NCBI GenBank assembly: GCA_900314865.1
Contig: OMWW01000003.1
Coordinates: 186,001 to 250,000 of the forward strand
DNA from: an uncultured Erysipelotrichaceae bacterium
GTDB taxonomy: Bacteria; Bacillota_I; Bacilli_A; RFN20; CAG-826
Length of the DNA: 64,000 nucleotides
Direction: 5' to 3'
Part shown: in pieces, positions 1 through 64,000 of the stretch
How the letters are laid out: each line of letters opens with the position of its first letter
Numbering within the stretch: the first letter of the stretch is position 1
Notes under the pieces: model-generated
What the model was told of the DNA's origin: nothing
Seen by the model: the letters and a program-made list of their open reading frames with translations, nothing else
Database searches by the model: none
Position numbers and translations under genes: made by a program

Positions 1-1
1 A

Positions 2-880
2 AAACCACAACCTACTCTTGGATTTTCACCTGATAGTGATTTCCCATTAATCTTTGCCGAAAAAGGAATTATCAACTTTGAATTAAGTCACAAACTTAAT
101 GTCCCTGGACTTATTTCTATTAAAGGTGGTTTAGCCTCCAATGCAGTTATTGAAAGATGCGAAGTCAAATTTGAACTCAATAATGATTTCCTTAATTTCA
201 TCATGAAACATTTCCATCGTGACGAAGCGGAAATTCACACTGAAGACGATGTAACTACAGTTGTATTCCATGGTAAAGCCGCCCACGGTGCTCATCCTGA
301 ATTAGGAGTGAATGCTGGTACAAGAGCAATCTTAGCTTTGGCGGAATATACCAAAGACCCAATCCTTGTTCAACTCAAGAAAATGTTTGTTAACACTGAT
401 GGTAGTGGATTTGGTTGTAAAGGTATTTCTAAGGAAATGGGTCATAACACCAGTAATGTTGGTATTGTGAGATTTGAAAATGGCGTTATCAGTGTAACCA
501 CTAATTTCCGTTATGTGGATACATGTGATAAGAAACAACTCTTAGAGGCAATTAAAGAAAATACCAAACCATTTACACTTAAGATTGTCGGTGATTGCAA
601 ATTGCTTTATTATCCAAAAGATTCTTTGTTAATTTCAACTTTGTTGAAATCATATCAAGAAGAAACTGGAGATTATAAAACTCAACCTCTTGCAATTGGA
701 GGTGGAACATACGCTAAAGAAGCAGATAATGTTGTTGCCTTTGGCATGCAATTCCCAGGCTGGGAAAGCAATATGCATTCTCCAGGAGAAGCTGTTAGAA
801 AAGAAGATTTATTTAAAGGCATGAGCATTTACGCTCGCGCCATTGTCGATTTAGGAAAACTTTTGAAGGATGAGGACTAA
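2..880 (+). CDS. Dipeptidase PepV-like, M20 family (5' end missing)
   Basis: This is the C-terminal part (about 292 residues) of an M20-family metallopeptidase of the PepV/Sapep type, which cleaves dipeptides in the cytosol with two metal ions. The reading frame is open from base 2, so the gene starts before the window. The first visible residues (PTLGFSPDSDFPLIFAEKGI) match the motif just before the lid domain of PepV. AAHGAHPELGVNAG and, near the end, GGGTYAKEADNVVAFGMQFP and NMHSPGEAV are the typical lid and second metal-site segments. The gene overlaps trmB by 11 bases, which suggests co-transcription, and pepV and trmB are also near each other in Bacillus. Family assignment is firm; substrate preference is inferred. 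Confidence 0.88.
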   Translation, partial: KPQPTLGFSPDSDFPLIFAEKGIINFELSHKLNVPGLISIKGGLASNAVIERCEVKFELNNDFLNFIMKHFHRDEAEIHTEDDVTTVVFHGKAAHGAHPELGVNAGTRAILALAEYTKDPILVQLKKMFVNTDGSGFGCKGISKEMGHNTSNVGIVRFENGVISVTTNFRYVDTCDKKQLLEAIKENTKPFTLKIVGDCKLLYYPKDSLLISTLLKSYQEETGDYKTQPLAIGGGTYAKEADNVVAFGMQFPGWESNMHSPGEAVRKEDLFKGMSIYARAIVDLGKLLKDED

Positions 881-1475
881 GAATAAACCTTGGACAAAAC
901 CTTATTTATTAGAGCATCTAGAAGTTCAACTTTCTAATGATGATTTTTCTTCTATTCAAGATTTATATCTTGAAATTGGTTCTGGAAAGGGCGATTTCCT
1001 TCTTAAGATGGCGTTTAATAATCCATCATTATCCTTTATAGGAGTGGAAATGAATACAACGTGCGCTGGTATTACCGCCAAAAAACTTGTTGAATCGGGT
1101 ATTAATAACGCGAAAATCGTTTGTGAAGACGCGATTAATATTATTCCACTTATGAATGATGAAAGTGTTAAAACTTTATTCTTAAATTTCTCAGATCCAT
1201 GGCCCAAGAAAAGACATCATAAAAGAAGGCTTACAAGCGACAAATTCTTGAATGAGTATTATCGAATTCTTGTTAAAGGCGGAAGGCTCATTTTTAAAAC
1301 CGATAATGTTGATTTATTTAATGATTCTTTAGAATATTTTGAGTCATCTCCATTTAAGCTTATTAGTATAACTAATAATTATAGTGGTGATGATCCTTTT
1401 GATGCTTGTACAGAATATGAAGCAAAATTTAGAAATGAAGGCACTCTTATTAATAGAGTGATTTATGAAAAATGA
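870..1475 (+). CDS. trmB: tRNA (guanine-N7)-methyltransferase TrmB
   Basis: TrmB uses S-adenosylmethionine to methylate G46 in the variable loop of tRNA. The 201-residue protein has the SAM-binding motif LEIGSGKG (about 34-41), an acidic residue after strand 2 (GVEMN) and the family signature NFSDPWPKKRHHKRRL near 106-121. Length is normal for the family (about 210). The start lies inside the end of the upstream dipeptidase gene, and the stop (TGA) overlaps the next gene, so the genes are tightly coupled. The TGA stop at the natural end of the family is one line of evidence that TGA is not read as Trp here. Confidence 0.95.
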   Translation: MRTKNKPWTKPYLLEHLEVQLSNDDFSSIQDLYLEIGSGKGDFLLKMAFNNPSLSFIGVEMNTTCAGITAKKLVESGINNAKIVCEDAINIIPLMNDESVKTLFLNFSDPWPKKRHHKRRLTSDKFLNEYYRILVKGGRLIFKTDNVDLFNDSLEYFESSPFKLISITNNYSGDDPFDACTEYEAKFRNEGTLINRVIYEK

Positions 1476-1954
1476 TCACTAATTACGGTATTTATAATCA
1501 TCACGAACTTGATAACACTTTATTAATTCTCTTTAGCGAGGAAGAAGTTTTATCATTCAAAAAGATTAGTCCAGAAATGGAAATTCTTTATCATGATTCA
1601 AAAATAGTGGGATACCGTATTGTTAATTTTATTAGATACGCGAAAATCAAATATAGCGGAATCATATTTTTACCTGCCAAACCACTTATAGATGTTATTA
1701 ATCAAGTATTAGCAAAATATGATTTAGAATTGCTCGATTATAAACGTCAGAGTGGTTATGTAACTAAAAGAAATGAAGATAAACTAATGGTGTTTGCTTT
1801 AGAAGGAACTTTCTTAAGAGATATGACAATCTCAAAAGGAAAATATGTTACTTATCACGAGTTATATATTGAAAACGACTCACCTAATGACTTAATTGAA
1901 ATAGAAGAAAATATTAGAGAAAATATCGATTTTTTCCAAATGGAGGAAAAATAA
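1472..1954 (+). CDS. YtpR-like protein with DUF4479-type N-terminal domain
   Basis: This 160-residue protein resembles the N-terminal domain of YtpR (DUF4479): a short strand pattern with NTLLILFSEE, a central ILYHDSKIVGYRIVNF segment and a helical DVINQVLAKYDL stretch. In YtpR this domain is followed by a tRNA-binding OB fold of about 100 residues. Here the second half (about 95-160, GYVTKRNEDK onwards) is shorter and lacks the usual CGAPN-type motif, so the OB fold is reduced or absent. Linkage to trmB and a pepV-like gene fits the ytpR neighbourhood of Bacilli. The role is unknown; the assignment rests on pattern and context. Confidence 0.5.
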   Translation: MITNYGIYNHHELDNTLLILFSEEEVLSFKKISPEMEILYHDSKIVGYRIVNFIRYAKIKYSGIIFLPAKPLIDVINQVLAKYDLELLDYKRQSGYVTKRNEDKLMVFALEGTFLRDMTISKGKYVTYHELYIENDSPNDLIEIEENIRENIDFFQMEEK

Positions 1955-1955
1955 A

Positions 1956-3053
1956 ATGATTGAAGTAGAACTAAAAAAAGCCGGAAAGATTTCCAGATTA
2001 ACAAACAAGACGTTCCAATTTGAAAAAGAGCTCGGAGAAGGATTTTACGCTGCTAATTACTTTTTAAAAAGTAATCGTATTGTCAAAGAACGCGCTCCAG
2101 GACACATTGTCACCATGCAATGGTTTCAAAGAAGAGACGATTCTATGCTTTGTGGAGTTGATGAAGCTATTGCTATTCTACATGAATACGCTATTCATCC
2201 CGAAGAACTTGAAATTTTAGCTCTTAATGATGGTGATATTATTAACAACATGGAACCAGTTCTTAAAGTTACTGGTAAATATGAAAACTTTGGTTTTCTT
2301 GAAAGTGTTATTGATGGTGTTTTAGCTAGAAGAAGTAGTGTTGCTACTAATGTAAGAGAAGTATTAAAAGTTGCAGGAAACACCCCTGTCTTTTCTATGG
2401 CGGATCGTCAAGACGATTACCACACTCAAGTTGGTGATGGATATGCAACTTATGTTGCTGGTATTAATCGTGTTAGTACTGACGCTCAAGGCAAATGGTG
2501 GGGCGGAAAAGGAATGGGAACTATGCCACACGCTTTAATTCAAGTCTGTGGTGGTGATGTTATTAAAGCTGCAAAGATTTATCACGAAACCTATCCAAAT
2601 GAAAAAGTTACTGCTTTAATCGATTATAACAACGATGTTGTTACCGATTCTCTTAAACTCGCAAGAGTGTTAAAAACTGATCTTAATGGGGTTCGTATCG
2701 ATACTTCTAAGAGTTTGATTGACCATTATTTTGATGACAAGGATACAAGTGGATTCGATCCTCATGGTGTTTGCAAGGAATTAGTTTTTGCTCTTAGAGA
2801 AGCATTAGATAAAGAAGGCTTCAACTATGTGAAAATAATTGTTTCAAGTTCCTTCTCTCCTGAAAAGATTAAACTTTGGAACGAATTAAAAGTGCCTGTT
2901 GACTTATATGGCGTTGGAACATATTTTGTGAACAATATGACCTGTGGATTTACTGGAGATCTTGTTATGCTTGATGGCAAACCTCAGGCCAAAGAAGGAA
3001 GAGCGAATTATCCTTCAAATAGATTACAAAAAGTTCCATACCCAATTTATTAA
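1956..3053 (+). CDS. Nicotinate phosphoribosyltransferase
   Basis: The enzyme makes nicotinate mononucleotide from nicotinate and PRPP, the entry step of NAD salvage. The 365-residue sequence has the short form of the family, with ANYFLKSNRIVKERAPGHIV near the N-terminus, RRSSVATNVREVLKVAGN in the middle, and GGKGMGTMPHALIQ and DYNNDVVTDSLKLAR in the barrel. These are typical of the compact type seen in Mollicutes and archaea rather than the roughly 490-residue Bacillus enzyme. It starts two bases after the previous stop, with an SD (ATGGAGG) ahead, so it is the last gene of the pepV-trmB operon. A reduced genome would need this salvage route; that need is inference. Confidence 0.9.
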   Translation: MIEVELKKAGKISRLTNKTFQFEKELGEGFYAANYFLKSNRIVKERAPGHIVTMQWFQRRDDSMLCGVDEAIAILHEYAIHPEELEILALNDGDIINNMEPVLKVTGKYENFGFLESVIDGVLARRSSVATNVREVLKVAGNTPVFSMADRQDDYHTQVGDGYATYVAGINRVSTDAQGKWWGGKGMGTMPHALIQVCGGDVIKAAKIYHETYPNEKVTALIDYNNDVVTDSLKLARVLKTDLNGVRIDTSKSLIDHYFDDKDTSGFDPHGVCKELVFALREALDKEGFNYVKIIVSSSFSPEKIKLWNELKVPVDLYGVGTYFVNNMTCGFTGDLVMLDGKPQAKEGRANYPSNRLQKVPYPIY

Positions 3054-3070
3054 TAAAATGAAGCTAACAA

Positions 3071-3098
3071 AAAGAACAGGAAATTCTGTTCTTTTATA
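3071..3098. terminator. Bidirectional intrinsic terminator
   Basis: A 9-bp perfect stem (AAAGAACAG with CTGTTCTTT, loop GAAATT) lies between the convergent nicotinate phosphoribosyltransferase and tyrS genes. T-rich flanks exist on both strands, so it can end transcripts from either side. Confidence 0.8.
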
Positions 3099-3113
3099 TA
3101 TGGTTGAATTCTA

Positions 3114-4307
3114 TTATTTAGAAACAATTTTAAGGAAGGTTTTCTTACCCGTTTTGACCTTAATTGGCTCTTTATATGAGATGATGGCGTTAACATCGCT
3201 GATCTTATTTCCATCGATTGATAAGCCACCTTGCTCAATTAATCTACGGGCTTCGCTTTTTGAAGAGCATAGACTAGAAGCCACTAATAGGTCCATGACT
3301 GGTAATTCGTTTCCTTCTAATTCAACGGACGGCATGTTTTCATCACTTCCAGCTCCGGAGAATAAACTACGTGCTGCATCTAATGCTTTTTGTGCTTCTT
3401 CTTCGCCGTGCACTAACTTAGTTAATTCAAAGGCTAAGATTTCTTTCTTCTCGTTAATTCTACTATCTTCCCAAGAAGCGATTTCATCAATCTTTTCAAG
3501 TGGCAAGAAGGTCAATAATTTGAGGCATTTAATAACGTCAGCGTCATCAATGTTTCTCCAGTATTGGAAGAAATCAAATGGTGATGTTTTGTTAGCGTCA
3601 AGCCAAACAGCACCAGAAGCAGTCTTACCCATTTTCTTACCTTCACTATTTAATAATAGTGTAATAGTCATTGCGTAAGCGTCTTTACCAGTTTTCTTTC
3701 TAATTAGTTCGGTACCTGCTAACATGTTGGACCATTGGTCGTCTCCACCAAATTGCATGTTGCAGCCATAGTGTTGATTTAAGTAGTAGAAGTCATAGGC
3801 TTGCATAATCATATAGTTGAATTCTAAGAAAGATAAACCTCTTTCCATTCTTTGCTTATAGCATTCTGCTCTTAACATGTTGTTAACAGAGAAACATGTG
3901 CCGACCTCTCTAAGGAAATCGACATAGTTGAGTTTGAGTAGCCAATCCGAATTATCAACGACAATCGCTTTATTAAAGTCGATAAAACGGCTCATTTGTT
4001 TCTTAAAACATTCAACGTTATGGTTGATTTGTTCGGTTGTCATCATTGCTCTAAGATCACTTCTTCCGGTTGGATCACCAATATGTCCTGTTCCTCCTCC
4101 AACTAAGATGATTGGAGTGTTACCTGCCATTTGAAGTCTCTTCATCAAACACAAAGTCATGAAGTGACCGACATGTAGTGAATCGGCGGTTGGATCAAAG
4201 CCAATATAAAATTTGGCGTTACCATTATTGATAAGCTCGCGGATTTCATTTTCATCAGTGACTTGAGCAATTAAATCTCTTGCTTGAAGTTCTTCATATA
4301 TACCCAT
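3114..4307 (-). CDS. tyrS: Tyrosyl-tRNA synthetase
   Basis: TyrRS charges tRNA-Tyr. The 397-residue class I enzyme has HVGH (about 45-48) as HIGH motif, GGGTGHIGDPTGR, QFGGDDQW for tyrosine binding, and KMGKT (about 225-229) in place of KMSKS. An S4 RNA-binding domain occupies about 335-397. Length is slightly below Bacillus TyrS (about 420). The start has a good SD (AGTAGGAGG, about 9 nt upstream). The gene sits downstream of rpsD on the same strand but is separated from it by a terminator, so it has its own promoter. No T-box leader is visible: only about 60 nt separate the rpsD terminator from the start. Confidence 0.97.
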   Translation of the reverse strand: MGIYEELQARDLIAQVTDENEIRELINNGNAKFYIGFDPTADSLHVGHFMTLCLMKRLQMAGNTPIILVGGGTGHIGDPTGRSDLRAMMTTEQINHNVECFKKQMSRFIDFNKAIVVDNSDWLLKLNYVDFLREVGTCFSVNNMLRAECYKQRMERGLSFLEFNYMIMQAYDFYYLNQHYGCNMQFGGDDQWSNMLAGTELIRKKTGKDAYAMTITLLLNSEGKKMGKTASGAVWLDANKTSPFDFFQYWRNIDDADVIKCLKLLTFLPLEKIDEIASWEDSRINEKKEILAFELTKLVHGEEEAQKALDAARSLFSGAGSDENMPSVELEGNELPVMDLLVASSLCSSKSEARRLIEQGGLSIDGNKISDVNAIISYKEPIKVKTGKKTFLKIVSK

Positions 4308-4360
4308 GATTATGATTCCTCCTACTATGTAGAATATAACATAACGGTAGTGAATAATAA

Positions 4361-4393
4361 AGAAAAAAGACTCTCACTAATGTGGGAGTCTTT
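4361..4393 (-). terminator. Intrinsic terminator after rpsD
   Basis: A 12-bp stem with one G-T pair (arms 4366-4377 and 4382-4393, loop TAAT) is followed on the minus strand by TTTTTTCTTT. It ends the rpsD transcript before tyrS. Confidence 0.85.
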
Positions 4394-4408
4394 ATTGTAA
4401 TGCATGTA

Positions 4409-5014
4409 TTAGAGTTTACGGTTGTAGTATTCGACGATTTGTGACTCAGTAATTTGTTGAGTTAATTCGTTACGTTCTGGTTCTCTAATGTATTTACCTG
4501 AGAGTTTTTCAGCATCAACTTCAACCCAGCCGACTTTAGTAGCGACAGAAGCGAGTGATTCTTTAATGACTTTCATGTCTTTAGCGTTTTCTCTGACAGA
4601 GATAACGTCGTTAAGAGAACATAAGTAAGATGGAATATCAACTTTTTTACCGTTAACTTCGATGTGTCCGTGATTGACGAGTTGTCTAGCACCTCTACGA
4701 GTACGAGCAAAGCCCATACGGTAGACGAGGTTATCTAAACGGGATTCAAGTAACTTCATAAATGCGAAACCAGTAACTTCTTTACTAGATAAGGCAATCA
4801 TGAATAAACGTCTGAATTGTCTTTCATTGACACCATACATTTGTCTAAGCTTTTGCTTTTCAACTAATTGTTTACCATATTCAGATGGTTTTTTCTTACG
4901 AGCAGCTCCGTGTTGGCCAGGTCCATAAGGACGCTTTTGGAGTTCCTTGTTAGTCTCAAGAGTTGAAAAACCTAATCTACGACTTCTTTTCCAGTCTGAT
5001 CCAGTGTATCTCAT
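4409..5014 (-). CDS. rpsD: 30S ribosomal protein S4
   Basis: S4 is a primary 16S rRNA-binding protein that nucleates 30S assembly and in Bacilli represses its own gene. The 201-residue protein has the conserved start MRYTGSDWKRSRRLGFS, the RPYGPGQHG segment, and the S4 domain at about 93-155 (RLDNLVYRMGFARTRRGARQ). It is the zinc-free form: the N-terminal CxxC pairs of some S4 proteins are absent. The gene is alone in its transcription unit, between a promoter with a long leader and a strong terminator. ezrA is divergent, as in Bacillus. Confidence 0.98.
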   Translation of the reverse strand: MRYTGSDWKRSRRLGFSTLETNKELQKRPYGPGQHGAARKKKPSEYGKQLVEKQKLRQMYGVNERQFRRLFMIALSSKEVTGFAFMKLLESRLDNLVYRMGFARTRRGARQLVNHGHIEVNGKKVDIPSYLCSLNDVISVRENAKDMKVIKESLASVATKVGWVEVDAEKLSGKYIREPERNELTQQITESQIVEYYNRKL

Positions 5015-5174
5015 GACTTGTACTTCCTTTCTTTATTTTTTTGCAAAATAATGAATAGGCATAAATTCCTTACTCCGGGTGTTTGATTTACGTTTCACCA
5101 ATGTAGCTTAGGTTACTTCGTCACAATAGTACCAAACGTCAGTCGAGTAGTATTTATGTGCTGCATTACATGCA
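5015..5174 (-). promoter_or_regulatory. Long structured rpsD 5' leader (S4 autoregulation candidate)
   Basis: The rpsD start is about 160 nt from its predicted promoter. On the minus strand the leader holds at least two hairpins: a stem GGTACT/AGTAACC with one bulged A (about 5111-5133) and a stem GGTG/CACC (about 5080-5101). In Firmicutes S4 represses its own synthesis through a leader structure; this leader is in the right place and G+C-richer than its flanks. Identity with the Firmicutes S4 leader family is inference, not checked against a covariance model. Confidence 0.5.
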
Positions 5175-5180
5175 GTAAAT

Positions 5181-5209
5181 AATATACAGGAAACTAATTA
5201 GTAAAACAA
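5181..5209 (-). promoter_or_regulatory. Predicted rpsD promoter
   Basis: On the minus strand TTGTTT (5204-5209) is followed after exactly 17 bp by TATATT (5181-5186). It lies just upstream of the structured leader, giving a predicted transcript start near 5174. Confidence 0.6.
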
Positions 5210-5356
5210 CAAAAAAATTAAATAATTTTTGACTATTTCTATTCATCTTGATTTTAAGGGAAAAATAATAAGAAAATCTAATCTCAAATATAACCTACTT
5301 TATTAAAATTCTATCAATAAAAAATGATTAAAAATATAACCGTTTTAAAAAATGAT
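5210..5356. other. AT-rich spacer between divergent rpsD and ezrA
   Basis: This is the middle of the 409-base gap between rpsD and ezrA. It is very AT-rich, with several poly-A runs, and has no reading frame, hairpin or repeat that I can support. The rest of the gap is the rpsD leader and promoter on one side and the ezrA promoter on the other. Confidence 0.6.
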
Positions 5357-5385
5357 TTATTAATCTAAGTTATCTTCGGTATAAT
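5357..5385 (+). promoter_or_regulatory. Predicted ezrA promoter
   Basis: A perfect TATAAT (5380-5385) lies 17 bp after a weak -35 (TTATTA). The start codon of ezrA is 38 bases further on, preceded by the SD TTGGAGG. Confidence 0.55.
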
Positions 5386-5423
5386 ATAGATAATTAATCT
5401 ATGATTAAGTTGGAGGTATTAAT

Positions 5424-7139
5424 ATGATTGTTGCCTTATCAAATGTTGGAAAAATCGCTATTGCGATTACGATTGCGGTATTTGTGATTGTTGCATTTGT
5501 GATCTTATATTATCTTGTTTTACGTGGTTTTAAATATCGTAAGCAAGTTAGTAATTTAGAGAAACAATTTTCGTTTTGTGATGCTTTACTTTTAGGGCAA
5601 GACACTCAATACATTCATAGATTAGAAATCATCAGTCGTACTAACCTCCTTTATAGTGCAAAATATGAACAATTTTATCGTAGATTTAAAACCATCCATG
5701 ATAATGAAGATGCTTATGCAGATTCATTACTCAAACAATTAAAATCTTTGCTTGCTGCTAAACAATATAAGAACATTAAATCTGTTATTAGCGAAGCTAA
5801 GAAAGCAATTGAAAACCTCACTGATAGTGTTAAGTCGCTCGACCAAGACTTATATAAAGTCATTAAGCTTGAGGAAGATTGCCGTAGATCGATCGACCAT
5901 CTTAGAGAGGTTTACCGTCATGTTAAACAAACTTATTACTCTGAAAGTAATGAATTAGAAATGGTAGCGGCAACATTTGCTAAAATGTTTGATAAAATCG
6001 ATAATTCTTTTGCCAAATTTGATGAACAATTAGAAGGTGCAGAATACGAAGAAATCAATCTTGAGATTGAATCACTTAATAATGTTTTAACTGCACTTGG
6101 ACATGTTTTAATTGAACTCCCAAACTTATGTAAGTTAGTGAAAAACACTATCCCTGAAGCGATTGCTACTTTACAAAACAAGTATAAAGAAACCGAAAAA
6201 CAAAACGTTCCTCTATACCATTTGACCTATAAAAATCATGTTGAAGAATGGAAGAAGAAAACCTCGGAGATTACAAAGAGATTAATTAACCTTCAAATCG
6301 CTGGAGTGAAATCTGAGTGTGAACTTATTTTAGTTGAGATAAATAAGATGAGTGAGCAACTCGATAAAGAGATTTTGGCTCGTGACTATTTCAAAGAACA
6401 TTACGATAAAGTTTATCAACAAGTTAATAGTGTTGAAAAAATGTTCCTTAGGATTTGTGCTTTGCTTCCTGAAATCAAAGAAATCTATATCCTTAGTGAA
6501 GTTGAAGAACAAAAGATTAATGAACTTTCTAAGTCTGTTGATGATTTAGGTAACTCTAAGAGATTCCTTGATGGCTTCGTCCATAGTGGAACCCGTCAGC
6601 CATTCTCTTTGCTTAAGCAAAAACTTGACGAATTAGAAGCAAACTATAACATCGTTAATGAAGGTGTTAATAACTTTAAGAATTATATCGATTCTTTAAA
6701 GAACACTGCCGAAGAAGCTTATAATCTCATTTCTGTTTATTATTACCAAGTTAAAGAGGCAGAAAAGATGCTTGATGAAATCAATGTCGAAGCTTATTCT
6801 TCTTTATATAAAGAAAAGATTGACGCTGTTTATGAAGTTTTAAACGACATATATTCTGAAGTTCAATCTAAACCAATTAACGTTGATGAAGTTAACAATA
6901 AGATTTTAAATCTTAAAGGCATGGCAAATGCGATGTTTGAAGATATAGATTCTAAGGCTAGAAGCGCGAAAGTTGCAGAAAGATCTTTGATGGCAATTAA
7001 TAGAGACCGTGATGAACAAGATGTTTCTCAAACCGCCAATCAATTAGAAAGCGCTTTCTATAAAGGCGATTTCCAAAATGTTTATTCACAAGCCAATTCT
7101 ATCTTCAAGAATCGCCATAGAGAAAATGAAACAAACTAA
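5424..7139 (+). CDS. ezrA: Septation ring formation regulator EzrA
   Basis: EzrA is a membrane-anchored, spectrin-like protein that binds FtsZ and restricts Z-ring assembly to mid-cell. The 571-residue protein has one N-terminal membrane helix (about 10-34), a short basic stretch (LRGFKYRK), then almost entirely coiled-coil helix rich in Glu, Lys and Asn. Length matches Bacillus EzrA (about 560). Position confirms it: rpsD on one side and a cysteine desulfurase-thiI pair on the other is the Bacillus order. The presence of both EzrA and FtsZ (35281-36390) indicates Z-ring-based division even though the murein gene block is missing from the division cluster. Confidence 0.9.
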   Translation: MIVALSNVGKIAIAITIAVFVIVAFVILYYLVLRGFKYRKQVSNLEKQFSFCDALLLGQDTQYIHRLEIISRTNLLYSAKYEQFYRRFKTIHDNEDAYADSLLKQLKSLLAAKQYKNIKSVISEAKKAIENLTDSVKSLDQDLYKVIKLEEDCRRSIDHLREVYRHVKQTYYSESNELEMVAATFAKMFDKIDNSFAKFDEQLEGAEYEEINLEIESLNNVLTALGHVLIELPNLCKLVKNTIPEAIATLQNKYKETEKQNVPLYHLTYKNHVEEWKKKTSEITKRLINLQIAGVKSECELILVEINKMSEQLDKEILARDYFKEHYDKVYQQVNSVEKMFLRICALLPEIKEIYILSEVEEQKINELSKSVDDLGNSKRFLDGFVHSGTRQPFSLLKQKLDELEANYNIVNEGVNNFKNYIDSLKNTAEEAYNLISVYYYQVKEAEKMLDEINVEAYSSLYKEKIDAVYEVLNDIYSEVQSKPINVDEVNNKILNLKGMANAMFEDIDSKARSAKVAERSLMAINRDRDEQDVSQTANQLESAFYKGDFQNVYSQANSIFKNRHRENETN

Positions 7140-8277
7140 TAATCTTATCTACTTTGATAATGCGTCTACAACACGAGTCAACCCTCGTGTTTTAGAAGTT
7201 TATAATCAAACTCATTTATCTTCTTTTGCTAATCCTTCTAGTATTCATAAGGAAGGGCAGCGTGCTTTTTATCTACTTAGCAGAACTAAAGAAGATATCT
7301 TAAGTTTATTTAAACTTAAAGATTATGAAGTTGTTTATCTTAGTGGCGCAACTGAAGCTAACAATTTAGCAATCAAAGGAACGGCTTTAAGATATAAAAA
7401 TCGTGGTAATCATTTAATCACTTCTACATATGAGCATCCTTCAGTTTTAGAAGCTTTTAAACAACTAGAAAATGAATTTGGATTTGAAGTGACTTATATC
7501 TCACCAAATCATGAAGGGCTTATCACCAAAGAAATGGTGGAGTCGGTTATTAAAAATAACACAATCTTAGTGTCTATTATGGCGGTCAATAATGAGATTG
7601 GTTCTATTAATCCAATTGACGATATTTCTAATTTGTTAGAAAAATATCCAAAAATTGTGTTTCATGTTGATGCCTGTCAAGCGATTGGAAAATTAGAAAA
7701 AGAGATTAACTATTCTAAAATTGATTTATTAACTATAAGTGGGCATAAGATTCATGGTCTAGTTGGATCTGGCGCACTCATAAAAAAGAAGAAAATTGAT
7801 CTTCTCCCTCTTAATAGTGGTGGTGGCCAAGAATACAACTATCGTAGTGGTACTGAAGACCTTGCTAATGCATCTGCTTTACTAGAAGCAGTTAAGATAG
7901 CTTTAAAGGATCAAAAAAAGAATTACATGTATGTTAAATCACTAGCAGATTGCCTTATCAGCTATTTAAATGTACATAGTGACTTATTTGAGCTTAATTC
8001 TCCTGAAAAGATTAATCCTTATATCATTAATTTCTCTACACTTACGAAAAAAGGTAGTGTAGTTGTGGAAGCATTAAGTAACGCAAATATTATGGTCAGT
8101 TCTACTAGTGCTTGCCATTCTTCTAAAGAAAAAGGCAGTTACGTTGTAAAAGAAATTGGCAAATCAGATAAAGTAAGCAATAACACTGTTAGAGTGTCAT
8201 TAGATTATACAAACACAATGGAAGAAGTAGATATTTTTATATCTACTTTAGATAAAATTATTGGAGAAATAAGATGA
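7126..8277 (+). CDS. Cysteine desulfurase, NifS/IscS family (NifZ type)
   Basis: This PLP enzyme takes sulfur from cysteine as a protein persulfide and, by its coupling to thiI, feeds tRNA 4-thiouridine synthesis. From the chosen start it has 383 residues: IYFDNASTT at 8-16, YEHPS (about 102-106), VDACQAIGK (about 181-189), the PLP lysine in SGHKIHG (about 208) and the sulfur-carrying cysteine in TSACHSSKEKG (about 330). I chose the ATG at 7126 because the family begins just before IYFDNASTT; an upstream ATG at 7078 would add 16 unlikely residues. It overlaps ezrA by 14 bases and thiI by 4. The same pair in Bacillus is nifZ-thiI. Confidence 0.92.
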   Translation: MKQTNNLIYFDNASTTRVNPRVLEVYNQTHLSSFANPSSIHKEGQRAFYLLSRTKEDILSLFKLKDYEVVYLSGATEANNLAIKGTALRYKNRGNHLITSTYEHPSVLEAFKQLENEFGFEVTYISPNHEGLITKEMVESVIKNNTILVSIMAVNNEIGSINPIDDISNLLEKYPKIVFHVDACQAIGKLEKEINYSKIDLLTISGHKIHGLVGSGALIKKKKIDLLPLNSGGGQEYNYRSGTEDLANASALLEAVKIALKDQKKNYMYVKSLADCLISYLNVHSDLFELNSPEKINPYIINFSTLTKKGSVVVEALSNANIMVSSTSACHSSKEKGSYVVKEIGKSDKVSNNTVRVSLDYTNTMEEVDIFISTLDKIIGEIR

Positions 8278-9434
8278 TTGGTTACGATCACATCATGGTG
8301 AGATTTGGTGAATTATCCACCAAAGGAAAAAACAAAAAGGATTTCATTAGACTGCTTGCTCAAAATATTAAGCATGCCTTGAATGAATTTTCTGATTTGT
8401 CTATTGAAGAGAGATATGATCATATCTATGTTCATTTAAATGGAAATGATTATGAACCAATCATTGCTCGACTCCAAGACGTCAGTGGAATCCAAGGCTT
8501 GTCTTTAGTAGCAAAAGTAGATAATGATATCGAAGCAATTAAAAGCGCATCTTTAGAATTAATTGAACAAGAAAAAGGCGGGACTTTTAAAGTTAAAGTA
8601 AAAAGAAGCAACAAAAGATTTGAGATGAATTCCGATCAAATTACAAGGCTTGTTGCACCTGTTATTTTAAAGAATACAAAACTTAAAGTAGATGTCCATA
8701 ATCCTGACATTTTACTTCAAATTGAAGTAAGAGATGAAGGAACTTACATTTTTGTTAAGACTTTTATGGGCGCAGGTGGATATCCATTGGGTGTTGGTGG
8801 AAAGAGCATGCATATGCTTTCTGGTGGAATTGATTCCCCAGTTGCTGCTTATTTACTTATGCGTAGAGGTGTGATTATTGAATGCATCCATTTTGCTTCA
8901 CCCCCATACACTCAAGAAGCAGTTATTTATAAGCTAGAAGATTTATTACATAAACTTAATCGATATCAACCAAAGATTAGGTTACATATTGTTCCATTTA
9001 CCAAAATACAAGAAGCAATATATGATAACGCTCCTGAAAGTTACTGTATTACTTTAATGAGAAGAATGATGTATCGTTTAGCAGCCAAACTTGCTAAACG
9101 TAGAAAATGTCCAGTCATTAGTAGTGGTGAATCAGTTGGACAAGTGGCGTCTCAAACTTTACAAAGTATCAATGTCATTAATGAAGTCACAAATTTACCA
9201 GTTATCAGACCTTGTGCAGTAATGGACAAATTAGAAATCATTAAATACGCTCAAAAGATTGATACTTACGATATATCAATTAGACCATATGAAGATTGTT
9301 GTACAATCTTTACTCCAAAAGCTCCTAAGACTTCCCCTCATTTAGATGAAGCGATAGAATTTGAAAAGAAATTTGATTACGAGCCCTTAATTGAAGAGGC
9401 ACTTAATAATATTGAAGTAAAATTCATAGAATAA
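8274..9434 (+). CDS. thiI: tRNA 4-thiouridine synthase ThiI
   Basis: ThiI adenylates U8 of tRNA and places sulfur there to make s4U. The 386-residue protein has an N-terminal ferredoxin-like plus THUMP region (about 1-165) and a PP-loop ATPase with SGGIDSPVAAYLL (about 183-195). It stops where the rhodanese domain of enteric ThiI would begin, as in Bacillus ThiI. A likely sulfur-handling cysteine pair lies in YEDCCTIF. It overlaps the desulfurase gene by 4 bases, so sulfur donor and acceptor are made together. A role in thiamin synthesis is unlikely for this short form. Confidence 0.95.
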   Translation: MIGYDHIMVRFGELSTKGKNKKDFIRLLAQNIKHALNEFSDLSIEERYDHIYVHLNGNDYEPIIARLQDVSGIQGLSLVAKVDNDIEAIKSASLELIEQEKGGTFKVKVKRSNKRFEMNSDQITRLVAPVILKNTKLKVDVHNPDILLQIEVRDEGTYIFVKTFMGAGGYPLGVGGKSMHMLSGGIDSPVAAYLLMRRGVIIECIHFASPPYTQEAVIYKLEDLLHKLNRYQPKIRLHIVPFTKIQEAIYDNAPESYCITLMRRMMYRLAAKLAKRRKCPVISSGESVGQVASQTLQSINVINEVTNLPVIRPCAVMDKLEIIKYAQKIDTYDISIRPYEDCCTIFTPKAPKTSPHLDEAIEFEKKFDYEPLIEEALNNIEVKFIE

Positions 9435-9435
9435 G

Positions 9436-9463
9436 AAAAACCAGGACTGTGTCCTGGTTGTTT
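9436..9463. terminator. Bidirectional intrinsic terminator
   Basis: A 9-bp perfect stem (AACCAGGAC with GTCCTGGTT, loop TGT) sits between convergent thiI and rplT. The minus-strand side has the better T run (TTTTTCTT); the plus side has GTTTTC. Confidence 0.85.
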
Positions 9464-9479
9464 TCATTAAACAAGAATA

Positions 9480-9833
9480 TTATTTAATGTTCTTTTTTGC
9501 TGTTTTCACTAAATCCGCAAAAGCGCTTGGATCATTGATTGCGAGTTCAGATAACATTTTTCTGTTAACTTGAATGTTGGCAACTTTTAATCCATACATG
9601 AATTTGCTATAAGAGATGTCATTCATTCTGCAAGCAGCGTTGATACGTCTGATCCAGAGTTTACGATAGTCTCTTTTAACAGTTCTACGAGAGATGTACG
9701 CATAGCGTAAGCTGTGCATGACTTGTTCTTTCGCAGTCTTGTAGAGTAAGTGTTTTGAACCGAAGTAACCACTTGCTCTTTTGAGCATTTTTTTACGTCT
9801 TGCGTGTGTAACTGTACCGCCTTTAACTCTCAT
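9480..9833 (-). CDS. rplT: 50S ribosomal protein L20
   Basis: L20 binds 23S rRNA early in 50S assembly and, in Bacilli, also binds the infC leader to repress this operon. The 117-residue protein is full length, starts [20 protein letters not shown] and holds the [15 protein letters not shown]-like and [12 protein letters not shown] segments of the family. It is the last gene of infC-rpmI-rplT, 13 bases after rpmI, and ends at a strong terminator. Confidence 0.98.
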
Positions 9834-9846
9834 GGTGACTTCCTCC

Positions 9847-10041
9847 TTACTTTACAATGAGATACTTAACTCTCTTGTAGTCAGTCTTGTGTAAGGCTGC
9901 ACCTTTCATTAAGTGTCTCTTTTGTTTTGTGGTTTTGTGTGGGGCTAAATGTGATGTATAAGCGTGATGTCTAGTGACTTTTCCGCTGCCGGTGACTTTA
10001 ATTCTTTTCATTAAAGCACGTTTACTTTTCATTTTTGGCAT
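9847..10041 (-). CDS. rpmI: 50S ribosomal protein L35
   Basis: L35 is a small basic 50S protein. The 64-residue sequence begins [20 protein letters not shown] and has the conserved [14 protein letters not shown] segment. It lies between infC and rplT with gaps of 11 and 13 bases, the conserved operon order in nearly all bacteria, and has an SD (AGGAGG) before its start. Confidence 0.98.
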
Positions 10042-10052
10042 AAACTTTCCTC

Positions 10053-10595
10053 CTACTTTTTCTTTGGTGCTAATGTAGCAATTAACCAGCGACCTTCCAT
10101 TTGTGCAGGTTTTTCAACTTGCGCATTGTCGCCTAATAATTCAATGAATTTATTCAAGGCCTCTTCACCAACCTCTAAGTGTGTCATTTGTCTTCCTCTA
10201 AATCTCACACCGACTTTGATTTTGTTGCCTTGTTCTAAGAACTTGGTAGCAGCACGAGCCTTTGTTTCCATATCATGAATACCAATTTGAGGAGTAAGTT
10301 GAATTTCTTTAACTTCGATTCTCACTTGGTTTTTACGATTTTCTTTCGCTCTTTTTTGTTGCTCATAACGGTATTTACCGTAATTGAGGATTTTACAAAC
10401 TGGTGGAGTAGCAGTTGGAGCAATACAGAATAAATCGAGATTGTATTCGTTTGCTTTCAATTGTGCTTCTCTAGAAGACATGACCCCTAATTGTTCTCCT
10501 TCAGGTCCGATTAATCTAACTTGAGGGAATCTAATTAGTTCGTTGATTAACTCTTTTGGTTGATTTGGCTTTTTGCCATAATTTTGGTCTTGGAT
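10053..10595 (-). CDS. infC: Translation initiation factor IF-3, likely AUC start
   Basis: IF-3 keeps 30S subunits apart from 50S and checks start-codon pairing. The protein has the N-domain (FPQVRLIGPEGEQLGVMSSREA), the lysine-rich linker (RYEQQKRAKENRKNQVRIEVKEIQL) and the C-domain (KVGVRFRGRQMTHLEVG). The only nearby in-frame ATG (10604) lies inside the SD: AAGGAGATGAT matches the anti-SD complement at 10 of 11 bases. The next suitable in-frame codon at 9 nt from the SD core is ATC at 10595, which I chose. infC of E. coli and Bacillus also starts with a rare AUU or AUA-type codon, allowing IF-3 to limit its own synthesis. From here the protein has 180 residues. Confidence 0.9.
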   Translation of the reverse strand: MQDQNYGKKPNQPKELINELIRFPQVRLIGPEGEQLGVMSSREAQLKANEYNLDLFCIAPTATPPVCKILNYGKYRYEQQKRAKENRKNQVRIEVKEIQLTPQIGIHDMETKARAATKFLEQGNKIKVGVRFRGRQMTHLEVGEEALNKFIELLGDNAQVEKPAQMEGRWLIATLAPKKK

Positions 10596-10615
10596 AAATA
10601 TCATCTCCTTTTGTC

Positions 10616-10645
10616 AAAAAAACGGATGCAAGCGAATTGCACCCG
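10616..10645 (-). terminator. Intrinsic terminator in the infC leader (attenuator)
   Basis: On the minus strand a 9-bp stem (CGGGTGCAA with TTGCATCCG, one G-T pair, loop TTCGC) is followed by seven T. It lies upstream of the infC SD and downstream of the predicted promoter, so it would end transcription before the operon unless disrupted. This is the arrangement of the L20 leader of Bacilli. Confidence 0.85.
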
Positions 10646-10743
10646 TACTAATCTTAACCCCTAGATTTGTAGTAATGAGCCAATCAATATGAGAATCGAT
10701 CTGGCGAGAAGCGGGTGCCTCTACTTTCTACCTTATTTTTGCG
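10639..10743 (-). promoter_or_regulatory. infC-rpmI-rplT leader, probable L20-responsive attenuator
   Basis: The predicted transcript has about 100 nt before the attenuator stem. Within it GCACCCG (minus strand, 10718-10712) is a perfect 7-base complement of CGGGTGC (10645-10639), the 5' arm of the terminator. The two pairings exclude each other, so the leader can switch between antiterminator and terminator. In Bacillus, L20 binding to this leader promotes termination; here the same control is inferred from position and pairing, not from a covariance search. Confidence 0.7.
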
Positions 10744-10749
10744 AGATTA

Positions 10750-10778
10750 ATATTACATTAGTTTACTAATGGAGTAAA
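10750..10778 (-). promoter_or_regulatory. Predicted infC operon promoter
   Basis: On the minus strand TTTACT (10773-10778) and TGTAATAT, an extended -10 with TAATAT at 10750-10755, are 17 bp apart. The predicted start is near 10743, giving the leader its length. Confidence 0.6.
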
Positions 10779-10803
10779 GCATTTATTTTAAAATGTGCTA
10801 GAA

Positions 10804-10829
10804 ATTAAAAAAGAGGACTACGTCCTCTT
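10804..10829 (-). terminator. Intrinsic terminator after thrS
   Basis: An 8-bp perfect stem (AAGAGGAC with GTCCTCTT, loop TAC on the plus strand) overlaps the thrS stop codon and is followed on the minus strand by TTTTTAATTT. Confidence 0.85.
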
Positions 10830-12594
10830 AGTTAAGTCTCGCTTTACTTGCCACTTCTTCTTTGATGATTTTTAAGAATTCATCAATAGAAACTGTGACT
10901 TGCTCTTGCTTACCATATTTACGATAAGTAACTGTTTGATTATCTCTTTCATTATCACCAATGACAATGGTGTATGGGATCTTACGAACTTGAGTATTTC
11001 TTAATCGATAGCCAAGTTTCTCGTTAGCGTCATCTTTTTCCACTCTAATTCCGTTATCCATCATTAACCTATAAAGTTTATCAGTGTATTCGAGATGGAA
11101 TTCATTATTTACTGGTAATAACATCACTTGAACTGGGGCTAACCAAGTTGGGAAAGCGCCTGCGTAGTTTTCAATAATCATACCTGTAAATCTTTCGATT
11201 GAACCCAAGCATGCTCTATGGATCATAATTGGAGTTTTCTTTTCTCCATCTTTATCAATATAGAAGCATTCAAATCTACTAGGTAGATTCATATCTAATT
11301 GAACAGTGCCACATTGCCATGTTCTTCCCATGGAATCTTTGAGCTTAAAATCAAGCTTAGGACCATAGAAAGCTCCATCTCCTGGATTGATCTTAAATTC
11401 CTTGCCACTCTTTTGACAAACATCCGCTAAAATGGCTTCGGATTTATTCCAAATATTAATGTCACCAATATAACCTTCTTCTGGTCTAGTTGATAACTCA
11501 ATTCGATAGTCTAAACCAAAGACGCTATAGATCTCGTCATAGAGTTTTAAGATGGAGACGATTTCGTCTTCAATTTGGTCTTCTCTAACATAGGTATGAG
11601 CGTCATCTTGGGTGAAGGAGCGGACACGGAATAAACCGTTAAGCGCGCCACTTGCTTCATGACGATGAACGAGTCCTAATTCAGCTAATCTGATTGGTAA
11701 ATCTTTGTAGGAGTGGAGTTGATTCTTATAAACAAGAATACTTCCTGGACAGTTCATTGGTTTGATAGCAAAATCTTTTTCATCGATTTTGGTGGTGTAC
11801 ATGTTTTCTTGATAGTGGTCCCAGTGTCCTGATGTTTCCCAAAGTTCTCTAGAAAGAATGATTGGAGTATTGATGAATTGATATCCATAACGAGTGTGGA
11901 TTTCTCTCCAATATTTCTTGAGCTCTTCAAGCATAACCATTCCATTTGGTAACCAGAATGGGAATCCTGGACCATATTCAGAAAGCATGAATAAACCAAG
12001 TTGACGTCCTAAAATACGATGATCTCTCTTTTTTCTTTCTTCGAGATCTTTTAAGTGAGCGTCAAGTTCGGCAGCACTATACCAGCTTGTACCATAAATT
12101 CTTACAAGCATCTTATTTTTGGAGTTTCCTCTCCAATAAGCACCTGCTAAATTCAATAATTTAAAGTGTTTGATTTGACCGGTTGCTAATAAGTGTGGTC
12201 CACGACATAAATCGGTAAATTTACCTTGAGTGAAGATAGTGATATCTTCATTAATGTCTTTAATCAATTCAACTTTATATGGATTATTTGCAAATCTTTT
12301 TAAAGCTTCTTCTTTTGAAAGAACTTCTCTAACAATTCTTTCATCTTTAGATGCAAGTTCATGCATCTTCTTTTCAATTTTCGCTAAGTCTTGTTCGACT
12401 ATTGGTTCTTTAAAATCGATGTCGTAGTAGAATCCTTCTTCAATAGCTGGTCCAAATCCAAATAATGCATCTGGATACAATTCTTGGACGGCTTCCGCTA
12501 ATAAATGGCTTGTACTATGGTTTAGTACTTCAAATGCCTCTTTACTACTTTTCTCGATTTCGACAATCGAACCATCATGTTGTTGTATTTTCAT
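10828..12594 (-). CDS. thrS: Threonyl-tRNA synthetase lacking the TGS domain
   Basis: ThrRS charges tRNA-Thr and clears mischarged Ser-tRNA. The 588-residue class II enzyme has the editing N2 domain (HSTSHLLAEAV, TDLCRGPHL), the catalytic core with MNCPGSILVYK, LFRVRSFTQDDAH and a C-terminal anticodon domain ending in a TVSIDEFL segment. Usual length is about 640: the N-terminal TGS domain is missing, since only about 30 residues precede HSTSHLL. I chose ATG 12594 because TGGAGGAAGG lies 9 nt before it; an upstream TTG at 12612 would put the SD inside the gene. It lies 53 bases after pfkA and may be co-transcribed with it. No T-box leader fits in that gap. Confidence 0.95.
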   Translation of the reverse strand: MKIQQHDGSIVEIEKSSKEAFEVLNHSTSHLLAEAVQELYPDALFGFGPAIEEGFYYDIDFKEPIVEQDLAKIEKKMHELASKDERIVREVLSKEEALKRFANNPYKVELIKDINEDITIFTQGKFTDLCRGPHLLATGQIKHFKLLNLAGAYWRGNSKNKMLVRIYGTSWYSAAELDAHLKDLEERKKRDHRILGRQLGLFMLSEYGPGFPFWLPNGMVMLEELKKYWREIHTRYGYQFINTPIILSRELWETSGHWDHYQENMYTTKIDEKDFAIKPMNCPGSILVYKNQLHSYKDLPIRLAELGLVHRHEASGALNGLFRVRSFTQDDAHTYVREDQIEDEIVSILKLYDEIYSVFGLDYRIELSTRPEEGYIGDINIWNKSEAILADVCQKSGKEFKINPGDGAFYGPKLDFKLKDSMGRTWQCGTVQLDMNLPSRFECFYIDKDGEKKTPIMIHRACLGSIERFTGMIIENYAGAFPTWLAPVQVMLLPVNNEFHLEYTDKLYRLMMDNGIRVEKDDANEKLGYRLRNTQVRKIPYTIVIGDNERDNQTVTYRKYGKQEQVTVSIDEFLKIIKEEVASKARLN

Positions 12595-12647
12595 AATTAC
12601 CTTCCTCCACAATACAATAGTGGGCTAAATGAGTTTATTAATAGTTA

Positions 12648-13607
12648 CTATTGTAACATATTAATCAATGATAATAATTGTTCGTGAGTGTCGCGTTTCA
12701 TCGCTAAAGCTTCTTCGATGTCGATAGCAACGATATCTTCTTTAACAGAACCGATAACTTTGCCATATTCTCCGTTTAATAAGCATTCAATGGCTTTTGC
12801 ACCCATTCTACTAGCTAAGATTCTATCAAACGCGGTTGGAGCGCCACCTCTTTGAAGGTGACCAAGGATTTCAACGTTTGTGTCAAATCCGGTTTTGTCT
12901 TCGATTTTCTTAGCGAGGTCATGGACATCAAGTAAGTTTTCACTGACGATAACGATCGCGTGGCTCTTCTTTTGAGCTTTTAATTTTCTTAATTTCTTGA
13001 AGATGTGCTCTTCATCGTAAGGATGATCATATGTAATGGTTAATTCTGCTGCTTCAGCAATAGAGGAGTAGACCGCTAAATCGCCACAATGGCGTCCCAT
13101 AACTTCAATAATGGAACAGCGTTGGTGTGACGAAGATGTATCTTTAATCTTATCTACACAATCACAGATTGTGTTTAATGCGGTGTAGAATCCAATTGTC
13201 CAATCGGTGGAAGCGACGTCGTTATCAATACTTCCTGGGATACCGATGACTGGGAAACCGTGTCTAGCTAAATCGAGTAATCCACGATATGTTCCATCTC
13301 CACCGATACCAACTAAAGCATCAATATCAAGATCCCTTAATCTTTCTATCGCTTTAAGTTGAATAGCCTCTTCCTTAAATTCTGGAAGACGGGAACTTCT
13401 TAAAATTGTTCCACCTCTATTAATAATGTCTTGTGTAAATTCTTTTGTAACTTGACGGATGTCACCTTCAACTAAGCCTTTATATCCGTCAAAGATAACG
13501 AACATTTCTTTTCCTTGATATAATCCGGCTCTAATAACCGCTCTAACGGCAGCGTTCATTCCAGGGGCGTCCCCTCCGCTAGTTAATACAGCAATTCTTC
13601 TAACCAT
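12648..13607 (-). CDS. pfkA: ATP-dependent 6-phosphofructokinase
   Basis: Pfk phosphorylates fructose 6-phosphate, the committed step of glycolysis. The 319-residue protein equals Bacillus PfkA in length. It starts MVRRIAVLTSGGDAPGMNA with the ATP-binding GGDAPG, followed by GGDGTYRG, the catalytic GIPGSIDND segment and GHLQRGG. The start at 13607 has the SD AAAGGAAG; an upstream in-frame start at 13646 would add 13 residues not seen in the family. The gene is divergent from dnaB and followed by thrS on the same strand. Confidence 0.97.
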   Translation of the reverse strand: MVRRIAVLTSGGDAPGMNAAVRAVIRAGLYQGKEMFVIFDGYKGLVEGDIRQVTKEFTQDIINRGGTILRSSRLPEFKEEAIQLKAIERLRDLDIDALVGIGGDGTYRGLLDLARHGFPVIGIPGSIDNDVASTDWTIGFYTALNTICDCVDKIKDTSSSHQRCSIIEVMGRHCGDLAVYSSIAEAAELTITYDHPYDEEHIFKKLRKLKAQKKSHAIVIVSENLLDVHDLAKKIEDKTGFDTNVEILGHLQRGGAPTAFDRILASRMGAKAIECLLNGEYGKVIGSVKEDIVAIDIEEALAMKRDTHEQLLSLINMLQ

Positions 13608-13688
13608 ACTTAAAACTTCCTTTGCTATAATAATAGCACTCGACATTTCTAGAATAAAATAATTTATATAAAAAAATAGGAAGAGTAG

Positions 13689-13795
13689 TTTTCCACAAAA
13701 TTAAATGTGGATAACTCGGAAAACTCATAACCTACGTTAATGATTTATACATAGTATAAATCTTACTATATTGAAACAAGCTTCATTGTGGATAA
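13689..13795. promoter_or_regulatory. Three DnaA-box-like sites upstream of dnaB-dnaI
   Basis: TGTGGATAA, the exact complement of the consensus DnaA box TTATCCACA, occurs at 13706-13714 and again at 13787-13795. TTTTCCACA, one mismatch from consensus, lies at 13689-13697 in the opposite orientation, so the first two boxes face each other across 8 bases. They sit between pfkA and the predicted dnaB promoter. Binding by DnaA and control of the helicase-loader genes are inferred. dnaA, rpmH and dnaN are not nearby, so this is not the usual oriC setting. Confidence 0.6.
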
Positions 13796-13828
13796 CTTTT
13801 CGACATTAAAAAAATGTAATTTTTGCTG

Positions 13829-13857
13829 TTGAAGGAGCCTCTTTTTTAGTTCATAAT
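13829..13857 (+). promoter_or_regulatory. Predicted dnaB-dnaI promoter
   Basis: TTGAAG (13829-13834) and CATAAT (13852-13857) are 17 bp apart. The predicted start near 13864 is followed by the strong SD AAGGGGGAGG and the dnaB ATG at 13887. Confidence 0.55.
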
Positions 13858-13886
13858 TTATCTCAAAACAAGGGGGAGGAAACAAG

Positions 13887-15161
13887 ATGGTTATCTTATC
13901 TACAAGTGACATGTTCGATATTAAAGTTTCCTCACTTTTAGCGGATTACGATCGTGAGACAATCACTAATCTATATCAACCTTTAATTGGATTTACCGCT
14001 TTAGCGGTGTATTTCACTTTCTGGAGTGAAGCAAAGAACCAAAAGATTACTTCTATGAGTAGCCATGAACAACTTTTAGTGAGGATGAAAATGGCTACTG
14101 GTGTTTTTATTGAAGCCAGAAAAGTCTTAGAAGCAGTGGGGCTTGTTAAAACTAGATTAGAAAAGATGAACGGTCTTTCTATTTATCACTATGAGTTATT
14201 CGCTCCTAAAACCCCTTCTAAGTTCTTTAACGACACTCTTTTGTATGGATTATTAATCCAAAACCTTGGAGAGAATGACGCTAATAGATTAAAAAGAGTC
14301 TATGAAACAAGCGGATCAAATGAACAAGGTGAAGATATCTCCAGTTCATTTAATGATGTATTCCATCCAGATTACGAAGATGCTGCTTTCTTAAAAGCCA
14401 CAAGTGGAGTTAGCAATACTCTTGGTAGAAAAAAGAGCAAGATTGATACTGAATTCTCTTATGAGAAATTCTTTGCTACTTTAGCTGACATCAGTCAAAT
14501 CGGTGAAAAATCAATCACCAAACAAGAAATGAAAGAAGTGGAAAGAATTGCTACTTTATATGGTGTTAGTGAAGAAATTACTGCTGAAAAAGTTGCTAAT
14601 AACTTCATTGTTAGTAACCCTAAGGGAAGTAGAATTGATTTTAAACAACTCGACAAAGACTTACAAAATGAAGTCAATTATGGAGTTCGTTCTTTAAAGA
14701 AAAACAAGAATAAAAACATCGCTATTGGAGAAGAAGGTTTAGCGGCCAAAGTTAAGTTATTTGAGAGCAAAAACCCTAAAGAAGTTCTTTCAATTTTACA
14801 AAATGGCACCAAACCTGCTGCTGCCGATTTGAACATAGTTCAATCTTTAGCGAGTGACTATAAACTCACCAATGGTGTGATTAATGTTATTATCGACTTT
14901 GTTTTGCAAATGAATAATAACGTTCTTTCTAAATACTCTGTCGAGAAAATTGCCTCATCAATTTCTAGAGAAAATATTGAGACCGCGATAGATGCGATGC
15001 AATATTTAAACGAGAACTACACTGGTAGTCAAAAGAAACGTGCCTCTACTATTAAATCAATTAGTAAAAAAGCAAATAAAGCCGAGAAAAAAGAAGAACA
15101 AAGTGATATCTTAAGTGATGAAGATATGGAAAAACTTCTCGAAGAATTTAAGGATCGATAA
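13887..15161 (+). CDS. dnaB: Replication initiation and membrane attachment protein DnaB (helicase co-loader)
   Basis: In Bacilli DnaB works with DnaD and DnaI to load the replicative helicase at the origin and at restarted forks; it is not the helicase itself. The 424-residue protein starts with the winged-helix region whose LYQPLIGFTALAVYFTFW segment is characteristic, and has a C-terminal DnaB/DnaD-type region with the helical segment KYSVEKIASSISRENIETAIDAMQYL, followed by a charged tail. Length is slightly below Bacillus DnaB (about 470). It overlaps dnaI by one base (TAATGG). nrdR, which precedes dnaB in Bacillus, is absent here. Confidence 0.88.
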   Translation: MVILSTSDMFDIKVSSLLADYDRETITNLYQPLIGFTALAVYFTFWSEAKNQKITSMSSHEQLLVRMKMATGVFIEARKVLEAVGLVKTRLEKMNGLSIYHYELFAPKTPSKFFNDTLLYGLLIQNLGENDANRLKRVYETSGSNEQGEDISSSFNDVFHPDYEDAAFLKATSGVSNTLGRKKSKIDTEFSYEKFFATLADISQIGEKSITKQEMKEVERIATLYGVSEEITAEKVANNFIVSNPKGSRIDFKQLDKDLQNEVNYGVRSLKKNKNKNIAIGEEGLAAKVKLFESKNPKEVLSILQNGTKPAAADLNIVQSLASDYKLTNGVINVIIDFVLQMNNNVLSKYSVEKIASSISRENIETAIDAMQYLNENYTGSQKKRASTIKSISKKANKAEKKEEQSDILSDEDMEKLLEEFKDR

Positions 15162-16063
15162 TGGAAAGATTTAAATTAGATAAAAACTTAGAAATTGATT
15201 CTTCAACCGTCAAAAAGATGGAGGAGGAAGTTTTTTCTAATCTAAAAGCCGTTAAATATCTTCATAGTATAGGATTAAATGATGATTTAATTAGAAAGCA
15301 CATTGACAAAATCTATGATTTTGCAGTGGACATGAATAACTGCAAAGGCTGCAAAGGCCTTTCTTATTGCAACAAAGATCCTAAGCACTTGGTAAGTTCT
15401 GTTATCTTTAAAGATGGTGTAGTTGATCGTAACATCATTCCTTGTAAGAAATATTTAGAATTCACAAACTTCAAAAAGAGATTTGTGATGTTCGATTTCC
15501 CTGAAGAGTGGCTTGAAAACAAGATTACAGAAGATGTTAGAAACAATCGCTCAAAAGCCAAACTTGAAGTCCTTTCTTTATATTCGAAGGCTATTAAAGG
15601 CGAAAGTAATCGTTGGGTCTTTATGAAAGGTGACATCGCTAGTGGAAAATCTTTCTACGCTGGAACATTATGTGTAGACGCTGCAAGAAACGGTTCTTTC
15701 AATAAAATTGTATTTATTAATATTCCAAATAAGTTTAAAGAACTTAGCGATTTAGCGTTTTCCAAAAATCCTAACTTTAATAATGAAATTGAAAAGATCC
15801 AAAATTCAGATTTATTAGTCCTCGATGATTTTGGAAATGAATTTAAAAGTGATTTTGTTAGAGACAATATTCTCTTTCCGATCTTATCTTATAGAGTTAG
15901 AAATAAACTCTTTACTATAATTACTAGTAATTATTCAATTGATGATTGCGCATCGATGTATCAAACATCAAACGCTTCCAAACCAAAAATTGAGCAAATT
16001 CGACAAATGCTCAATTTAATGTGTAAGAAAGAAATACTTATAATCGATCCTTCGCTTCAATAA
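15161..16063 (+). CDS. dnaI: Primosomal protein DnaI (helicase loader ATPase)
   Basis: DnaI is an AAA+ ATPase that delivers the replicative helicase. The 300-residue protein has an N-terminal helicase-binding zinc domain with Cys61, Cys64, Cys70, His76 and Cys95, then the ATPase with Walker A GDIASGKS (about 157-164) and Walker B LLVLDDFG (about 218-225). A sensor region (IITSNYSIDD) and a C-terminal RQMLNLMCK segment follow. It is the second gene of the dnaB-dnaI unit. Its end overlaps the convergent mutM-coaE gene by 26 bases, so no terminator separates them and antisense overlap is expected. Confidence 0.93.
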   Translation: MERFKLDKNLEIDSSTVKKMEEEVFSNLKAVKYLHSIGLNDDLIRKHIDKIYDFAVDMNNCKGCKGLSYCNKDPKHLVSSVIFKDGVVDRNIIPCKKYLEFTNFKKRFVMFDFPEEWLENKITEDVRNNRSKAKLEVLSLYSKAIKGESNRWVFMKGDIASGKSFYAGTLCVDAARNGSFNKIVFINIPNKFKELSDLAFSKNPNFNNEIEKIQNSDLLVLDDFGNEFKSDFVRDNILFPILSYRVRNKLFTIITSNYSIDDCASMYQTSNASKPKIEQIRQMLNLMCKKEILIIDPSLQ

Positions 16064-17444
16064 AGGTCTTCTTTATATCCTTTTTAAATGAGGCGAGGTC
16101 ATTATTATTCATGATAAGGTAAGTAGCCTTATTTTTATTTTCATCAATTTTATTGGTCTTATTAATTTCTTCAAGATATAACGCAGAATTTTTATCGCGT
16201 TTGTATAATCTTTCTTCCTGAATCTTTTTATCGATATCGATAACCACAATTGTATCAAAATAGTGGTCCATTTTTGATTCAAATAGTAAAGGAACTTCAA
16301 CCACTCTAATTGGGTTATTTTCTTTATCTAAGAAATTTATAATTTCTTTTTCCACTATTGGATGGACTATTTTTTCTAATTTACGTTTGTCTTTAGGATT
16401 TAAAATCAAATGATTTCTGAGTACACCTTTATCAACTTTATTAGATGCAAATTTGATTTTTAATGTCTTCTCAATTAAGGTAGCAACTTCTTCTTTTTCA
16501 TATAGTTTTTTAACGATTTCATCGCTACTTAAAGTAGCTGCTCCTAATTCTTTATATAAATCTAAAGCAGTGGATTTGCCGGAAGAGATTTTACCTGTTA
16601 ATCCGATATTAATTGGAGCGCCTTTTTTCATTTGGCATACTGGGCAGAAAGTAGTGCCTCTTCCACCGACCTTAATGAAGCGATACTCATGTCCACATGT
16701 AGGACAAACTTCTCCGCTTCTACCATATATCTTAATTCGAGTTTGGAAATTACCATCAATGTCCTTACCTGGATGATAGCTTTTAATAGTGGAACCGCCC
16801 ATCTCAATGGCAATTGAAAGGATTTCTTTCGCGTTACTTATTATGGCTTCCCATTCTTTTTTAGTTACTTGATTAGTAAGAGTCAATGGATGGATGTGAC
16901 TTGCGTATAATGTTTCATCAACATAAATATTTCCTAAACCTGTAATAAGGGTTTGATCAAGTAGTGTAGTTTTAATTGGTTTACGACTATTTTTGACCTT
17001 TTTCATAATCTCATTAACATCTTTAACTTCGAAAGGCTCAGGACCAAGCTTTGCGAGCATTTCTTCTTGCTTATATGTTGATTCACTTGATAGTTTTAAT
17101 AGACCAAAAGCGCGACTATCGTCATAGCAAAGTTTCTTTCCATCAGTGAAGTGGAAAACAACTTTTGCGTATTTGCTATCAGGTTCAACTTCGTTATATT
17201 CGTAGTACTTTCCTTCCATTCTTAAATGAGAAATAATGACAAAGTCATTAGTTAAGTGGAAGATAAGATATTTACCAATACGAGACATGTTTAAAAATGT
17301 CTGTCCGATTAAACTAGAAACAAACTTGCTTTTATCACCTTCAATTGTTAAATCACGATAGACATCAATGCTTTTGATGGTCTTCCCAATAACAATTTTT
17401 GAAAGGACATTTTTAATAGTTTCAACTTCTGGTAATTCTGGCAT
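16038..17444 (-). CDS. Fused formamidopyrimidine-DNA glycosylase and dephospho-CoA kinase (MutM-CoaE)
   Basis: One uninterrupted frame encodes two complete enzymes. Residues 1-271 are MutM/Fpg, which removes 8-oxoguanine: it starts with the catalytic MPELPEVE (Pro2, Glu2-3 region), has SRIGKYL with the conserved lysine and ends in a zinc finger (CPTC ... CPVC). Six residues later, from about 272, CoaE begins with the P-loop GLTGKISSGKS and continues for a normal length (about 197 residues) with HPIV and VEVPLLFES; it adds the 3' phosphate in coenzyme A synthesis. The genes are neighbours in Bacillus (polA-mutM-coaE), so loss of a stop is a simple origin. The internal ATG at 16631 has no SD. 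polA lies 2 bases upstream. Confidence 0.93.
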   Translation of the reverse strand: MPELPEVETIKNVLSKIVIGKTIKSIDVYRDLTIEGDKSKFVSSLIGQTFLNMSRIGKYLIFHLTNDFVIISHLRMEGKYYEYNEVEPDSKYAKVVFHFTDGKKLCYDDSRAFGLLKLSSESTYKQEEMLAKLGPEPFEVKDVNEIMKKVKNSRKPIKTTLLDQTLITGLGNIYVDETLYASHIHPLTLTNQVTKKEWEAIISNAKEILSIAIEMGGSTIKSYHPGKDIDGNFQTRIKIYGRSGEVCPTCGHEYRFIKVGGRGTTFCPVCQMKKGAPINIGLTGKISSGKSTALDLYKELGAATLSSDEIVKKLYEKEEVATLIEKTLKIKFASNKVDKGVLRNHLILNPKDKRKLEKIVHPIVEKEIINFLDKENNPIRVVEVPLLFESKMDHYFDTIVVIDIDKKIQEERLYKRDKNSALYLEEINKTNKIDENKNKATYLIMNNNDLASFKKDIKKTFIEAKDRL

Positions 17445-17446
17445 AA

Positions 17447-20053
17447 CTATTTACAATCGTACCAAGATTTTCCATATCCTCCATCAACTTGTAGAGGAAT
17501 TGATAAGTTCAAGGCATGAACCATCTTATCTTGGATAATCTTGTAGGCGATTTCCTTTTCTTCGAGTGGTACTTTGAATATTAATTCGTCATGTATTTGC
17601 AAGACCATCTTGGTCTTTAAATTGTTTTCTTTAATCGCTTTATCAACTTCTATCATCGCCATCTTAATTAAATCAGCAGCACTTCCTTGAATTGGTGCGT
17701 TCATCGCAGCTCTTTTGGCAAATTCACGAACTTGATAGTTACTGTCATGAAGCTCTCTAAGATATCTTCTTCTACCCATCATAGTAGAGACATATCCATT
17801 TTTAAGAGCTTGATCTACAACATTTCTGAAGAAATCGTTCACTTCTGGGAATTCTCTATAGAAGGAATTGATGATTTCTCTACTCTCTTTTACAGATGCT
17901 TCGATTTGATCTGCTAAACCCCAATCAGAGATGCCATAGATGATACCGAAATTAACAGCCTTAGCTTTCCTTCTTTGAAGCGGAGTTGGCTCTCCTTCTA
18001 AATGAAAGATTTTCTTCGCTGTAGCGGTATGGATATCGCTATTAGGATCTTCGAAGATTTTCTTAAGATTTTCACAGTTTGATAAATGGGCTAAAATGCG
18101 TAATTCAATTTGTGAATAATCAAGCGATAAAATCTCAACGTCTTCATTTTCATAATAGAAGGCTTTTCTAATCATTTTGCCTTCTTCATCTCTAATAGAG
18201 ATGTTTTGTAGGTTTGGATTAGATGAACTCAATCTACCAGTTTGGGTTTGTGCTTGGTTGAAATTAGCGTGAATCTTACCATCTTTATAGACGTGATTCT
18301 TTAACCCTTCTACATAAGTAGAAACGAGTTTAGCGTATTTACGATATTCAATGATTTTAGCTACGATAGGATAATCATTTACATATTCCTTTAATGTTTC
18401 AAAAGAAGTGGAACGGCTTTTTTTATCAATTATGCCAAGTTTATCATAAAGAATTTCGGTGAGTTGCTTTGGTGAAGATACATTGAATTTCTCGCCAGCT
18501 AGTTCATAGATTTCTTCTTCTAATTTTCTTTCTCTTTCTTTCCAAATATCTCCCATTGCGTTTATTACGTCTTTATCAAGTGGGAATCCTTCAATTTCCA
18601 TCTCGGCGAGGACATTTACCAAAGGTAATTCGAGGTTGTTGTATAAATCTAAAGCGGAAATCTTCACTAATTCAGCTTTGATTTTTCCTTCTAAAAAGAG
18701 AGAATAATACGCTGTTTTGGTGGTTTTGTCTGGATTTTCATTAGAGAATAGTGAAAGGCTTTCATCTTTATTTTCTACTAAATCAATTCCATAGACGTTT
18801 AAAACCGATTCAACTTTATTTTTTATAGAGGTATCGATTAAATAAGTAGCGATTAATATATCAAATTCAAGACCGTTAACTTCGATACCTAAATTTGATA
18901 ATCCAACCTTAATTGATTTGTAGTCATAGCAATATTTTTTGATATTTTCATCTTTTAAAATGTTTTTAATCGATTCATCGTTTTTAGCGTCTTCAATAGA
19001 GATATAGTAGTTGTTTAATTTCGTAGAAATAGCAATACCAAAAATCTCGGAATTGAAATAGTCTTCATTATCGTCAAAATCAACAGCGATTCCTATGGAA
19101 TGAGGTAACTTAATATCTTTAAATGATTCAACTTTTTCGATATTAAGTTCCATGGTTTCATCACCGATAATTTTCCATTTAGGTGAGACTTTATTCATGA
19201 ATTGCTTAAAACCATATTTTTGACAGAATTCATTGATGAGTTTGAAAGAATATCCGTGATACACAGTGTCTTGTAAGGAGAACGGTAATTCAATATCTGT
19301 TTTAATGATTGCTAAGTCTCTTGATAAACGACCCATTTCTGCGTTTTCTTGTATCGTTTCTCCAAGTTTCCCTTTAATCTCACCGCTATGAGCGATGATG
19401 TTATCGAATGAGCCATATTCTTGAATCAATTTTACAGCGGTTTTTTCACCAACTCCTGGTATACCAGGTAGGTTATCTGCGCTATCACCTCTTAATCCTT
19501 TATAATCAATGATTTGAAGTGGCTCAAAACCATATGTTTCTTTAACCATTTCTGGAGTCATTTCTAAAATATCAGACAAACCTTTACGAATGGTTTGGAC
19601 GGTGATTTTATCACTCACCAATTGAAGAAAGTCGCGGTCTGAGGTGTAAATGGAGACTTCGTAACCTTCTTTTTCGGCAAGCTTAGCAACTGTTCCGGCA
19701 ATATCGTCACCTTCAAATCCTTCTTCTTCGAATTGGAAAATGCCAAAAGCATTTAAGAATTCTCGAGCGATAGGGAATTGCTTTACTAGATCTTCAGGAG
19801 CAGGTTTACGATTGGCTTTGTAGGTTTCAAGAGCGTCGTGACGGAAATTATGTTTTGCTGCGTCAAAAGCAACAAAAATACTTTCTCCTTCTTTTAAAGA
19901 AGAGACAATTTTATTAATCATGTTGCTAAAAGCAAAGATGGCGTTTGTTGGGATTCCATCTTGGTTTCTCATTATTTCAGCGCCAGGATAGGCGGTAGCG
20001 AAATACGCTCTAAATAGTAATGAGTTTCCATCAATAATAGTTAATTTTGCCAT
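17447..20053 (-). CDS. polA: DNA polymerase I
   Basis: Pol I fills gaps and removes RNA primers. The 868-residue protein has an N-terminal 5' nuclease (GIPGVGEKTAVKLIQEYGS helix-hairpin-helix), a central exonuclease-like domain and a C-terminal polymerase with LSLDYSQIELRILAH (motif A), RRKAKAVNFGIIYGIS (motif B) and QIHDELIFK (motif C, near 822). The proofreading domain looks dead: the DTE of motif I reads DFD, and the third motif lacks its Tyr and Asp, as in Bacillus. It is third in dnaE-polA-mutM-coaE on the minus strand, with gaps of only 2-3 bases, so repair and replication genes form one operon. Confidence 0.97.
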   Translation of the reverse strand: MAKLTIIDGNSLLFRAYFATAYPGAEIMRNQDGIPTNAIFAFSNMINKIVSSLKEGESIFVAFDAAKHNFRHDALETYKANRKPAPEDLVKQFPIAREFLNAFGIFQFEEEGFEGDDIAGTVAKLAEKEGYEVSIYTSDRDFLQLVSDKITVQTIRKGLSDILEMTPEMVKETYGFEPLQIIDYKGLRGDSADNLPGIPGVGEKTAVKLIQEYGSFDNIIAHSGEIKGKLGETIQENAEMGRLSRDLAIIKTDIELPFSLQDTVYHGYSFKLINEFCQKYGFKQFMNKVSPKWKIIGDETMELNIEKVESFKDIKLPHSIGIAVDFDDNEDYFNSEIFGIAISTKLNNYYISIEDAKNDESIKNILKDENIKKYCYDYKSIKVGLSNLGIEVNGLEFDILIATYLIDTSIKNKVESVLNVYGIDLVENKDESLSLFSNENPDKTTKTAYYSLFLEGKIKAELVKISALDLYNNLELPLVNVLAEMEIEGFPLDKDVINAMGDIWKERERKLEEEIYELAGEKFNVSSPKQLTEILYDKLGIIDKKSRSTSFETLKEYVNDYPIVAKIIEYRKYAKLVSTYVEGLKNHVYKDGKIHANFNQAQTQTGRLSSSNPNLQNISIRDEEGKMIRKAFYYENEDVEILSLDYSQIELRILAHLSNCENLKKIFEDPNSDIHTATAKKIFHLEGEPTPLQRRKAKAVNFGIIYGISDWGLADQIEASVKESREIINSFYREFPEVNDFFRNVVDQALKNGYVSTMMGRRRYLRELHDSNYQVREFAKRAAMNAPIQGSAADLIKMAMIEVDKAIKENNLKTKMVLQIHDELIFKVPLEEKEIAYKIIQDKMVHALNLSIPLQVDGGYGKSWYDCK

Positions 20054-20056
20054 TGT

Positions 20057-23000
20057 CTACTCCTCTAATTTCTTTATATCATCAGCGATGAATGATTCTT
20101 TTTCATCACGATGTTCGTAATGTCCTTTTACAAGGATAATTTCGTTTTTACTTAGTAATTGGAAGACATTCTGATAAATTCTTGGGAACACTGTAACTTC
20201 CATTTCGTCACTTTCGTCGAAAATTTTAACGAACGCCATAGTGGTGTTGTTCTTTCTGACTTTGATGGTCTTAACATTTGAAATAAGGCCACAGATAGTG
20301 ACATTTCTATTTGCTTCTTTAGCTTCATTAAGTGAAATGACGTTATTAGCGTCGAGTAAATCCTTCTTATACTTAAGAGGATTGTCGCTTAACATAATAC
20401 CTAAAGCTTCATATTCTAAATTCAAATTAACAAGTGGAATGTCGACGTCTTTAAAGAATTGTTTTTGATTCTCTAATGTTGCGTCTAGGATAAGCTGTCC
20501 ATTATTATCATATGAGAGTTCTGCTAGTTGATAGGCATAGTGGAGAGTGGCTCTCATTGTTGCTCTTGACTCACATAGTGAATCTAGTGATCCAGAATCG
20601 ATGAATTTAGCGATATTAGTTTCACTAACATCAATTCCATACATTCTACTAGCAAAGTTAAAGAAGTCGGTGAATTCACCTTTTTCAAGACGATTGTCTA
20701 ACACTTTATTTATGACTAGTTCAGTCATTCCTTTAATCATGTTGAGCGGATATAGTAATCCATCTTCAAGAGCTTCAAAATGCTTGGTGCTCTTATTGAT
20801 ATTTGGTGGATATACTTTGTATCCTCTTGATTTAAGTTCCGCTAAGTAATCGCTAAATTTATGGTCGGTTGTTCCTCCGCTTATCGTGAGAATAGCGGAA
20901 TAAAATTCGAGTGGATAGTGGTATTTAAGATAGGCCATTCTACAGGCAATCATTGCATAGACAACAGCGTGGCTCTTATTGAAACCATAGTCCGCAAATT
21001 TAAGAATGTCGTTAAACATTTTTTCAGCTTGCTTTTGGGTGTATCCGTTTTTAATAGAACCGTTAACAAAATCAACTTTCGATGAAGCGAGTTTGTCTCT
21101 ATCTTTTTTAGAAATTGCTCTTCTAAATAAATCAGCATGTTCAGGGGTGAATCCCGCCATAACTTGAGCGATTTTATTAACTTGTTCTTGATAGATTAAT
21201 ACGCCATATGTTGGAGCAAGAATCTCTTTAAGAGATTCACTCATATATTCAACTTTGATTTTGCCTTCTTTACGATCTTGATAGTCTTTGATGTTATCCA
21301 TTGGACCAGGTCTAAAGATAGATAACAAAGTTACGATATCTTCGAATTGTTTTGGTTTGATGATTTTAATCGCGTTACGCATCCCTGAGCTTTCAAGCTG
21401 GAACACTCCAATGGTTTGTCCTTTTTTGATGAGTTCAATACTATCTTTATCATCGTATGGTAAATCGTAGAACGATAGTTTAACGTCCTTGTTTTTCTCA
21501 ATGAGTTTTAAACAATAATCGATAGCGGAAAGATTAGTTAAAGATAAGAAGTCCATCTTAAGGAATCCTTGTTCTTCTAAGTAGTCTTTTTCATATTGAG
21601 AAGTGTAATGGTCATCAAAATCAACAGTTACTGGCAAGACTTCATATAATGGATCTTGGTTAATGATAATACCGGCAGCGTGTAAACCTGCTTGACGAGG
21701 CAAACCCTCAATCTTTGACGCTAAAGAAACTATTTCCAAGAAATATTTATCGCTATCAATTAACTTTTTGAAAGCCGGTAAGGTTTTATATGCTTCTCTA
21801 AGAGACAATTTTTCGGTAATGGATTTACTAAGTAAATCAATGTGTCTAGAAGGAATGCTATAAATTCTTCCAATATCTCTTAAAGCTTGCTTAGCTTGAA
21901 TGGTTTGGAAAGTGGCAATATTAGCGACATGCTCGTTTCCATATTTCGTACGCATATATTCAACCATTTGGTCTCTAGCAGTATCCATGAAGTCGATATC
22001 AATATCAGGCATACTTTTTCGAGCCTTATTTAGGAAACGTTCAAATTGTAAATCAAATTTGAGAGGATCAACTTCTGTGATTCCTAAAGCATAAGAGACT
22101 AAAGAACCGGCAGCGCTACCTCTACCTGGACCTACTAATATGCCATTGCTTCTAGCATAATTGACATAGTCAGCGACAATTAAGAAATAATCAGCGTACC
22201 CCATTGAGACGATGACTTCTAATTCATATTTTGCTCTAGAGATATGTGCTTCGTCGTTGATGTTTAATCTTTTTAATCCATCAAAGACGTTTTGTTTTAA
22301 TGTTTCAATAGAATCTTCAACTGGGAAGTGAATGATTTTTCCTCTCTTTTGATAGAAGTCAAATTTAGAAGAATTAATCAATTCCTCAGTTAAATCCAAT
22401 TCTTTCTTGGTGTAGATTTTAGAATAAAATTCTAATGGGTGGAAATATTCCTCTCCATCTTCATTTTTGATCTCTAGTTTTTCGTCTGTATCAATCGCTT
22501 CAGTGATCTTGATAGTAATCGCATCACTTTTGTTTTGATGTCTAATTCTTGGGAAAGCAATAGTGATGTATTCATTCTCCTTAGCGAACGATCTTATTTT
22601 TTGCGCGTAATCAAATTCTTCACGGCTATTGATTTCTAAACCAAGATAAAATGAATCCACCGATTTAAAATAACTAACTAAATACTTGAAGAAGTCTTTA
22701 TTTTCCGGATCAAAAGATTCTTTAAATTTCCCGTGATTTGTTTCGATGATTCCAATTAATCCGGAATGTTCTTTCAAATCATCGAGAACGATATCTTCTT
22801 TAGAAGCTTTTAAAGATAGACGAATAAGATTTTTATATCCGTTTTCACTAGTAGCATATAAAACGAGATGAGTGTCATCGATGATGACTTCCATTCCCAC
22901 CAAATACTTTTTACTAATTTTGTCCATTTCTTTAATGAAACTCGGAATTCCATAAAGAACATTTAAATCACTAATAGCAGCACCAGAAAAACCACCTTTT

Positions 23001-23083
23001 TTGATGGATTCGCCTATTTTTGAGACGAGTAATCCACTTTTCAAAAAAGAATATTCAGAGATAATTCTTAGTGGTGCAAACAT
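20057..23083 (-). CDS. dnaE: DNA polymerase III subunit alpha (DnaE)
   Basis: DnaE is a replicative C-family polymerase; in Bacilli it extends primers beside PolC. The 1008-residue protein has a PHP domain (1-about 250), the polymerase core with GPGRGSAAGSL (about 318-328), the catalytic PDIDIDF (359-365) and a GPMDNI segment, a helix-hairpin-helix region and a C-terminal OB fold (MAFVKIFDESDEMEVTVFP). The PHP start reads APLRIISEYS where active PHP domains have HLHxH, so its metal site is lost. Length is typical of the shorter DnaE (about 1100). It heads the dnaE-polA-mutM-coaE run. Confidence 0.96.
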   Translation of the reverse strand: MFAPLRIISEYSFLKSGLLVSKIGESIKKGGFSGAAISDLNVLYGIPSFIKEMDKISKKYLVGMEVIIDDTHLVLYATSENGYKNLIRLSLKASKEDIVLDDLKEHSGLIGIIETNHGKFKESFDPENKDFFKYLVSYFKSVDSFYLGLEINSREEFDYAQKIRSFAKENEYITIAFPRIRHQNKSDAITIKITEAIDTDEKLEIKNEDGEEYFHPLEFYSKIYTKKELDLTEELINSSKFDFYQKRGKIIHFPVEDSIETLKQNVFDGLKRLNINDEAHISRAKYELEVIVSMGYADYFLIVADYVNYARSNGILVGPGRGSAAGSLVSYALGITEVDPLKFDLQFERFLNKARKSMPDIDIDFMDTARDQMVEYMRTKYGNEHVANIATFQTIQAKQALRDIGRIYSIPSRHIDLLSKSITEKLSLREAYKTLPAFKKLIDSDKYFLEIVSLASKIEGLPRQAGLHAAGIIINQDPLYEVLPVTVDFDDHYTSQYEKDYLEEQGFLKMDFLSLTNLSAIDYCLKLIEKNKDVKLSFYDLPYDDKDSIELIKKGQTIGVFQLESSGMRNAIKIIKPKQFEDIVTLLSIFRPGPMDNIKDYQDRKEGKIKVEYMSESLKEILAPTYGVLIYQEQVNKIAQVMAGFTPEHADLFRRAISKKDRDKLASSKVDFVNGSIKNGYTQKQAEKMFNDILKFADYGFNKSHAVVYAMIACRMAYLKYHYPLEFYSAILTISGGTTDHKFSDYLAELKSRGYKVYPPNINKSTKHFEALEDGLLYPLNMIKGMTELVINKVLDNRLEKGEFTDFFNFASRMYGIDVSETNIAKFIDSGSLDSLCESRATMRATLHYAYQLAELSYDNNGQLILDATLENQKQFFKDVDIPLVNLNLEYEALGIMLSDNPLKYKKDLLDANNVISLNEAKEANRNVTICGLISNVKTIKVRKNNTTMAFVKIFDESDEMEVTVFPRIYQNVFQLLSKNEIILVKGHYEHRDEKESFIADDIKKLEE

Positions 23084-23171
23084 ACTATTAGTATAGTATT
23101 TTATGTGCGTAAATAAAACTAAGTATTATGAAAAATTTTACTTGTAAAATAATTGACAATATTTGAAATTA

Positions 23172-23201
23172 TTAAAAAAGAGCCGCCTTGTAACGACTCT
23201 T
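23172..23201 (-). terminator. Intrinsic terminator after nrnA
   Basis: On the minus strand a 9-bp stem with two G-T pairs (arms 23193-23201 and 23178-23186, loop TACAAG) is followed by TTTTTTAAT. It separates ackA-nrnA from dnaE. Confidence 0.75.
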
Positions 23202-23215
23202 ATTTGTTGAATAGG

Positions 23216-24214
23216 TTAATCTATTAATGCATCTAAGGCAGCGATGAATTTTGGGAGTTCATCAAGAGTAGCGATTTTTGCGCCACTAGCTTGTTTGTGT
23301 CCTCCACCTCCAAATTCTGCAGCGACCCCGTTAATTACATAATCGCGGGAGCGAATAGAGATTCTCCAACATGGTTCTTTTGGATCTGTGTCCTCTGTGA
23401 TAGAGCACCAAATGTTGATACCTTGAATGTTGGAAAATAGGTTAACATTTTCCTTTCCTCTTTCGGTGGTGATTTTTAGTTCTCTTTGAATCTTGTCATC
23501 AAGAACATAATAAGCAACACCTTTTGGAGAAATCTTGTAGTGATTAAGAATATAGGCCGTGACTTGAAGGTCGTCGATATTCTTAAGATACATTGCTCCA
23601 TAAATTTCATTTAAGTTGATTCCTCTATCAATTAAGAACGAAGCAATCTTGAATGTATGTGCGCTGGTACTTGAATATTGGAATCTTCCAGAATCACCAA
23701 CCATAGCGATATAGAAATTCTTAGCGCTTTGTTCACTTACAACATATTCATGTTTGAAATTCAAAATCATAGAAACCACTAATTCACTGGCAGCGGCTTT
23801 AGATGTATCCACAATATGGATATCAGCAAAGTCTTCAGCTTTTGGGTGGTGGTCAATGACAATGATTTTGTCACCTTTTTGGAAACGTGGATCGGCAATA
23901 CGAGAAACATTACCAACATCAACGATGATAGTTAAGAATTTCTTACTAAACCAACCATCGTTTTCTTTATCCATTTCTTGGAAAAGTCGTGGAGTGAAAG
24001 TGACATGATTATCGCCAAAGACTTTGACTTCTTTTTCTGGGAAATTATCTTTGATAAAGTGATATAACCCAAGTTGAGTTCCTAAAGCATCATAATCTGG
24101 CATAATATGACGGAAAATAGCGATTCTATCATATTCGCGAATAAGCTTTTCAACTTCTTTAAATTCTGACTTGAACTTCTTACCAACTTCTAAAATTTCT
24201 TTTTCTTTGCTCAT
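23216..24214 (-). CDS. DHH/DHHA1 phosphoesterase, NrnA-like
   Basis: The family degrades short RNAs (nanoRNase) and, in Bacillus NrnA, 3'-phosphoadenosine 5'-phosphate. The 332-residue protein has the metal-binding motifs HIMPDYDALGTQ (about 37-48), TIIVDVGN (about 92-99) and VIDHHPKAEDF (about 117-127), and the C-terminal DHHA1 motif GGGGHKQASG. Pairing with dnaE and ackA mirrors the nrnA (ytqI) region of Bacillus. It starts one base after ackA ends, so the two are co-transcribed. Some homologues hydrolyse cyclic dinucleotide products (pAp or pApA); that role is possible but not shown by the sequence. Confidence 0.88.
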   Translation of the reverse strand: MSKEKEILEVGKKFKSEFKEVEKLIREYDRIAIFRHIMPDYDALGTQLGLYHFIKDNFPEKEVKVFGDNHVTFTPRLFQEMDKENDGWFSKKFLTIIVDVGNVSRIADPRFQKGDKIIVIDHHPKAEDFADIHIVDTSKAAASELVVSMILNFKHEYVVSEQSAKNFYIAMVGDSGRFQYSSTSAHTFKIASFLIDRGINLNEIYGAMYLKNIDDLQVTAYILNHYKISPKGVAYYVLDDKIQRELKITTERGKENVNLFSNIQGINIWCSITEDTDPKEPCWRISIRSRDYVINGVAAEFGGGGHKQASGAKIATLDELPKFIAALDALID

Positions 24215-24215
24215 G

Positions 24216-25412
24216 TTATTTACCTATGGTCATTTTATATGCATCACGTGCAATCATGACTTCTTCATCTGTAGGAATGACAGCAACTTTAATCTTACTA
24301 TTTGGTGTAGAAATTAAGCATTCTTTACCATGAATAGTGCTATTAAGAGCTTCATCGATTTCAACTCCTAAAGCACCTTTGATTTGATCGACAACTTCTT
24401 TTCTGGTTCTTGGTTCGTTTTCACCGATACCAGCAGAGAAGATGATGAGATCCGCCCCGCCTAAACGGACAAAGTATTGTCCGATGAAATCAGCAATTCT
24501 TCTAACAAATAATTTGTTTGTAAGAATAGCGTGTTCGTTTCCAGCATCTACTGCCGCTAAAACGTCACGGCTATCTGGACCAACAGTGGACATTCCTTTG
24601 AAGCCACTTTCTTTATTGAACATTTGATAGACTTCCTCAGCGGATTTACCTGTGACTTTCACAACATAGTTGAAGACACTTGGATCCATATCGCCAGTTC
24701 TTGTTCCCATCATAATTCCACCTAATGGTGTTAATCCCATAGAGGTAGCTACACATTTACCATCTTTAATGGCGGTGATAGACGCTCCAGAACCAATGTG
24801 ACAAGAGATGATTCTCTTACCTTTTGTATCTTTGAGATATTTTTCACCTTCAATAGCGAGATAGTTGTGGCTTGTTCCGTGTGCACCATAACGACGAATG
24901 TCGTATTTTTCAGTTAATTCATTTGGAATTGGGAAGACATAGTCTTGTGGTTCCATGGTTTGATGATATGCAGTGTCAAATACTGCAACCATTGGGCAGT
25001 TTGGTAAAACAGCTTTAAACGCTCTAAAGCATGTTAAGTGAGCAGCGTTATGAAGTGGAGCAAGAGGAATTAAAGATTCGATTTTTGCTTCAGTGTCGCT
25101 ATCAAACATTGCACTGTGCGAGAAATATTTACCACCTTGAACGATTCTATGTCCAGCAGCTTTGATTTCGTCATAGCTTGAGATGATGTTTTTAGCTAAC
25201 AATTCATCTACAACCTTTTGAGCGGCGACTTTGTGGTTTGGGAAAGAAGGCTCACTGACTTCTTTTTTACCATCATATTTAATGGTGAAGATTCCTTTTT
25301 CCAATCCAATCTTTTCACAGTTTCCAGAACAAAGAACTTTCTCTTCTGGCATCTCATAAAGTTTGAATTTTAATGAGGAACTTCCCGAGTTGATTGTCAA
25401 TACTTTTGCCAT
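24216..25412 (-). CDS. ackA: Acetate kinase
   Basis: AckA converts acetyl phosphate and ADP to acetate and ATP, the main ATP-yielding step of mixed fermentation. The 398-residue protein starts MAKVLTINSGSSSLKFKLYE and has HRIVQGGKYFSHSA, CHIGSGASITAI, MGTRTGDMDPS and a C-terminal VIPTDEEVMIARD segment, all conserved. An SD (AAGGAG) precedes the start. No phosphotransacetylase gene lies nearby. It is first in a two-gene unit with nrnA. Confidence 0.97.
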   Translation of the reverse strand: MAKVLTINSGSSSLKFKLYEMPEEKVLCSGNCEKIGLEKGIFTIKYDGKKEVSEPSFPNHKVAAQKVVDELLAKNIISSYDEIKAAGHRIVQGGKYFSHSAMFDSDTEAKIESLIPLAPLHNAAHLTCFRAFKAVLPNCPMVAVFDTAYHQTMEPQDYVFPIPNELTEKYDIRRYGAHGTSHNYLAIEGEKYLKDTKGKRIISCHIGSGASITAIKDGKCVATSMGLTPLGGIMMGTRTGDMDPSVFNYVVKVTGKSAEEVYQMFNKESGFKGMSTVGPDSRDVLAAVDAGNEHAILTNKLFVRRIADFIGQYFVRLGGADLIIFSAGIGENEPRTRKEVVDQIKGALGVEIDEALNSTIHGKECLISTPNSKIKVAVIPTDEEVMIARDAYKMTIGK

Positions 25413-25512
25413 ATTAAACTCCTTACGTACCTATAAAATTATCTCACAACTTCAATTATATTGAAATCAAAAAGAAAAGATATTTGTGCAAATAATTTGT
25501 TATATTAAATGT

Positions 25513-26295
25513 ATGAAGAAAATCGATTTATCTTTTCAAAAGAACGTTAGAGACCTTGGAGGATTGACGGGATTTGAAGGAAAGAAGGTTAAATTTGGCC
25601 GTATCTATCGCGGTGGTTTTTTAGGCCATGTTAGCGATAATGATATCAAAACCATCAACTCTCTTAGACTTACTGATATCGTCGACTTTCGTAGTTCGAT
25701 AGAGTACAAAAGTAGACCTGACTATGTGTTTATGGGGGTTAAATATCACAATTTTCCAGCTTTGAGTGAGGACTCTGATGATATGCTTAAAACCAGAAAC
25801 GATTATGACGATAGCAATCTTCTTTGGTTTTTAGGTGAATCCACAGATGGGTTTGGTCATATGTATCGTATCTACCCTGAACTTTTATTGACTCCTCAAG
25901 GAATTAATGCATACAAAAACTTTTTTAAAGTTTTAACTCAAGATAATAATAGAGTGGTGTATTTTCATTGTTCGCAAGGAAAAGATCGCGCTGGACTTGC
26001 TTCTTTCTTAGTGGAAATTGCTCTAGGTGTGTCTTATGAAGAAGCGGAAGTTGATTATTTGCTCACTAACGAATCAATGGAAGCTAAAATTGATACTTAT
26101 AAATCGATGTTATCTGATAAACCTTATTATTCAAAAGACTATGAGCAAGCGTTATATGATGTTTTTTCCGCCAAAGTTGAATACCTTCAACATGCAATCG
26201 AAGAAGTGAAAAGGCATTGTGGAGCATTAGAAGATTATTTAAAAAATGTCCTTGAAGTGGACATCGATAAACTAAGAAGTATATATCTAGAATAA
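25513..26295 (+). CDS. Tyrosine-protein phosphatase-like protein
   Basis: The 260-residue protein has NVRDLGG at 11-17, RIYRGGFL, DFRSSIEY and the P-loop HCSQGKDRAG (152-161), with Cys153 as nucleophile. This is the bacterial Tyr/Ser phosphatase family related to Listeria LipA and fungal Siw14, some of which act on phosphoinositides or phosphotyrosine. Substrate is unknown. There is no signal peptide, so it is probably cytosolic. I chose ATG 25513 over an upstream ATA-type extension at 25486. A TATATT box ends only 6 bases before this ATG and no SD is present, so the message may be leaderless. Confidence 0.82.
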   Translation: MKKIDLSFQKNVRDLGGLTGFEGKKVKFGRIYRGGFLGHVSDNDIKTINSLRLTDIVDFRSSIEYKSRPDYVFMGVKYHNFPALSEDSDDMLKTRNDYDDSNLLWFLGESTDGFGHMYRIYPELLLTPQGINAYKNFFKVLTQDNNRVVYFHCSQGKDRAGLASFLVEIALGVSYEEAEVDYLLTNESMEAKIDTYKSMLSDKPYYSKDYEQALYDVFSAKVEYLQHAIEEVKRHCGALEDYLKNVLEVDIDKLRSIYLE

Positions 26296-26299
26296 AAAT

Positions 26300-26321
26300 G
26301 AACCCATTAGGGTTCTTTTTT
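26300..26321 (+). terminator. Intrinsic terminator
   Basis: A perfect 6-bp stem (GAACCC with GGGTTC, loop ATTA) followed by six T ends the phosphatase gene. Confidence 0.75.
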
Positions 26322-26751
26322 AAAGTAGTTTTTCTATCTCGGAATCACTATAGACTTTGATTCCGTGGAGTTCTAATGTTTTAGCGGTGATTCCTTTTCC
26401 TTTAATCATTCCGCCATCAAATTTACCGTTATGTATTTGATTTACCCCACAGCTAGGAGAGGCATCTTTTAAAATTGCGATTTTGATGTCTAAGTAGTTA
26501 CAAATGTTGAGTGCTAATTGAGCCCCGTTCTTATATTGTTTAGTAACGTCTCTTCCTTCTTTATTAATGACTTTATCTTTAACGATTTCAGCAGGAACTC
26601 GAGGAGTTTTTAACCCTCCCTCAACTTCTGGACAAAAAGGGACAAGCTCGTATTTTTCTAATAACTCTTTTATTAAAGGGTTATATTGACTTTTACCGTC
26701 ATATCTAACTTTGTCACCAATCAAACAAGCACTGATTAATATTTTTTCCAT
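26320..26751 (-). CDS. DUF523 family protein
   Basis: The family is widespread and of unknown function. This 143-residue protein has the typical ILISACLIGDKVRYDG start, CPEVEGGLKTPRVPAEI in the middle and DASPSCGVNQIH with two conserved cysteine sites, which suggest metal or sulfur chemistry. Usual length is about 145-150. I chose ATG 26751 because the family starts directly with the ISACL strand; longer in-frame starts at 26763 and further upstream would add unrelated residues. A TATAAA box ends 12 bases before it. It is divergent from the YgjP-like gene. Confidence 0.75.
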   Translation of the reverse strand: MEKILISACLIGDKVRYDGKSQYNPLIKELLEKYELVPFCPEVEGGLKTPRVPAEIVKDKVINKEGRDVTKQYKNGAQLALNICNYLDIKIAILKDASPSCGVNQIHNGKFDGGMIKGKGITAKTLELHGIKVYSDSEIEKLL

Positions 26752-26808
26752 AACCTTTGTCATTTTATATTTGTTAGAAGAGTTATTCAATATATAATAT
26801 TTTTTGTT

Positions 26809-27444
26809 ATGAAGAATTTCTTTTACAAAGTAAATGATAAAGAATATGAAGTAATAATCACTCATAAAAGGATTAAAAATATTCATTATCGTTTTAAAGA
26901 CGGAAAGTTTTTCGTATCTTGCCATCCCTGGACTTTGAAACACACAGTTATGAGTGGACTAGATAAGTTTGGGGCTAGTCTAATAAAAAGATCTTCGAAA
27001 GAAAATCCGATTGGTGATGATTACATCTATATTTTTGGAGAGAAACATATCATTAATCAAAGTGGTAAGTTGACCATCACAGGATATAAAGAAATCAATT
27101 ATAAAGACCATGATGATTTAATAAAAAAACTCAAACCTATCTTCAAAGATATTGTCACTAAAAGAGTAAGGTATTATGAAAAGAAGATGAATGTTCCTTC
27201 TTACACGGTTGGAATAAGGAATATGACAAGTCGATATGGCAGTAATTCTAAAGGCACAAAAAACATCAATTTTGCGTTTATGCTTATCCATTATTCTTTT
27301 GATATAATTGATTCAGTTATTGTTCATGAACTTGCACATATATTGGTATTTAACCATTCAGATAAGTTCTATGATGTAGTGTATAAATACTATCCAAATT
27401 ATGATGCCTGTCACACTAAACTTAGGAAAGGAGAATTCAAATGA
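26809..27444 (+). CDS. YgjP-like metallopeptidase domain protein (DUF45)
   Basis: The 211-residue protein ends in a zinc-protease motif: HELAH at about 173-177 and a third ligand candidate His in FNHSDKFY near 183, preceded by the family segment MTSRYGSNSKGTKNINFAF. YgjP-type proteins are soluble and their substrate is unknown; some members stand beside type I restriction genes, but none is seen here. The start follows TATAAT by 10 bases with TTGTTA as -35 (spacer 16) and no SD. It overlaps the next gene by 4 bases. Confidence 0.82.
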   Translation: MKNFFYKVNDKEYEVIITHKRIKNIHYRFKDGKFFVSCHPWTLKHTVMSGLDKFGASLIKRSSKENPIGDDYIYIFGEKHIINQSGKLTITGYKEINYKDHDDLIKKLKPIFKDIVTKRVRYYEKKMNVPSYTVGIRNMTSRYGSNSKGTKNINFAFMLIHYSFDIIDSVIVHELAHILVFNHSDKFYDVVYKYYPNYDACHTKLRKGEFK

Positions 27445-28157
27445 TCAAAGCAATCACTTCTAAAGATAATCCGCGCGTAAAATTTGCTTATTCATTAAAA
27501 GAGAATAAAAATAGAAACGCTAACAAGATGTTTTTAGCAGAGACTTTTAAGTCTTTAGAGATGGCGTTAGCGCAAAATTTGGTCGTTGAAGTATTCGCAA
27601 CTGATTATGTTGAATTACCGGAAGACATTCCTTTGAATTTAGTCAGTGAAAACATCCTAAAAAAGCTTAGTAGCAACGTCAATCCAGAAGGAGTGGTGTT
27701 CATTGCTAAAATGAATGATAAAGAGGTTAAAAACGCCAACAAGGTTTTATATCTTGATGAAATTAGTGATCCAGGCAATATGGGAACTTTGATTCGTACA
27801 GCGTTAGCATTTAATTATGATTTAGTAGTGACAAGTGAAAACTCTGTATCGATTTATAACGAAAAAGTGATTAATTCTTCTAAAGGTGCTATTTTTGCAA
27901 TTCCAGTCAGAAAAGGCAACCTTTCTTCATACAAGGGAACTCATCAAATTATTGTTTCCGATTTAAGCAAGAACTCGATTGATTTTAATGACCTAGAACT
28001 TAAAGACAAATTTGTTCTGGTTTTGGGTAATGAATCTAGAGGTATTTCAAAGGATACCAAAAAGCTTGCGGATGTATCTATAATTATCCCAATCAGCAAC
28101 ATTGATTCTCTCAATGTTTCGGTTGCCGGTGGTATTTTAATGAATAAAATTCATTAA
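27441..28157 (+). CDS. TrmH/SpoU-family RNA 2'-O-methyltransferase
   Basis: The protein methylates a ribose 2'-OH, probably in 23S rRNA. The 238-residue sequence has an N-terminal L30e-like substrate domain (SKDNPRVKFAYSLKENKNR, FLAETFKS) and the C-terminal knotted SPOUT domain with three motifs: LDEISDPGNMGTLIRTA, LVLGNESRGIS and IIPISNIDSLNVSVAGG. Position before pheS-pheT matches ysgA of Bacillus. The end is somewhat short: MNKIH follows the last motif directly. It has an SD (AGGAAAGGAG) and overlaps the protease gene. Confidence 0.9.
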   Translation: MIKAITSKDNPRVKFAYSLKENKNRNANKMFLAETFKSLEMALAQNLVVEVFATDYVELPEDIPLNLVSENILKKLSSNVNPEGVVFIAKMNDKEVKNANKVLYLDEISDPGNMGTLIRTALAFNYDLVVTSENSVSIYNEKVINSSKGAIFAIPVRKGNLSSYKGTHQIIVSDLSKNSIDFNDLELKDKFVLVLGNESRGISKDTKKLADVSIIIPISNIDSLNVSVAGGILMNKIH

Positions 28158-28193
28158 TATACTATAACTCTATCTATCAGCTAGTATACAATT

Positions 28194-28232
28194 AAAAGGG
28201 GAAATGAAATTATATTTCAAAACCCTTTTTTT
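28194..28232 (+). terminator. Intrinsic terminator before pheS
   Basis: AAAAGGG (28194-28200) can pair with CCCTTTT (28223-28229), with an inner GAAAT/ATTTC helix between, followed by more T. It would end the ysgA-like transcript just before the pheS promoter region. Confidence 0.6.
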
Positions 28233-28270
28233 GTGATATACTTTTTAACTGATATAAAGGTGCATAGTTT

Positions 28271-29308
28271 ATGGAAAATAACAACATTAATGAAATTTGT
28301 GAACATGCAATGAGTGAAATCGAAGAGTCCAACGATTCTAACAAACTCCAAGAACTCAAGATTAAATTCCTTGCAAAGAAAAGCGTCCTTTCTTCTTTGA
28401 TGAGTGAGCTTTCAAAGATGCCTCCAGAAGAAAGAAAAGAATTTGGTAAGAGCCTAAACGAAGTTAGAAACAAGATTAGTGATAGAATCGCTATGAAAGA
28501 AGCTGAACTTCGTAAAGCTGAACTCGATAAGAAATTAAAGAGTGAAACCATCGATATCTCTTTACCAAGTAGAAAGAAAGAAATTGGTGGCCAAAACCCA
28601 TTTTATGTCGTGAAAGATGAAATTACTGACATCTTCTTGAATATGGGATTTGAAGTCGCTGATGGACCAGAAGTGGAAACTGACATGTTTAACTTTGAAC
28701 TCCTCAACATCCCAAAAGACCACCCTGCAAGAGATATGCAAGACACCTTTTATATTTCCGATAATGTTCTTTTAAGAACACATACTTCCCCTGTTCAAGC
28801 ACACACCATGCAACAAGCAGAAGGAAAACCAATTAGAATTATTTGTCCGGGTAAGACGTATCGCCGTGATGATGATGACGCCACTCATAGCCATCAATTT
28901 GCACAAATCGAAGGCCTCGTCATAGACAAAAACATCAACATTGGTCACTTAAAAGCAACATTAGAATTATTTGCAAAGAAAATGTTTGGCGAGAAACGTG
29001 AAATTAGATTAAGACCATCTTATTTCCCATTTACTGAGCCAAGCGTTGAAGTTGATATTACCTGCGCAAATTGTGGTGGTAAAGGCTGCTCAATGTGTAA
29101 AGGCACTGGATATATTGAAATTCTCGGTGGAGGAATGGTTCATCCTAACGTTTTAAAGATGAACGGATATAATCCAGATGTGTATAGCGGATTTGCTTTC
29201 GGTATTGGTATTGAAAGAGTGGCTATTCTTAGATATGGTATCGATGATATCCGTAAATTCTACCAAGATGATGTAAGATTTTTACATCAATTCAAAAGAA
29301 AAGCTTAA
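28271..29308 (+). CDS. pheS: Phenylalanyl-tRNA synthetase alpha subunit
   Basis: PheS carries the catalytic site of the heterotetrameric PheRS. The 345-residue protein has an N-terminal coiled coil for tRNA binding (about 1-90) and the class II core with LRTHTSPVQAHTM, YRRDDDDATHSHQFAQIEG and GGGMVHPNVLKMNGY, ending in FGIGIERVAILRYGIDDIR. A zinc-like CANCGGKGCSMCKGTG insertion is visible near 260. It is followed by pheT after 14 bases with an SD (TAGGAGG). Confidence 0.98.
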   Translation: MENNNINEICEHAMSEIEESNDSNKLQELKIKFLAKKSVLSSLMSELSKMPPEERKEFGKSLNEVRNKISDRIAMKEAELRKAELDKKLKSETIDISLPSRKKEIGGQNPFYVVKDEITDIFLNMGFEVADGPEVETDMFNFELLNIPKDHPARDMQDTFYISDNVLLRTHTSPVQAHTMQQAEGKPIRIICPGKTYRRDDDDATHSHQFAQIEGLVIDKNINIGHLKATLELFAKKMFGEKREIRLRPSYFPFTEPSVEVDITCANCGGKGCSMCKGTGYIEILGGGMVHPNVLKMNGYNPDVYSGFAFGIGIERVAILRYGIDDIRKFYQDDVRFLHQFKRKA

Positions 29309-29322
29309 TAGGAGGTATCGTC

Positions 29323-31710
29323 ATGTTAGTTAATATTAATGAACTCAAAAAATACGTTGATTTAAATGGCTTAAGTGCGAACGATATCGCTGAAGGCTTA
29401 ACTTTTGCTGGTATCGAAGTTGAAGAAGTTACTAAACTCGCTAGCGGCACCAATCTCGTGATTGGTCACATTTTGGAATGTGAAAATCATCCAGATAGCG
29501 ATCACCTCCATGTCTTAAAAGTTGATTTAGGTAGTGAAGTAAAACAAATCGTTTGTGGTGCACCTAACGCTAGAAAAGGTTTAAAAGTTATCGTTGCTCA
29601 AGTTGGCGCAAAACTTCCTGGTGGAGAAATCAAACCATCCGTCATTAGAGGTGTTGAATCTAATGGTATGTGTTGTTCTTTATTAGAACTTGGTGTTGAT
29701 TCCAAATTCTTAAATGAAAAACAAACAAGTGGCATTGAAGAACTTCCTGAAGATGCACCTGTTGGTGAAACAAATGTTTTGGGATATTTAGGACTTGATG
29801 ATGAAGTCTTAAATCTTAAGATTTTAGCAAACCGTCCAGACTTATTATCTTTATATAATGTTGCTAAAGAAGTCGGTGCTATTTTCTCTAGAAAAGTGGA
29901 AATCCCAACTCATGAAGTAAAAGGTGATTTCGTTACTGATTTAAAAGTTGGTTCAGAAACTAATAGATGTTCTAGATTCTCCGGAAGAGAAATTAAAAAC
30001 ATCGTAATTAAAGATTCTCCAAAATTCATGAAAGAAGCTTTAACAGCGATGGGTGTTAGAAGCATTAGCAATATCGTTGATATTGGTAACTATGTTATGC
30101 TTTTAACCGGTCAACCATTACATATGTATGACAAAGATAAACTCGAGAAGCACGAATTAATCGCTAAAGATAACTTAGGTGTTAAATTTGTTGCTCTTGA
30201 CGAAAAAACATATGATGTCATCCCAGGAGATATCGTTATTACTAGTAATAATAAAGCGATGTGCCTTGGTGGTGTTATGGGATCTTTAGAATGTGCGGTT
30301 GATGAAAAAACTAAGAATATTTATATTGAAGCCGCCTCTTTTGATGGGGCATCAATCCGTCATACATCATTACGATTAGGTTTAAGTAGTGAATCTTCAT
30401 CAAGGTTTGTTAAGGGCACAAATCCTTTCCAAACTGAAGATGTTATTAATTTTGCTTCATACTTAATCAAAGAATATTGCGGTGGTCAACAATTCTCAAA
30501 TATTGTCACTTATGACTGCAACAAAAAACAAACACGCGTTATCGATTGCTCCACTAAACGTATTAATAATCGTTTAGGAACAGAATTTAGCAAAAATCAA
30601 ATGGTAGAGGTTTTAACAAAACTTCACTTTGAAATTAAGAATGTTTCTGATGATGAATTCAAAGTCATCGTTCCTGATTTCAGATTAGATGTCTTTGGAG
30701 AAGCTGATATCTCTGAAGAAGTAATTCGTATTTTAGGATTTGATAATGTGAAGAGCGTCCTTCCAACCTTAGATGTTAGAGTTGGTGGACTCTCAACAAG
30801 ACAATTCCGTTTAAGAAAAATTAGAGAAGCACTTTGTGATATGGGGCTTGATGAATGTCTCACATATTCCTTACTTTCTAAAGAAAATAGTGAGAAATTT
30901 AACCTCCTTAATGATGAAGAACATTACACCCTTCTCAACCCATTAACTGATGAAAGAGAAGTGTTTAGAACACACATCCTTTATAGTTTACTCGAAGCAG
31001 CGAGCTATAACTTCAATCGTCAAAACAAAGATTTATCCCTCTTTGAAACTTCAAACATGGTTTCAAAATTCAGTAGAAGTGAACATTTAGCGGTTGTCTT
31101 AGTAGGCAACGAACTTAATCGTGACTTAATGAATAAAACTCCATACGATTTCTTCCACATGAAAGGAATTGTTGAAAATATCTTTGCGCTTTTAGGAATT
31201 GAAGCTTCTAGATATAGATTTGATCGTTATGAAAGCGATAAAGAAGAACTTCATCCAGGAAAGAGCGCTAAGATTATTTTCCAAAATCAATGCATTGGTG
31301 TTCTTGGTGAACTCCATCCAAACGCATTGAAAACTGTTGGTTTAAAAGGTAATGTTATCGCTTTAGAAATGAACATTGATCCACTTTTAGATGGAAAAGT
31401 TAGCATTGCTAAAATGTCTCCAATTTCTAAATTCCCAAGCGTTTCTCGTGACCTCGCTTTAATCATTTCTAAAGACGTCGCTGCTAGTGACATTGTTAAA
31501 GTGGTGAAGAAAAACGGCAATGGTCTAGTTAAAGATGCAAAAATCTTTGACGTTTATGAAGGTGAAAACATCTTTAATGGTTATAAGAGTGTCGCCATTT
31601 CTATCTCCTTATCAAAGGAGGGAACATTAACCGATAAAGAAATTAATGATACCCTCGATAAGATTAAATTTGAATTAGGCAAAGCCTATAATGCTCAACT
31701 AAGAATGTAA
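29323..31710 (+). CDS. pheT: Phenylalanyl-tRNA synthetase beta subunit
   Basis: PheT binds tRNA-Phe and edits mischarged Tyr-tRNA. The 795-residue protein has the EMAP/OB tRNA-binding domain (about 40-150, VCGAPNARKGLKVIVAQVGA), the B3/4 editing domain (RCSRFSGREI, SNIVDIGNYVMLLTGQPLH), the B5 domain and a C-terminal ferredoxin-like anticodon domain (SKFPSVSRDLALI). Length is normal (about 800). It forms the pheST operon, followed after 1 base by the DUF177 gene. Confidence 0.98.
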   Translation: MLVNINELKKYVDLNGLSANDIAEGLTFAGIEVEEVTKLASGTNLVIGHILECENHPDSDHLHVLKVDLGSEVKQIVCGAPNARKGLKVIVAQVGAKLPGGEIKPSVIRGVESNGMCCSLLELGVDSKFLNEKQTSGIEELPEDAPVGETNVLGYLGLDDEVLNLKILANRPDLLSLYNVAKEVGAIFSRKVEIPTHEVKGDFVTDLKVGSETNRCSRFSGREIKNIVIKDSPKFMKEALTAMGVRSISNIVDIGNYVMLLTGQPLHMYDKDKLEKHELIAKDNLGVKFVALDEKTYDVIPGDIVITSNNKAMCLGGVMGSLECAVDEKTKNIYIEAASFDGASIRHTSLRLGLSSESSSRFVKGTNPFQTEDVINFASYLIKEYCGGQQFSNIVTYDCNKKQTRVIDCSTKRINNRLGTEFSKNQMVEVLTKLHFEIKNVSDDEFKVIVPDFRLDVFGEADISEEVIRILGFDNVKSVLPTLDVRVGGLSTRQFRLRKIREALCDMGLDECLTYSLLSKENSEKFNLLNDEEHYTLLNPLTDEREVFRTHILYSLLEAASYNFNRQNKDLSLFETSNMVSKFSRSEHLAVVLVGNELNRDLMNKTPYDFFHMKGIVENIFALLGIEASRYRFDRYESDKEELHPGKSAKIIFQNQCIGVLGELHPNALKTVGLKGNVIALEMNIDPLLDGKVSIAKMSPISKFPSVSRDLALIISKDVAASDIVKVVKKNGNGLVKDAKIFDVYEGENIFNGYKSVAISISLSKEGTLTDKEINDTLDKIKFELGKAYNAQLRM

Positions 31711-31711
31711 A

Positions 31712-32191
31712 ATGAAAATTAATCGTCACTTATTTACAAACAAGAATTATGTGATTGAAGAAGATTTAGACTTTTCTAGTGCTTCTTTAGATCCTACTCA
31801 TATTCGTAAAATCAACTCCGCTCATGCTAAAGTTGGCGGTTTTGATTATGATGATTATCTTGTTTTAAATATTAAGTTGGACGCTGATGTTATAGGAGTT
31901 TGCTCCTATACACTTGAAGATGTCCCTTATAAAGTGCATGTTGATACTTCTTTATCTTTCTCCTATGAAGATGAAGAAGATGTGATTCAAATTGATGGCC
32001 CAATCTTTGAATTAGATCCATATTTACTCGATATCATCATTAGCGAAGTTCCTTTAACACTTGTGAAAAAAGGAGCTAAACTTCCTAGTGGTGGTAAAGG
32101 CTATCGTGTTTTAAGTGAAGAAGAATACGACAAAGAGCAAGCAAATAAAACTGATTCTCGTTGGGATAAACTCAACGACTTAGATTTATAA
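31712..32191 (+). CDS. DUF177/YceD family protein
   Basis: YceD-like proteins are linked to 23S rRNA accumulation and usually sit directly before rpmF (L32). The 159-residue protein shows the family layout: a beta-rich first half, one conserved cysteine (DVIGVCSYTLEDVPY), an acidic middle, DGPIFELDPYLLDIIISEVPL and a DSRWDKLNDL end. Only 138 non-coding bases follow, so rpmF is not here. It starts one base after pheT, with the SD supplied by the end of pheT being weak; coupling is likely. Confidence 0.75.
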   Translation: MKINRHLFTNKNYVIEEDLDFSSASLDPTHIRKINSAHAKVGGFDYDDYLVLNIKLDADVIGVCSYTLEDVPYKVHVDTSLSFSYEDEEDVIQIDGPIFELDPYLLDIIISEVPLTLVKKGAKLPSGGKGYRVLSEEEYDKEQANKTDSRWDKLNDLDL

Positions 32192-32193
32192 AT

Positions 32194-32208
32194 AATTGCG
32201 AAGCAATT
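32194..32208. other. Small perfect hairpin
   Basis: AATTGC, a GAA loop and GCAATT form a 6-bp hairpin just after the DUF177 stop codon. It may protect the 3' end or be part of termination with the next stem. Confidence 0.4.
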
Positions 32209-32218
32209 AAGAATAATA

Positions 32219-32246
32219 AAAATCGTCTAATATTGGACGATTTTTT
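32219..32246 (+). terminator. Intrinsic terminator after pheST operon
   Basis: A 9-bp stem (AAAATCGTC with GACGATTTT, loop of 8) followed by T-rich sequence ends the operon before mraZ. Confidence 0.8.
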
Positions 32247-32307
32247 GTTACTTAAATTTTTAAAATTTCCTGTTGCGCATATGAGGAATATCATATAAAA
32301 TGTAGTC

Positions 32308-32333
32308 AAGTGGTAAAAAGTGGGAGAAAGTGG
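32308..32333 (+). promoter_or_regulatory. Three MraZ-type boxes (AAGTGG repeats)
   Basis: AAGTGG occurs at 32308, 32318 and 32328, an exact 10-bp period, directly before the mraZ start. MraZ proteins bind short GTGG- or TGGG-type direct repeats with a 10-bp period upstream of mraZ, and the Mollicutes form is AAAGTG with a following G or T. The repeats lie just downstream of a likely -10 (TATAAA/TAAAAT at 32294-32301), so bound MraZ would cover the transcript start. The middle repeat (GTGGGAG) may also act as SD. Confidence 0.8.
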
Positions 32334-32335
32334 TA

Positions 32336-32773
32336 ATGTACTTTGGTAGTTATGAACACGCTCTTGATGAAAAAGGCCGTCTCCTCCTTCCTAAAAAAAT
32401 CAAAGAAGGTTTAGAAGGCTCCTCTCTTTTATATATCATGAAGGGCTTTGAAGGATGCTTATCCGTTTATAACGAAGACGAATTCCTTAAACTTACCAAA
32501 GAATGTGAAACTATTTCTTTCAACAAAAAGAATTCCAGAGCATATCTCCGTTTAGTTCTTTCCTCAGTAGTGGAACTCAACATCGATAAAGTCGGCAGAA
32601 TTCAATTACCATCGCAAATATTAAATAAATATCAAATTGGAAAGCAAGTCACCATTATCGGAGTGGGAGATCACTTCGAAATCTGGGATTTGAATAAATT
32701 CAACAGTTATCAATCAGAAGTTAATGAACACTTCGAAGATATTGCCGAATCATTAGGAAAAGATGATGAATAA
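32336..32773 (+). CDS. mraZ: Transcriptional regulator MraZ
   Basis: MraZ is a ring-shaped DNA-binding protein that controls the division cluster. The 145-residue protein has two AbrB-like SpoVT halves, each with the family signature: ALDEKGRLLLPKK (about 9-21) and NIDKVGRIQLPSQIL (about 81-95). I chose ATG 32336 (MYFGSYEHALD); the in-frame GTG at 32330 would lie in the third MraZ box. Its 3' end overlaps rsmH by 11 bases. Confidence 0.95.
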   Translation: MYFGSYEHALDEKGRLLLPKKIKEGLEGSSLLYIMKGFEGCLSVYNEDEFLKLTKECETISFNKKNSRAYLRLVLSSVVELNIDKVGRIQLPSQILNKYQIGKQVTIIGVGDHFEIWDLNKFNSYQSEVNEHFEDIAESLGKDDE

Positions 32774-33692
32774 CGAGCATATTCCAGTGTTACTTAACGA
32801 AGTGATTGACGGACTTAACATCAAAAAAGATGGAACTTACTTAGACTTAACTTTAGGAAGAGCTGGTCATAGTAGTGTAATCCTCTCAAAACTTGATAAG
32901 GGCTTACTCATCGGTGTTGATCAAGATGATGAAGCGATAGAAAAAAGCAGAGCCCGATTAAAAGCGATTAGTGAGAACTATGTTCTTGTTAGAGATAACT
33001 TTGTAAACATTGACACGATCCTAAAAGGATTAAAGGTTAATAAAGTTGATGGAATCCTTATGGATTTAGGTGTCAGTTCCCCACAATTTGATGACGAAAG
33101 TCGTGGATTCTCATATCGATTCGATAGTGAACTCGACATGAGGATGGACAAAAGACAAGAATTAACCGCTAAAAAGGTGGTTAATGAATATTCCTTAAAC
33201 GATTTAGTGAGAATCTTTAACGAATATGGAGAAGAGAAATTCTCTTATCCAATCGCTAAAAGGATTGTAAAAGAAAGAGTTGAGCATCCAATTAATACTA
33301 CATTTGAGTTAGTGGATATCATCAAACGCAGTAAACCAAGTAAAGAATTAAGCAAAGTTGGTCATCCTGCAAAACAAATCTTCCAAGCGTTAAGAATTGA
33401 AGTGAATGATGAGATTAATATTCTAAAAGAAACATTAGTTAAAGCTCTAAATCACTTAAATAAAGGTGGAAGACTTGCGGTTATCACCTTCCATTCTGGG
33501 GAAGATAAAATCGTTAAAAAATTATTTAAAGATCTTACGGTTATTGAAGGTAACCGATACGATTTACCAGAAAACAACAAACAAGTTGAATATCGTCTTA
33601 TCACTAGAAAAGGTATTAAACCTAGTGAAGAAGAAATTCAGAATAATCATCGCTCAATTAGTAGCGTACTTAGAATTATCGAAAAAGTCTAA
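32763..33692 (+). CDS. rsmH: 16S rRNA (cytosine-1402-N4)-methyltransferase RsmH
   Basis: RsmH (MraW) methylates C1402 in the decoding centre. The 309-residue protein starts NNEHIPVLLNEVIDGL and has the SAM motif DLTLGRAGHS, GILMDLGVSSPQFDDESRGFSY, FEYGEEKFS-like NEYGEEKFSYPIAKRIV and GGRLAVITFHSGEDKIVK. Length is normal. Two adjacent ATG codons (32763, 32766) are possible starts within the end of mraZ. It is the second gene of the division cluster, as in nearly all bacteria. Confidence 0.97.
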   Translation: MMNNEHIPVLLNEVIDGLNIKKDGTYLDLTLGRAGHSSVILSKLDKGLLIGVDQDDEAIEKSRARLKAISENYVLVRDNFVNIDTILKGLKVNKVDGILMDLGVSSPQFDDESRGFSYRFDSELDMRMDKRQELTAKKVVNEYSLNDLVRIFNEYGEEKFSYPIAKRIVKERVEHPINTTFELVDIIKRSKPSKELSKVGHPAKQIFQALRIEVNDEINILKETLVKALNHLNKGGRLAVITFHSGEDKIVKKLFKDLTVIEGNRYDLPENNKQVEYRLITRKGIKPSEEEIQNNHRSISSVLRIIEKV

Positions 33693-33709
33693 AGAAGGAG
33701 GAAAGCGTT

Positions 33710-33955
33710 ATGATTTGCAAAAACAAACTTTACAAACATCATAAGAGTAAAGCGGTTTTAGTGATTCGTAATTTTTCGATCTTCTTTTCAAGCTTTGTGG
33801 CTCTTGCTGCAATAGTGGCAATTCCAACCTACATTAATGCTTCTCGTATAAGTGAAACTAAGGCTAGTGAAGTACTAGAAGAAGAAAACAAAAAAGAAAC
33901 TGTCCAAGAAGATAATGATGTAGAAGAAGAGGACGAGCTCCTCACTATTAATTAA
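33710..33955 (+). CDS. Small single-pass membrane protein at the ftsL position
   Basis: The 81-residue protein has a basic N-terminus (KNKLYKHHKSK), one membrane helix (about 22-42, FSIFFSSFVALAAIVAIP) and a strongly acidic tail of about 35 residues rich in Glu. The positive-inside rule puts the tail outside the cell. A strong SD (AAGGAGG) and position right after rsmH mark it as a real gene. ftsL normally stands here and has the same topology, but FtsL has a leucine-zipper coil outside, which this tail lacks. It may be a highly diverged FtsL or an unrelated replacement; I do not assign a function. Confidence 0.7.
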   Translation: MICKNKLYKHHKSKAVLVIRNFSIFFSSFVALAAIVAIPTYINASRISETKASEVLEEENKKETVQEDNDVEEEDELLTIN

Positions 33956-33983
33956 TTTAAAATCCTGATCCCCCTCAGGTTTT

Positions 33984-34014
33984 AGGTCTAGGCTCTTCCT
34001 AGACTTTTTTATTG
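33984..34014 (+). terminator. Intrinsic terminator within the division cluster
   Basis: A perfect 7-bp stem (GTCTAGG with CCTAGAC, loop CTCTT) extended by weaker pairs and followed by TTTTTTATTG ends the mraZ-rsmH unit before ftsA. A weaker CCTGA/TCAGG hairpin precedes it. Confidence 0.85.
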
Positions 34015-34032
34015 TTTGTAATTAACAAAATA

Positions 34033-34062
34033 TTGTTAATAATAGCTATATAATGTTAGAAT
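34033..34062 (+). promoter_or_regulatory. Predicted ftsA-ftsZ promoter
   Basis: TTGTTA (34033-34038) and TAGAAT (34057-34062) are 18 bp apart, and the ftsA ATG is 10 bases after the -10. A TATAAT at 34049-34054 is an alternative -10 with a poorer -35. No SD is seen. Confidence 0.45.
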
Positions 34063-34072
34063 ATGTCCAAGT

Positions 34073-35269
34073 ATGAAAAGAAAAACCATTGCTTTAGAGA
34101 TTTCTCATAAATTTATCAAAGTCGCAGCCGGGTTTGTCCGAGATGATAAAGTCTATTTAGATTTTACAAAGAAAATTCCAATTAATCATCTTCTTGAGAA
34201 CGGTGCGATTAAAGAAAAAGACGCTCTTATAAGAGAACTTAGTAGAATGAATCCAATCGTTGATCAAGAATACTTGATTAATCTTTTAGTTAATAATGTT
34301 TCGCTTATTCTTCCTCCATATGGATTAGAAGTTTATCAAACACATCAAATGACTTCAGTCATTTCTAGCGAAAAGATAATCAATGAATTAGATATCAAAA
34401 ATATCTATTCAATCATTAGGAACAAGAAATTGCCTGTTGATAATGATCTTATTGATATCATTCCAGAAGCATTCTCCATTGATAACGGAAACATGTACGC
34501 TCAAGCGCCTATTGGTAAGACTAGTAGCGCAATAACTGCATATACCAAAGTCTATACTGTTCCAAAAAGAATTAACCAAGAATATAGCGATGTAGTTAAA
34601 GGAGCGAACATTCAAGTTAATCGTAAGATTGTTTCTTCTTTTGCTGCTAGTGAATTGCTATCTACTTATAGTGACACACCAGCCAATTATTTTTTAGTGG
34701 ATATTGGAAGCGCATCAACTTCTGTATCTTTAATTGGAAACAAGACTCTTCTTGCTTCAAGAAGCTTCCCTTGGGGTGGAGATAACATCACTGATCGAAT
34801 CGTTTCTTCATTCAATATCAACGAAGTTGAAGCTGAAAAAATTAAGATTATGTTTGGTTTAGACAAACGCCAACTCAAATTCAAATATGCTGTCTGTACA
34901 TTTGAAAGTGAAGCTGGTAGTTCTGAACATTATGTTGAAGAACTCAACCAAATCATCGAAACCGAATTAGCGGAATTCTATAAGAAGTTACTTATCGCAA
35001 TCGAAGAACTCGCTAGAGCTTATAGCATTAATGATTATCAAACATTGCCACTTCTACTTATTGGTGGTGGTAGTAAACTTAAAGGAATTATTCCTTACCT
35101 AGTAAGTAAAAATGAATTCAATACCATAGAAGCATTATCTCCTCGTTCTATTGGTGGACGTGATCCAAGTTTGTTCGCCTTGCTAGGCGCGATATATATT
35201 AATCACAAATATCCAAACACTAAAAGTGGAGATAAGCAAATTAACGTCAATGTTTCTCGAGAAGAATAG
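34073..35269 (+). CDS. ftsA: Cell division protein FtsA-like ATPase
   Basis: FtsA is an actin-like protein that tethers FtsZ to the membrane. The 398-residue protein shows the fold: ALEISHKFIKVAAG phosphate-1 region, a 1C-like region, the phosphate-2 motif FLVDIGSASTSVSLI (about 205-219) and SFPWGGDNITDRI, and LLLIGGGSKLKGI for adenosine binding. It is more divergent than typical FtsA. The C-terminus ends polar (INVNVSREE) with no amphipathic membrane-targeting helix that I can see. It stands 11 bases before ftsZ, with an SD for ftsZ between. Confidence 0.85.
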   Translation: MKRKTIALEISHKFIKVAAGFVRDDKVYLDFTKKIPINHLLENGAIKEKDALIRELSRMNPIVDQEYLINLLVNNVSLILPPYGLEVYQTHQMTSVISSEKIINELDIKNIYSIIRNKKLPVDNDLIDIIPEAFSIDNGNMYAQAPIGKTSSAITAYTKVYTVPKRINQEYSDVVKGANIQVNRKIVSSFAASELLSTYSDTPANYFLVDIGSASTSVSLIGNKTLLASRSFPWGGDNITDRIVSSFNINEVEAEKIKIMFGLDKRQLKFKYAVCTFESEAGSSEHYVEELNQIIETELAEFYKKLLIAIEELARAYSINDYQTLPLLLIGGGSKLKGIIPYLVSKNEFNTIEALSPRSIGGRDPSLFALLGAIYINHKYPNTKSGDKQINVNVSREE

Positions 35270-35280
35270 GAGAGATAACT

Positions 35281-36390
35281 ATGCAAAATTATGATTTAGA
35301 CAATTTTGAACCCGCAGCAAGAATTGTGGTTATTGGTGTTGGTGGGGCTGGAAATAACGCCGTCAATCGTATGATTGATGAAGAAATTAGCAATGTTGAA
35401 TTCTACGTTGCTAATACAGATAAACAAGCTCTTGCAACAAGTAAAAGTGTTAACCGCATTATTTTAGGCGAATCTCTTACTGGTGGATTAGGCGCAGGTG
35501 GTGAACCTGAAATGGGTGAACAAGCAGCTGAAGCAAGCGCTGATGATATCCGTGAAATCGTTAAAGACGCTAACATGGTCTTTATCGCTGCTGGTATGGG
35601 TGGGGGCACAGGCACAGGTGCTGCTCCTGTAGTCGCTCGTATCGCTAAAGAAGCAGGTGCATTAGTAGTCGCCATTGTTACTCGTCCATTCTCTTTTGAA
35701 GGAAAGAAAAGAACCGTCAATTCTATTGATGGATTAAATAAACTTAAGGGTTGTGTTGACTCCTTAATTGTCGTTAGTAACGACAAACTTCTCATTTCTA
35801 ATGGCAATACTCCAATTAGTGAAGCCTTTAATCAAAGTGATAAAGTTCTCGCTAGAAGTGTAAAAACTGTTGTCGATTTAATTCTCCTTCCAGCAATTAT
35901 TAATCTTGATTTTGCTGATGTTAGAAACACCTTGAAAGATAGTGGTGTTGGTTTAATTGGTTTTGGTACAGGAAGTGGACCAAATAGAGCTAAAGAAGCC
36001 GCCACTAACGCCGTTTCTTCTCCTTTACTTGAAGCCTCAATTTCTGGAGCAAGAAGAGCAATCGTTGCTATTACTTGTGGAACGCAAGTTAATCTATTTG
36101 AAGCACAGGAATGTGTTAACCTACTCATTGATGCAGCGGGCAACAATATTGACATCAAATTTGGTATCACAATTAACGATCAATTAACTGACGAAATCTT
36201 AGTCAGTGTTATCGCTAGTGACTTCGAAAATGATGTTGATTTCACCGCTCAAACATTTACTTCTCCTATTAGAACTAATACCGAAGAAGAAGATAATGAA
36301 GTCTCTGAACTTGAAGAAACCGCGAAGCGCGAACACGAAAGATATCTTGAAGAAGATTCCATTATTCCAAACTTCTTAAAAGAGAAATAG
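35281..36390 (+). CDS. ftsZ: Cell division protein FtsZ
   Basis: FtsZ is the tubulin-like GTPase that forms the Z ring. The 369-residue protein has VGGAGNNAVNRM, the tubulin signature AGMGGGTGTGAAPVVA (about 103-118), the T7-loop region NLDFADVRNTLKDSG and a short acidic linker. The last residues, IIPNFLKEK, keep the conserved C-terminal peptide that binds FtsA, EzrA and SepF. Length is typical. The SD is AGGAGAG 7 bases ahead. It ends the cluster at a strong terminator. Confidence 0.98.
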   Translation: MQNYDLDNFEPAARIVVIGVGGAGNNAVNRMIDEEISNVEFYVANTDKQALATSKSVNRIILGESLTGGLGAGGEPEMGEQAAEASADDIREIVKDANMVFIAAGMGGGTGTGAAPVVARIAKEAGALVVAIVTRPFSFEGKKRTVNSIDGLNKLKGCVDSLIVVSNDKLLISNGNTPISEAFNQSDKVLARSVKTVVDLILLPAIINLDFADVRNTLKDSGVGLIGFGTGSGPNRAKEAATNAVSSPLLEASISGARRAIVAITCGTQVNLFEAQECVNLLIDAAGNNIDIKFGITINDQLTDEILVSVIASDFENDVDFTAQTFTSPIRTNTEEEDNEVSELEETAKREHERYLEEDSIIPNFLKEK

Positions 36391-36407
36391 AACTAAAATA
36401 ATTAATG

Positions 36408-36433
36408 AAAAGAGCGATTTCGCTCTTTTTTTG
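36408..36433 (+). terminator. Intrinsic terminator after ftsZ
   Basis: A 9-bp perfect stem (AAAAGAGCG with CGCTCTTTT, loop ATTT) followed by further T. Confidence 0.88.
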
Positions 36434-36480
36434 TGCTCGTATGTATGTAATAATATCTATGATATTGAGAGGATAACGCT

Positions 36481-39174
36481 ATGCCAAAATTCTTAAAGTT
36501 CTCGGTTTTATTGATTTCGACATTATTAGCGGTTAGCTGTGGAGGTAATTCTTCCGGTGGAGGCACACCTTCACCTCAACCTGGACCAGAGCCAGGACCG
36601 GAACCCGAACCAGTAGAACCAGTTGAAGTTGAAAGAGTGTATGTATCTTATGATACAGGCTCCATGATTTGCGGTAATAACCGCACAGTAAATGCTAATT
36701 ATTTCCCATATAACGCTACTCCTAAACTTAAATATATATCTAGTGATGACACAATTATTGAACCAACGGAAAGTGGAATCATTTATGGCGTTGGTATTGG
36801 TACTGCGACAGTTACTTGTTATAACGACACCAATGAAAATGACATCTTTGATGAAGGCGAACCTGCTGGATATGTTGTTTATACAATTACAGCACCAGAA
36901 AGCGGAAAGTCTGTTTCATTATCCGATAAAACACTTACTTTAGAGGTTGATGAAGAGCATCAATCAAGTGTTACCAAGACTGGTATTTCATCCTCTTATC
37001 TTTCTTATTATGTTAGAGATCCAGAAATTGCTTCTATTGTTCCAGATGGATATAACAAAGTAAAAATCAAAGGCTTAAGAGCTGGAAAAACTACTGTTTC
37101 CGTCACAAGTGACGGATATGATGGCAAATGTGAAGTTACAGTCGTTGACCATGTCGATGAAAAAGGCTTACGCGCTGAAGCAATTGAATTTGAAAAAACT
37201 GTTTACACAATTAAACTTGGAGAGACTTTAACTCCAAAATATTCAATTTATCCTAAAAACGCAGTTGATAAAGCGTCAAAGATTATTTCAAACAACAATG
37301 TTTTGAGCTATCACGATTTATCTGTTACCGCGACCGAAGTAGGGACATCAATCATTACAATTTCTACTGAAAATGGTAAAACCGCTCAAGCTAGAGTGGT
37401 TGTTAGTGATGATTCAATAGATGAAAAAGTCTATTATGACAACTATTACGGCGATTTGACTTGGGAAAATGGTGAAGATTTAAAACAAAAACTTCATGAC
37501 ATTATTTCTCAAAACAAAAAAGCTTTGGCATATGATGGAAACTGGGAAAGTAACATGGACATGGATCATGATAAATATGATTTAGGCTATGTTAATGCCG
37601 TTTATACTGATGACCCAATCTTAAAGAGCGCTACCCAACAAGGATGGCAAAAAGAACACGTCTTCCCTGCTTCTTTAATGACTGGTTTAGATACTGGGGT
37701 TGCTGTTAAAGCAACAGCTAGTAATCCAGGTATAGAAAGAGCTAGAGACTTACACAACTTATTTGCGGGTGAATCTAGCGCTAATGGTAGTAGAGGCAAT
37801 AAGAACTATGGCTACGCTGATATAAATAGTGATTCCTATAAAGACCTTGATTCTTATTCATATGACAAATATAACTTTGAATCAAACGATATTGATAAAG
37901 GACGTCTTGCTCGTGCTACTTTCTATATGGGTGTCATGTATATGGACGAAGATCAAATTTCAATCACCGAAAGTGGAGAAAACATTGATATCACTTTAAA
38001 AGGACTTCAAATCGTTGAAGAGAATGTCGGTTTCTCTAACAAGAAATTAACTGCTTTCACTTCTCCAAAAGATGTCGCAGAAACAACATTTGCAAATATC
38101 TATAAAGATATTGCAAGAAAGAATAACCCAGAGGCTAGTGAAGAAGATTTACCGGTTTTAGCCTACGAAGAATATCGTAACGAATCTTCACCATATGCAA
38201 CTGGAAATTTAAGTACTTTATTAAAATGGAACTCATTCCCTGTTGATTATGAAGAAATGCAACATAATGAATCTGTTTATTCCTATAATTCAGTAGCAGG
38301 AGGAGGAACTCAAGGTAACCGTAATCCATTTGTCGATTATCCAGAACTTGTCGAATATGTTTATGGTGGCTTACAAAACACTCCTGGTTCATTAAAAGAG
38401 CTTCAATCCAGCGCTAAATATTTAAGCTTAGATGATGGTGAGGTCATTAGACATTACACATATGATTCATCTAAATTTATCACCTTCAATTCTGGCGAGA
38501 CATTTGATATTACAAAATGTGGAATTAAAGGCGTTAGAAACGACTTTACATCTGTCGAACCTGATTACAGCAAGTTCACTTACCCAGCAATTACATTCAC
38601 TGAAGAAGATTGTGATACTGGTAAAGATGTAACAATTTCTACTGATAGAAATACCTTTGATTTACATATAAATGTAATTTCTTCTGGTTTAATTGGTCAT
38701 GGTGGTAATTACCTTGAAGACTGTAACTACTGGTACCGTGCAGTTGCTAACAAGGGAACTACCGACTTCGGAGGTACAAATGGTTCAGAGTTTAATGCTA
38801 CCTTTGGAAGCCAAAAATTCACAATCACTCTTAAGAATTCATGCAAGATACAAAACATCAATCAAGATCCTTGTGGAGTAACAATTGGAACAGGTAGTGC
38901 ACCTTGTGGGACATTTACAATGGTTTCTGAGACTTTGTTTGAGGATGTCCATGCCATTTATTTTGATGCTTCAGGTGCAAAAGATTCACATTACTCATAC
39001 TCTATAAAAGTTGGTGATGACGAAGTATTGAGTGGCACAATCGACGGAAACATCATTAATAATTGTGGTGGCAAATTAGCTTCCAAAAAAACAGGCATTA
39101 TCACTATTTCAATTACGGGAGTTAATGCTGCATTAAAACTTAATGGTTTTGGTATTAACACATACGATAAATAA
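36481..39174 (+). CDS. Large lipoprotein with Ig-like repeats and an endonuclease I domain
   Basis: The 897-residue protein starts with a lipoprotein signal peptide (LLISTLLAVSC, Cys20), then a Gly/Ser and Pro/Glu-rich linker (about 23-48). Three Big-2-like beta domains follow (about 48-140, 145-225, 232-315). Residues about 320-640 match the EndA/NucM endonuclease I family of beta-beta-alpha-metal nucleases: WQKEHVFPASLM with the catalytic His near 393, RDLHNLF and NGSRGNKNYG. The last 220 residues, with several Cys, are not recognised. A surface-anchored nuclease could release nucleotides from host or bacterial DNA for a cell with limited synthesis; that purpose is inferred. An SD (GAGAGGA) precedes the ATG. 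Confidence 0.85.
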   Translation: MPKFLKFSVLLISTLLAVSCGGNSSGGGTPSPQPGPEPGPEPEPVEPVEVERVYVSYDTGSMICGNNRTVNANYFPYNATPKLKYISSDDTIIEPTESGIIYGVGIGTATVTCYNDTNENDIFDEGEPAGYVVYTITAPESGKSVSLSDKTLTLEVDEEHQSSVTKTGISSSYLSYYVRDPEIASIVPDGYNKVKIKGLRAGKTTVSVTSDGYDGKCEVTVVDHVDEKGLRAEAIEFEKTVYTIKLGETLTPKYSIYPKNAVDKASKIISNNNVLSYHDLSVTATEVGTSIITISTENGKTAQARVVVSDDSIDEKVYYDNYYGDLTWENGEDLKQKLHDIISQNKKALAYDGNWESNMDMDHDKYDLGYVNAVYTDDPILKSATQQGWQKEHVFPASLMTGLDTGVAVKATASNPGIERARDLHNLFAGESSANGSRGNKNYGYADINSDSYKDLDSYSYDKYNFESNDIDKGRLARATFYMGVMYMDEDQISITESGENIDITLKGLQIVEENVGFSNKKLTAFTSPKDVAETTFANIYKDIARKNNPEASEEDLPVLAYEEYRNESSPYATGNLSTLLKWNSFPVDYEEMQHNESVYSYNSVAGGGTQGNRNPFVDYPELVEYVYGGLQNTPGSLKELQSSAKYLSLDDGEVIRHYTYDSSKFITFNSGETFDITKCGIKGVRNDFTSVEPDYSKFTYPAITFTEEDCDTGKDVTISTDRNTFDLHINVISSGLIGHGGNYLEDCNYWYRAVANKGTTDFGGTNGSEFNATFGSQKFTITLKNSCKIQNINQDPCGVTIGTGSAPCGTFTMVSETLFEDVHAIYFDASGAKDSHYSYSIKVGDDEVLSGTIDGNIINNCGGKLASKKTGIITISITGVNAALKLNGFGINTYDK

Positions 39175-39209
39175 TAAATTATTTAACAACATAGAAAGGA
39201 ACGTAACCA

Positions 39210-41954
39210 ATGGATTATAAAGATACGTTACTAATGAATAAATCCAATTTTGAAATGAGAGGCAATCTTAATCAAAAGGAGCCTCTTCTCGTTGAGAAAT
39301 GGAAACAAGAAAAACTATATGAACAAATGAACATCAACCGTAAAGATGCGAAGGAATTTGTTCTTCATGATGGCCCACCATACGCTAATGGTGATATGCA
39401 CTGTGGCCATATGTTAAACAGAATTTTGAAAGATTTTGTGGTCCGTTATAAAAACATGAATGGATTCAAAACTCCTTTTGTGTTTGGTTGGGATACTCAT
39501 GGTCTTCCAATTGAAAACCAAGTGACCAAGAGTGGTGTGAATCGTAAAACTACCCCAATCGTAGAATTCAGAAAGAAATGCGAAGAATACGCTCTTAAAC
39601 AAGTTGAAAGACAAAAAAAACAAATCAGAAGACTTGGTTTAGTTGGTGATTTTGATAATCCCTATCTCACCTTAAGAAAAGAATATGAAGCAATGCAAAT
39701 TAACGCCTTCTCTAAAATGGCGTTACGTGGCCTCATCTATAAAGGATTAAAACCAGTTTACTGGTCACCAAGCTCTGAATCTGCTTTGGCAGAAGCGGAA
39801 ATTGAATACGCGGATGTCCTATCTCATTCAATTTATGTTGCTTTCCCTGTTAAAGATGGAAAAGGTGTGATTGATAACGACGCTAGATTAGTCATTTGGA
39901 CAACCACCCCATGGACATTACCCGCTAATCTCGCTATCAGCGCTCATCCAGATTTCATTTATGGTGAATATCAAACCTCTAATAGAGGTAAACTCGTTTT
40001 CTTAAAAGAATTCGAAGAAAGTTTAACTGAAGAATTAGGCTTAGAAGACGTTAAATTAATCAAAGAACTCAAAGGTAGCGATCTCGATTTAGTGGTTTGT
40101 AAACATCCATTCTACGATCGCGATTCCCTTGTTATAAACGGCACCCATGTCACTAACGACGCTGGTACTGGTTTAGTTCATACCGCTCCAGGACATGGTG
40201 TTGAAGACTATCAAGTCTGCTTAAAATATCCAGGACATGGACTAGAACCATATTGTCCAGTTGATGAAAAAGGTTTTATGATGCCTGGAACTGGCGAAGG
40301 AATTGAAGGCCTTTTCTATGAAAAGGCAAATGACGCTGTCCTTAAGATCATTGAAGATAATGGTAGTTTATTAAAACATACAACTTTCACTCACTCCTAT
40401 CCACACGATTGGAGAACTGGTAAACCATTAATCTTTAGAGCGACTTCTCAATGGTTCTGTTCTATTGAGCCAATTAGAGATGAACTTCTTAAGATTATTC
40501 ATGAGACTAAATGGTATCCTGCTTGGGGTGAAAACCGTATGGTCAACATGATTAAAGACCGCGCTGACTGGTGTATTTCTCGTCAAAGAGCGTGGGGTGT
40601 TCCAATTCCTATTTTCTATAACGAAGATGGTTCACCAATCATTGATGAAAAAGTATTTAAACACGTTGAAGAATTATTTAGAAAACATGGTAGTAATATT
40701 TGGTATGAAAAGAGCGCTAAAGAATTACTTCCTGAAGGATATAAAAATGAACATTCTCCTAAAGGAGAATTCACTAAAGAAAACGACATCATGGATGTCT
40801 GGTTTGATAGCGGTTCTTCTTGGAATGGAGTTCTCGTTGACCGCGGTATTAAATATCCAAGCGATTTGTATTTAGAAGGTAGCGATCAATATCGTGGATG
40901 GTTTAACTCCTCGATGATTGTTTCAGTTGCTTGTAACCACGTCGCTCCATTTAAAACCGTTACTAGCCACGGCTGGGTTTTAGATGAGCATGGTGAACAA
41001 ATGCATAAATCCAAAGGCAATGGTGTTGATCCAGTTAAAATCGCTAATGTATATGGTGCAGACATTCTTAGACTTTGGACTGCCTCTATTGATTATCAAC
41101 AGGATGTTCGTATCGGCGAAAACCTTATCAAACAAGTCGCTGAACAATATCGAAAGATTAGAAATACACTTAAGTTCATCTCCTGGAACTTAGTGGATTT
41201 TGATGTGAATAACGAAGTTAAAGAATTCGCTTTAGTGGATAAATTCATCCTCGCGAAGTTAAATAGACTCGTTAAAATTTGTAAAAACAGCTTTGATAAA
41301 TATGATTTCAGTAGTGCCACTATGGAAATTCTTAATTTCTGTTCAACAGAATTAAGCGCTTTCTATTTAGATATTTCTAAAGATGCACTTTATTGTGATG
41401 ATAAAAATTCACTTAGAAGAAATCAAATTCAAACAGTCTTATATAAAATTGGTGAAACATTACTTAGAGTGTTGAACCCAATTCTTCCATTTACAATGGA
41501 TGAATTTAACCGTAATCTTCCAGGAGATAGAGCAAGTAACGTTCAATTCCTTGATTATCCATCATACGAAGATAAAGATGACGAAGCTTTATTTGAAGAA
41601 TATGAGAAAGTGATCGCCTTACGTAAAGATGTCTTAAAAGCTCTTGAAGAGAGTAGAAATAACAAAGTTATTGGTTCTGCTCAAGAAGCGATGGTGAGTA
41701 TTGAAATCACTGATAAAGAAGTTGAAAAAGTTATTTCTAAATTCTCTTTAGAAGAATTAGCGACTTTATTTGTTGTTAGTGAAGTGGAATTAAAGAAAAA
41801 TGACTCTATGACCCAATATGAAGTCAGTAAAGTTGAAATCAAACATCATGAAGGCCAATTCTGCTCTAGATGTTGGAACTATTCTAAACTTGCCTTAGTG
41901 CAAGAAGATGGCACTTATTTATGCCCAAGATGTCAGAAAGTGATTCACAAATAA
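39210..41954 (+). CDS. ileS: Isoleucyl-tRNA synthetase
   Basis: IleRS charges tRNA-Ile and edits valine. The 914-residue class I enzyme has HCGHM (HIGH motif, near 69-73) in PPYANGDMHCGHM, the WTTTPWTLPAN editing site, DVWFDSGSSW, and HKSKGNG as a KMSKS variant. The C-terminal zinc finger CSRCW ... CPRCQ is kept. Length is that of the bacterial form. An SD (GAAAGGA) precedes the ATG. It shares a frame junction TAATG with lspA, so they are translationally coupled. No T-box leader is present in the 35 bases before the gene. Confidence 0.98.
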   Translation: MDYKDTLLMNKSNFEMRGNLNQKEPLLVEKWKQEKLYEQMNINRKDAKEFVLHDGPPYANGDMHCGHMLNRILKDFVVRYKNMNGFKTPFVFGWDTHGLPIENQVTKSGVNRKTTPIVEFRKKCEEYALKQVERQKKQIRRLGLVGDFDNPYLTLRKEYEAMQINAFSKMALRGLIYKGLKPVYWSPSSESALAEAEIEYADVLSHSIYVAFPVKDGKGVIDNDARLVIWTTTPWTLPANLAISAHPDFIYGEYQTSNRGKLVFLKEFEESLTEELGLEDVKLIKELKGSDLDLVVCKHPFYDRDSLVINGTHVTNDAGTGLVHTAPGHGVEDYQVCLKYPGHGLEPYCPVDEKGFMMPGTGEGIEGLFYEKANDAVLKIIEDNGSLLKHTTFTHSYPHDWRTGKPLIFRATSQWFCSIEPIRDELLKIIHETKWYPAWGENRMVNMIKDRADWCISRQRAWGVPIPIFYNEDGSPIIDEKVFKHVEELFRKHGSNIWYEKSAKELLPEGYKNEHSPKGEFTKENDIMDVWFDSGSSWNGVLVDRGIKYPSDLYLEGSDQYRGWFNSSMIVSVACNHVAPFKTVTSHGWVLDEHGEQMHKSKGNGVDPVKIANVYGADILRLWTASIDYQQDVRIGENLIKQVAEQYRKIRNTLKFISWNLVDFDVNNEVKEFALVDKFILAKLNRLVKICKNSFDKYDFSSATMEILNFCSTELSAFYLDISKDALYCDDKNSLRRNQIQTVLYKIGETLLRVLNPILPFTMDEFNRNLPGDRASNVQFLDYPSYEDKDDEALFEEYEKVIALRKDVLKALEESRNNKVIGSAQEAMVSIEITDKEVEKVISKFSLEELATLFVVSEVELKKNDSMTQYEVSKVEIKHHEGQFCSRCWNYSKLALVQEDGTYLCPRCQKVIHK

Positions 41955-42607
41955 TGAAAGAGAAACTTAAATTTTATTTAAAATGGTTTTTCGGATCCTT
42001 TATTTGGCTTGGAGTTCTCGTTTTAATTATCGATCTTGTCTCCAAATTAGTGGTAGTCGCTAATAAAGATTACATTACCTCTCAAGGGGGAGTTGTTTTA
42101 ATCAATAACTTCCTCAGGATTAACTATGTTATTAATTCCAACTTTGTTTTTGGAATTGGAAAAAATAACCCTGATAGTTATCAAGCAACCCGTATCGCAT
42201 TCTGCGTTGTTGCTTTAGTAATCGTAGTTGGAATCATATTCTACTTAGTGAAAAAGTGGGGTAAAACTGGCAAGATGATTAAAGCTTGCTTAATGATGAT
42301 TATAGCTGGCGCTCTTGGAAATGTTATTGACCGTGTATTTTATACCCCACAATTCTTAGGTAATCCATATAATGGTGTTGTTGACTGGATTGATTTTTAT
42401 GGGGTTTGGAAATTCAATTTCAATATCGCTGATAGTGCGGTAGTAATCGCAGCGATTTTATTAATTGTTTATATGATTGTTGTTGATATCATCGCATATC
42501 GTAAAGACACAAAAGATAAACCAAAAAAGGTCAAGGAAAGTAATGAAAAAGTGCTTTCTAAAACCGAAAGAGAAAAGAACGAATTTATCGAAAAGAAAGA
42601 TGACTAA
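41954..42607 (+). CDS. lspA: Lipoprotein signal peptidase (LspA)
   Basis: LspA cleaves the signal peptide of diacylated prolipoproteins in the membrane, such as the lipoproteins at 36481 and 55312. The 217-residue protein has four membrane helices and both catalytic Asp motifs: GALGNVIDRVF and FNIADSAVVIA. A charged Lys/Glu-rich tail of about 40 residues after the last helix makes it longer than usual (about 155-170). I chose ATG 41954 inside the ileS stop (TAATG); the in-frame start at 41921 lies in ileS. It overlaps rluD by 8 bases. Confidence 0.94.
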   Translation: MKEKLKFYLKWFFGSFIWLGVLVLIIDLVSKLVVVANKDYITSQGGVVLINNFLRINYVINSNFVFGIGKNNPDSYQATRIAFCVVALVIVVGIIFYLVKKWGKTGKMIKACLMMIIAGALGNVIDRVFYTPQFLGNPYNGVVDWIDFYGVWKFNFNIADSAVVIAAILLIVYMIVVDIIAYRKDTKDKPKKVKESNEKVLSKTEREKNEFIEKKDD

Positions 42608-43508
42608 ATTAATCGTCGATTCTAATAATATCGGACTTAGATTAGATAAATATTTATCTAACACTTTTAGTGAACTCTCTAGAACTCACGTAGTTAAATT
42701 AATTGATGAGGGTAATGTTTTTGTTAATGGCAAAGAGGCAAAAGGATCACTTAAACTAAAAGAAAATGATGTTATTGAAATCGAGATTCCAGAAGTTAAA
42801 GAATTAGAGATTGATAAAGAGGATATTCCTTTAGATATCGTCTATGAAGATAAGGACATTTTGATCATCAATAAACCACAAGGAATGGTGGTTCATCCTT
42901 CTAACGGACATAATGAACACACCCTTGTTAATGCGATATTATTTCACTGCCATGATTTAAGCGGCATAAATGGAGTTAGTCGTCCTGGTATTGTCCATCG
43001 TATTGATAAAGACACAAGTGGGTTAATTTGCGTTGCTAAAAATGACTCTGCTCATATGGCTTTAGCGGATCAACTTAAAGACCACACAATGAGTAGAACC
43101 TATATCGCTTTAGTTAGAGGTGTCATTTTAGAAAACACAGGAGAAATCAATCTTCCAATCGGTAGAGATCCTAACAATAGACAAAAGATGGGCGTTACCC
43201 GCACTAATAGCAAGGAAGCAATTACCTATTTCAAAGTTTTAAAAAGATATAAAGACCACACTCTTGTGGAATGCCATCTTAAAACTGGTAGAACTCATCA
43301 AATTAGAGTTCATCTTTCTTATATTGGTTATCCAGTTGAAGGCGATCCTTTATACTCGGGCAAGAAATTTGACACCCTATATAAAAAAGGTCAACTACTT
43401 GTAGCGACCTCTTTAAAACTTATTCATCCTTCTACTCATGAAGAGATGGAATTCCATATTGAACTTCCTAGTTACTTCAAAGAAGTACTTAATCAATTAG
43501 AAGAATAA
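42600..43508 (+). CDS. RluD-family 23S rRNA pseudouridine synthase
   Basis: RluA/RluD-type enzymes isomerise uridines in rRNA or tRNA. The 302-residue protein has an N-terminal S4 domain (LRLDKYLSNTFSELSRTHVVKLI), NKPQGMVVHPSNGH and the catalytic Asp in GIVHRIDKDTSG, with GRTHQIRVHLSYIGYP near the end. It matches ylyB, which follows lspA in Bacillus. I chose ATG 42600 because the S4 domain begins there; the frame extends back into lspA. It overlaps convergent rnhC by 16 bases. Confidence 0.93.
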   Translation: MTKLIVDSNNIGLRLDKYLSNTFSELSRTHVVKLIDEGNVFVNGKEAKGSLKLKENDVIEIEIPEVKELEIDKEDIPLDIVYEDKDILIINKPQGMVVHPSNGHNEHTLVNAILFHCHDLSGINGVSRPGIVHRIDKDTSGLICVAKNDSAHMALADQLKDHTMSRTYIALVRGVILENTGEINLPIGRDPNNRQKMGVTRTNSKEAITYFKVLKRYKDHTLVECHLKTGRTHQIRVHLSYIGYPVEGDPLYSGKKFDTLYKKGQLLVATSLKLIHPSTHEEMEFHIELPSYFKEVLNQLEE

Positions 43509-44395
43509 TTTTTGAAGTTTTTCTTCACTAATTTATCGTATTCCTCTTGTCCTACTTGTTTAAGAAGGACTTTTTTAAATTCATCAACTTTTAAACCTGC
43601 TCCATTAGGGAATTTGAGTCCATATTTCTTTTCAAGTTTATCCTTCTCTAGTAAGAAATAATATCGAGCAATAACACTAGCAAGAGCGACACATGGGAAT
43701 CTCGATTCACCTTTGGTTTTAAAGGATATCCCTTTAACAACAGGTTCGTTTTTATCATTTAAATATTTATAATATTTCTCCTCACTAACGAATTGATCGA
43801 CGTAAATAGCGATAACATCTTCATATTTAGAGTGGAGATTATATAAAGCACGATTATGCATTTTAGCCTTAAGGCTATTAAGGTTTTCACCTTTTTCAAT
43901 CATCTCGTTATATTTACTATTCGGTAACGTTAACTTTGAATATTCAAATTCTTTTACTAGTGTTGGACCAATTTCCATGATTTTTTTATCACTTAATTTC
44001 TTACTATCTGCAACACCTAGTTCTTTTAAACGTTGATATTTAAATTTTGGTAAATAGGCGGCAACCACAATCATTGGGAGGAGATAATCACCAACACCGA
44101 CTTCGTCACTTCCAATTTGTTCATCGAAGTCCACATAGTGGAGTTCTTCTTTTTCTTCTGGAACTAATTCGATGGTTTCACCCCACTTGCTAGCTTCTTT
44201 AGAGGCATTCTCACCTTTAAAAGTGATGCTTCTTTTGCTTTTCTTTGAAGAATATCCAGTAATGGTGGTCCCATTAACATCTGCAGCAAAATCAACATAG
44301 TCTCCTTTCGCTTCAATTAAGTAAGAAGAGTATGCTTCTTTAATTTTATTAAAAGTATCTAAATCGACTTTGATTGTGACTAGTTGATTACTCAT
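43493..44395 (-). CDS. rnhC: Ribonuclease HIII
   Basis: RNase HIII removes RNA from RNA-DNA hybrids. The 300-residue protein has an N-terminal TBP-like substrate domain (1-about 85) and the catalytic domain with IGSDEVGVGDYL (Asp-Glu pair near 95), VADSKKLSDKKI and IYVDQF, ending in SVIARYYFLLEKDKLEKKYG. The DEVG motif separates it from RNase HII (DEAG). It is divergent from mutS2, the same neighbourhood as in Bacillus. Confidence 0.95.
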   Translation of the reverse strand: MSNQLVTIKVDLDTFNKIKEAYSSYLIEAKGDYVDFAADVNGTTITGYSSKKSKRSITFKGENASKEASKWGETIELVPEEKEELHYVDFDEQIGSDEVGVGDYLLPMIVVAAYLPKFKYQRLKELGVADSKKLSDKKIMEIGPTLVKEFEYSKLTLPNSKYNEMIEKGENLNSLKAKMHNRALYNLHSKYEDVIAIYVDQFVSEEKYYKYLNDKNEPVVKGISFKTKGESRFPCVALASVIARYYFLLEKDKLEKKYGLKFPNGAGLKVDEFKKVLLKQVGQEEYDKLVKKNFKNYSSN

Positions 44396-44511
44396 AATGA
44401 TAAGTTTACTTATTTCTTTCTGAATAATAAAGCACTAGTTTATAAAGCGAAACATTATGAGATTTTCTATTGTTAGGGTATACTTATGTATTGAAAGCGA
44501 ATAAAAATATC

Positions 44512-46818
44512 ATGTTAAACGCATATACGGTTTTACAGTTTTGTAACATTCAGGAGAAGATTTTAGAAAATTCTCGTACTGAACTTGGAAAAGAATTAAT
44601 CAATTCGATGGAGATGAAAACCGATAAGAAAGAGGTTGAACATCTTCTTTTAGAGCTTGATGAGATGATGAATTTGGTAATGAAATTCTCGTCTTTACCA
44701 ATCTCTTCTAGCGTCCATATTTTGCGTTTAATTGATATCGCTAAAAAGACTGCTTTACTCACTCCTAATGATTTATATCATGTTTTAAATGACATAGTCA
44801 TTAGTAACAATTTAATTACTCATTTCTCAAAAGTTGGAAGCAATTCTCCTTTATTAAGTGAGCTTGTTAATTCAATGAAAGATCTCTCTTCTTTAGAGAA
44901 ATCCATCAAACGTGTAATTACTCCTTCTTTAACTGTGAGTGATAATGCTTCTCCAACATTAAAAGAAATTAGAGCCAAGATAAAATCTTTAGAGAATAGT
45001 TTAAACTCGAAAGTGTCATCTTTAGCTTATAACTATTCTGATTATTTAAACGATAATAACGTCACTATTAGAGACGGGCACTTTGTATTACCAGTAAAGA
45101 CTGGTTATAAAAATAAAGTCCTCGGCATTATCTATGATGTCAGTGATAGTGGTAACACAACCTTCATTGAACCTCTAGAATTAGTGCAATTAAATAACGA
45201 TATTGCTACTAAAAAGATTGAGGAAAACGAAGAAGTTAGAAAGATTTTAAAAGAATTAACCGCGTTAGTGTTACTTCAAGAAGATGAAGTCATTCATAAC
45301 AACAAAGTTATTGGTTATTTAGATTTTGTTAATGCTAAAGCGTTATACGCCTTAGCTAATAACCATGTGATCGCTTCTATTAGTGACAAACAAGAACTCC
45401 ATCTTATAGAAGCCAAACATCCTTTGTTAAATGAAAAGGCTGTAGTCGCTAACGACTATCATCTTGATGAAGAAAAAAGAATCGTAGTTATCTCCGGTCC
45501 TAACGCTGGTGGTAAGACTGTTTCCTTAAAGACTGTTGGTTTATTGTCGTTAATGAATCAATGTGGACTCGCTATTCCAGTAAAAGAAGCCAAACTAGGC
45601 ATTTTTAACCACATATATCTTGATATTGGTGATAATCAATCCATCAGTGATAACCTCTCAACCTTCTCAGGGCACATGAAACATATTTCTGAAATTATCG
45701 ATGTCGCTAAACAAAAAGATTTAGTGTTACTTGATGAGCTTGGAACTGGAACTGATCCTAAAGAAGGCGAAGTAATTGCCTTAACCGTCGTCAAAGAATT
45801 AGAAAGACGTCATTCTTTAGTGATGATTTCTTCTCACTATAACAAAGTTAAGGAATACGCTTTCTTATCTCCTAACGTTGAAAATAGCTGCATGATTTTC
45901 GATGAAGAGAAATTAGCCCCTACCTATAGGTATAAATATAAAACACCAGGTAAATCTTATGGTTTAGAAGTTGCTATACGTTATGGCATTTCTAAAGATG
46001 CAGTGGAAAGAACCAAAGAAGAATATTTCAAAGACGATAAAAACGAATTTGAAGAGCTTATAGATTCCTTACAAAAGCAAGTTGAAGAAAACGAACGTCT
46101 AATTCGCGAAAATAATATCGCAAGACAAAATCTCGAGAAAGAAAGAAATGCACTTCAAAATAGCCAAAATGCTTTAAAAAAGCAAAAAGATCACCTATTA
46201 GAGGAAGTCAAAAGAGAAAAGGAGCAAATCCTTGCTGATGTGAACACTCAAATTGATGAAGTGATTAAATCTCTTAGTAATGGAGAAATCAAACTACATG
46301 AAGCAATCAACCTCAAAAAGAAAGTTGAAAATCTCAAAGATGAAGAAGTGACCATTCTTTATGATGAAGAAATTCATGAGAATGACTATGTTTCTGTGCC
46401 TTCTTTAAATATCGATGGAAAAGTTATTCGCCTTAAAGGTAACAAGGCTCATATTTTAACTAACGAAGGTTTAAGTGTTGATATCGCCACTAATAAGTTA
46501 CATAAGATTGAAGCACCTAAAGTTAACAAAGTTAAAAGTGGTAGTTATAACTACGAAGGCAAGATTAACACTAACGTTGGTTTAGAACTCAATATCATTG
46601 GAATGCATAGAGACGAAGCCCAAGAAGCTTTAGAAAAATATTTAGATAGCTGCAAAATTAAAAACATCAAACAAGTAAGAATTATCCATGGCTTTGGTAG
46701 TGGCACTCTTAGAAAGATGGTCCACGAATATTTAGATAAACTTCCAGGTGTCAAATATCGCCTTGGTGATATCAATGAAGGAGGAGGCGGGGCGACCGTC
46801 GTTATTCTCCGTGACTGA
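44512..46818 (+). CDS. mutS2: Endonuclease MutS2
   Basis: MutS2 is a MutS-like ATPase with an Smr nuclease domain; roles in recombination control and in rescue of collided ribosomes are known. The 768-residue protein has helical core domains, Walker A ISGPNAGGKT (about 328), DLVLLDELGTGTDPKEG, a long coiled coil (about 515-600) and a C-terminal Smr domain (IIHGFGSGTLR). The usual LDLHG of Smr reads LNIIGMH here. I chose ATG 44512 (MLNAYTVLQF), which aligns with the family start; an in-frame TTG at 44470 lies beside the promoter box TATACT. Its TGA stop overlaps uvrC. Confidence 0.94.
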   Translation: MLNAYTVLQFCNIQEKILENSRTELGKELINSMEMKTDKKEVEHLLLELDEMMNLVMKFSSLPISSSVHILRLIDIAKKTALLTPNDLYHVLNDIVISNNLITHFSKVGSNSPLLSELVNSMKDLSSLEKSIKRVITPSLTVSDNASPTLKEIRAKIKSLENSLNSKVSSLAYNYSDYLNDNNVTIRDGHFVLPVKTGYKNKVLGIIYDVSDSGNTTFIEPLELVQLNNDIATKKIEENEEVRKILKELTALVLLQEDEVIHNNKVIGYLDFVNAKALYALANNHVIASISDKQELHLIEAKHPLLNEKAVVANDYHLDEEKRIVVISGPNAGGKTVSLKTVGLLSLMNQCGLAIPVKEAKLGIFNHIYLDIGDNQSISDNLSTFSGHMKHISEIIDVAKQKDLVLLDELGTGTDPKEGEVIALTVVKELERRHSLVMISSHYNKVKEYAFLSPNVENSCMIFDEEKLAPTYRYKYKTPGKSYGLEVAIRYGISKDAVERTKEEYFKDDKNEFEELIDSLQKQVEENERLIRENNIARQNLEKERNALQNSQNALKKQKDHLLEEVKREKEQILADVNTQIDEVIKSLSNGEIKLHEAINLKKKVENLKDEEVTILYDEEIHENDYVSVPSLNIDGKVIRLKGNKAHILTNEGLSVDIATNKLHKIEAPKVNKVKSGSYNYEGKINTNVGLELNIIGMHRDEAQEALEKYLDSCKIKNIKQVRIIHGFGSGTLRKMVHEYLDKLPGVKYRLGDINEGGGGATVVILRD

Positions 46819-48562
46819 GAAACTAAAAGTTTTAATCTCAAATCTTAAGCACTCTCCAGGAGTGTATTTAATGCACGATAAAAACGACACGGTTATATAT
46901 GTTGGCAAAGCCAAAGATTTACAAAAACGTGTCTCTCAATATTTTCTTAGACCACAATCAGGCAAGGTTTTTAAGATGGTGCAAAACGTCGACTATTTTG
47001 AAACCATCATCGTCCAAAATGAGAAAGAAGCCTTAGTGCTTGAGATGAACCTCATTCATCAATACTATCCTCGTTATAACATCCTTCTTAAAGACGGAAG
47101 TCATTATCCTTATATCGCTATTAAAAAGAAGGGTGATGTTACTCTTTCTATCAAAAGAAATAACAAGGATAAGAATTATGAATATTTTGGTCCATTCCCT
47201 AATAGTGGGGCAGCTTATAAAATGGTGAATCTCATCAATAAAGTCTACCCACTTAGGAAATGTCGTATCATACCTACTTCAGTGTGCTTATATTATCATC
47301 TCGGCCAATGTTTAGCGCCTTGCATTAATAAAATTGATGATGAAACATATAACGAACTTAGAGAAAAAGTAAGAAGTTTTTTAAAAGGTAACAACTCTGA
47401 TGTCATCAAAGAACTCAAAGCAAAGATGAATGAAGCTTCTGAAAACTTAGAATTTGAACTTGCTAAAGAGTATAAGGAATTAATAGATTCCATTGAACAC
47501 ATCAATACCTCAATGACCGTTGAATCAAAAGATAAAACTGATCGTGATATTTTTGCATACTCTACTAGAAACGGATATCTCGCTATCGCGTTTTTAATCT
47601 ATCGAAACGGAATGCTCTTAGGAAAAGAAAGTCATGTAGTTGAGCAATTTGGTGATGAAGATGAACAAGTGAGTGAACTTATCTCTCAACTATATGAAAG
47701 ATGTCCAGAGCCACAAGAAGTCATCATTAATGATGAAAAGGTAGTGGAAGAGTTATCTAGTTATTTAGATGCTTCAGTTTATAGTGTGTCTAAAGGTAAA
47801 TTATATGACCTTGTGATGTCGGCAAAAAGTAACGCTGATAATGCGCTTGATGAATACTTCTTATCTTCAAAATTAGATTCTGATAAAGTGGCCTTAATTG
47901 AAGAATTAGGCGACCTCCTACATATAAACACTCCTTACCATATCGAATTATTCGATAATTCTCATCTTCAAGGCTCTTCTCCAGTAGGAGCGATGGTCGC
48001 GTATATTAACGGTGAGCCTGCGAAAAACTTATACCGTAAATTTAAGATTGAGCATGAAGAAGCTAGAGATGACTTTAAGAGCATGAATGAAGTCATTACT
48101 CGTCATTATTCTAGACTTAAAAATGAGAACAAAAAGATGCCAGATCTCATCCTCGTTGATGGTGGACTTCCTCAAGTTGAAAGCGCTACAAAAGCTTTAC
48201 AAGATATTGAAGTTAGTATTCCAGTATATGGACTATATAAAAATGACAAACATTCCACTAGTGGAATAATTGATGTAAATGGAGAGATATATCCAATTGA
48301 AAATAAGAAACTATTTTTCCTATTAACTCGCATGCAAGATGAAGTTCATAGATTCGCCATATCTTTCCATAAAGAGAAAAGAAATAAAGCGATGACCGTC
48401 TCTATTTTTGATGAAGTAAAAGGCCTTGGAAATAAAAGAAGAGAACTCTTAACAAGGTTCTATCCAGATATTACATCTTTAAAAAACGCGACAGTGGAAG
48501 AGTTGTCTCAAATTCTCCCTAAAGATGTGAGTATAGATTTATATAATAAATTACATAATTAG
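46811..48562 (+). CDS. uvrC: Excinuclease ABC subunit C (GTG start)
   Basis: UvrC makes both incisions in nucleotide excision repair. The 583-residue protein has the GIY-YIG nuclease (PGVYLMHDKNDTVIYVGKAK), a UVR motif (LEFELAKEYKELIDSIEHI), the RNase H-like second nuclease (IELFDNSHLQGSSPVG, ILVDGGLPQV) and a helix-hairpin-helix end. I chose GTG 46811, 8 bases inside the end of mutS2, since it gives the usual 15 residues before PGVYLM; longer starts lie in mutS2. mutS2 and uvrC are probably coupled. Confidence 0.95.
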   Translation: MTEKLKVLISNLKHSPGVYLMHDKNDTVIYVGKAKDLQKRVSQYFLRPQSGKVFKMVQNVDYFETIIVQNEKEALVLEMNLIHQYYPRYNILLKDGSHYPYIAIKKKGDVTLSIKRNNKDKNYEYFGPFPNSGAAYKMVNLINKVYPLRKCRIIPTSVCLYYHLGQCLAPCINKIDDETYNELREKVRSFLKGNNSDVIKELKAKMNEASENLEFELAKEYKELIDSIEHINTSMTVESKDKTDRDIFAYSTRNGYLAIAFLIYRNGMLLGKESHVVEQFGDEDEQVSELISQLYERCPEPQEVIINDEKVVEELSSYLDASVYSVSKGKLYDLVMSAKSNADNALDEYFLSSKLDSDKVALIEELGDLLHINTPYHIELFDNSHLQGSSPVGAMVAYINGEPAKNLYRKFKIEHEEARDDFKSMNEVITRHYSRLKNENKKMPDLILVDGGLPQVESATKALQDIEVSIPVYGLYKNDKHSTSGIIDVNGEIYPIENKKLFFLLTRMQDEVHRFAISFHKEKRNKAMTVSIFDEVKGLGNKRRELLTRFYPDITSLKNATVEELSQILPKDVSIDLYNKLHN

Positions 48563-48565
48563 TCC

Positions 48566-48594
48566 TTGAAAAAGAACTATCTTTTGTGGATAAT
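48566..48594 (+). promoter_or_regulatory. Predicted tRNA-Arg promoter
   Basis: TTGAAA (48566-48571) and GATAAT (48589-48594) are 17 bp apart, and the tRNA starts 21 bases further on. Confidence 0.6.
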
Positions 48595-48614
48595 ATATAA
48601 GCGTTGTTAAACAT

Positions 48615-48691
<77 letters not shown>

Positions 48692-48702
48692 TTGATTTGA
48701 TT

Positions 48703-48729
48703 CCCTATTAAAAAATAGGGTTTTATTTT
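48703..48729 (+). terminator. Intrinsic terminator after tRNA-Arg
   Basis: A 7-bp stem (CCCTATT with AATAGGG, loop AAAA) followed by TTTTATTTT. Confidence 0.85.
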
Positions 48730-48739
48730 GCACTATATA

Positions 48740-48837
48740 GATGGTTGGGGTTATGGAGAATATACCATCCGCTTAGTCGGAATGGAGACATTAAACCCAT
48801 TCGCTTAGTGGTGGCGCACCTTAAAACGCCTTTTTTT
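48740..48837 (+). other. Noncoding stretch with possible RNA structure and a 13-base direct repeat
   Basis: This lies in the 371-base gene-free gap after tRNA-Arg. CCATCCGCTTAGT (48765-48777) recurs as CCATTCGCTTAGT (48797-48809). Short helices can form: GGGTT (48748-48752) with AACCC (48794-48798) around CCG/CGG and AATG/CATT (GAGA loop) hairpins, and at the end GGCG (48813-48816) with CGCC (48827-48830) followed by seven T, which resembles a terminator. No reading frame is present. It could be a small RNA or a relic; I cannot decide. Confidence 0.35.
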
Positions 48838-49049
48838 GTACCATGGAAAACTATAAAGAATTATTCGATCTCAATTTAATACATAAGTAAACGCATACTA
48901 AATGTCTAATTCTAAGTTATTAACTACGTTAGAAATTACTAATACAATATTAATTTCGTTATAGCATCACATGATAAATATTACAGTGATGATACAAAGT
49001 CGCTGTTTTATTAATTTAAGGTAGAACAATACTCTATTTTTTGGTAGAA
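48838..49049. other. AT-rich gene-free stretch
   Basis: The rest of the gap before the ORF6N gene is AT-rich and holds no reading frame, tRNA-like fold or convincing repeat that I can see. Confidence 0.55.
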
Positions 49050-49062
49050 TATAATTGACAAA

Positions 49063-49983
49063 ATGGAGAATCGTTTCATGAATAATAATCAACCACTAAA
49101 ATTATTGTCTATCGAAAACAAAAGTATCGAAGAATGTATTTATAACATTAGAGGTCAACAAGTAATGCTAGATAGTGATATTGCATATTTCTTCGGTGTT
49201 GAAACTAAGTATTTAAATCGGCAAATGAAACGTAACATCGAAAGATTCCCAGAAGATTTTTGTTTTCAACTAAATTCTAAAGAATTTAAAAACTTGAGGT
49301 GCCAAAATGTCACCTTTAATCATACTGTTGGTAGTCGAAAATATATACCATATGTTTATACCGAAGAAGGCGTGATTGCTTTATCAGGCGTTATAAAAAG
49401 CGAAACAGCAGCAAAGATGAGCGTTGAAATAGCACGAAAGTTTATCCAAATGCGCAAATTCATTTTAGAAAACGGTGATGTTTTGCTCGCTCTTGCTAGA
49501 CTCCAAAATAGACAAATAGAATTTGAAAATGAAACAAACAGAAAGTTTGATGAGATCCTTAAGTTGATTAGCAAAGCGGATTTACCAAAACAAGCAATTT
49601 TTAGTGCGGGTCAATTTTACGATGCGTATGAATATATTTCATCAATCATTAGAAAAGCGAACAGCTCTATTGTGCTTATCGATCCATATTGTGACGCTAA
49701 AGCTTTTACATTCTTGAAAAATAAAAAAGAATCAGTGAAATTAACCATTTGTTCTAGCCATCTATCAAAACTTGAAAAAGGAGAAATTGAGAAATTTGAA
49801 TCTCAATATGAAAAAATAAATATTAAACAATTAGATGATAATCATGATAGATTTTTAATAATTGATAACGAAGAGTGTTACCAGCTTGGAGCCTCTTTAA
49901 ATTATGCCGGGAAGAAAATGTTTGATATCATTAAAAATGAAAATAAGGAAATCATCGATTTTCTTTTAAAAAAGATTAATTAG
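49063..49983 (+). CDS. ORF6N-domain protein with C-terminal PLD-like domain
   Basis: The 306-residue protein starts with an ORF6N domain (about 18-110: [54 protein letters not shown]), a DNA-binding module of phages and mobile elements. After a helical middle, residues about 180-306 resemble a phospholipase D-like fold: [18 protein letters not shown] and NHDRFLIID, a variant of the HxKxxxxD motif with Arg in place of Lys. ORF6N-PLD proteins are scattered among gut bacteria with unproven function. TATAAT ends 7 bases before ATG 49063, with no SD. A phage or defence origin is inferred. Confidence 0.8.
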
Positions 49984-49984
49984 C

Positions 49985-50010
49985 AAACCCCTCGATTTCG
50001 GTGGGTTTAA
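49985..50010 (+). terminator. Terminator-like hairpin after the ORF6N gene
   Basis: AAACCC (49985-49990) pairs with GGGTTT (50003-50008) around a TCGATTTCGG core that can extend the helix. The T run that follows is short, so strength is uncertain. Confidence 0.5.
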
Positions 50011-50097
50011 ATTGACATATTTCGATCAAATTAAACTGGTCGAAATCGACAATGTTAACTGTTTGAAAAAAGTGGCTAAAGGGGTCGAAATCGACCC
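49992..50097. promoter_or_regulatory. Cluster of TCGAAATCGA operator-like sites
   Basis: The 12-base palindrome GTCGAAATCGAC (half-sites GTCGA and TCGAC, 2-base centre) occurs at 50039-50050 and at 50084-50095, the latter extended to GGGTCG...CGACCC. Partial copies on the other strand lie at 49992-50000 (TCGATTTCG) and 50019-50027 (ATTTCGATC). A perfect -35 hexamer TTGACA (50012-50017) lies among them. All are just upstream of a gene encoding an Xre-type repressor domain, so autoregulation is the simplest reading. Confidence 0.65.
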
Positions 50098-50116
50098 GGT
50101 AAAAAAGGAGGCAACT

Positions 50117-51004
50117 ATGCCAGCATATAAAGTATTAGGAGATAGAATCAAAAAGATTCGTCTAGAAAATAATATGACTCAGCAAGAATTTGCAGAGGCA
50201 TTAGGTTATACCCATAAATCAATGATTAATAAAATTGAAACTGGTCAAACAGATATATCTTTTGATGTAGTCATTAGATTAATTCTTGAATTCAATGTTA
50301 ACGCTGCAGAATTTTTAGATTTATCTGATGCGGAAACAAATAAACTAATGGATGATGCTCATAAAGCAGATAAACCAAATTGGAAAAGGATTCATCCACT
50401 TAAAAGTAGAGATGAAAGTGTCACTTATATCAAACCAACATTAATCGGTCGTAAAAATATCGAAGTTGGAGAATATACATATTATGATGGACAGAACTTC
50501 ATTAGTAGAGTAACGCATCATTATGACTTTATTGGTGATAAATTAATCATTGGTAAGTTTTGTCAAATTGGAAAAAATGTTGAATTCATTATGAATGGTG
50601 CTAATCACCAAATGAACAGCGTTTCCACTTATCCTTTTTATATTTTCAAAGGTTGGGAACAAGAACCACCTAAAAAAGAAGATCTTCCTTTTAAAGGAGA
50701 TACGATAATTGGTAACGATGTTTGGATTGGCCAAAATGCTGTTATTCTTCCAGGCGTTCATATCGGTGATGGCTGCATTATTGGCGCTAATTCTGTTGTA
50801 GGTTCTGATATTCCTCCTTATTCAGTGGTTATTGGTAATCCAGCTAAAGTCGTAAGAAAAAGATTTGATGATGAAATGATTGAATTATTAGAAAAGCTTG
50901 AATGGTGGAATAAATCCGAAAAACAAATACAAAAGCTTATTCCTCTTCTTTCTAATGGCGATATCGATTTTGTTAAAAAAGAGCTCAAAACAATTCTCCA
51001 ATAG
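50117..51004 (+). CDS. Fusion of Xre-type HTH domain and Vat-like acyltransferase
   Basis: The 295-residue protein joins an HTH of the Cro/C1 type (about 8-62: [20 protein letters not shown]) to a left-handed beta-helix acyltransferase (about 98-295). The enzyme part follows the Vat/xenobiotic acetyltransferase family: [31 protein letters not shown] with the catalytic His near 164, [21 protein letters not shown] and [15 protein letters not shown]. Vat enzymes acetylate streptogramin A; the substrate here is unknown. The true start is ATG 50117, with SD AAAGGAGG; the frame is open upstream from 50012, but that stretch holds operator-like palindromes. The HTH suggests it represses its own gene. 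Confidence 0.88.
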
Positions 51005-51041
51005 GATGGTAATTATAGTGATATAATGAATAAAAACATAT

Positions 51042-51335
51042 ATGGCCACTAATAAAGACTATCTTATTTATGTTCTTGATTTACTTAGAGAAATTGATGG
51101 AATCACCTATAAGAAGATGATGGGTGAATATATTCTTTATTATGAAGGAACCATCTTTGGTGGCATCTATGATAATCGTTTCTTAGTTAAAAAGACTGAC
51201 TATAGTAGCAACCTTCATCTTAAAGAAGTAGAGCCATATCCAACTGGGAAAATGATGTTATTAATGGATTCAGAAGATCCAGATGAAATCAAAGAAATTG
51301 TCATCAATATTGTTAATGAAATGAGGAAACAATGA
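51042..51335 (+). CDS. TfoX N-terminal domain protein
   Basis: The 97-residue protein is a stand-alone TfoX-N domain (MMGEYILYYEGTIFGGIYDNRFLVKKTD, VEPYPTGKMMLLMD). In gamma-proteobacteria TfoX regulates competence; small versions in Firmicutes have no proven role. TATAAT (51022-51027) lies 14 bases before the ATG and no SD is present. It overlaps the flavodoxin gene by 4 bases. Confidence 0.82.
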   Translation: MATNKDYLIYVLDLLREIDGITYKKMMGEYILYYEGTIFGGIYDNRFLVKKTDYSSNLHLKEVEPYPTGKMMLLMDSEDPDEIKEIVINIVNEMRKQ

Positions 51336-51784
51336 TGAAATCATTATTTATCTATTATAGTTACACTGGTAATGGTGATGTTGTCGCTCAAGCACTAAGC
51401 GAAAAGGGAATTGATTTAAGAAAAGTGATTAGAAAAAAGAGACTCCCTAAATCATTCTTTTGGGGAATCATGACTGGTGGATTTCTTGCGGGAATGAAGC
51501 ATAAAGACAAACTTCTTAATTTTGATTCCAATATTGATGAATACGAACATATTATTCTTGGCTCTCCTATATGGAATGGAAGATTCTCCTCTCCACTTAA
51601 CGGAGTGTTATCCAAACTTGATTTAGCAAATAAGAAAGTGACTTTTGTTTTTTGCGCGGGTAGTGGAGAAGGTAAGAAAGCATTAAAAAGAATACAAAAA
51701 GAATTCAAGAACGCTGATTACGTGTTCTTAAAAGAACCAAAGAAATATCCGGAAGAATTAAAGAAATTAGAAAGCATTGAATAA
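51332..51784 (+). CDS. Flavodoxin-family protein
   Basis: The 150-residue protein begins with an FMN phosphate-binding loop (YYSYTGNGDVVAQAL, about 6-20) and has GSPIWNGRFSSPLNGVL, the second flavin loop. It resembles flavodoxin-like quinone or electron-transfer proteins rather than classical flavodoxin. Two adjacent ATG codons at 51332 and 51335 are possible starts. It is co-transcribed with the TfoX-N gene and may supply electrons to an unknown partner. Confidence 0.78.
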   Translation: MMKSLFIYYSYTGNGDVVAQALSEKGIDLRKVIRKKRLPKSFFWGIMTGGFLAGMKHKDKLLNFDSNIDEYEHIILGSPIWNGRFSSPLNGVLSKLDLANKKVTFVFCAGSGEGKKALKRIQKEFKNADYVFLKEPKKYPEELKKLESIE

Positions 51785-51805
51785 AAAAGAACACTATCGT
51801 GTTCT
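51783..51805. terminator. Bidirectional intrinsic terminator
   Basis: A perfect 7-bp stem (AGAACAC with GTGTTCT, loop TATC) lies between the convergent flavodoxin and SDR genes; the minus strand has six T after it. Confidence 0.8.
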
Positions 51806-51808
51806 CTA

Positions 51809-52651
51809 TTAATCTTTTACAATTTGTTCCCTGACTCTATGGTGAGGGAATTTTTTATGTTTAGGAAGTCCACTCATAGTGAGTAAACCACGAGGAACGA
51901 TATATTCTCCGTTAGGGCTTCTAATACCATCTAGTAAAGTTAAAGATGCTTTCTTTGGCGAATGGAAGAAGATTGATAAGAATACTTTGCCACTTGCTCT
52001 AATTGCCACATTAAAGTGACGAGTGATATGAGTGGAGGATATACCTGGTTCGGTTAAGATATATTCGTGCTTAGGATTATTATGTTGAAGTTTATTCACA
52101 TATGCTTCTAAATATATCTTAGATATATTGTATTGAGTAAACACTCCATATTTACCATTTTTAAGATCAGCGTTTTTCTTTAATTTGAGCCCACCAACAA
52201 TTGAACCTTGAATGACAAATTTATGAGGCTTATCAAGCTTTGAGGTTAAATAATCTAATAAATAACGAACCCCTACGTAGTTGACTCCAATAGTGGTAGG
52301 ATAACCATCTACTGTATATCCACCTTTAGGACCAACTAGTGTTCCAGCATTAGCGACAAGCGTGTAGAAATCGGAATACTTATCAATAATAACATCACAC
52401 GCTTTTCTAATAGATTCAAAAGAAGCTTGATCGTATTCAAGAACATCGATTTTAGCGTTTGGATATAAGCCCTTATACATTTTAACGCATTTATCAGCCT
52501 TTTTAAGATTTCTAGATAACATCAAAACAGAAGCATTCTTGCTTAAAAGGTGCTTGATAAGTTCACATCCAATACCAGAAGTTCCTCCAGTAACGATAAT
52601 GAGTTTACCTGACAAGTCTTCGTATTCTTTTAAGAATCTTTTATAAGTCAT
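51809..52651 (-). CDS. Short-chain dehydrogenase/reductase
   Basis: The 280-residue protein has the NAD(P) motif IVTGGTSGIG (about 19-28), VANAGTLVG, the catalytic Ser in GSIVGG and YNISK as the Tyr-x3-Lys site. It resembles protochlorophyllide-reductase or retinol-dehydrogenase-like SDRs with a longer C-terminus. Substrate is unknown. I chose ATG 52651 because the Rossmann fold follows closely; the frame runs further upstream into the divergent trpB region. TATCAT ends 6 bases before the ATG with no SD, so the message may be leaderless. Confidence 0.85.
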   Translation of the reverse strand: MTYKRFLKEYEDLSGKLIIVTGGTSGIGCELIKHLLSKNASVLMLSRNLKKADKCVKMYKGLYPNAKIDVLEYDQASFESIRKACDVIIDKYSDFYTLVANAGTLVGPKGGYTVDGYPTTIGVNYVGVRYLLDYLTSKLDKPHKFVIQGSIVGGLKLKKNADLKNGKYGVFTQYNISKIYLEAYVNKLQHNNPKHEYILTEPGISSTHITRHFNVAIRASGKVFLSIFFHSPKKASLTLLDGIRSPNGEYIVPRGLLTMSGLPKHKKFPHHRVREQIVKD

Positions 52652-52690
52652 AAGAGAATGATACCAAAAATAAATAATTATAGAAATAAT

Positions 52691-52719
52691 TTGTATATTA
52701 AATAATAAAGGAATAAAAT
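52691..52719 (+). promoter_or_regulatory. Predicted promoter of the trpB-like gene
   Basis: TTGTAT (52691-52696) and TAAAAT (52714-52719) are 17 bp apart, 24 bases before the start codon and its SD (AGGAGAAAAGG). Confidence 0.4.
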
Positions 52720-52743
52720 ATATACCGTTATAGGAGAAAAGGT

Positions 52744-54159
52744 ATGAAATATTTATCAGTGCAAGAAATTGCAAAAAAATGGAACATCAATGAAAGAAGA
52801 GTGAGAGTCCTCTTAAAAGAGAAACGTATTGAAGGAGCAATATACGAGAATCATAAGTATTTGATTCCTGAGAACGCTACAAAACCATTAGATAGAAGAG
52901 TAAAAGGACAAAGATGCTTTGAAGACTCTCCTTTGAATAACACAGATTTTGATTTCACTAATTACCGTAAAATCTATCCTAGTGAAGATGGATATTTCGG
53001 CCGCTATGGTGGTAGTTATTTGCCAGATAACTTAAAGAAAGCGATGAAAGAAATCTATGAAGGTTATCTAACAATCGCTAAAAGTGCGAAATTTATTAAC
53101 GAATTAAGATATATCAGAAAACATTATCAAGGTCGTCCTACACCTATATATCACTGCCAAAATTTAAGCAACTATTTTGGTAAGGTTCAAATTTATTTGA
53201 AAAGAGAAGATCTTAACCATGGTGGAGCGCATAAACTTAATAATGCAATGGGGCAAGCTTTACTTGCTAAATATTTGGGTAAAAAGAAGCTTATAGCTGA
53301 AACTGGAGCGGGAAGCCACGGCTCTGCCGTTGCTATGGCAGCAGCCTATTTCGGACTTAAATGCGATATCTATATGGGTGTTGTCGATATTAAAAAGCAA
53401 GCCGCTAACGTGAGTAGAATCAAAGTTTTAGGGGCTAACGTTATTCCTGTTGATGAAGGAAGTGGAACTCTTAAAGAAGCGGTAGATGCTGCCTTTAGAG
53501 CGTATTCTCAAGAATATAAGTCTGCTTTCTATTGCTTAGGTAGTGCGGTTGGTCCTCATCCATATCCATTAATGGTTAGAGATTTCCAAGAAATCATCGG
53601 TAGAGAAGCCAAAGAACAATTCTTGGAATTGACAGGCGAACTTCCTGATATTGTTACTGCTTGTGTTGGTGGAGGAAGTAACGCGATTGGAATGTTTGAA
53701 GCATTCTTAGATGAACCAGTCAACATTGTTGGTGTTGAACCATTAGGAAAAGGTAAGGAAATTGGTAATAACGCTGCTACGATGTGCTTTGGTAAAGAAA
53801 AAGTCTTACATGGGTTCAATTCTTTAGTATTGGAAAACAAAGACGGCACTCCTGCAACTGCGTATAGCATTGCTAGTGGACTTGATTATCCTGGAGTTGG
53901 TCCAGAACACGCTTTCCTTAAGGAAATTGGGAGAGTTAAATATGAAGCAGTAACTGATGACGAAGCTGCGGAAGCATTTTTCTTACTTTCTAGACTAGAA
54001 GGTATTATTCCTGCAATTGAGAGTGCTCATGCTTTGGCCTACGCCATTAAGTGCGCTAAAAATATGAATTCTGGTAGTATTTTGGTAAATCTCAGTGGTC
54101 GTGGAGACAAAGATATGGATTTCATGGTTGAGAAATACCCACACATGTTTTTAAAATAA
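52744..54159 (+). CDS. Tryptophan synthase beta chain with N-terminal helix-turn-helix domain
   Basis: The 471-residue protein has two parts. Residues 1-about 56 are a MerR/excisionase-like DNA-binding module ([20 protein letters not shown] ... [10 protein letters not shown]). Residues about 72-471 are a complete TrpB, which makes tryptophan from serine and indole: PLP lysine in [13 protein letters not shown] (Lys164), catalytic Glu186 in [16 protein letters not shown]-like [19 protein letters not shown] and GGGSNAIG. The usual GAGQHG reads GAGSHG, changing a substrate-carboxylate contact. No trpA or other trp gene is near, so free indole is the likely substrate. The start has a good SD. Confidence 0.9.
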
Positions 54160-54163
54160 AGAC

Positions 54164-54727
54164 ATGAAATTAATTGATCTTAAAAAGATACATCAAGGAA
54201 AATATCTGTCTTATTATGTTGCTACTTATGAAACTGAAAAGGGCAACATTAAAGAATACGAATTCATTTCTAGAGACAGGGATTTATCATTAGATAAATT
54301 TGGACACAATAAACCCGCTGGAGTGGGTCTAGTTGCCTATTCCGAAGACAAAAAGAAAGTCTTGTTAGAATCAGAATTCCGCTTAGCGACTAATAACTGG
54401 GTGTACAACTTCCCAGCCGGTTTAATTGATGAAGGCGAAGATGCTTTAAAAGCTGCTAAAAGAGAATTAGAAGAAGAAACTGGTTTAAAAGTAGTGGACG
54501 TAGAAGCGATATTACCTCCAAGCTTTGCGTCTCAAGGGACAAGTGATGAAATGATGCAAATTGTCATCTGCACTTGTAAAGGTGAGATTCGTAAAAGTTG
54601 CTTCGATGTCGAAGAAATAAATACGAAGTGGTACACCAAAGAAGAAGTGAGAAAATTAATCGAAGATAAAGCCTATATGTCGGTGAGAACGCAGATGTTC
54701 CTCTGGCAGTGGATTAACGAAAAATAA
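54164..54727 (+). CDS. Nudix hydrolase, ADP-ribose pyrophosphatase-like
   Basis: The 187-residue protein has a full Nudix box (GLIDEGEDALKAAKRELEEE followed by TGL, about 86-108) and FPAG before it, with an E-rich C-terminal helix region. It fits the ADP-ribose pyrophosphatase group (NudF-like), which splits ADP-ribose to AMP and ribose 5-phosphate. It starts 4 bases after the TrpB-like gene, so they are co-transcribed. Exact substrate is inferred. Confidence 0.87.
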   Translation: MKLIDLKKIHQGKYLSYYVATYETEKGNIKEYEFISRDRDLSLDKFGHNKPAGVGLVAYSEDKKKVLLESEFRLATNNWVYNFPAGLIDEGEDALKAAKRELEEETGLKVVDVEAILPPSFASQGTSDEMMQIVICTCKGEIRKSCFDVEEINTKWYTKEEVRKLIEDKAYMSVRTQMFLWQWINEK

Positions 54728-54750
54728 AAAAGGACTTAATGTCCTTTTTT
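54728..54750. terminator. Bidirectional intrinsic terminator overlapping a stop codon
   Basis: An 8-bp stem (AAAAGGAC with GTCCTTTT, loop TTAAT) with T runs on both strands. The stop codon of the minus-strand methyltransferase gene lies in the loop and its last codons form one arm. Confidence 0.85.
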
Positions 54751-55311
54751 GATTGCGATAATCTTGTAAAGATTATCAGTTTCGTATAATTCAATTGGTT
54801 TGAAATATTTTAAGAATGGTTTAACCTCTTCTGTTGGCTCTTTTAATAACCTTGATACTTTGCCAGCGTTTCTTTTGTGGTGCTCATTTAGTGTTGGTCG
54901 ACCAATGTCGTGGATAATCGCGAGTATTCCATCTTCATTTAAGAGTTCATTAGCCTTTTCTACAAACCCGTCAACATCCATGAAATGAGGGTAGGCGTCA
55001 AAACAGACAATCGCGTCAAAGCGATATCCATGGAAGTTATAGAAATCGTCATTAATAAAAATGATGTTTGGATTGTTAACGCTCTTATAAGCGCACTCTA
55101 TCATCTTTGATGATATATCTAAGGCAACAACTCTGCCTTTAGATTTTTTATATAGCTTTTCAGAGATGATTCCTTTTCCACAACCAAGATCTAAGATAAC
55201 GGAATTTTCATGTAGCATTAAAGAATCAATCAGTTCATCAATAACTTTGGAATCGTTATGGACGTAATTGATAGCGATATTATCAAAGAATTCTTTAATG
55301 TTTTCGTTCAT
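54736..55311 (-). CDS. Class I SAM-dependent methyltransferase linked to a metal/cofactor importer
   Basis: The 191-residue protein has the SAM-binding motif ILDLGCGKG (about 39-47), ALDISSKMIE, IIFINDDFYNF and FDAIVCFDAYPHF, the layout of small-molecule methyltransferases of the UbiE/Methyltransf_11 kind. Substrate is unknown. Its ATG follows the stop of the binding-protein gene directly (TAAATG), so it is the fourth gene of the FecCD-type import operon. This suggests it modifies the imported ligand or a related molecule. Confidence 0.82.
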   Translation of the reverse strand: MNENIKEFFDNIAINYVHNDSKVIDELIDSLMLHENSVILDLGCGKGIISEKLYKKSKGRVVALDISSKMIECAYKSVNNPNIIFINDDFYNFHGYRFDAIVCFDAYPHFMDVDGFVEKANELLNEDGILAIIHDIGRPTLNEHHKRNAGKVSRLLKEPTEEVKPFLKYFKPIELYETDNLYKIIAIKKGH

Positions 55312-56460
55312 TTATTTCGCTAATTCGTCTAAATCTAACTTGGTGTATCCACCAAAAGCGTCATCTCTAGAAGATAATTCATTATACATTTTTTTAGAGA
55401 CAAAGTTCTCTAAGATTTCATTATATTTATCTTCAATATTCATGTTTTTGAAAAGCTCATCTTCTTTATGAGCAATACTTGCAACATAGTAAGTGGACAT
55501 GAGTTGTACTTCAAGATTGGTGTAATAGGCATTATATGGCATTAAGCAATATACTTCTCCATTACTAATTGCTTCTAAAGAAGTGTAGTTATCTTTATTT
55601 GCTTTATAGTCGGCGATGAAGTTATTAATTCCAGCGGAATCCACAAAGATTTTGTCTGGATTACCGGCGATTAATGCTTCACTTGTAATAGTGGCTTGAG
55701 TGTTACTCACTAAATCGCTTAAACCATCGACAAAGGAACTAACTTTTGCGTATTTGAAAACAGGGAAATCTTTATATGTTCCATATAGACTTGTCTTACC
55801 CCAGTTTCCAATACATCCTGCGTAATAATTCTCGTTTGAGACAGTCAAATTAGCGAGTAAATTCTTTTGACTATTAATATAATTAATAAGTTTATTAGTT
55901 TTATCGGATCTATTGAATACTTTTCCTAACAATCTAAAGCTATTAAGAGTGGTTTCGTCAAACACTCCATCTGTTCCTTGAGAAAGGGAGATGACTGGGC
56001 ACTCTAACTTTTCAACCATATCAGCGTTAAATGTTTTACTTGGACTATAGAAAGAGACGACGATATCTGGTTCAAGAAGCATTAATTTTTCCATGGTTGG
56101 TTCTTGGTTAGCTGGACCGCCTTTTCCAGTACTTTCTAAAGTGGAGAATTTCTCTTTATTGGCATCATAATATGGTCTAATGGCTTGACCTACACCAAAG
56201 GTGGTCGCGCTATCGATATCTTCAACAGCAATTAACTTATTTAAATCACCGATGTAGGAGTAGTATCTTAACGCTCCTGCTCCTAAACAGACGACTCTCT
56301 TGTAGTCTTTGACACTAGAAGCGATATTACTAATATCTTCAATAGTGTAAATCCTATTTTCTAAGGAACCAGGTTCGGCTGGTGTTTCGTTTGACCCACA
56401 TCCACCTAATAACGGGATGAGAGCGGCTAAGAATAAAAGCTTACTTTTCATAATGTACAT
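55312..56460 (-). CDS. FecCD-type ABC transporter substrate-binding lipoprotein
   Basis: The 382-residue protein has a lipoprotein signal (AALIPLLGGC, then GSNETPAEPG) and a TroA/BtuF-like two-lobe fold: YKRVVCLGAGALRYYSYIG, MLLEPDIVVSFYSP and IFVDSAGINNF. Such proteins bind iron-siderophores, heme or cobalamin; the ligand cannot be read from sequence. I kept the start at 56460, since AAAGG lies 6 bases before that ATG; a second ATG at 56451 is possible. It overlaps the ATPase gene by 20 bases or fewer. Confidence 0.87.
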   Translation of the reverse strand: MYIMKSKLLFLAALIPLLGGCGSNETPAEPGSLENRIYTIEDISNIASSVKDYKRVVCLGAGALRYYSYIGDLNKLIAVEDIDSATTFGVGQAIRPYYDANKEKFSTLESTGKGGPANQEPTMEKLMLLEPDIVVSFYSPSKTFNADMVEKLECPVISLSQGTDGVFDETTLNSFRLLGKVFNRSDKTNKLINYINSQKNLLANLTVSNENYYAGCIGNWGKTSLYGTYKDFPVFKYAKVSSFVDGLSDLVSNTQATITSEALIAGNPDKIFVDSAGINNFIADYKANKDNYTSLEAISNGEVYCLMPYNAYYTNLEVQLMSTYYVASIAHKEDELFKNMNIEDKYNEILENFVSKKMYNELSSRDDAFGGYTKLDLDELAK

Positions 56461-57196
56461 AAATTTCCTTTTTATCCTGGATAATTTTCATCTTAATGCC
56501 GTAAACATCTTTTAATAAGGAAGCGTCTATTTCTTCTTTTGTGCAAGTTTTATAGACCTTTCCATCCTTTAAAAAGATAAATCTATCACCAATTTCTAAT
56601 GCCTGATTGATATCGTGCATCGAAATTAAAGCACTTTTTTGTTTTTTGCTAACTTGATACTTAATCATATTGAGTATCTCAACCTGGGATTTAATATCTA
56701 GATTGCTGGTTGGTTCGTCAAAGACGATGGTTTTGGCGTCTTGGACTAAACTTGTCGCTATTGCGACCTTTTGTCTTTCTCCTCCAGATATCTCGTTAGT
56801 GTTACTAAATCTAATCTCTTCTAGAGAGAGCTCTTTAATAATGTCGTCCACTAAGATTTTATCTTCTTTACTTGGGTAGATTTTGTAAAATGGTAGTCTA
56901 CCTAATAGAATCGTTTCTTCCACAGTTAAATCGGTTTTGGAAATTGATTGAGCGACATATGCAAAAGACTTGGCTTTCTCGCTTGTTGAAAGCTTATTAT
57001 GAGGAATGCTATCCACTAAGATTGAACCTTCTTTAACTTTGTTAAATCCGAGTAAACAATTAATGATTGTGGATTTACCAACTCCATTAGGACCAAGAAG
57101 GATAGTAACCTTGTTATCTAAAATATCAAATGATACGTCATCTAATACTTTTTTGCTTTTGTGATATGAAAAAGATAAGTTTTTAATCTCAACCAT
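56441..57196 (-). CDS. FecE/BtuD-type ABC transporter ATPase
   Basis: The 251-residue protein powers the importer. It has Walker A LLGPNGVGKST (about 33-43), the signature SGGERQKVAIA, Walker B TIVFDEPTSNLD and the switch His in SMHDIN. I chose ATG 57196 (MVEIKNLSF), which is the family start and follows GGAAGAGG; the frame extends 23 codons upstream into the permease gene. It overlaps the permease by 8 bases. Confidence 0.93.
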   Translation of the reverse strand: MVEIKNLSFSYHKSKKVLDDVSFDILDNKVTILLGPNGVGKSTIINCLLGFNKVKEGSILVDSIPHNKLSTSEKAKSFAYVAQSISKTDLTVEETILLGRLPFYKIYPSKEDKILVDDIIKELSLEEIRFSNTNEISGGERQKVAIATSLVQDAKTIVFDEPTSNLDIKSQVEILNMIKYQVSKKQKSALISMHDINQALEIGDRFIFLKDGKVYKTCTKEEIDASLLKDVYGIKMKIIQDKKEIYVHYEK

Positions 57197-58256
57197 TTTT
57201 CTTACCTCTTCCAAATAAAAGGATGACGATGAATATTGGAGCGCCAATAATCGCAGTAATTGCACCTACAGGTAAGGCAAATCCATCAAGAACTGTTCTT
57301 GCTAATAAGTCACAAATAAGCAACATAATTGCACCTAGTAGTGCAGAGGTTGGTAAAAGGAATTTATGATCATTACCAACAAGTTTTCTACATACTTGAG
57401 GAATAACTAAGCCAATAAAACCAATGATACCCACTAAAGAGACGACGACCGCAGTAAGAAGTGACGCTAACAAAAGAGAAATGAATCTAAATATATTTAG
57501 ATTGATACCTAAAGTAGCGGCAGTGTCTTCTCCTAATAGCAAGGCGTTATATCGATAAGAGAAAACCATGAAGAATGTTAAGGCAACAGCAACTACGACA
57601 AAGAGAATCAATACTTCTTTATAGTTGCTGATTCTTTCTAAACTACCAAAGGACCAATAAACTGCACTTGCTAATTGAGTATCACTAGCAAAATATTGAA
57701 TTAAAGTAGTGACTCCAGTAGCAAACATTCCAAAGATAACACCAATTAATACAGTTGTAGCAGCGTTAAACTTATTTATCCTCGCTAATCCTAATACGAG
57801 TAGAGTGGAGGCTAAAGCAAAGACAAACGCCATAGCACTTACAAAGTAAGGATTGCTTACAAAGACGTTGCCTCCGTTAGCAGCGATAACTCCACCTCCT
57901 AAGATGATAATGGCAATATTAGCACCTAAAACTGCAGAGTTACTGACACCTAAAGTGGTAGGAGAGGCCATCACGTTATTAGACACTGTTTGCATGATGA
58001 CACCGCTTATTGATAAAGCAATTCCTATTAAAACAGCGCCTAAAACATGAGGGAGTCTCACTTTTTGCATAATATTGATGTACGACTTACTTCCGTTACC
58101 AAAAAGAGCTTTTAATCCATCAACAAATCCGATTTTAGCAGGACCGATAAAAGTAGAAGCAATCATTAGAATGATTAATGCCACTAAAAAAGAAGTTAAA
58201 ACGATAATTCTTTTACTTCTTAGTGATAATTTCTTTTTTGGTAAAGAAGCTTCCAT
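57189..58256 (-). CDS. FecCD-family ABC transporter permease
   Basis: The 355-residue protein has about ten membrane helices and FecCD motifs: VRLPHVLGAVLIGIALSISG (about 67-86), a long ATLGV-like turn, and GLVIPQVCRKLVGND facing the ATPase. It forms the channel as a homodimer, since only one permease gene is present. The start could be ATG 58256 or GTG 58259. A TAATAT box (58265-58270, minus strand) is 8 bases before the ATG with no SD, so the message may be leaderless. It heads the operon and is divergent from the TetR gene. Confidence 0.9.
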   Translation of the reverse strand: MEASLPKKKLSLRSKRIIVLTSFLVALIILMIASTFIGPAKIGFVDGLKALFGNGSKSYINIMQKVRLPHVLGAVLIGIALSISGVIMQTVSNNVMASPTTLGVSNSAVLGANIAIIILGGGVIAANGGNVFVSNPYFVSAMAFVFALASTLLVLGLARINKFNAATTVLIGVIFGMFATGVTTLIQYFASDTQLASAVYWSFGSLERISNYKEVLILFVVVAVALTFFMVFSYRYNALLLGEDTAATLGINLNIFRFISLLLASLLTAVVVSLVGIIGFIGLVIPQVCRKLVGNDHKFLLPTSALLGAIMLLICDLLARTVLDGFALPVGAITAIIGAPIFIVILLFGRGKKNG

Positions 58257-58330
58257 CACTATGTATATTAATTAATAAAAAATATTAAGGATATAAAAAA
58301 AGAAACAAAAATAGTATAATGTGTTCGATT

Positions 58331-58891
58331 ATGAGATACAAGAGTTCAGAAACAAGTGCTTTAGAAAAGATTGATAGAGCCCTAGAAGAATTACTACAAA
58401 AGAAAAATTATAGCGATATCACTTGTAGTGACATCATCAAAGAAAGTGGTGTGTCACGTTCAACGTTTTATCTTTATTTCAAAAACAAAGATCAAGTAGT
58501 GACACATCTTTGCGACAACATCTTTAATCATGTCTTTTCTAGTAATCTTTCTAAAGAAAAACATCATGATTTCTCTAGCGCTAAAGAGGATGATTTGAAA
58601 CACCTCATCACTCATTCGTATTGTCATTTTCTTGAAGATAAAGAATTAATTCTTTCCATTTTAAATAGTGGGGCTTCTTCTATTTTTCTTCAACAATTAC
58701 GTAGAAGAATTAAACCATTAGTGACCGCTTTAGTGGAACAAAAGATAATTGGAAACAATGATGTTCCTTTAGATATCAAAGTTCATCAATATATCAATGG
58801 ATATACCGCTCTTTTACAATATTATTTACGACATGCGGAATCAGAACTTCCTGAGACGATGAGCGAATATTATTTTAAAATGACAAAATAA
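58331..58891 (+). CDS. TetR-family transcriptional regulator
   Basis: The 186-residue protein has an N-terminal TetR HTH (about 8-55: IDRALEELLQKKNYSDITCS, SGVSRSTFYLYFKNKDQV) and an all-helical ligand domain. The DivIVA-like FYLYFKNKDQV segment is typical. I chose ATG 58331, because the ATG at 58319 lies inside the -10 box TATAAT (58315-58320). It is divergent from the FecCD importer operon with a 74-base shared gap, so it probably controls that operon; no clear operator palindrome stands out beyond an AT-only one. Confidence 0.85.
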   Translation: MRYKSSETSALEKIDRALEELLQKKNYSDITCSDIIKESGVSRSTFYLYFKNKDQVVTHLCDNIFNHVFSSNLSKEKHHDFSSAKEDDLKHLITHSYCHFLEDKELILSILNSGASSIFLQQLRRRIKPLVTALVEQKIIGNNDVPLDIKVHQYINGYTALLQYYLRHAESELPETMSEYYFKMTK

Positions 58892-58963
58892 TAAAAATTT
58901 TTATTTAAATAAAATAGTAAAACCTTTATCATTGTAGCAATGAGTTTCAAGGGGGAGACTTAT

Positions 58964-60172
58964 ATGCAAGATATTTTAGATTTAATTCAAAAAGAACAAG
59001 ACCGTCAAAATAAAGGTATCGAACTTATCGCTAGTGAAAACTATGCATCTAAAGATGTAAGAAAAGTAACCGGCTCTATTTTAACTAATAAATATGCGGA
59101 AGGATATCCAGGAAGAAGATATTACGGAGGCTGTGAATTCGTTGATGAAATCGAAAGAATCGCCATTAAAGAAGCTTGCGATTTATTCGAATGTAAGTTT
59201 GCTAACGTACAACCACATTCTGGTAGCCAAGCTAACGCTGCTGCCTATCGTGCCTTAATGCCAAATGGAGGAAAAGTTCTTTCTTTAGTTTTAAATGATG
59301 GTGGACATCTTACTCATGGATCCCCAGTAAGCTTCTCCTCTAACTTCTATACATTTATCCATTATCCTTTGGATAAAGATGGAAGGTTAAACTATGAATC
59401 TATCAAAGAAATTGCTCTTCAAGAAAAACCAGATGTCATCTTAAGTGGTTATAGTGCTTTCCCTTATGAAATTGATTTTAAGAAGATTAGAGAAATCTGT
59501 GATGAAGTAGGTTGCTTGATGATGGTGGATATGGCCCATATTGCTGGACTTGTTGCAGCTAAAAAGCATATCTCACCAATTCCTTACGCTGACATCGTGA
59601 CTAGCACAACCCATAAAACTTTGAGAGGTCCTAGAGGTGGATTAATTCTCACTAATAGCCCAGAACTTATTAAAAAGATTAATAGTGCGGTCTTCCCATT
59701 TTATCAAGGTGGACCACTTGAACATGTTGTAGCTGCTAAAGCAGTGTGTTTCAAAGAAGCGCATACAAATAGCTTTGTGAAATATGTCGAATCCTTAATG
59801 GAAAACACCAAGATTTGTTCTAAAACTCTTAGAGATTTAGGAGCGATTGCAACTGATACCGAAAATCATTTATTCCTGCTTAACACCTTAGATTCATTTG
59901 GAATAACTGGCTTAGAAGCACAAAAGAAATTAGAAGAAATAGGTGTGACCACTAATAAGAACATGATTCCAGGAGATAAACTTACTCCAAAAGAAACTAG
60001 TGGACTTCGTATTGGCTTTGCGGCTGTAACTACTAGAGGCTGCACCAAAGAAGATGCAGCGGAAATCGCTAAGCTAATATTCAATTATTTATCAAATAAG
60101 ATTAATAAAGAAGAAGCATCTAGCAAAGTAAAAGAACTCACATCTAAGTGGAAACTTATTGAAAACATTTAA
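58964..60172 (+). CDS. glyA: Serine hydroxymethyltransferase
   Basis: GlyA converts serine and tetrahydrofolate to glycine and methylene-THF, feeding one-carbon metabolism. The 402-residue protein has IELIASENYAS, NVQPHSGSQANAAAY, DMAHIAGLVA and the PLP lysine in TTHKTLRGPRGG (near 218). I chose ATG 58964, which follows the SD AAGGGGGAG; an in-frame ATG at 58940 would put the SD in the gene. A small TCATTG/CAATGA hairpin (58929-58943) lies upstream. No glycine or THF riboswitch fits in the 72-base gap. Confidence 0.97.
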   Translation: MQDILDLIQKEQDRQNKGIELIASENYASKDVRKVTGSILTNKYAEGYPGRRYYGGCEFVDEIERIAIKEACDLFECKFANVQPHSGSQANAAAYRALMPNGGKVLSLVLNDGGHLTHGSPVSFSSNFYTFIHYPLDKDGRLNYESIKEIALQEKPDVILSGYSAFPYEIDFKKIREICDEVGCLMMVDMAHIAGLVAAKKHISPIPYADIVTSTTHKTLRGPRGGLILTNSPELIKKINSAVFPFYQGGPLEHVVAAKAVCFKEAHTNSFVKYVESLMENTKICSKTLRDLGAIATDTENHLFLLNTLDSFGITGLEAQKKLEEIGVTTNKNMIPGDKLTPKETSGLRIGFAAVTTRGCTKEDAAEIAKLIFNYLSNKINKEEASSKVKELTSKWKLIENI

Positions 60173-60174
60173 AA

Positions 60175-60199
60175 AGAAGACCCGTTAGGGTCTTTTTAA
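60175..60199. terminator. Bidirectional intrinsic terminator
   Basis: A perfect 7-bp stem (AAGACCC with GGGTCTT, loop GTTA) followed by T on the plus strand lies between convergent glyA and the hydrolase gene. Confidence 0.8.
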
Positions 60200-61125
60200 T
60201 TTTCTTCTATAAATTCTTTTACGATTCTCTTATATCGATCTTCATCAATGATATAACTGATACCGTGTTCTGCTTTAGGGAATAGTTCATATCTAACTTT
60301 ATCAGGACAAGCATCATATAATCTTTTGGAGAATGTGTATGGCACCAAGGTATCTGCCTCACCATGAATAATCAAGAATTTTGCTTTTGACGCTTTGACA
60401 TGTGGAAGGGCATCTTCTTTAGCTAAACTAACATGAGAAAATATTAGTGAAGCAAAATTTCCAATTGGGAAAAAGATTTTTGGATTCATTCCGTGAATCT
60501 TTAAAGTATTACAAATTATTTCCTTGGTGGTGGAATATGGACAGTCAGCGATAACTAGATCTCCTTCTTTTAATTCATCAGAAGCGAATAAGACAGAAGC
60601 TCCACCCATAGAAATGCCAATTAATACGATTTTAATATCGTTTCCAAAGGTTTTATACGCAAAGTCGATCCAACTCTTGGTGTCTCTTTTTTCTTTGATT
60701 CCAAAGGTTATTTGATGGCCTTCAGATAACATATGTCCTCTTTGATCCGCTAAGATGACGTTATAGCCAGAATCAATCATTAGTTTTGCTCCACCGGAAA
60801 AGTCGCGATTCGCGGTTCCTTTATATCCGTGCATCATAATGCACACTGTTTTACTTTTTGTGTTTCTATATAACTTAGCGTGTAATTTTTTCTTGTCATA
60901 ACTCATAGTCCAAACATCTTCATAACTAACAGCAGAGAGGCTATCAATTAAAGAAAAGACACGTTCTTTTGATGCGAAACGTAAAGTGTTAGAGGTTAAG
61001 GAGTGATCGTTATTTTGCCCTTTCACTGGTGAGTAGAAGTTTGTTTGGTTTACATAAAGTAATGTTAAAAAGAGTAGTAATAACAATCCACCAATAATTC
61101 CTATAACAATATATAAAGCAAGCAT
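60196..61125 (-). CDS. Membrane-anchored alpha/beta hydrolase
   Basis: The 309-residue protein has one N-terminal membrane helix (about 2-25, VIGIIGGLLLLLFLTLLYV), then an alpha/beta hydrolase domain. HGYKG supplies the oxyanion region, GISMGGAS carries the nucleophilic Ser, GEADTLVP the acid and AEHGISY the His. It belongs to the BAAT/PGAP-like lysophospholipase-esterase group (COG1073). The topology puts the domain outside if the N-terminus is inside. Substrate is unknown. No clear SD precedes the ATG. Confidence 0.82.
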   Translation of the reverse strand: MLALYIVIGIIGGLLLLLFLTLLYVNQTNFYSPVKGQNNDHSLTSNTLRFASKERVFSLIDSLSAVSYEDVWTMSYDKKKLHAKLYRNTKSKTVCIMMHGYKGTANRDFSGGAKLMIDSGYNVILADQRGHMLSEGHQITFGIKEKRDTKSWIDFAYKTFGNDIKIVLIGISMGGASVLFASDELKEGDLVIADCPYSTTKEIICNTLKIHGMNPKIFFPIGNFASLIFSHVSLAKEDALPHVKASKAKFLIIHGEADTLVPYTFSKRLYDACPDKVRYELFPKAEHGISYIIDEDRYKRIVKEFIEEN

Positions 61126-61198
61126 GATTATATTTTAATGAATCAATAAGAAAATAAAAATATTTTATTTGTTTATAAGTTCTACTATAATCATTCAC

Positions 61199-62206
61199 AT
61201 GAAAAAAGATATCTACGAGATTGAATATAGTTCGGTACTTGATGTATATCAAACACAAAAAGCAATCAAATTTGTTAAAGATACATTCCAAAAATTATTA
61301 GCAAAGAAGCTTGATCTATTAAGAGTGACCGCTCCTTTATTTGTGAGTACAACTTCAGGATTGAATGATGGTTTAAGTGGTATTGAAAAACCTATTGGTT
61401 TTAATATTGCTGATATTGACGAAGATGTAGAAATCGTTCATTCTTTAGCGAAATGGAAACGTATGGCGTTATCTAAATACGATATCTATCTCCATAAAGG
61501 TATCTACACCGATATGAATGCGATTAGAAAAGATGAACACACTGATTTCATCCATTCTATTTATGTTGACCAATGGGATTGGGAAAAACATATCGAAGAA
61601 AAAGATCGTACTTATGGATATTTAAAAAAGACAGTGAAGAAGATTTATTCATGCATTTATAAATTGTCACTTGAAGTTAGTAAAAAGTATCCATCCTTAC
61701 ATAACGACTTACCAAAAGATATAGTCTTCGTATCCACTAAAGAGCTAGAGAGGAAATACCCAAATCTCACTAGAAAAGAAAGAGAAGATATGGCGTGTCG
61801 TGAATATAAAGCTGTTTTCTTATATCAAATCGGTGAAAACCTTAAAGATGGTAAGCCTCACGATAGTAGAGCGGCCGACTACGATGATTGGAAACTCAAT
61901 GGTGATATCTTAGTTTATTACCCACTTTATGATATGGCCTTAGAACTATCGAGTATGGGTATAAGAGTGAATAAAGATCGACTCGTTAAACAACTCAAAA
62001 CTAAAGGTGAAGAATATAAATTAGATAATAGTTATTGCGAAGCAATATTAAATGATGAATTGCCTCTTTCTATCGGAGGAGGGATTGGACAATCACGTTT
62101 ATGTATGTTCATGCTTAAAAAAGCACATATTGGTGAGGTCCAAGTATCAAATTGGAATAAAGATGATGTTAGTAAACTTGCTAAACACAACATCTATCTT
62201 TTGTAG
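61199..62206 (+). CDS. asnA: Aspartate-ammonia ligase (AsnA)
   Basis: AsnA makes asparagine from aspartate, ammonia and ATP; it resembles class II tRNA synthetases. The 335-residue protein has LRVTAPLFVSTTSGLNDGLS, KWKRMAL, YVDQWDWEK and SIGGGIGQSRLCMFMLKKAHIGEVQ. Length matches E. coli AsnA (330). I chose ATG 61199, since a TATAAT (61186-61191) ends 7 bases before it; the in-frame TTG at 61169 lies upstream of that box. No SD is present, so the message is probably leaderless. Confidence 0.96.
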   Translation: MKKDIYEIEYSSVLDVYQTQKAIKFVKDTFQKLLAKKLDLLRVTAPLFVSTTSGLNDGLSGIEKPIGFNIADIDEDVEIVHSLAKWKRMALSKYDIYLHKGIYTDMNAIRKDEHTDFIHSIYVDQWDWEKHIEEKDRTYGYLKKTVKKIYSCIYKLSLEVSKKYPSLHNDLPKDIVFVSTKELERKYPNLTRKEREDMACREYKAVFLYQIGENLKDGKPHDSRAADYDDWKLNGDILVYYPLYDMALELSSMGIRVNKDRLVKQLKTKGEEYKLDNSYCEAILNDELPLSIGGGIGQSRLCMFMLKKAHIGEVQVSNWNKDDVSKLAKHNIYLL

Positions 62207-62212
62207 GTAAAT

Positions 62213-63397
62213 ATGGAAGAAGTAAAAAAAGAACCTAATAAGGTATTAGACTTTCTCATTAAAACCTTAAATGGTACTGCATATGGTTTGTTTGCAACAT
62301 TAATCGTTGGCACTATTTTTGGTGCTTTTTCCTTGTTCTTCAGTTATGGACAAGATACTAATGGATTCTGCTGGTTCATGACTCGCTTATTTAGTTCAGA
62401 AATCAGAGAAATCGGATATAACGCTCAAGGAAAGCTCATTTCTATGGGCGGACTTGGTTATGTCCTTCAAAATTTGACTGGTGCAGGAATAGGTGTTGGA
62501 ATCGCAATTTCTTTGAAATTTGATCCTTTAAAAGTCATTATTTTAGGCGCGGTTGGTGAAATCGCTGCTTTCTTCTCTTTAAGCACTGGATTTGTTATTG
62601 ATCCTAGTGGATTAAACTACCTATTTGGTTCTATAAAACCTGGAGATCCATTAACTATTTATCTTGTTTGTATCGCTACCGCTTTATTAATTAAGACGGT
62701 CTTTGTAAAGAAAACGCCTGTTGATGTTGTATTAATTCCTCTTTTTGGAGCGTTTATTGGCATGCTTCTTTCTTTAGGAATTAGATATCCTACAGTATAT
62801 GTTACTTATGCGATTCAATGGCTCGTTAATGGTGGCACAAAAGTCGCTCCATTCTTAATGGGTATCATTGTTAGTGTACTTATGGGTATGGCTCTTACCG
62901 CTCCTATTAGTAGTGCTGCAATTGCGGCTGTGGTCTTCAATATTGCTAATGCAAGTGGAGATACAAGTGGTTTAATCATTGCTAGTGGAGCCGCTATTGT
63001 TGGCTGTTCAACTCAAATGATTGGTTTTGCGATTCAATCTAGAAAAGACAATTCTATCGGCACTGTTATCTCTATTGCAATAGGTACAAGTATGTTCCAA
63101 TTTAAGAATATCTTAAAGAAACCTATTATTTGGCTTCCAACTATCATTACTTCCGCAATTTTAGGACCTGTTTCAACTTGTTGGTTGAAGCTTAGATGTG
63201 ATGGTGCCAATGCTGGTATGGGTACTGCTGGATTAGTTGGTCAAATTGGTACGATATCTTCTATGGGTGTTGAATCATGGCAAGCCTGGGTAGGAATATT
63301 TGGATTAATGATTATCATGCCTGCTATCCTAGTGTTCTTATTCGACCTATTATTTAGAAAACTTGGTTGGATCAAAGAAGGAGACTTAAAGATTTAA
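62213..63397 (+). CDS. Stand-alone PTS IIC-like membrane protein (PTS_EIIC_2 family)
   Basis: The 394-residue protein has about ten membrane helices and the segments GLGYVLQNLTGAGIGVGIA, MALTAPISSAAIAAV and GCSTQMIGFAIQS of the EIIC_2 family. Such orphans have no linked EIIA or EIIB and may be transporters outside the PTS. The gene starts 6 bases after asnA and may share its transcript. Substrate is unknown. The start ATG has only a weak SD (TAGG). Confidence 0.78.
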   Translation: MEEVKKEPNKVLDFLIKTLNGTAYGLFATLIVGTIFGAFSLFFSYGQDTNGFCWFMTRLFSSEIREIGYNAQGKLISMGGLGYVLQNLTGAGIGVGIAISLKFDPLKVIILGAVGEIAAFFSLSTGFVIDPSGLNYLFGSIKPGDPLTIYLVCIATALLIKTVFVKKTPVDVVLIPLFGAFIGMLLSLGIRYPTVYVTYAIQWLVNGGTKVAPFLMGIIVSVLMGMALTAPISSAAIAAVVFNIANASGDTSGLIIASGAAIVGCSTQMIGFAIQSRKDNSIGTVISIAIGTSMFQFKNILKKPIIWLPTIITSAILGPVSTCWLKLRCDGANAGMGTAGLVGQIGTISSMGVESWQAWVGIFGLMIIMPAILVFLFDLLFRKLGWIKEGDLKI

Positions 63398-63418
63398 GAG
63401 GTTATTCCTCTTTTTTCT
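63396..63418 (+). terminator. Intrinsic terminator
   Basis: A 6-bp stem (AAGAGG with CCTCTT, loop TTATT) followed by TTTTCTT ends the asnA-IIC unit; its first arm touches the IIC stop codon. Confidence 0.75.
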
Positions 63419-63479
63419 TGTTTCATTGCTTAAAATCGGGACTATAATAAAAGTATAAATTCATATAGGAGAATAATAT

Positions 63480-64000
63480 GGCAAATTTAGACGAAAGAAT
63501 TTGTATTATTGGTGGTGGACCAGCTGGTATTTCTGCTGCCATGTATCTTCAAAAGAAGGGTTATAAAAACTTCGAGATTTATGAAAAGTTAAATAAGATT
63601 GGTGGTAAATCATACTCTCCAAAAATCGAAGTTAACGGTGAAAAACGCACATACGAAACCGGTGCGATTATGGGTGCTCTTACATATTGGGCAGTCTCCG
63701 AAGTTGAAGAATTCGGTGGCGCCACCCATTTAGATGGACCAAATATGCGTAGAATGTATCGCGATAGCAACGGTAAAGAAATTCACCCATTTGAACCTAA
63801 AGTCGATTTCTCATTTAAAAAACTCTTTGGTCTTCTTAAGTTAAAGAAGCAAATGAAGAGATTGGTTAAAATCATGAACACCAAATATAAAGGCTATGAC
63901 TGCTATGGTCACCGCGGTGTTGCTCAAGGTAAATATGATGGTTTGTCTAAAGAAGTAGATAACCACTTACAAAGAATGACTGGTGTTAATCCAAATCTTA
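63480..64000 (+). CDS. FAD/NAD(P)-binding oxidoreductase (3' end missing)
   Basis: The first 173 residues are visible; the frame is open to the end of the window. A dinucleotide-binding motif stands at the start (CIIGGGPAGISAAMYL, about 9-24), followed by FEIYEKLNKIGGKSYS and ETGAIMGA, the pattern of flavin amine oxidases and phytoene-desaturase-like enzymes. A strong SD (TAGGAGA) and a TATAAT box (63443-63448) precede it. Substrate cannot be named from this part. Confidence 0.8.

Follow-up and report, generated by a model that had tools for sequence, protein, structure and literature searches.

A single-frame fusion of a MutM-type DNA glycosylase with dephospho-CoA kinase, found repeatedly among Bacilli and Mollicutes

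Introduction

The closest described system to the gene reported here is a gene cluster named 'DNA glycosylase / Dephospho-CoA kinase', for which, in the part of the source available to us, reporter tests indicate that frameshifting may occur as well as coupled initiation (PMC3711429). A two-frame mutM/coaE cluster is thus already in print. As far as the accessible text describes it, this cluster combines the two functions of our locus in identical order; it consists of two frames with a transition, whereas our locus is one uninterrupted frame in which no shift is needed (PMC3711429). Dephospho-CoA kinase (CoaE, DPCK) is also a fusion partner elsewhere. In the HAD-DPCK fusion of mycoplasmas, as presented in the portion of the article at hand, CoaE forms the C-terminal half of a protein with two functions; our protein resembles it in these points and in its setting among Mollicutes relatives, but has a DNA glycosylase in place of the HAD hydrolase (PMC8721197). 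The accessible part of the same article mentions animal COASY (PPAT-DPCK). COASY and NCBIfam NF002879 (CoaE with a C-terminal extension, 395 positions) have partners other than MutM, and our protein reaches 60 bits against the NF002879 cut-off of 215. Stand-alone MutM/Fpg proteins (PDB 3jr5, 1pji and others) have the whole MutM fold in common with it at 37-42% identity; the listed chains are of 250-300 residues and without a CoaE partner. In phytoplasmas a CoaE has been annotated as formamidopyrimidine-DNA glycosylase, according to the passage of the source seen (PMC3322544). In the titles, abstracts and accessible passages of the literature searched, no description of an in-frame MutM-CoaE protein was found.

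In this study, we analyse such a protein from an uncultured Erysipelotrichaceae bacterium. The window, i.e. the whole stretch of DNA analysed, comprises 64,000 nucleotides (positions 186,001 to 250,000 of contig OMWW01000003.1, assembly GCA_900314865.1); an earlier note, made from its letters alone, had pointed to the fusion. An essential cofactor enzyme and a DNA-repair enzyme are joined here in a fusion that is widely kept and was repeated several times.

Results

One open reading frame encodes both enzymes

The fused gene and its neighbours lie in the window as follows (evidence in brackets).

13887..15161, plus strand: dnaB-like (DnaB_2) replication initiation gene (Pfam)
15161..16063, plus strand: dnaI-like gene, convergent with the fused gene (Pfam, frame list)
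16038..17444, minus strand: fused mutM-coaE gene, 468 amino acids, one open frame (121-row alignment of fused proteins)
16041..16613, minus strand: CoaE part, residues 278-468, with P-loop 284-291 and Asp308 (TIGR00152, PDB chains, conserved residues)
16614..16631, minus strand: junction residues 272-277, from the zinc finger to the first CoaE strand (linker length and pLDDT)
16629..16631, minus strand: internal in-frame ATG, Met272 (sequence)
16632..17444, minus strand: MutM/Fpg part, residues 1-271 (TIGR00577, key residues, structure match)
17447..20053, minus strand: polA, not fused, ending 2 nt before the mutM start (Pfam)

The frame starts with ATG at 17444 and stops with TAA at 16040-16038, and its Pfam domains follow in the order Fapy_DNA_glyco, H2TH, zf-FPG_IleRS and CoaE. 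The earlier note's reading of a full-length MutM and a full-length CoaE in one frame is borne out on the minus strand, both equivalog models scoring above their cut-offs: TIGR00577 (Fpg) with 295.4 bits against 203.3 over residues 1-271, TIGR00152 (CoaE) with 101.6 against 65.55 over residues 280-458. PF01121 (CoaE) reaches 96.4 bits against 27. The MutM part carries P2, E3, K58, the H2TH domain (PF06831) and a four-Cys zinc finger (C247/C250/C267/C270). In the CoaE part the P-loop GxxxxGK[ST], the catalytic Asp, the HP and PLLFE motifs and the lid Arg are all present. A sequence search against the PDB matched CoaE chains (best E 7.5e-18), so that both halves have solved relatives. Within its own genome a protein search matches this locus alone, and the CoaE profile does likewise; it is the sole MutM and the sole CoaE found. 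Both parts share one frame in the window; a two-frame arrangement with a programmed shift was not found there. One stop-free frame through both genes recurs in independent genomes, in 139/210 non-redundant pairs.

In Bacilli, polA-mutM-coaE and dnaB-dnaI form a neighbourhood, and the context in the window resembles it, with a DNA polymerase III alpha gene further upstream of polA. The convergent 3' ends of the fused gene and the dnaI-like gene share 26 bp (16038-16063).

The same architecture in relatives

The earlier note had proposed to look for the architecture in related genomes and had named separate genes in close relatives, together with a missed stop codon, as evidence that would speak against a fusion. 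A search of 96 related genomes gave a match in 91, and the matched loci were examined except those of G086 and G094, which likewise have fused-looking rows. This set holds 76 fused loci in four families (f1, f2, f3, f5); beyond these, one f2 locus ends at a contig edge and one has an early stop. In the genus of the window all 17 loci with a whole gene are fused, the opposite of what the note had named as contrary evidence; two further genomes of the genus gave a 51-residue fragment at a contig end and no match, respectively. In f6 and f8 mutM and coaE are adjacent but separate. The f4 genomes have a MutM without adjacent coaE, which lies elsewhere or was not found, so the fusion is not required.

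Some loci in the fused families are incomplete. In f1, locus L047 ends at a contig edge. Locus L037 (G019), from a 400-kb f1 genome that is 66% complete, encodes a MutM of 274 aa but no CoaE was found, possibly through a secondary loss of the CoaE half. The fused f2 gene L034 (G075) has a TAG at mutM codon 8, from sequencing error or real decay. In two f1 genomes (G020, G041; 96-97% complete) no MutM/CoaE match was obtained, which may reflect an assembly gap or joint loss; by a rough estimate, the number of f1 genomes without a match seems about what incompleteness would give.

A class sample of 296 genomes added fusions in f12, f16, f19, f25, f26, f27 and f28. Named carriers include the cultured type strain Acholeplasma equifetale ATCC 29724, Candidatus Onthovivens merdipullorum and a Candidatus Izimaplasma bin. 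In a named-genome scan, the best 80 loci include no fused one whose title names a lineage other than Bacilli/Mollicutes or unplaced Firmicutes. Altogether, the 262 loci with a MutM match comprise 165 fused, 79 adjacent but separate, 11 without adjacent coaE and 7 short ones. The 210 non-redundant adjacent pairs (139 fused, 71 separate) were chosen partly for fused-looking matches and give no estimate of prevalence.

In the unfused f16 loci (L175-L194, L151, L157, L160) coaE starts inside the zinc-finger codons of mutM in another frame, and the genes overlap; the coaE ATG (GTG in L175) lies 48 nt before the P-loop glycine. A frameshift had been considered for f16, taken as Acholeplasmataceae, where three unfused loci seemingly lacked a coaE start; with the ATG/GTG within the zinc finger, no shift need be invoked. 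No fused row was seen in the small-genome genus of f16, which we take to be the phytoplasmas.

Gains and losses of the fusion

A tree was built from the mutM/coaE parts of 115 of the 210 pairs, 58 of them fused, with the linker excluded. The rows of f1, f3 and f5 cluster (SH-aLRT 97) and are all fused, and a single clade of all 58 fused rows is rejected (AU p 0.00021). Branch support varies over the tree, with 49 starred among the 112 inner branches. At least 10 state changes are needed. Parsimony at equal cost gives 6-7 gains and 3-4 losses. Making gains three times costlier changes this to 2 gains and 13 losses, and making losses twice costlier to 12 gains and 0 losses. That the fusion was gained more than once is a robust statement, since every cost scheme gives at least two gains. 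Both states occur within each of f16, f19, f25, f27 and f28 and within the f2/f6/f8 group. The fusion had been put forward as a lineage marker; it turns out to be homoplasious, having arisen and/or broken several times, and its presence alone marks no lineage.

Where the two genes are not fused, they touch or overlap and often share a frame. Where the P-loop of an unfused pair is at most 120 nt from the last zinc Cys (n=68), coaE is in the mutM frame in 29. The main difference between f8 and the fused state is an in-frame TAA, which in three f8 loci precedes the start codon (ATG) of coaE by a few nt; a further f8 locus has overlapping frames. These in-frame pairs and the f8 TAA agree with the earlier suggestion that neighbouring genes were joined by loss of a stop codon.

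The upstream neighbour serves as a comparison. polA lies upstream of mutM in 188/210 loci, with a gap of at most 10 nt in 140 of the 188, and 29 of these 140 are in frame. Despite this closeness and the in-frame cases, a polA-mutM fusion was found in 0/188 loci.

A short junction of nearly fixed length

Residue 270 is the last zinc Cys, the first modelled CoaE strand runs from 278, and the P-loop Gly is residue 284. The previously given spacing of about six residues between zinc finger and P-loop thus fits the distance to the first CoaE strand; the P-loop glycine follows after 13. Counted from the last zinc Cys to the P-loop Gly, 51 of the 76 fused loci have a distance of 14 and 22 a distance of 11; by family, 52/53 f1 pairs have 14 and 22/22 f3 and f5 pairs have 11. 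Indels in the junction (1/45 f1 rows) are as rare as within the folded core. The length of the linker (14, 11 or 10) may mark lineages better than the fusion itself does.

An AlphaFold2 model of the protein has a pLDDT of 92.3 and a pTM of 0.82, with pLDDT block means of 90-93 over residues 261-290. Judged by pLDDT and pTM, the linker, nearly fixed in length, is modelled as ordered. The model matches MutM-DNA structures with Z 34.7 over 269 residues. This comparison of the full-length model listed MutM and Nei entries only; the second half is assigned to CoaE by sequence.

State of the two halves

On the MutM side K58, N172, E177, R262, Zn1, Zn3 and Zn4 are kept in 139/139 fused rows, and P2/E3 in all 137 that include that end. 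The second zinc Cys (Zn2) differs in 4/139; in the f27 fused rows L134, L135 and L150 it is replaced in the alignment (3/3). On the CoaE side the P-loop GK and Asp308 are kept in 139/139, and other positions are looser than in unfused rows: the HP-motif His is present in 104/139 fused against 70/71 unfused rows, the lid Arg416 in 126/139 against 69/71 and the PLLFE Glu in 92/139 against 71/71. Among pairs with a MutM identity of 0.40-0.45, CoaE identity has a median of 0.277 in fused and 0.330 in unfused ones; within-family distance ratios overlap (1.61 in fused f1, 1.68 in unfused f23). From these looser positions and the greater CoaE divergence, CoaE activity may be reduced or changed in some fused members.

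Discussion

The gene is best read as encoding a stable two-enzyme protein that was born by stop-codon loss, is produced 1:1 and has both enzymes working; on the sequence evidence we give this a probability of about 0.78. The single polypeptide would consist of an N-terminal Fpg/MutM with free Pro2, a short ordered junction and a C-terminal dephospho-CoA kinase. It would have originated from a touching polA-mutM-coaE string in which the mutM stop codon was lost. In the clade of the window (f1, f3, f5) the fusion is old and is kept in all examined loci that have both parts; other clades formed the same fusion and sometimes reversed it. The likeliest effect would be that the sole MutM and the sole CoaE are made at a fixed 1:1 ratio, a substitute for the translational coupling between the unfused genes. 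The frame itself, its conservation and recurrence, the retained residues and the polA comparison are observations; accumulation of the full-length chain, activity of both enzymes within it and an advantage from the stoichiometry are inferences. The fusion is real, old, repeatedly evolved and ordinary in its chemistry; any benefit is putative.

The nucleophile of Fpg is its N-terminal proline, exposed by removal of Met. An N-terminal partner should therefore kill Fpg, and a C-terminal one need not. That polA was never found fused to mutM is as expected if MutM requires a free N-terminal proline, and the unfused polA is a built-in control which suggests that the direction has a chemical cause. 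The direction of fusion would then be set by chemistry, with MutM accepting a partner at its C terminus only.

An artefact, i.e. a stop codon missed in assembly or sequencing, might be suspected from one draft genome; as 139 non-redundant loci from many assemblies, including that of the cultured A. equifetale, show this open frame too, it was rejected and keeps a negligible probability. A more serious alternative is that two proteins are made from the one frame, CoaE mainly by internal initiation at Met272, with the long product minor or cleaved. The in-frame ATG at 16631, the start of coaE near the mutM end in unfused relatives and the motif MSTIIGLTGG, retained within the linker of f19-type fusions, speak in its favour, as does the coupled translation of a mutM/coaE cluster in reporter cassettes in E. 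coli, as given in the available part of that work (PMC3711429). Yet the linker holds an ATG in only 4/76 fused loci and any ATG/GTG/TTG in 18/76; for the larger set these counts are 11/139 and 40/139, leaving 99/139 without a start codon. Within the genus of the window, two of 17 loci have a linker ATG, at different places, and the sole minus-strand promoter-like match in 15800..17700 sits within the CoaE part. The note had remarked that the internal ATG lacks an SD; this is true and does not discriminate, the mutM ATG being likewise without an SD-like sequence. The linker sequences give no support to a conserved internal start, which seems unlikely, and we regard synthesis of two proteins as improbable. 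Even less probable is that the CoaE part has become an ATP-binding appendage of MutM that no longer makes CoA. Such a role would suit the relaxed conservation of the HP, PLLFE-Glu and lid-Arg positions in some fused rows; against it stand the invariant P-loop and Asp308, the HP, PLLFE and lid Arg retained in the window, the lack of any other CoaE found in the genome and the finding of CoaD in 24/25 genomes tested.

A neutral reading rivals the two-enzyme protein with a dosage benefit: the loss of a stop codon between touching genes whose ends tolerate joining may have been fixed repeatedly by drift in small genomes. It has the same one-chain anatomy and differs on benefit alone. The genes were already adjacent and often in frame, there were several gains and losses, the genomes are mostly of 0.8-2 Mb, and the neutral reading is compatible with all sequence data. 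Order-wide retention in the clade of the window, the near-fixed linker and the ordered modelled junction weigh against it, but none of these proves selection, and we put drift at somewhat below an even chance. It is unlikely, if a little less so than the making of two proteins, that the joining itself was selected because the halves communicate or co-localise, linking 8-oxoguanine repair to the CoA/redox state or the last CoA step to the nucleoid, or, in a weaker form, because an essential downstream CoaE shields mutM from loss by frameshift or nonsense mutation. If the weaker form were true, the repair gene could not easily be discarded. The recurrent fusion of unlinked enzymes is a natural test of drift, dosage control and repair-gene protection; since a cultured A. 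equifetale carries such a fusion, it is experimentally testable. For annotation, transfer from either family may label just one of the two functions.

The CoA pathway around the fusion has a gap of its own. CoaB (PF04127) was found in 0/25 genomes and CoaC (PF02441) in 0/15, with 14/14 control genomes positive for both; CoaX (PF03309) is present in 14/15. At G000:C4:184759-185346, a short way ahead of where the window begins, and in relatives, CoaX, CoaD and CoaE are present and CoaB/CoaC were not found. Judged from these profiles, CoA synthesis would have a hole across these lineages, and the fused CoaE would end a pathway without recognisable CoaBC. Perhaps the pathway is fed by imported phosphopantetheine; salvage of the phosphopantetheine type is discussed for mycoplasmas in the part of the literature source available (PMC8721197).
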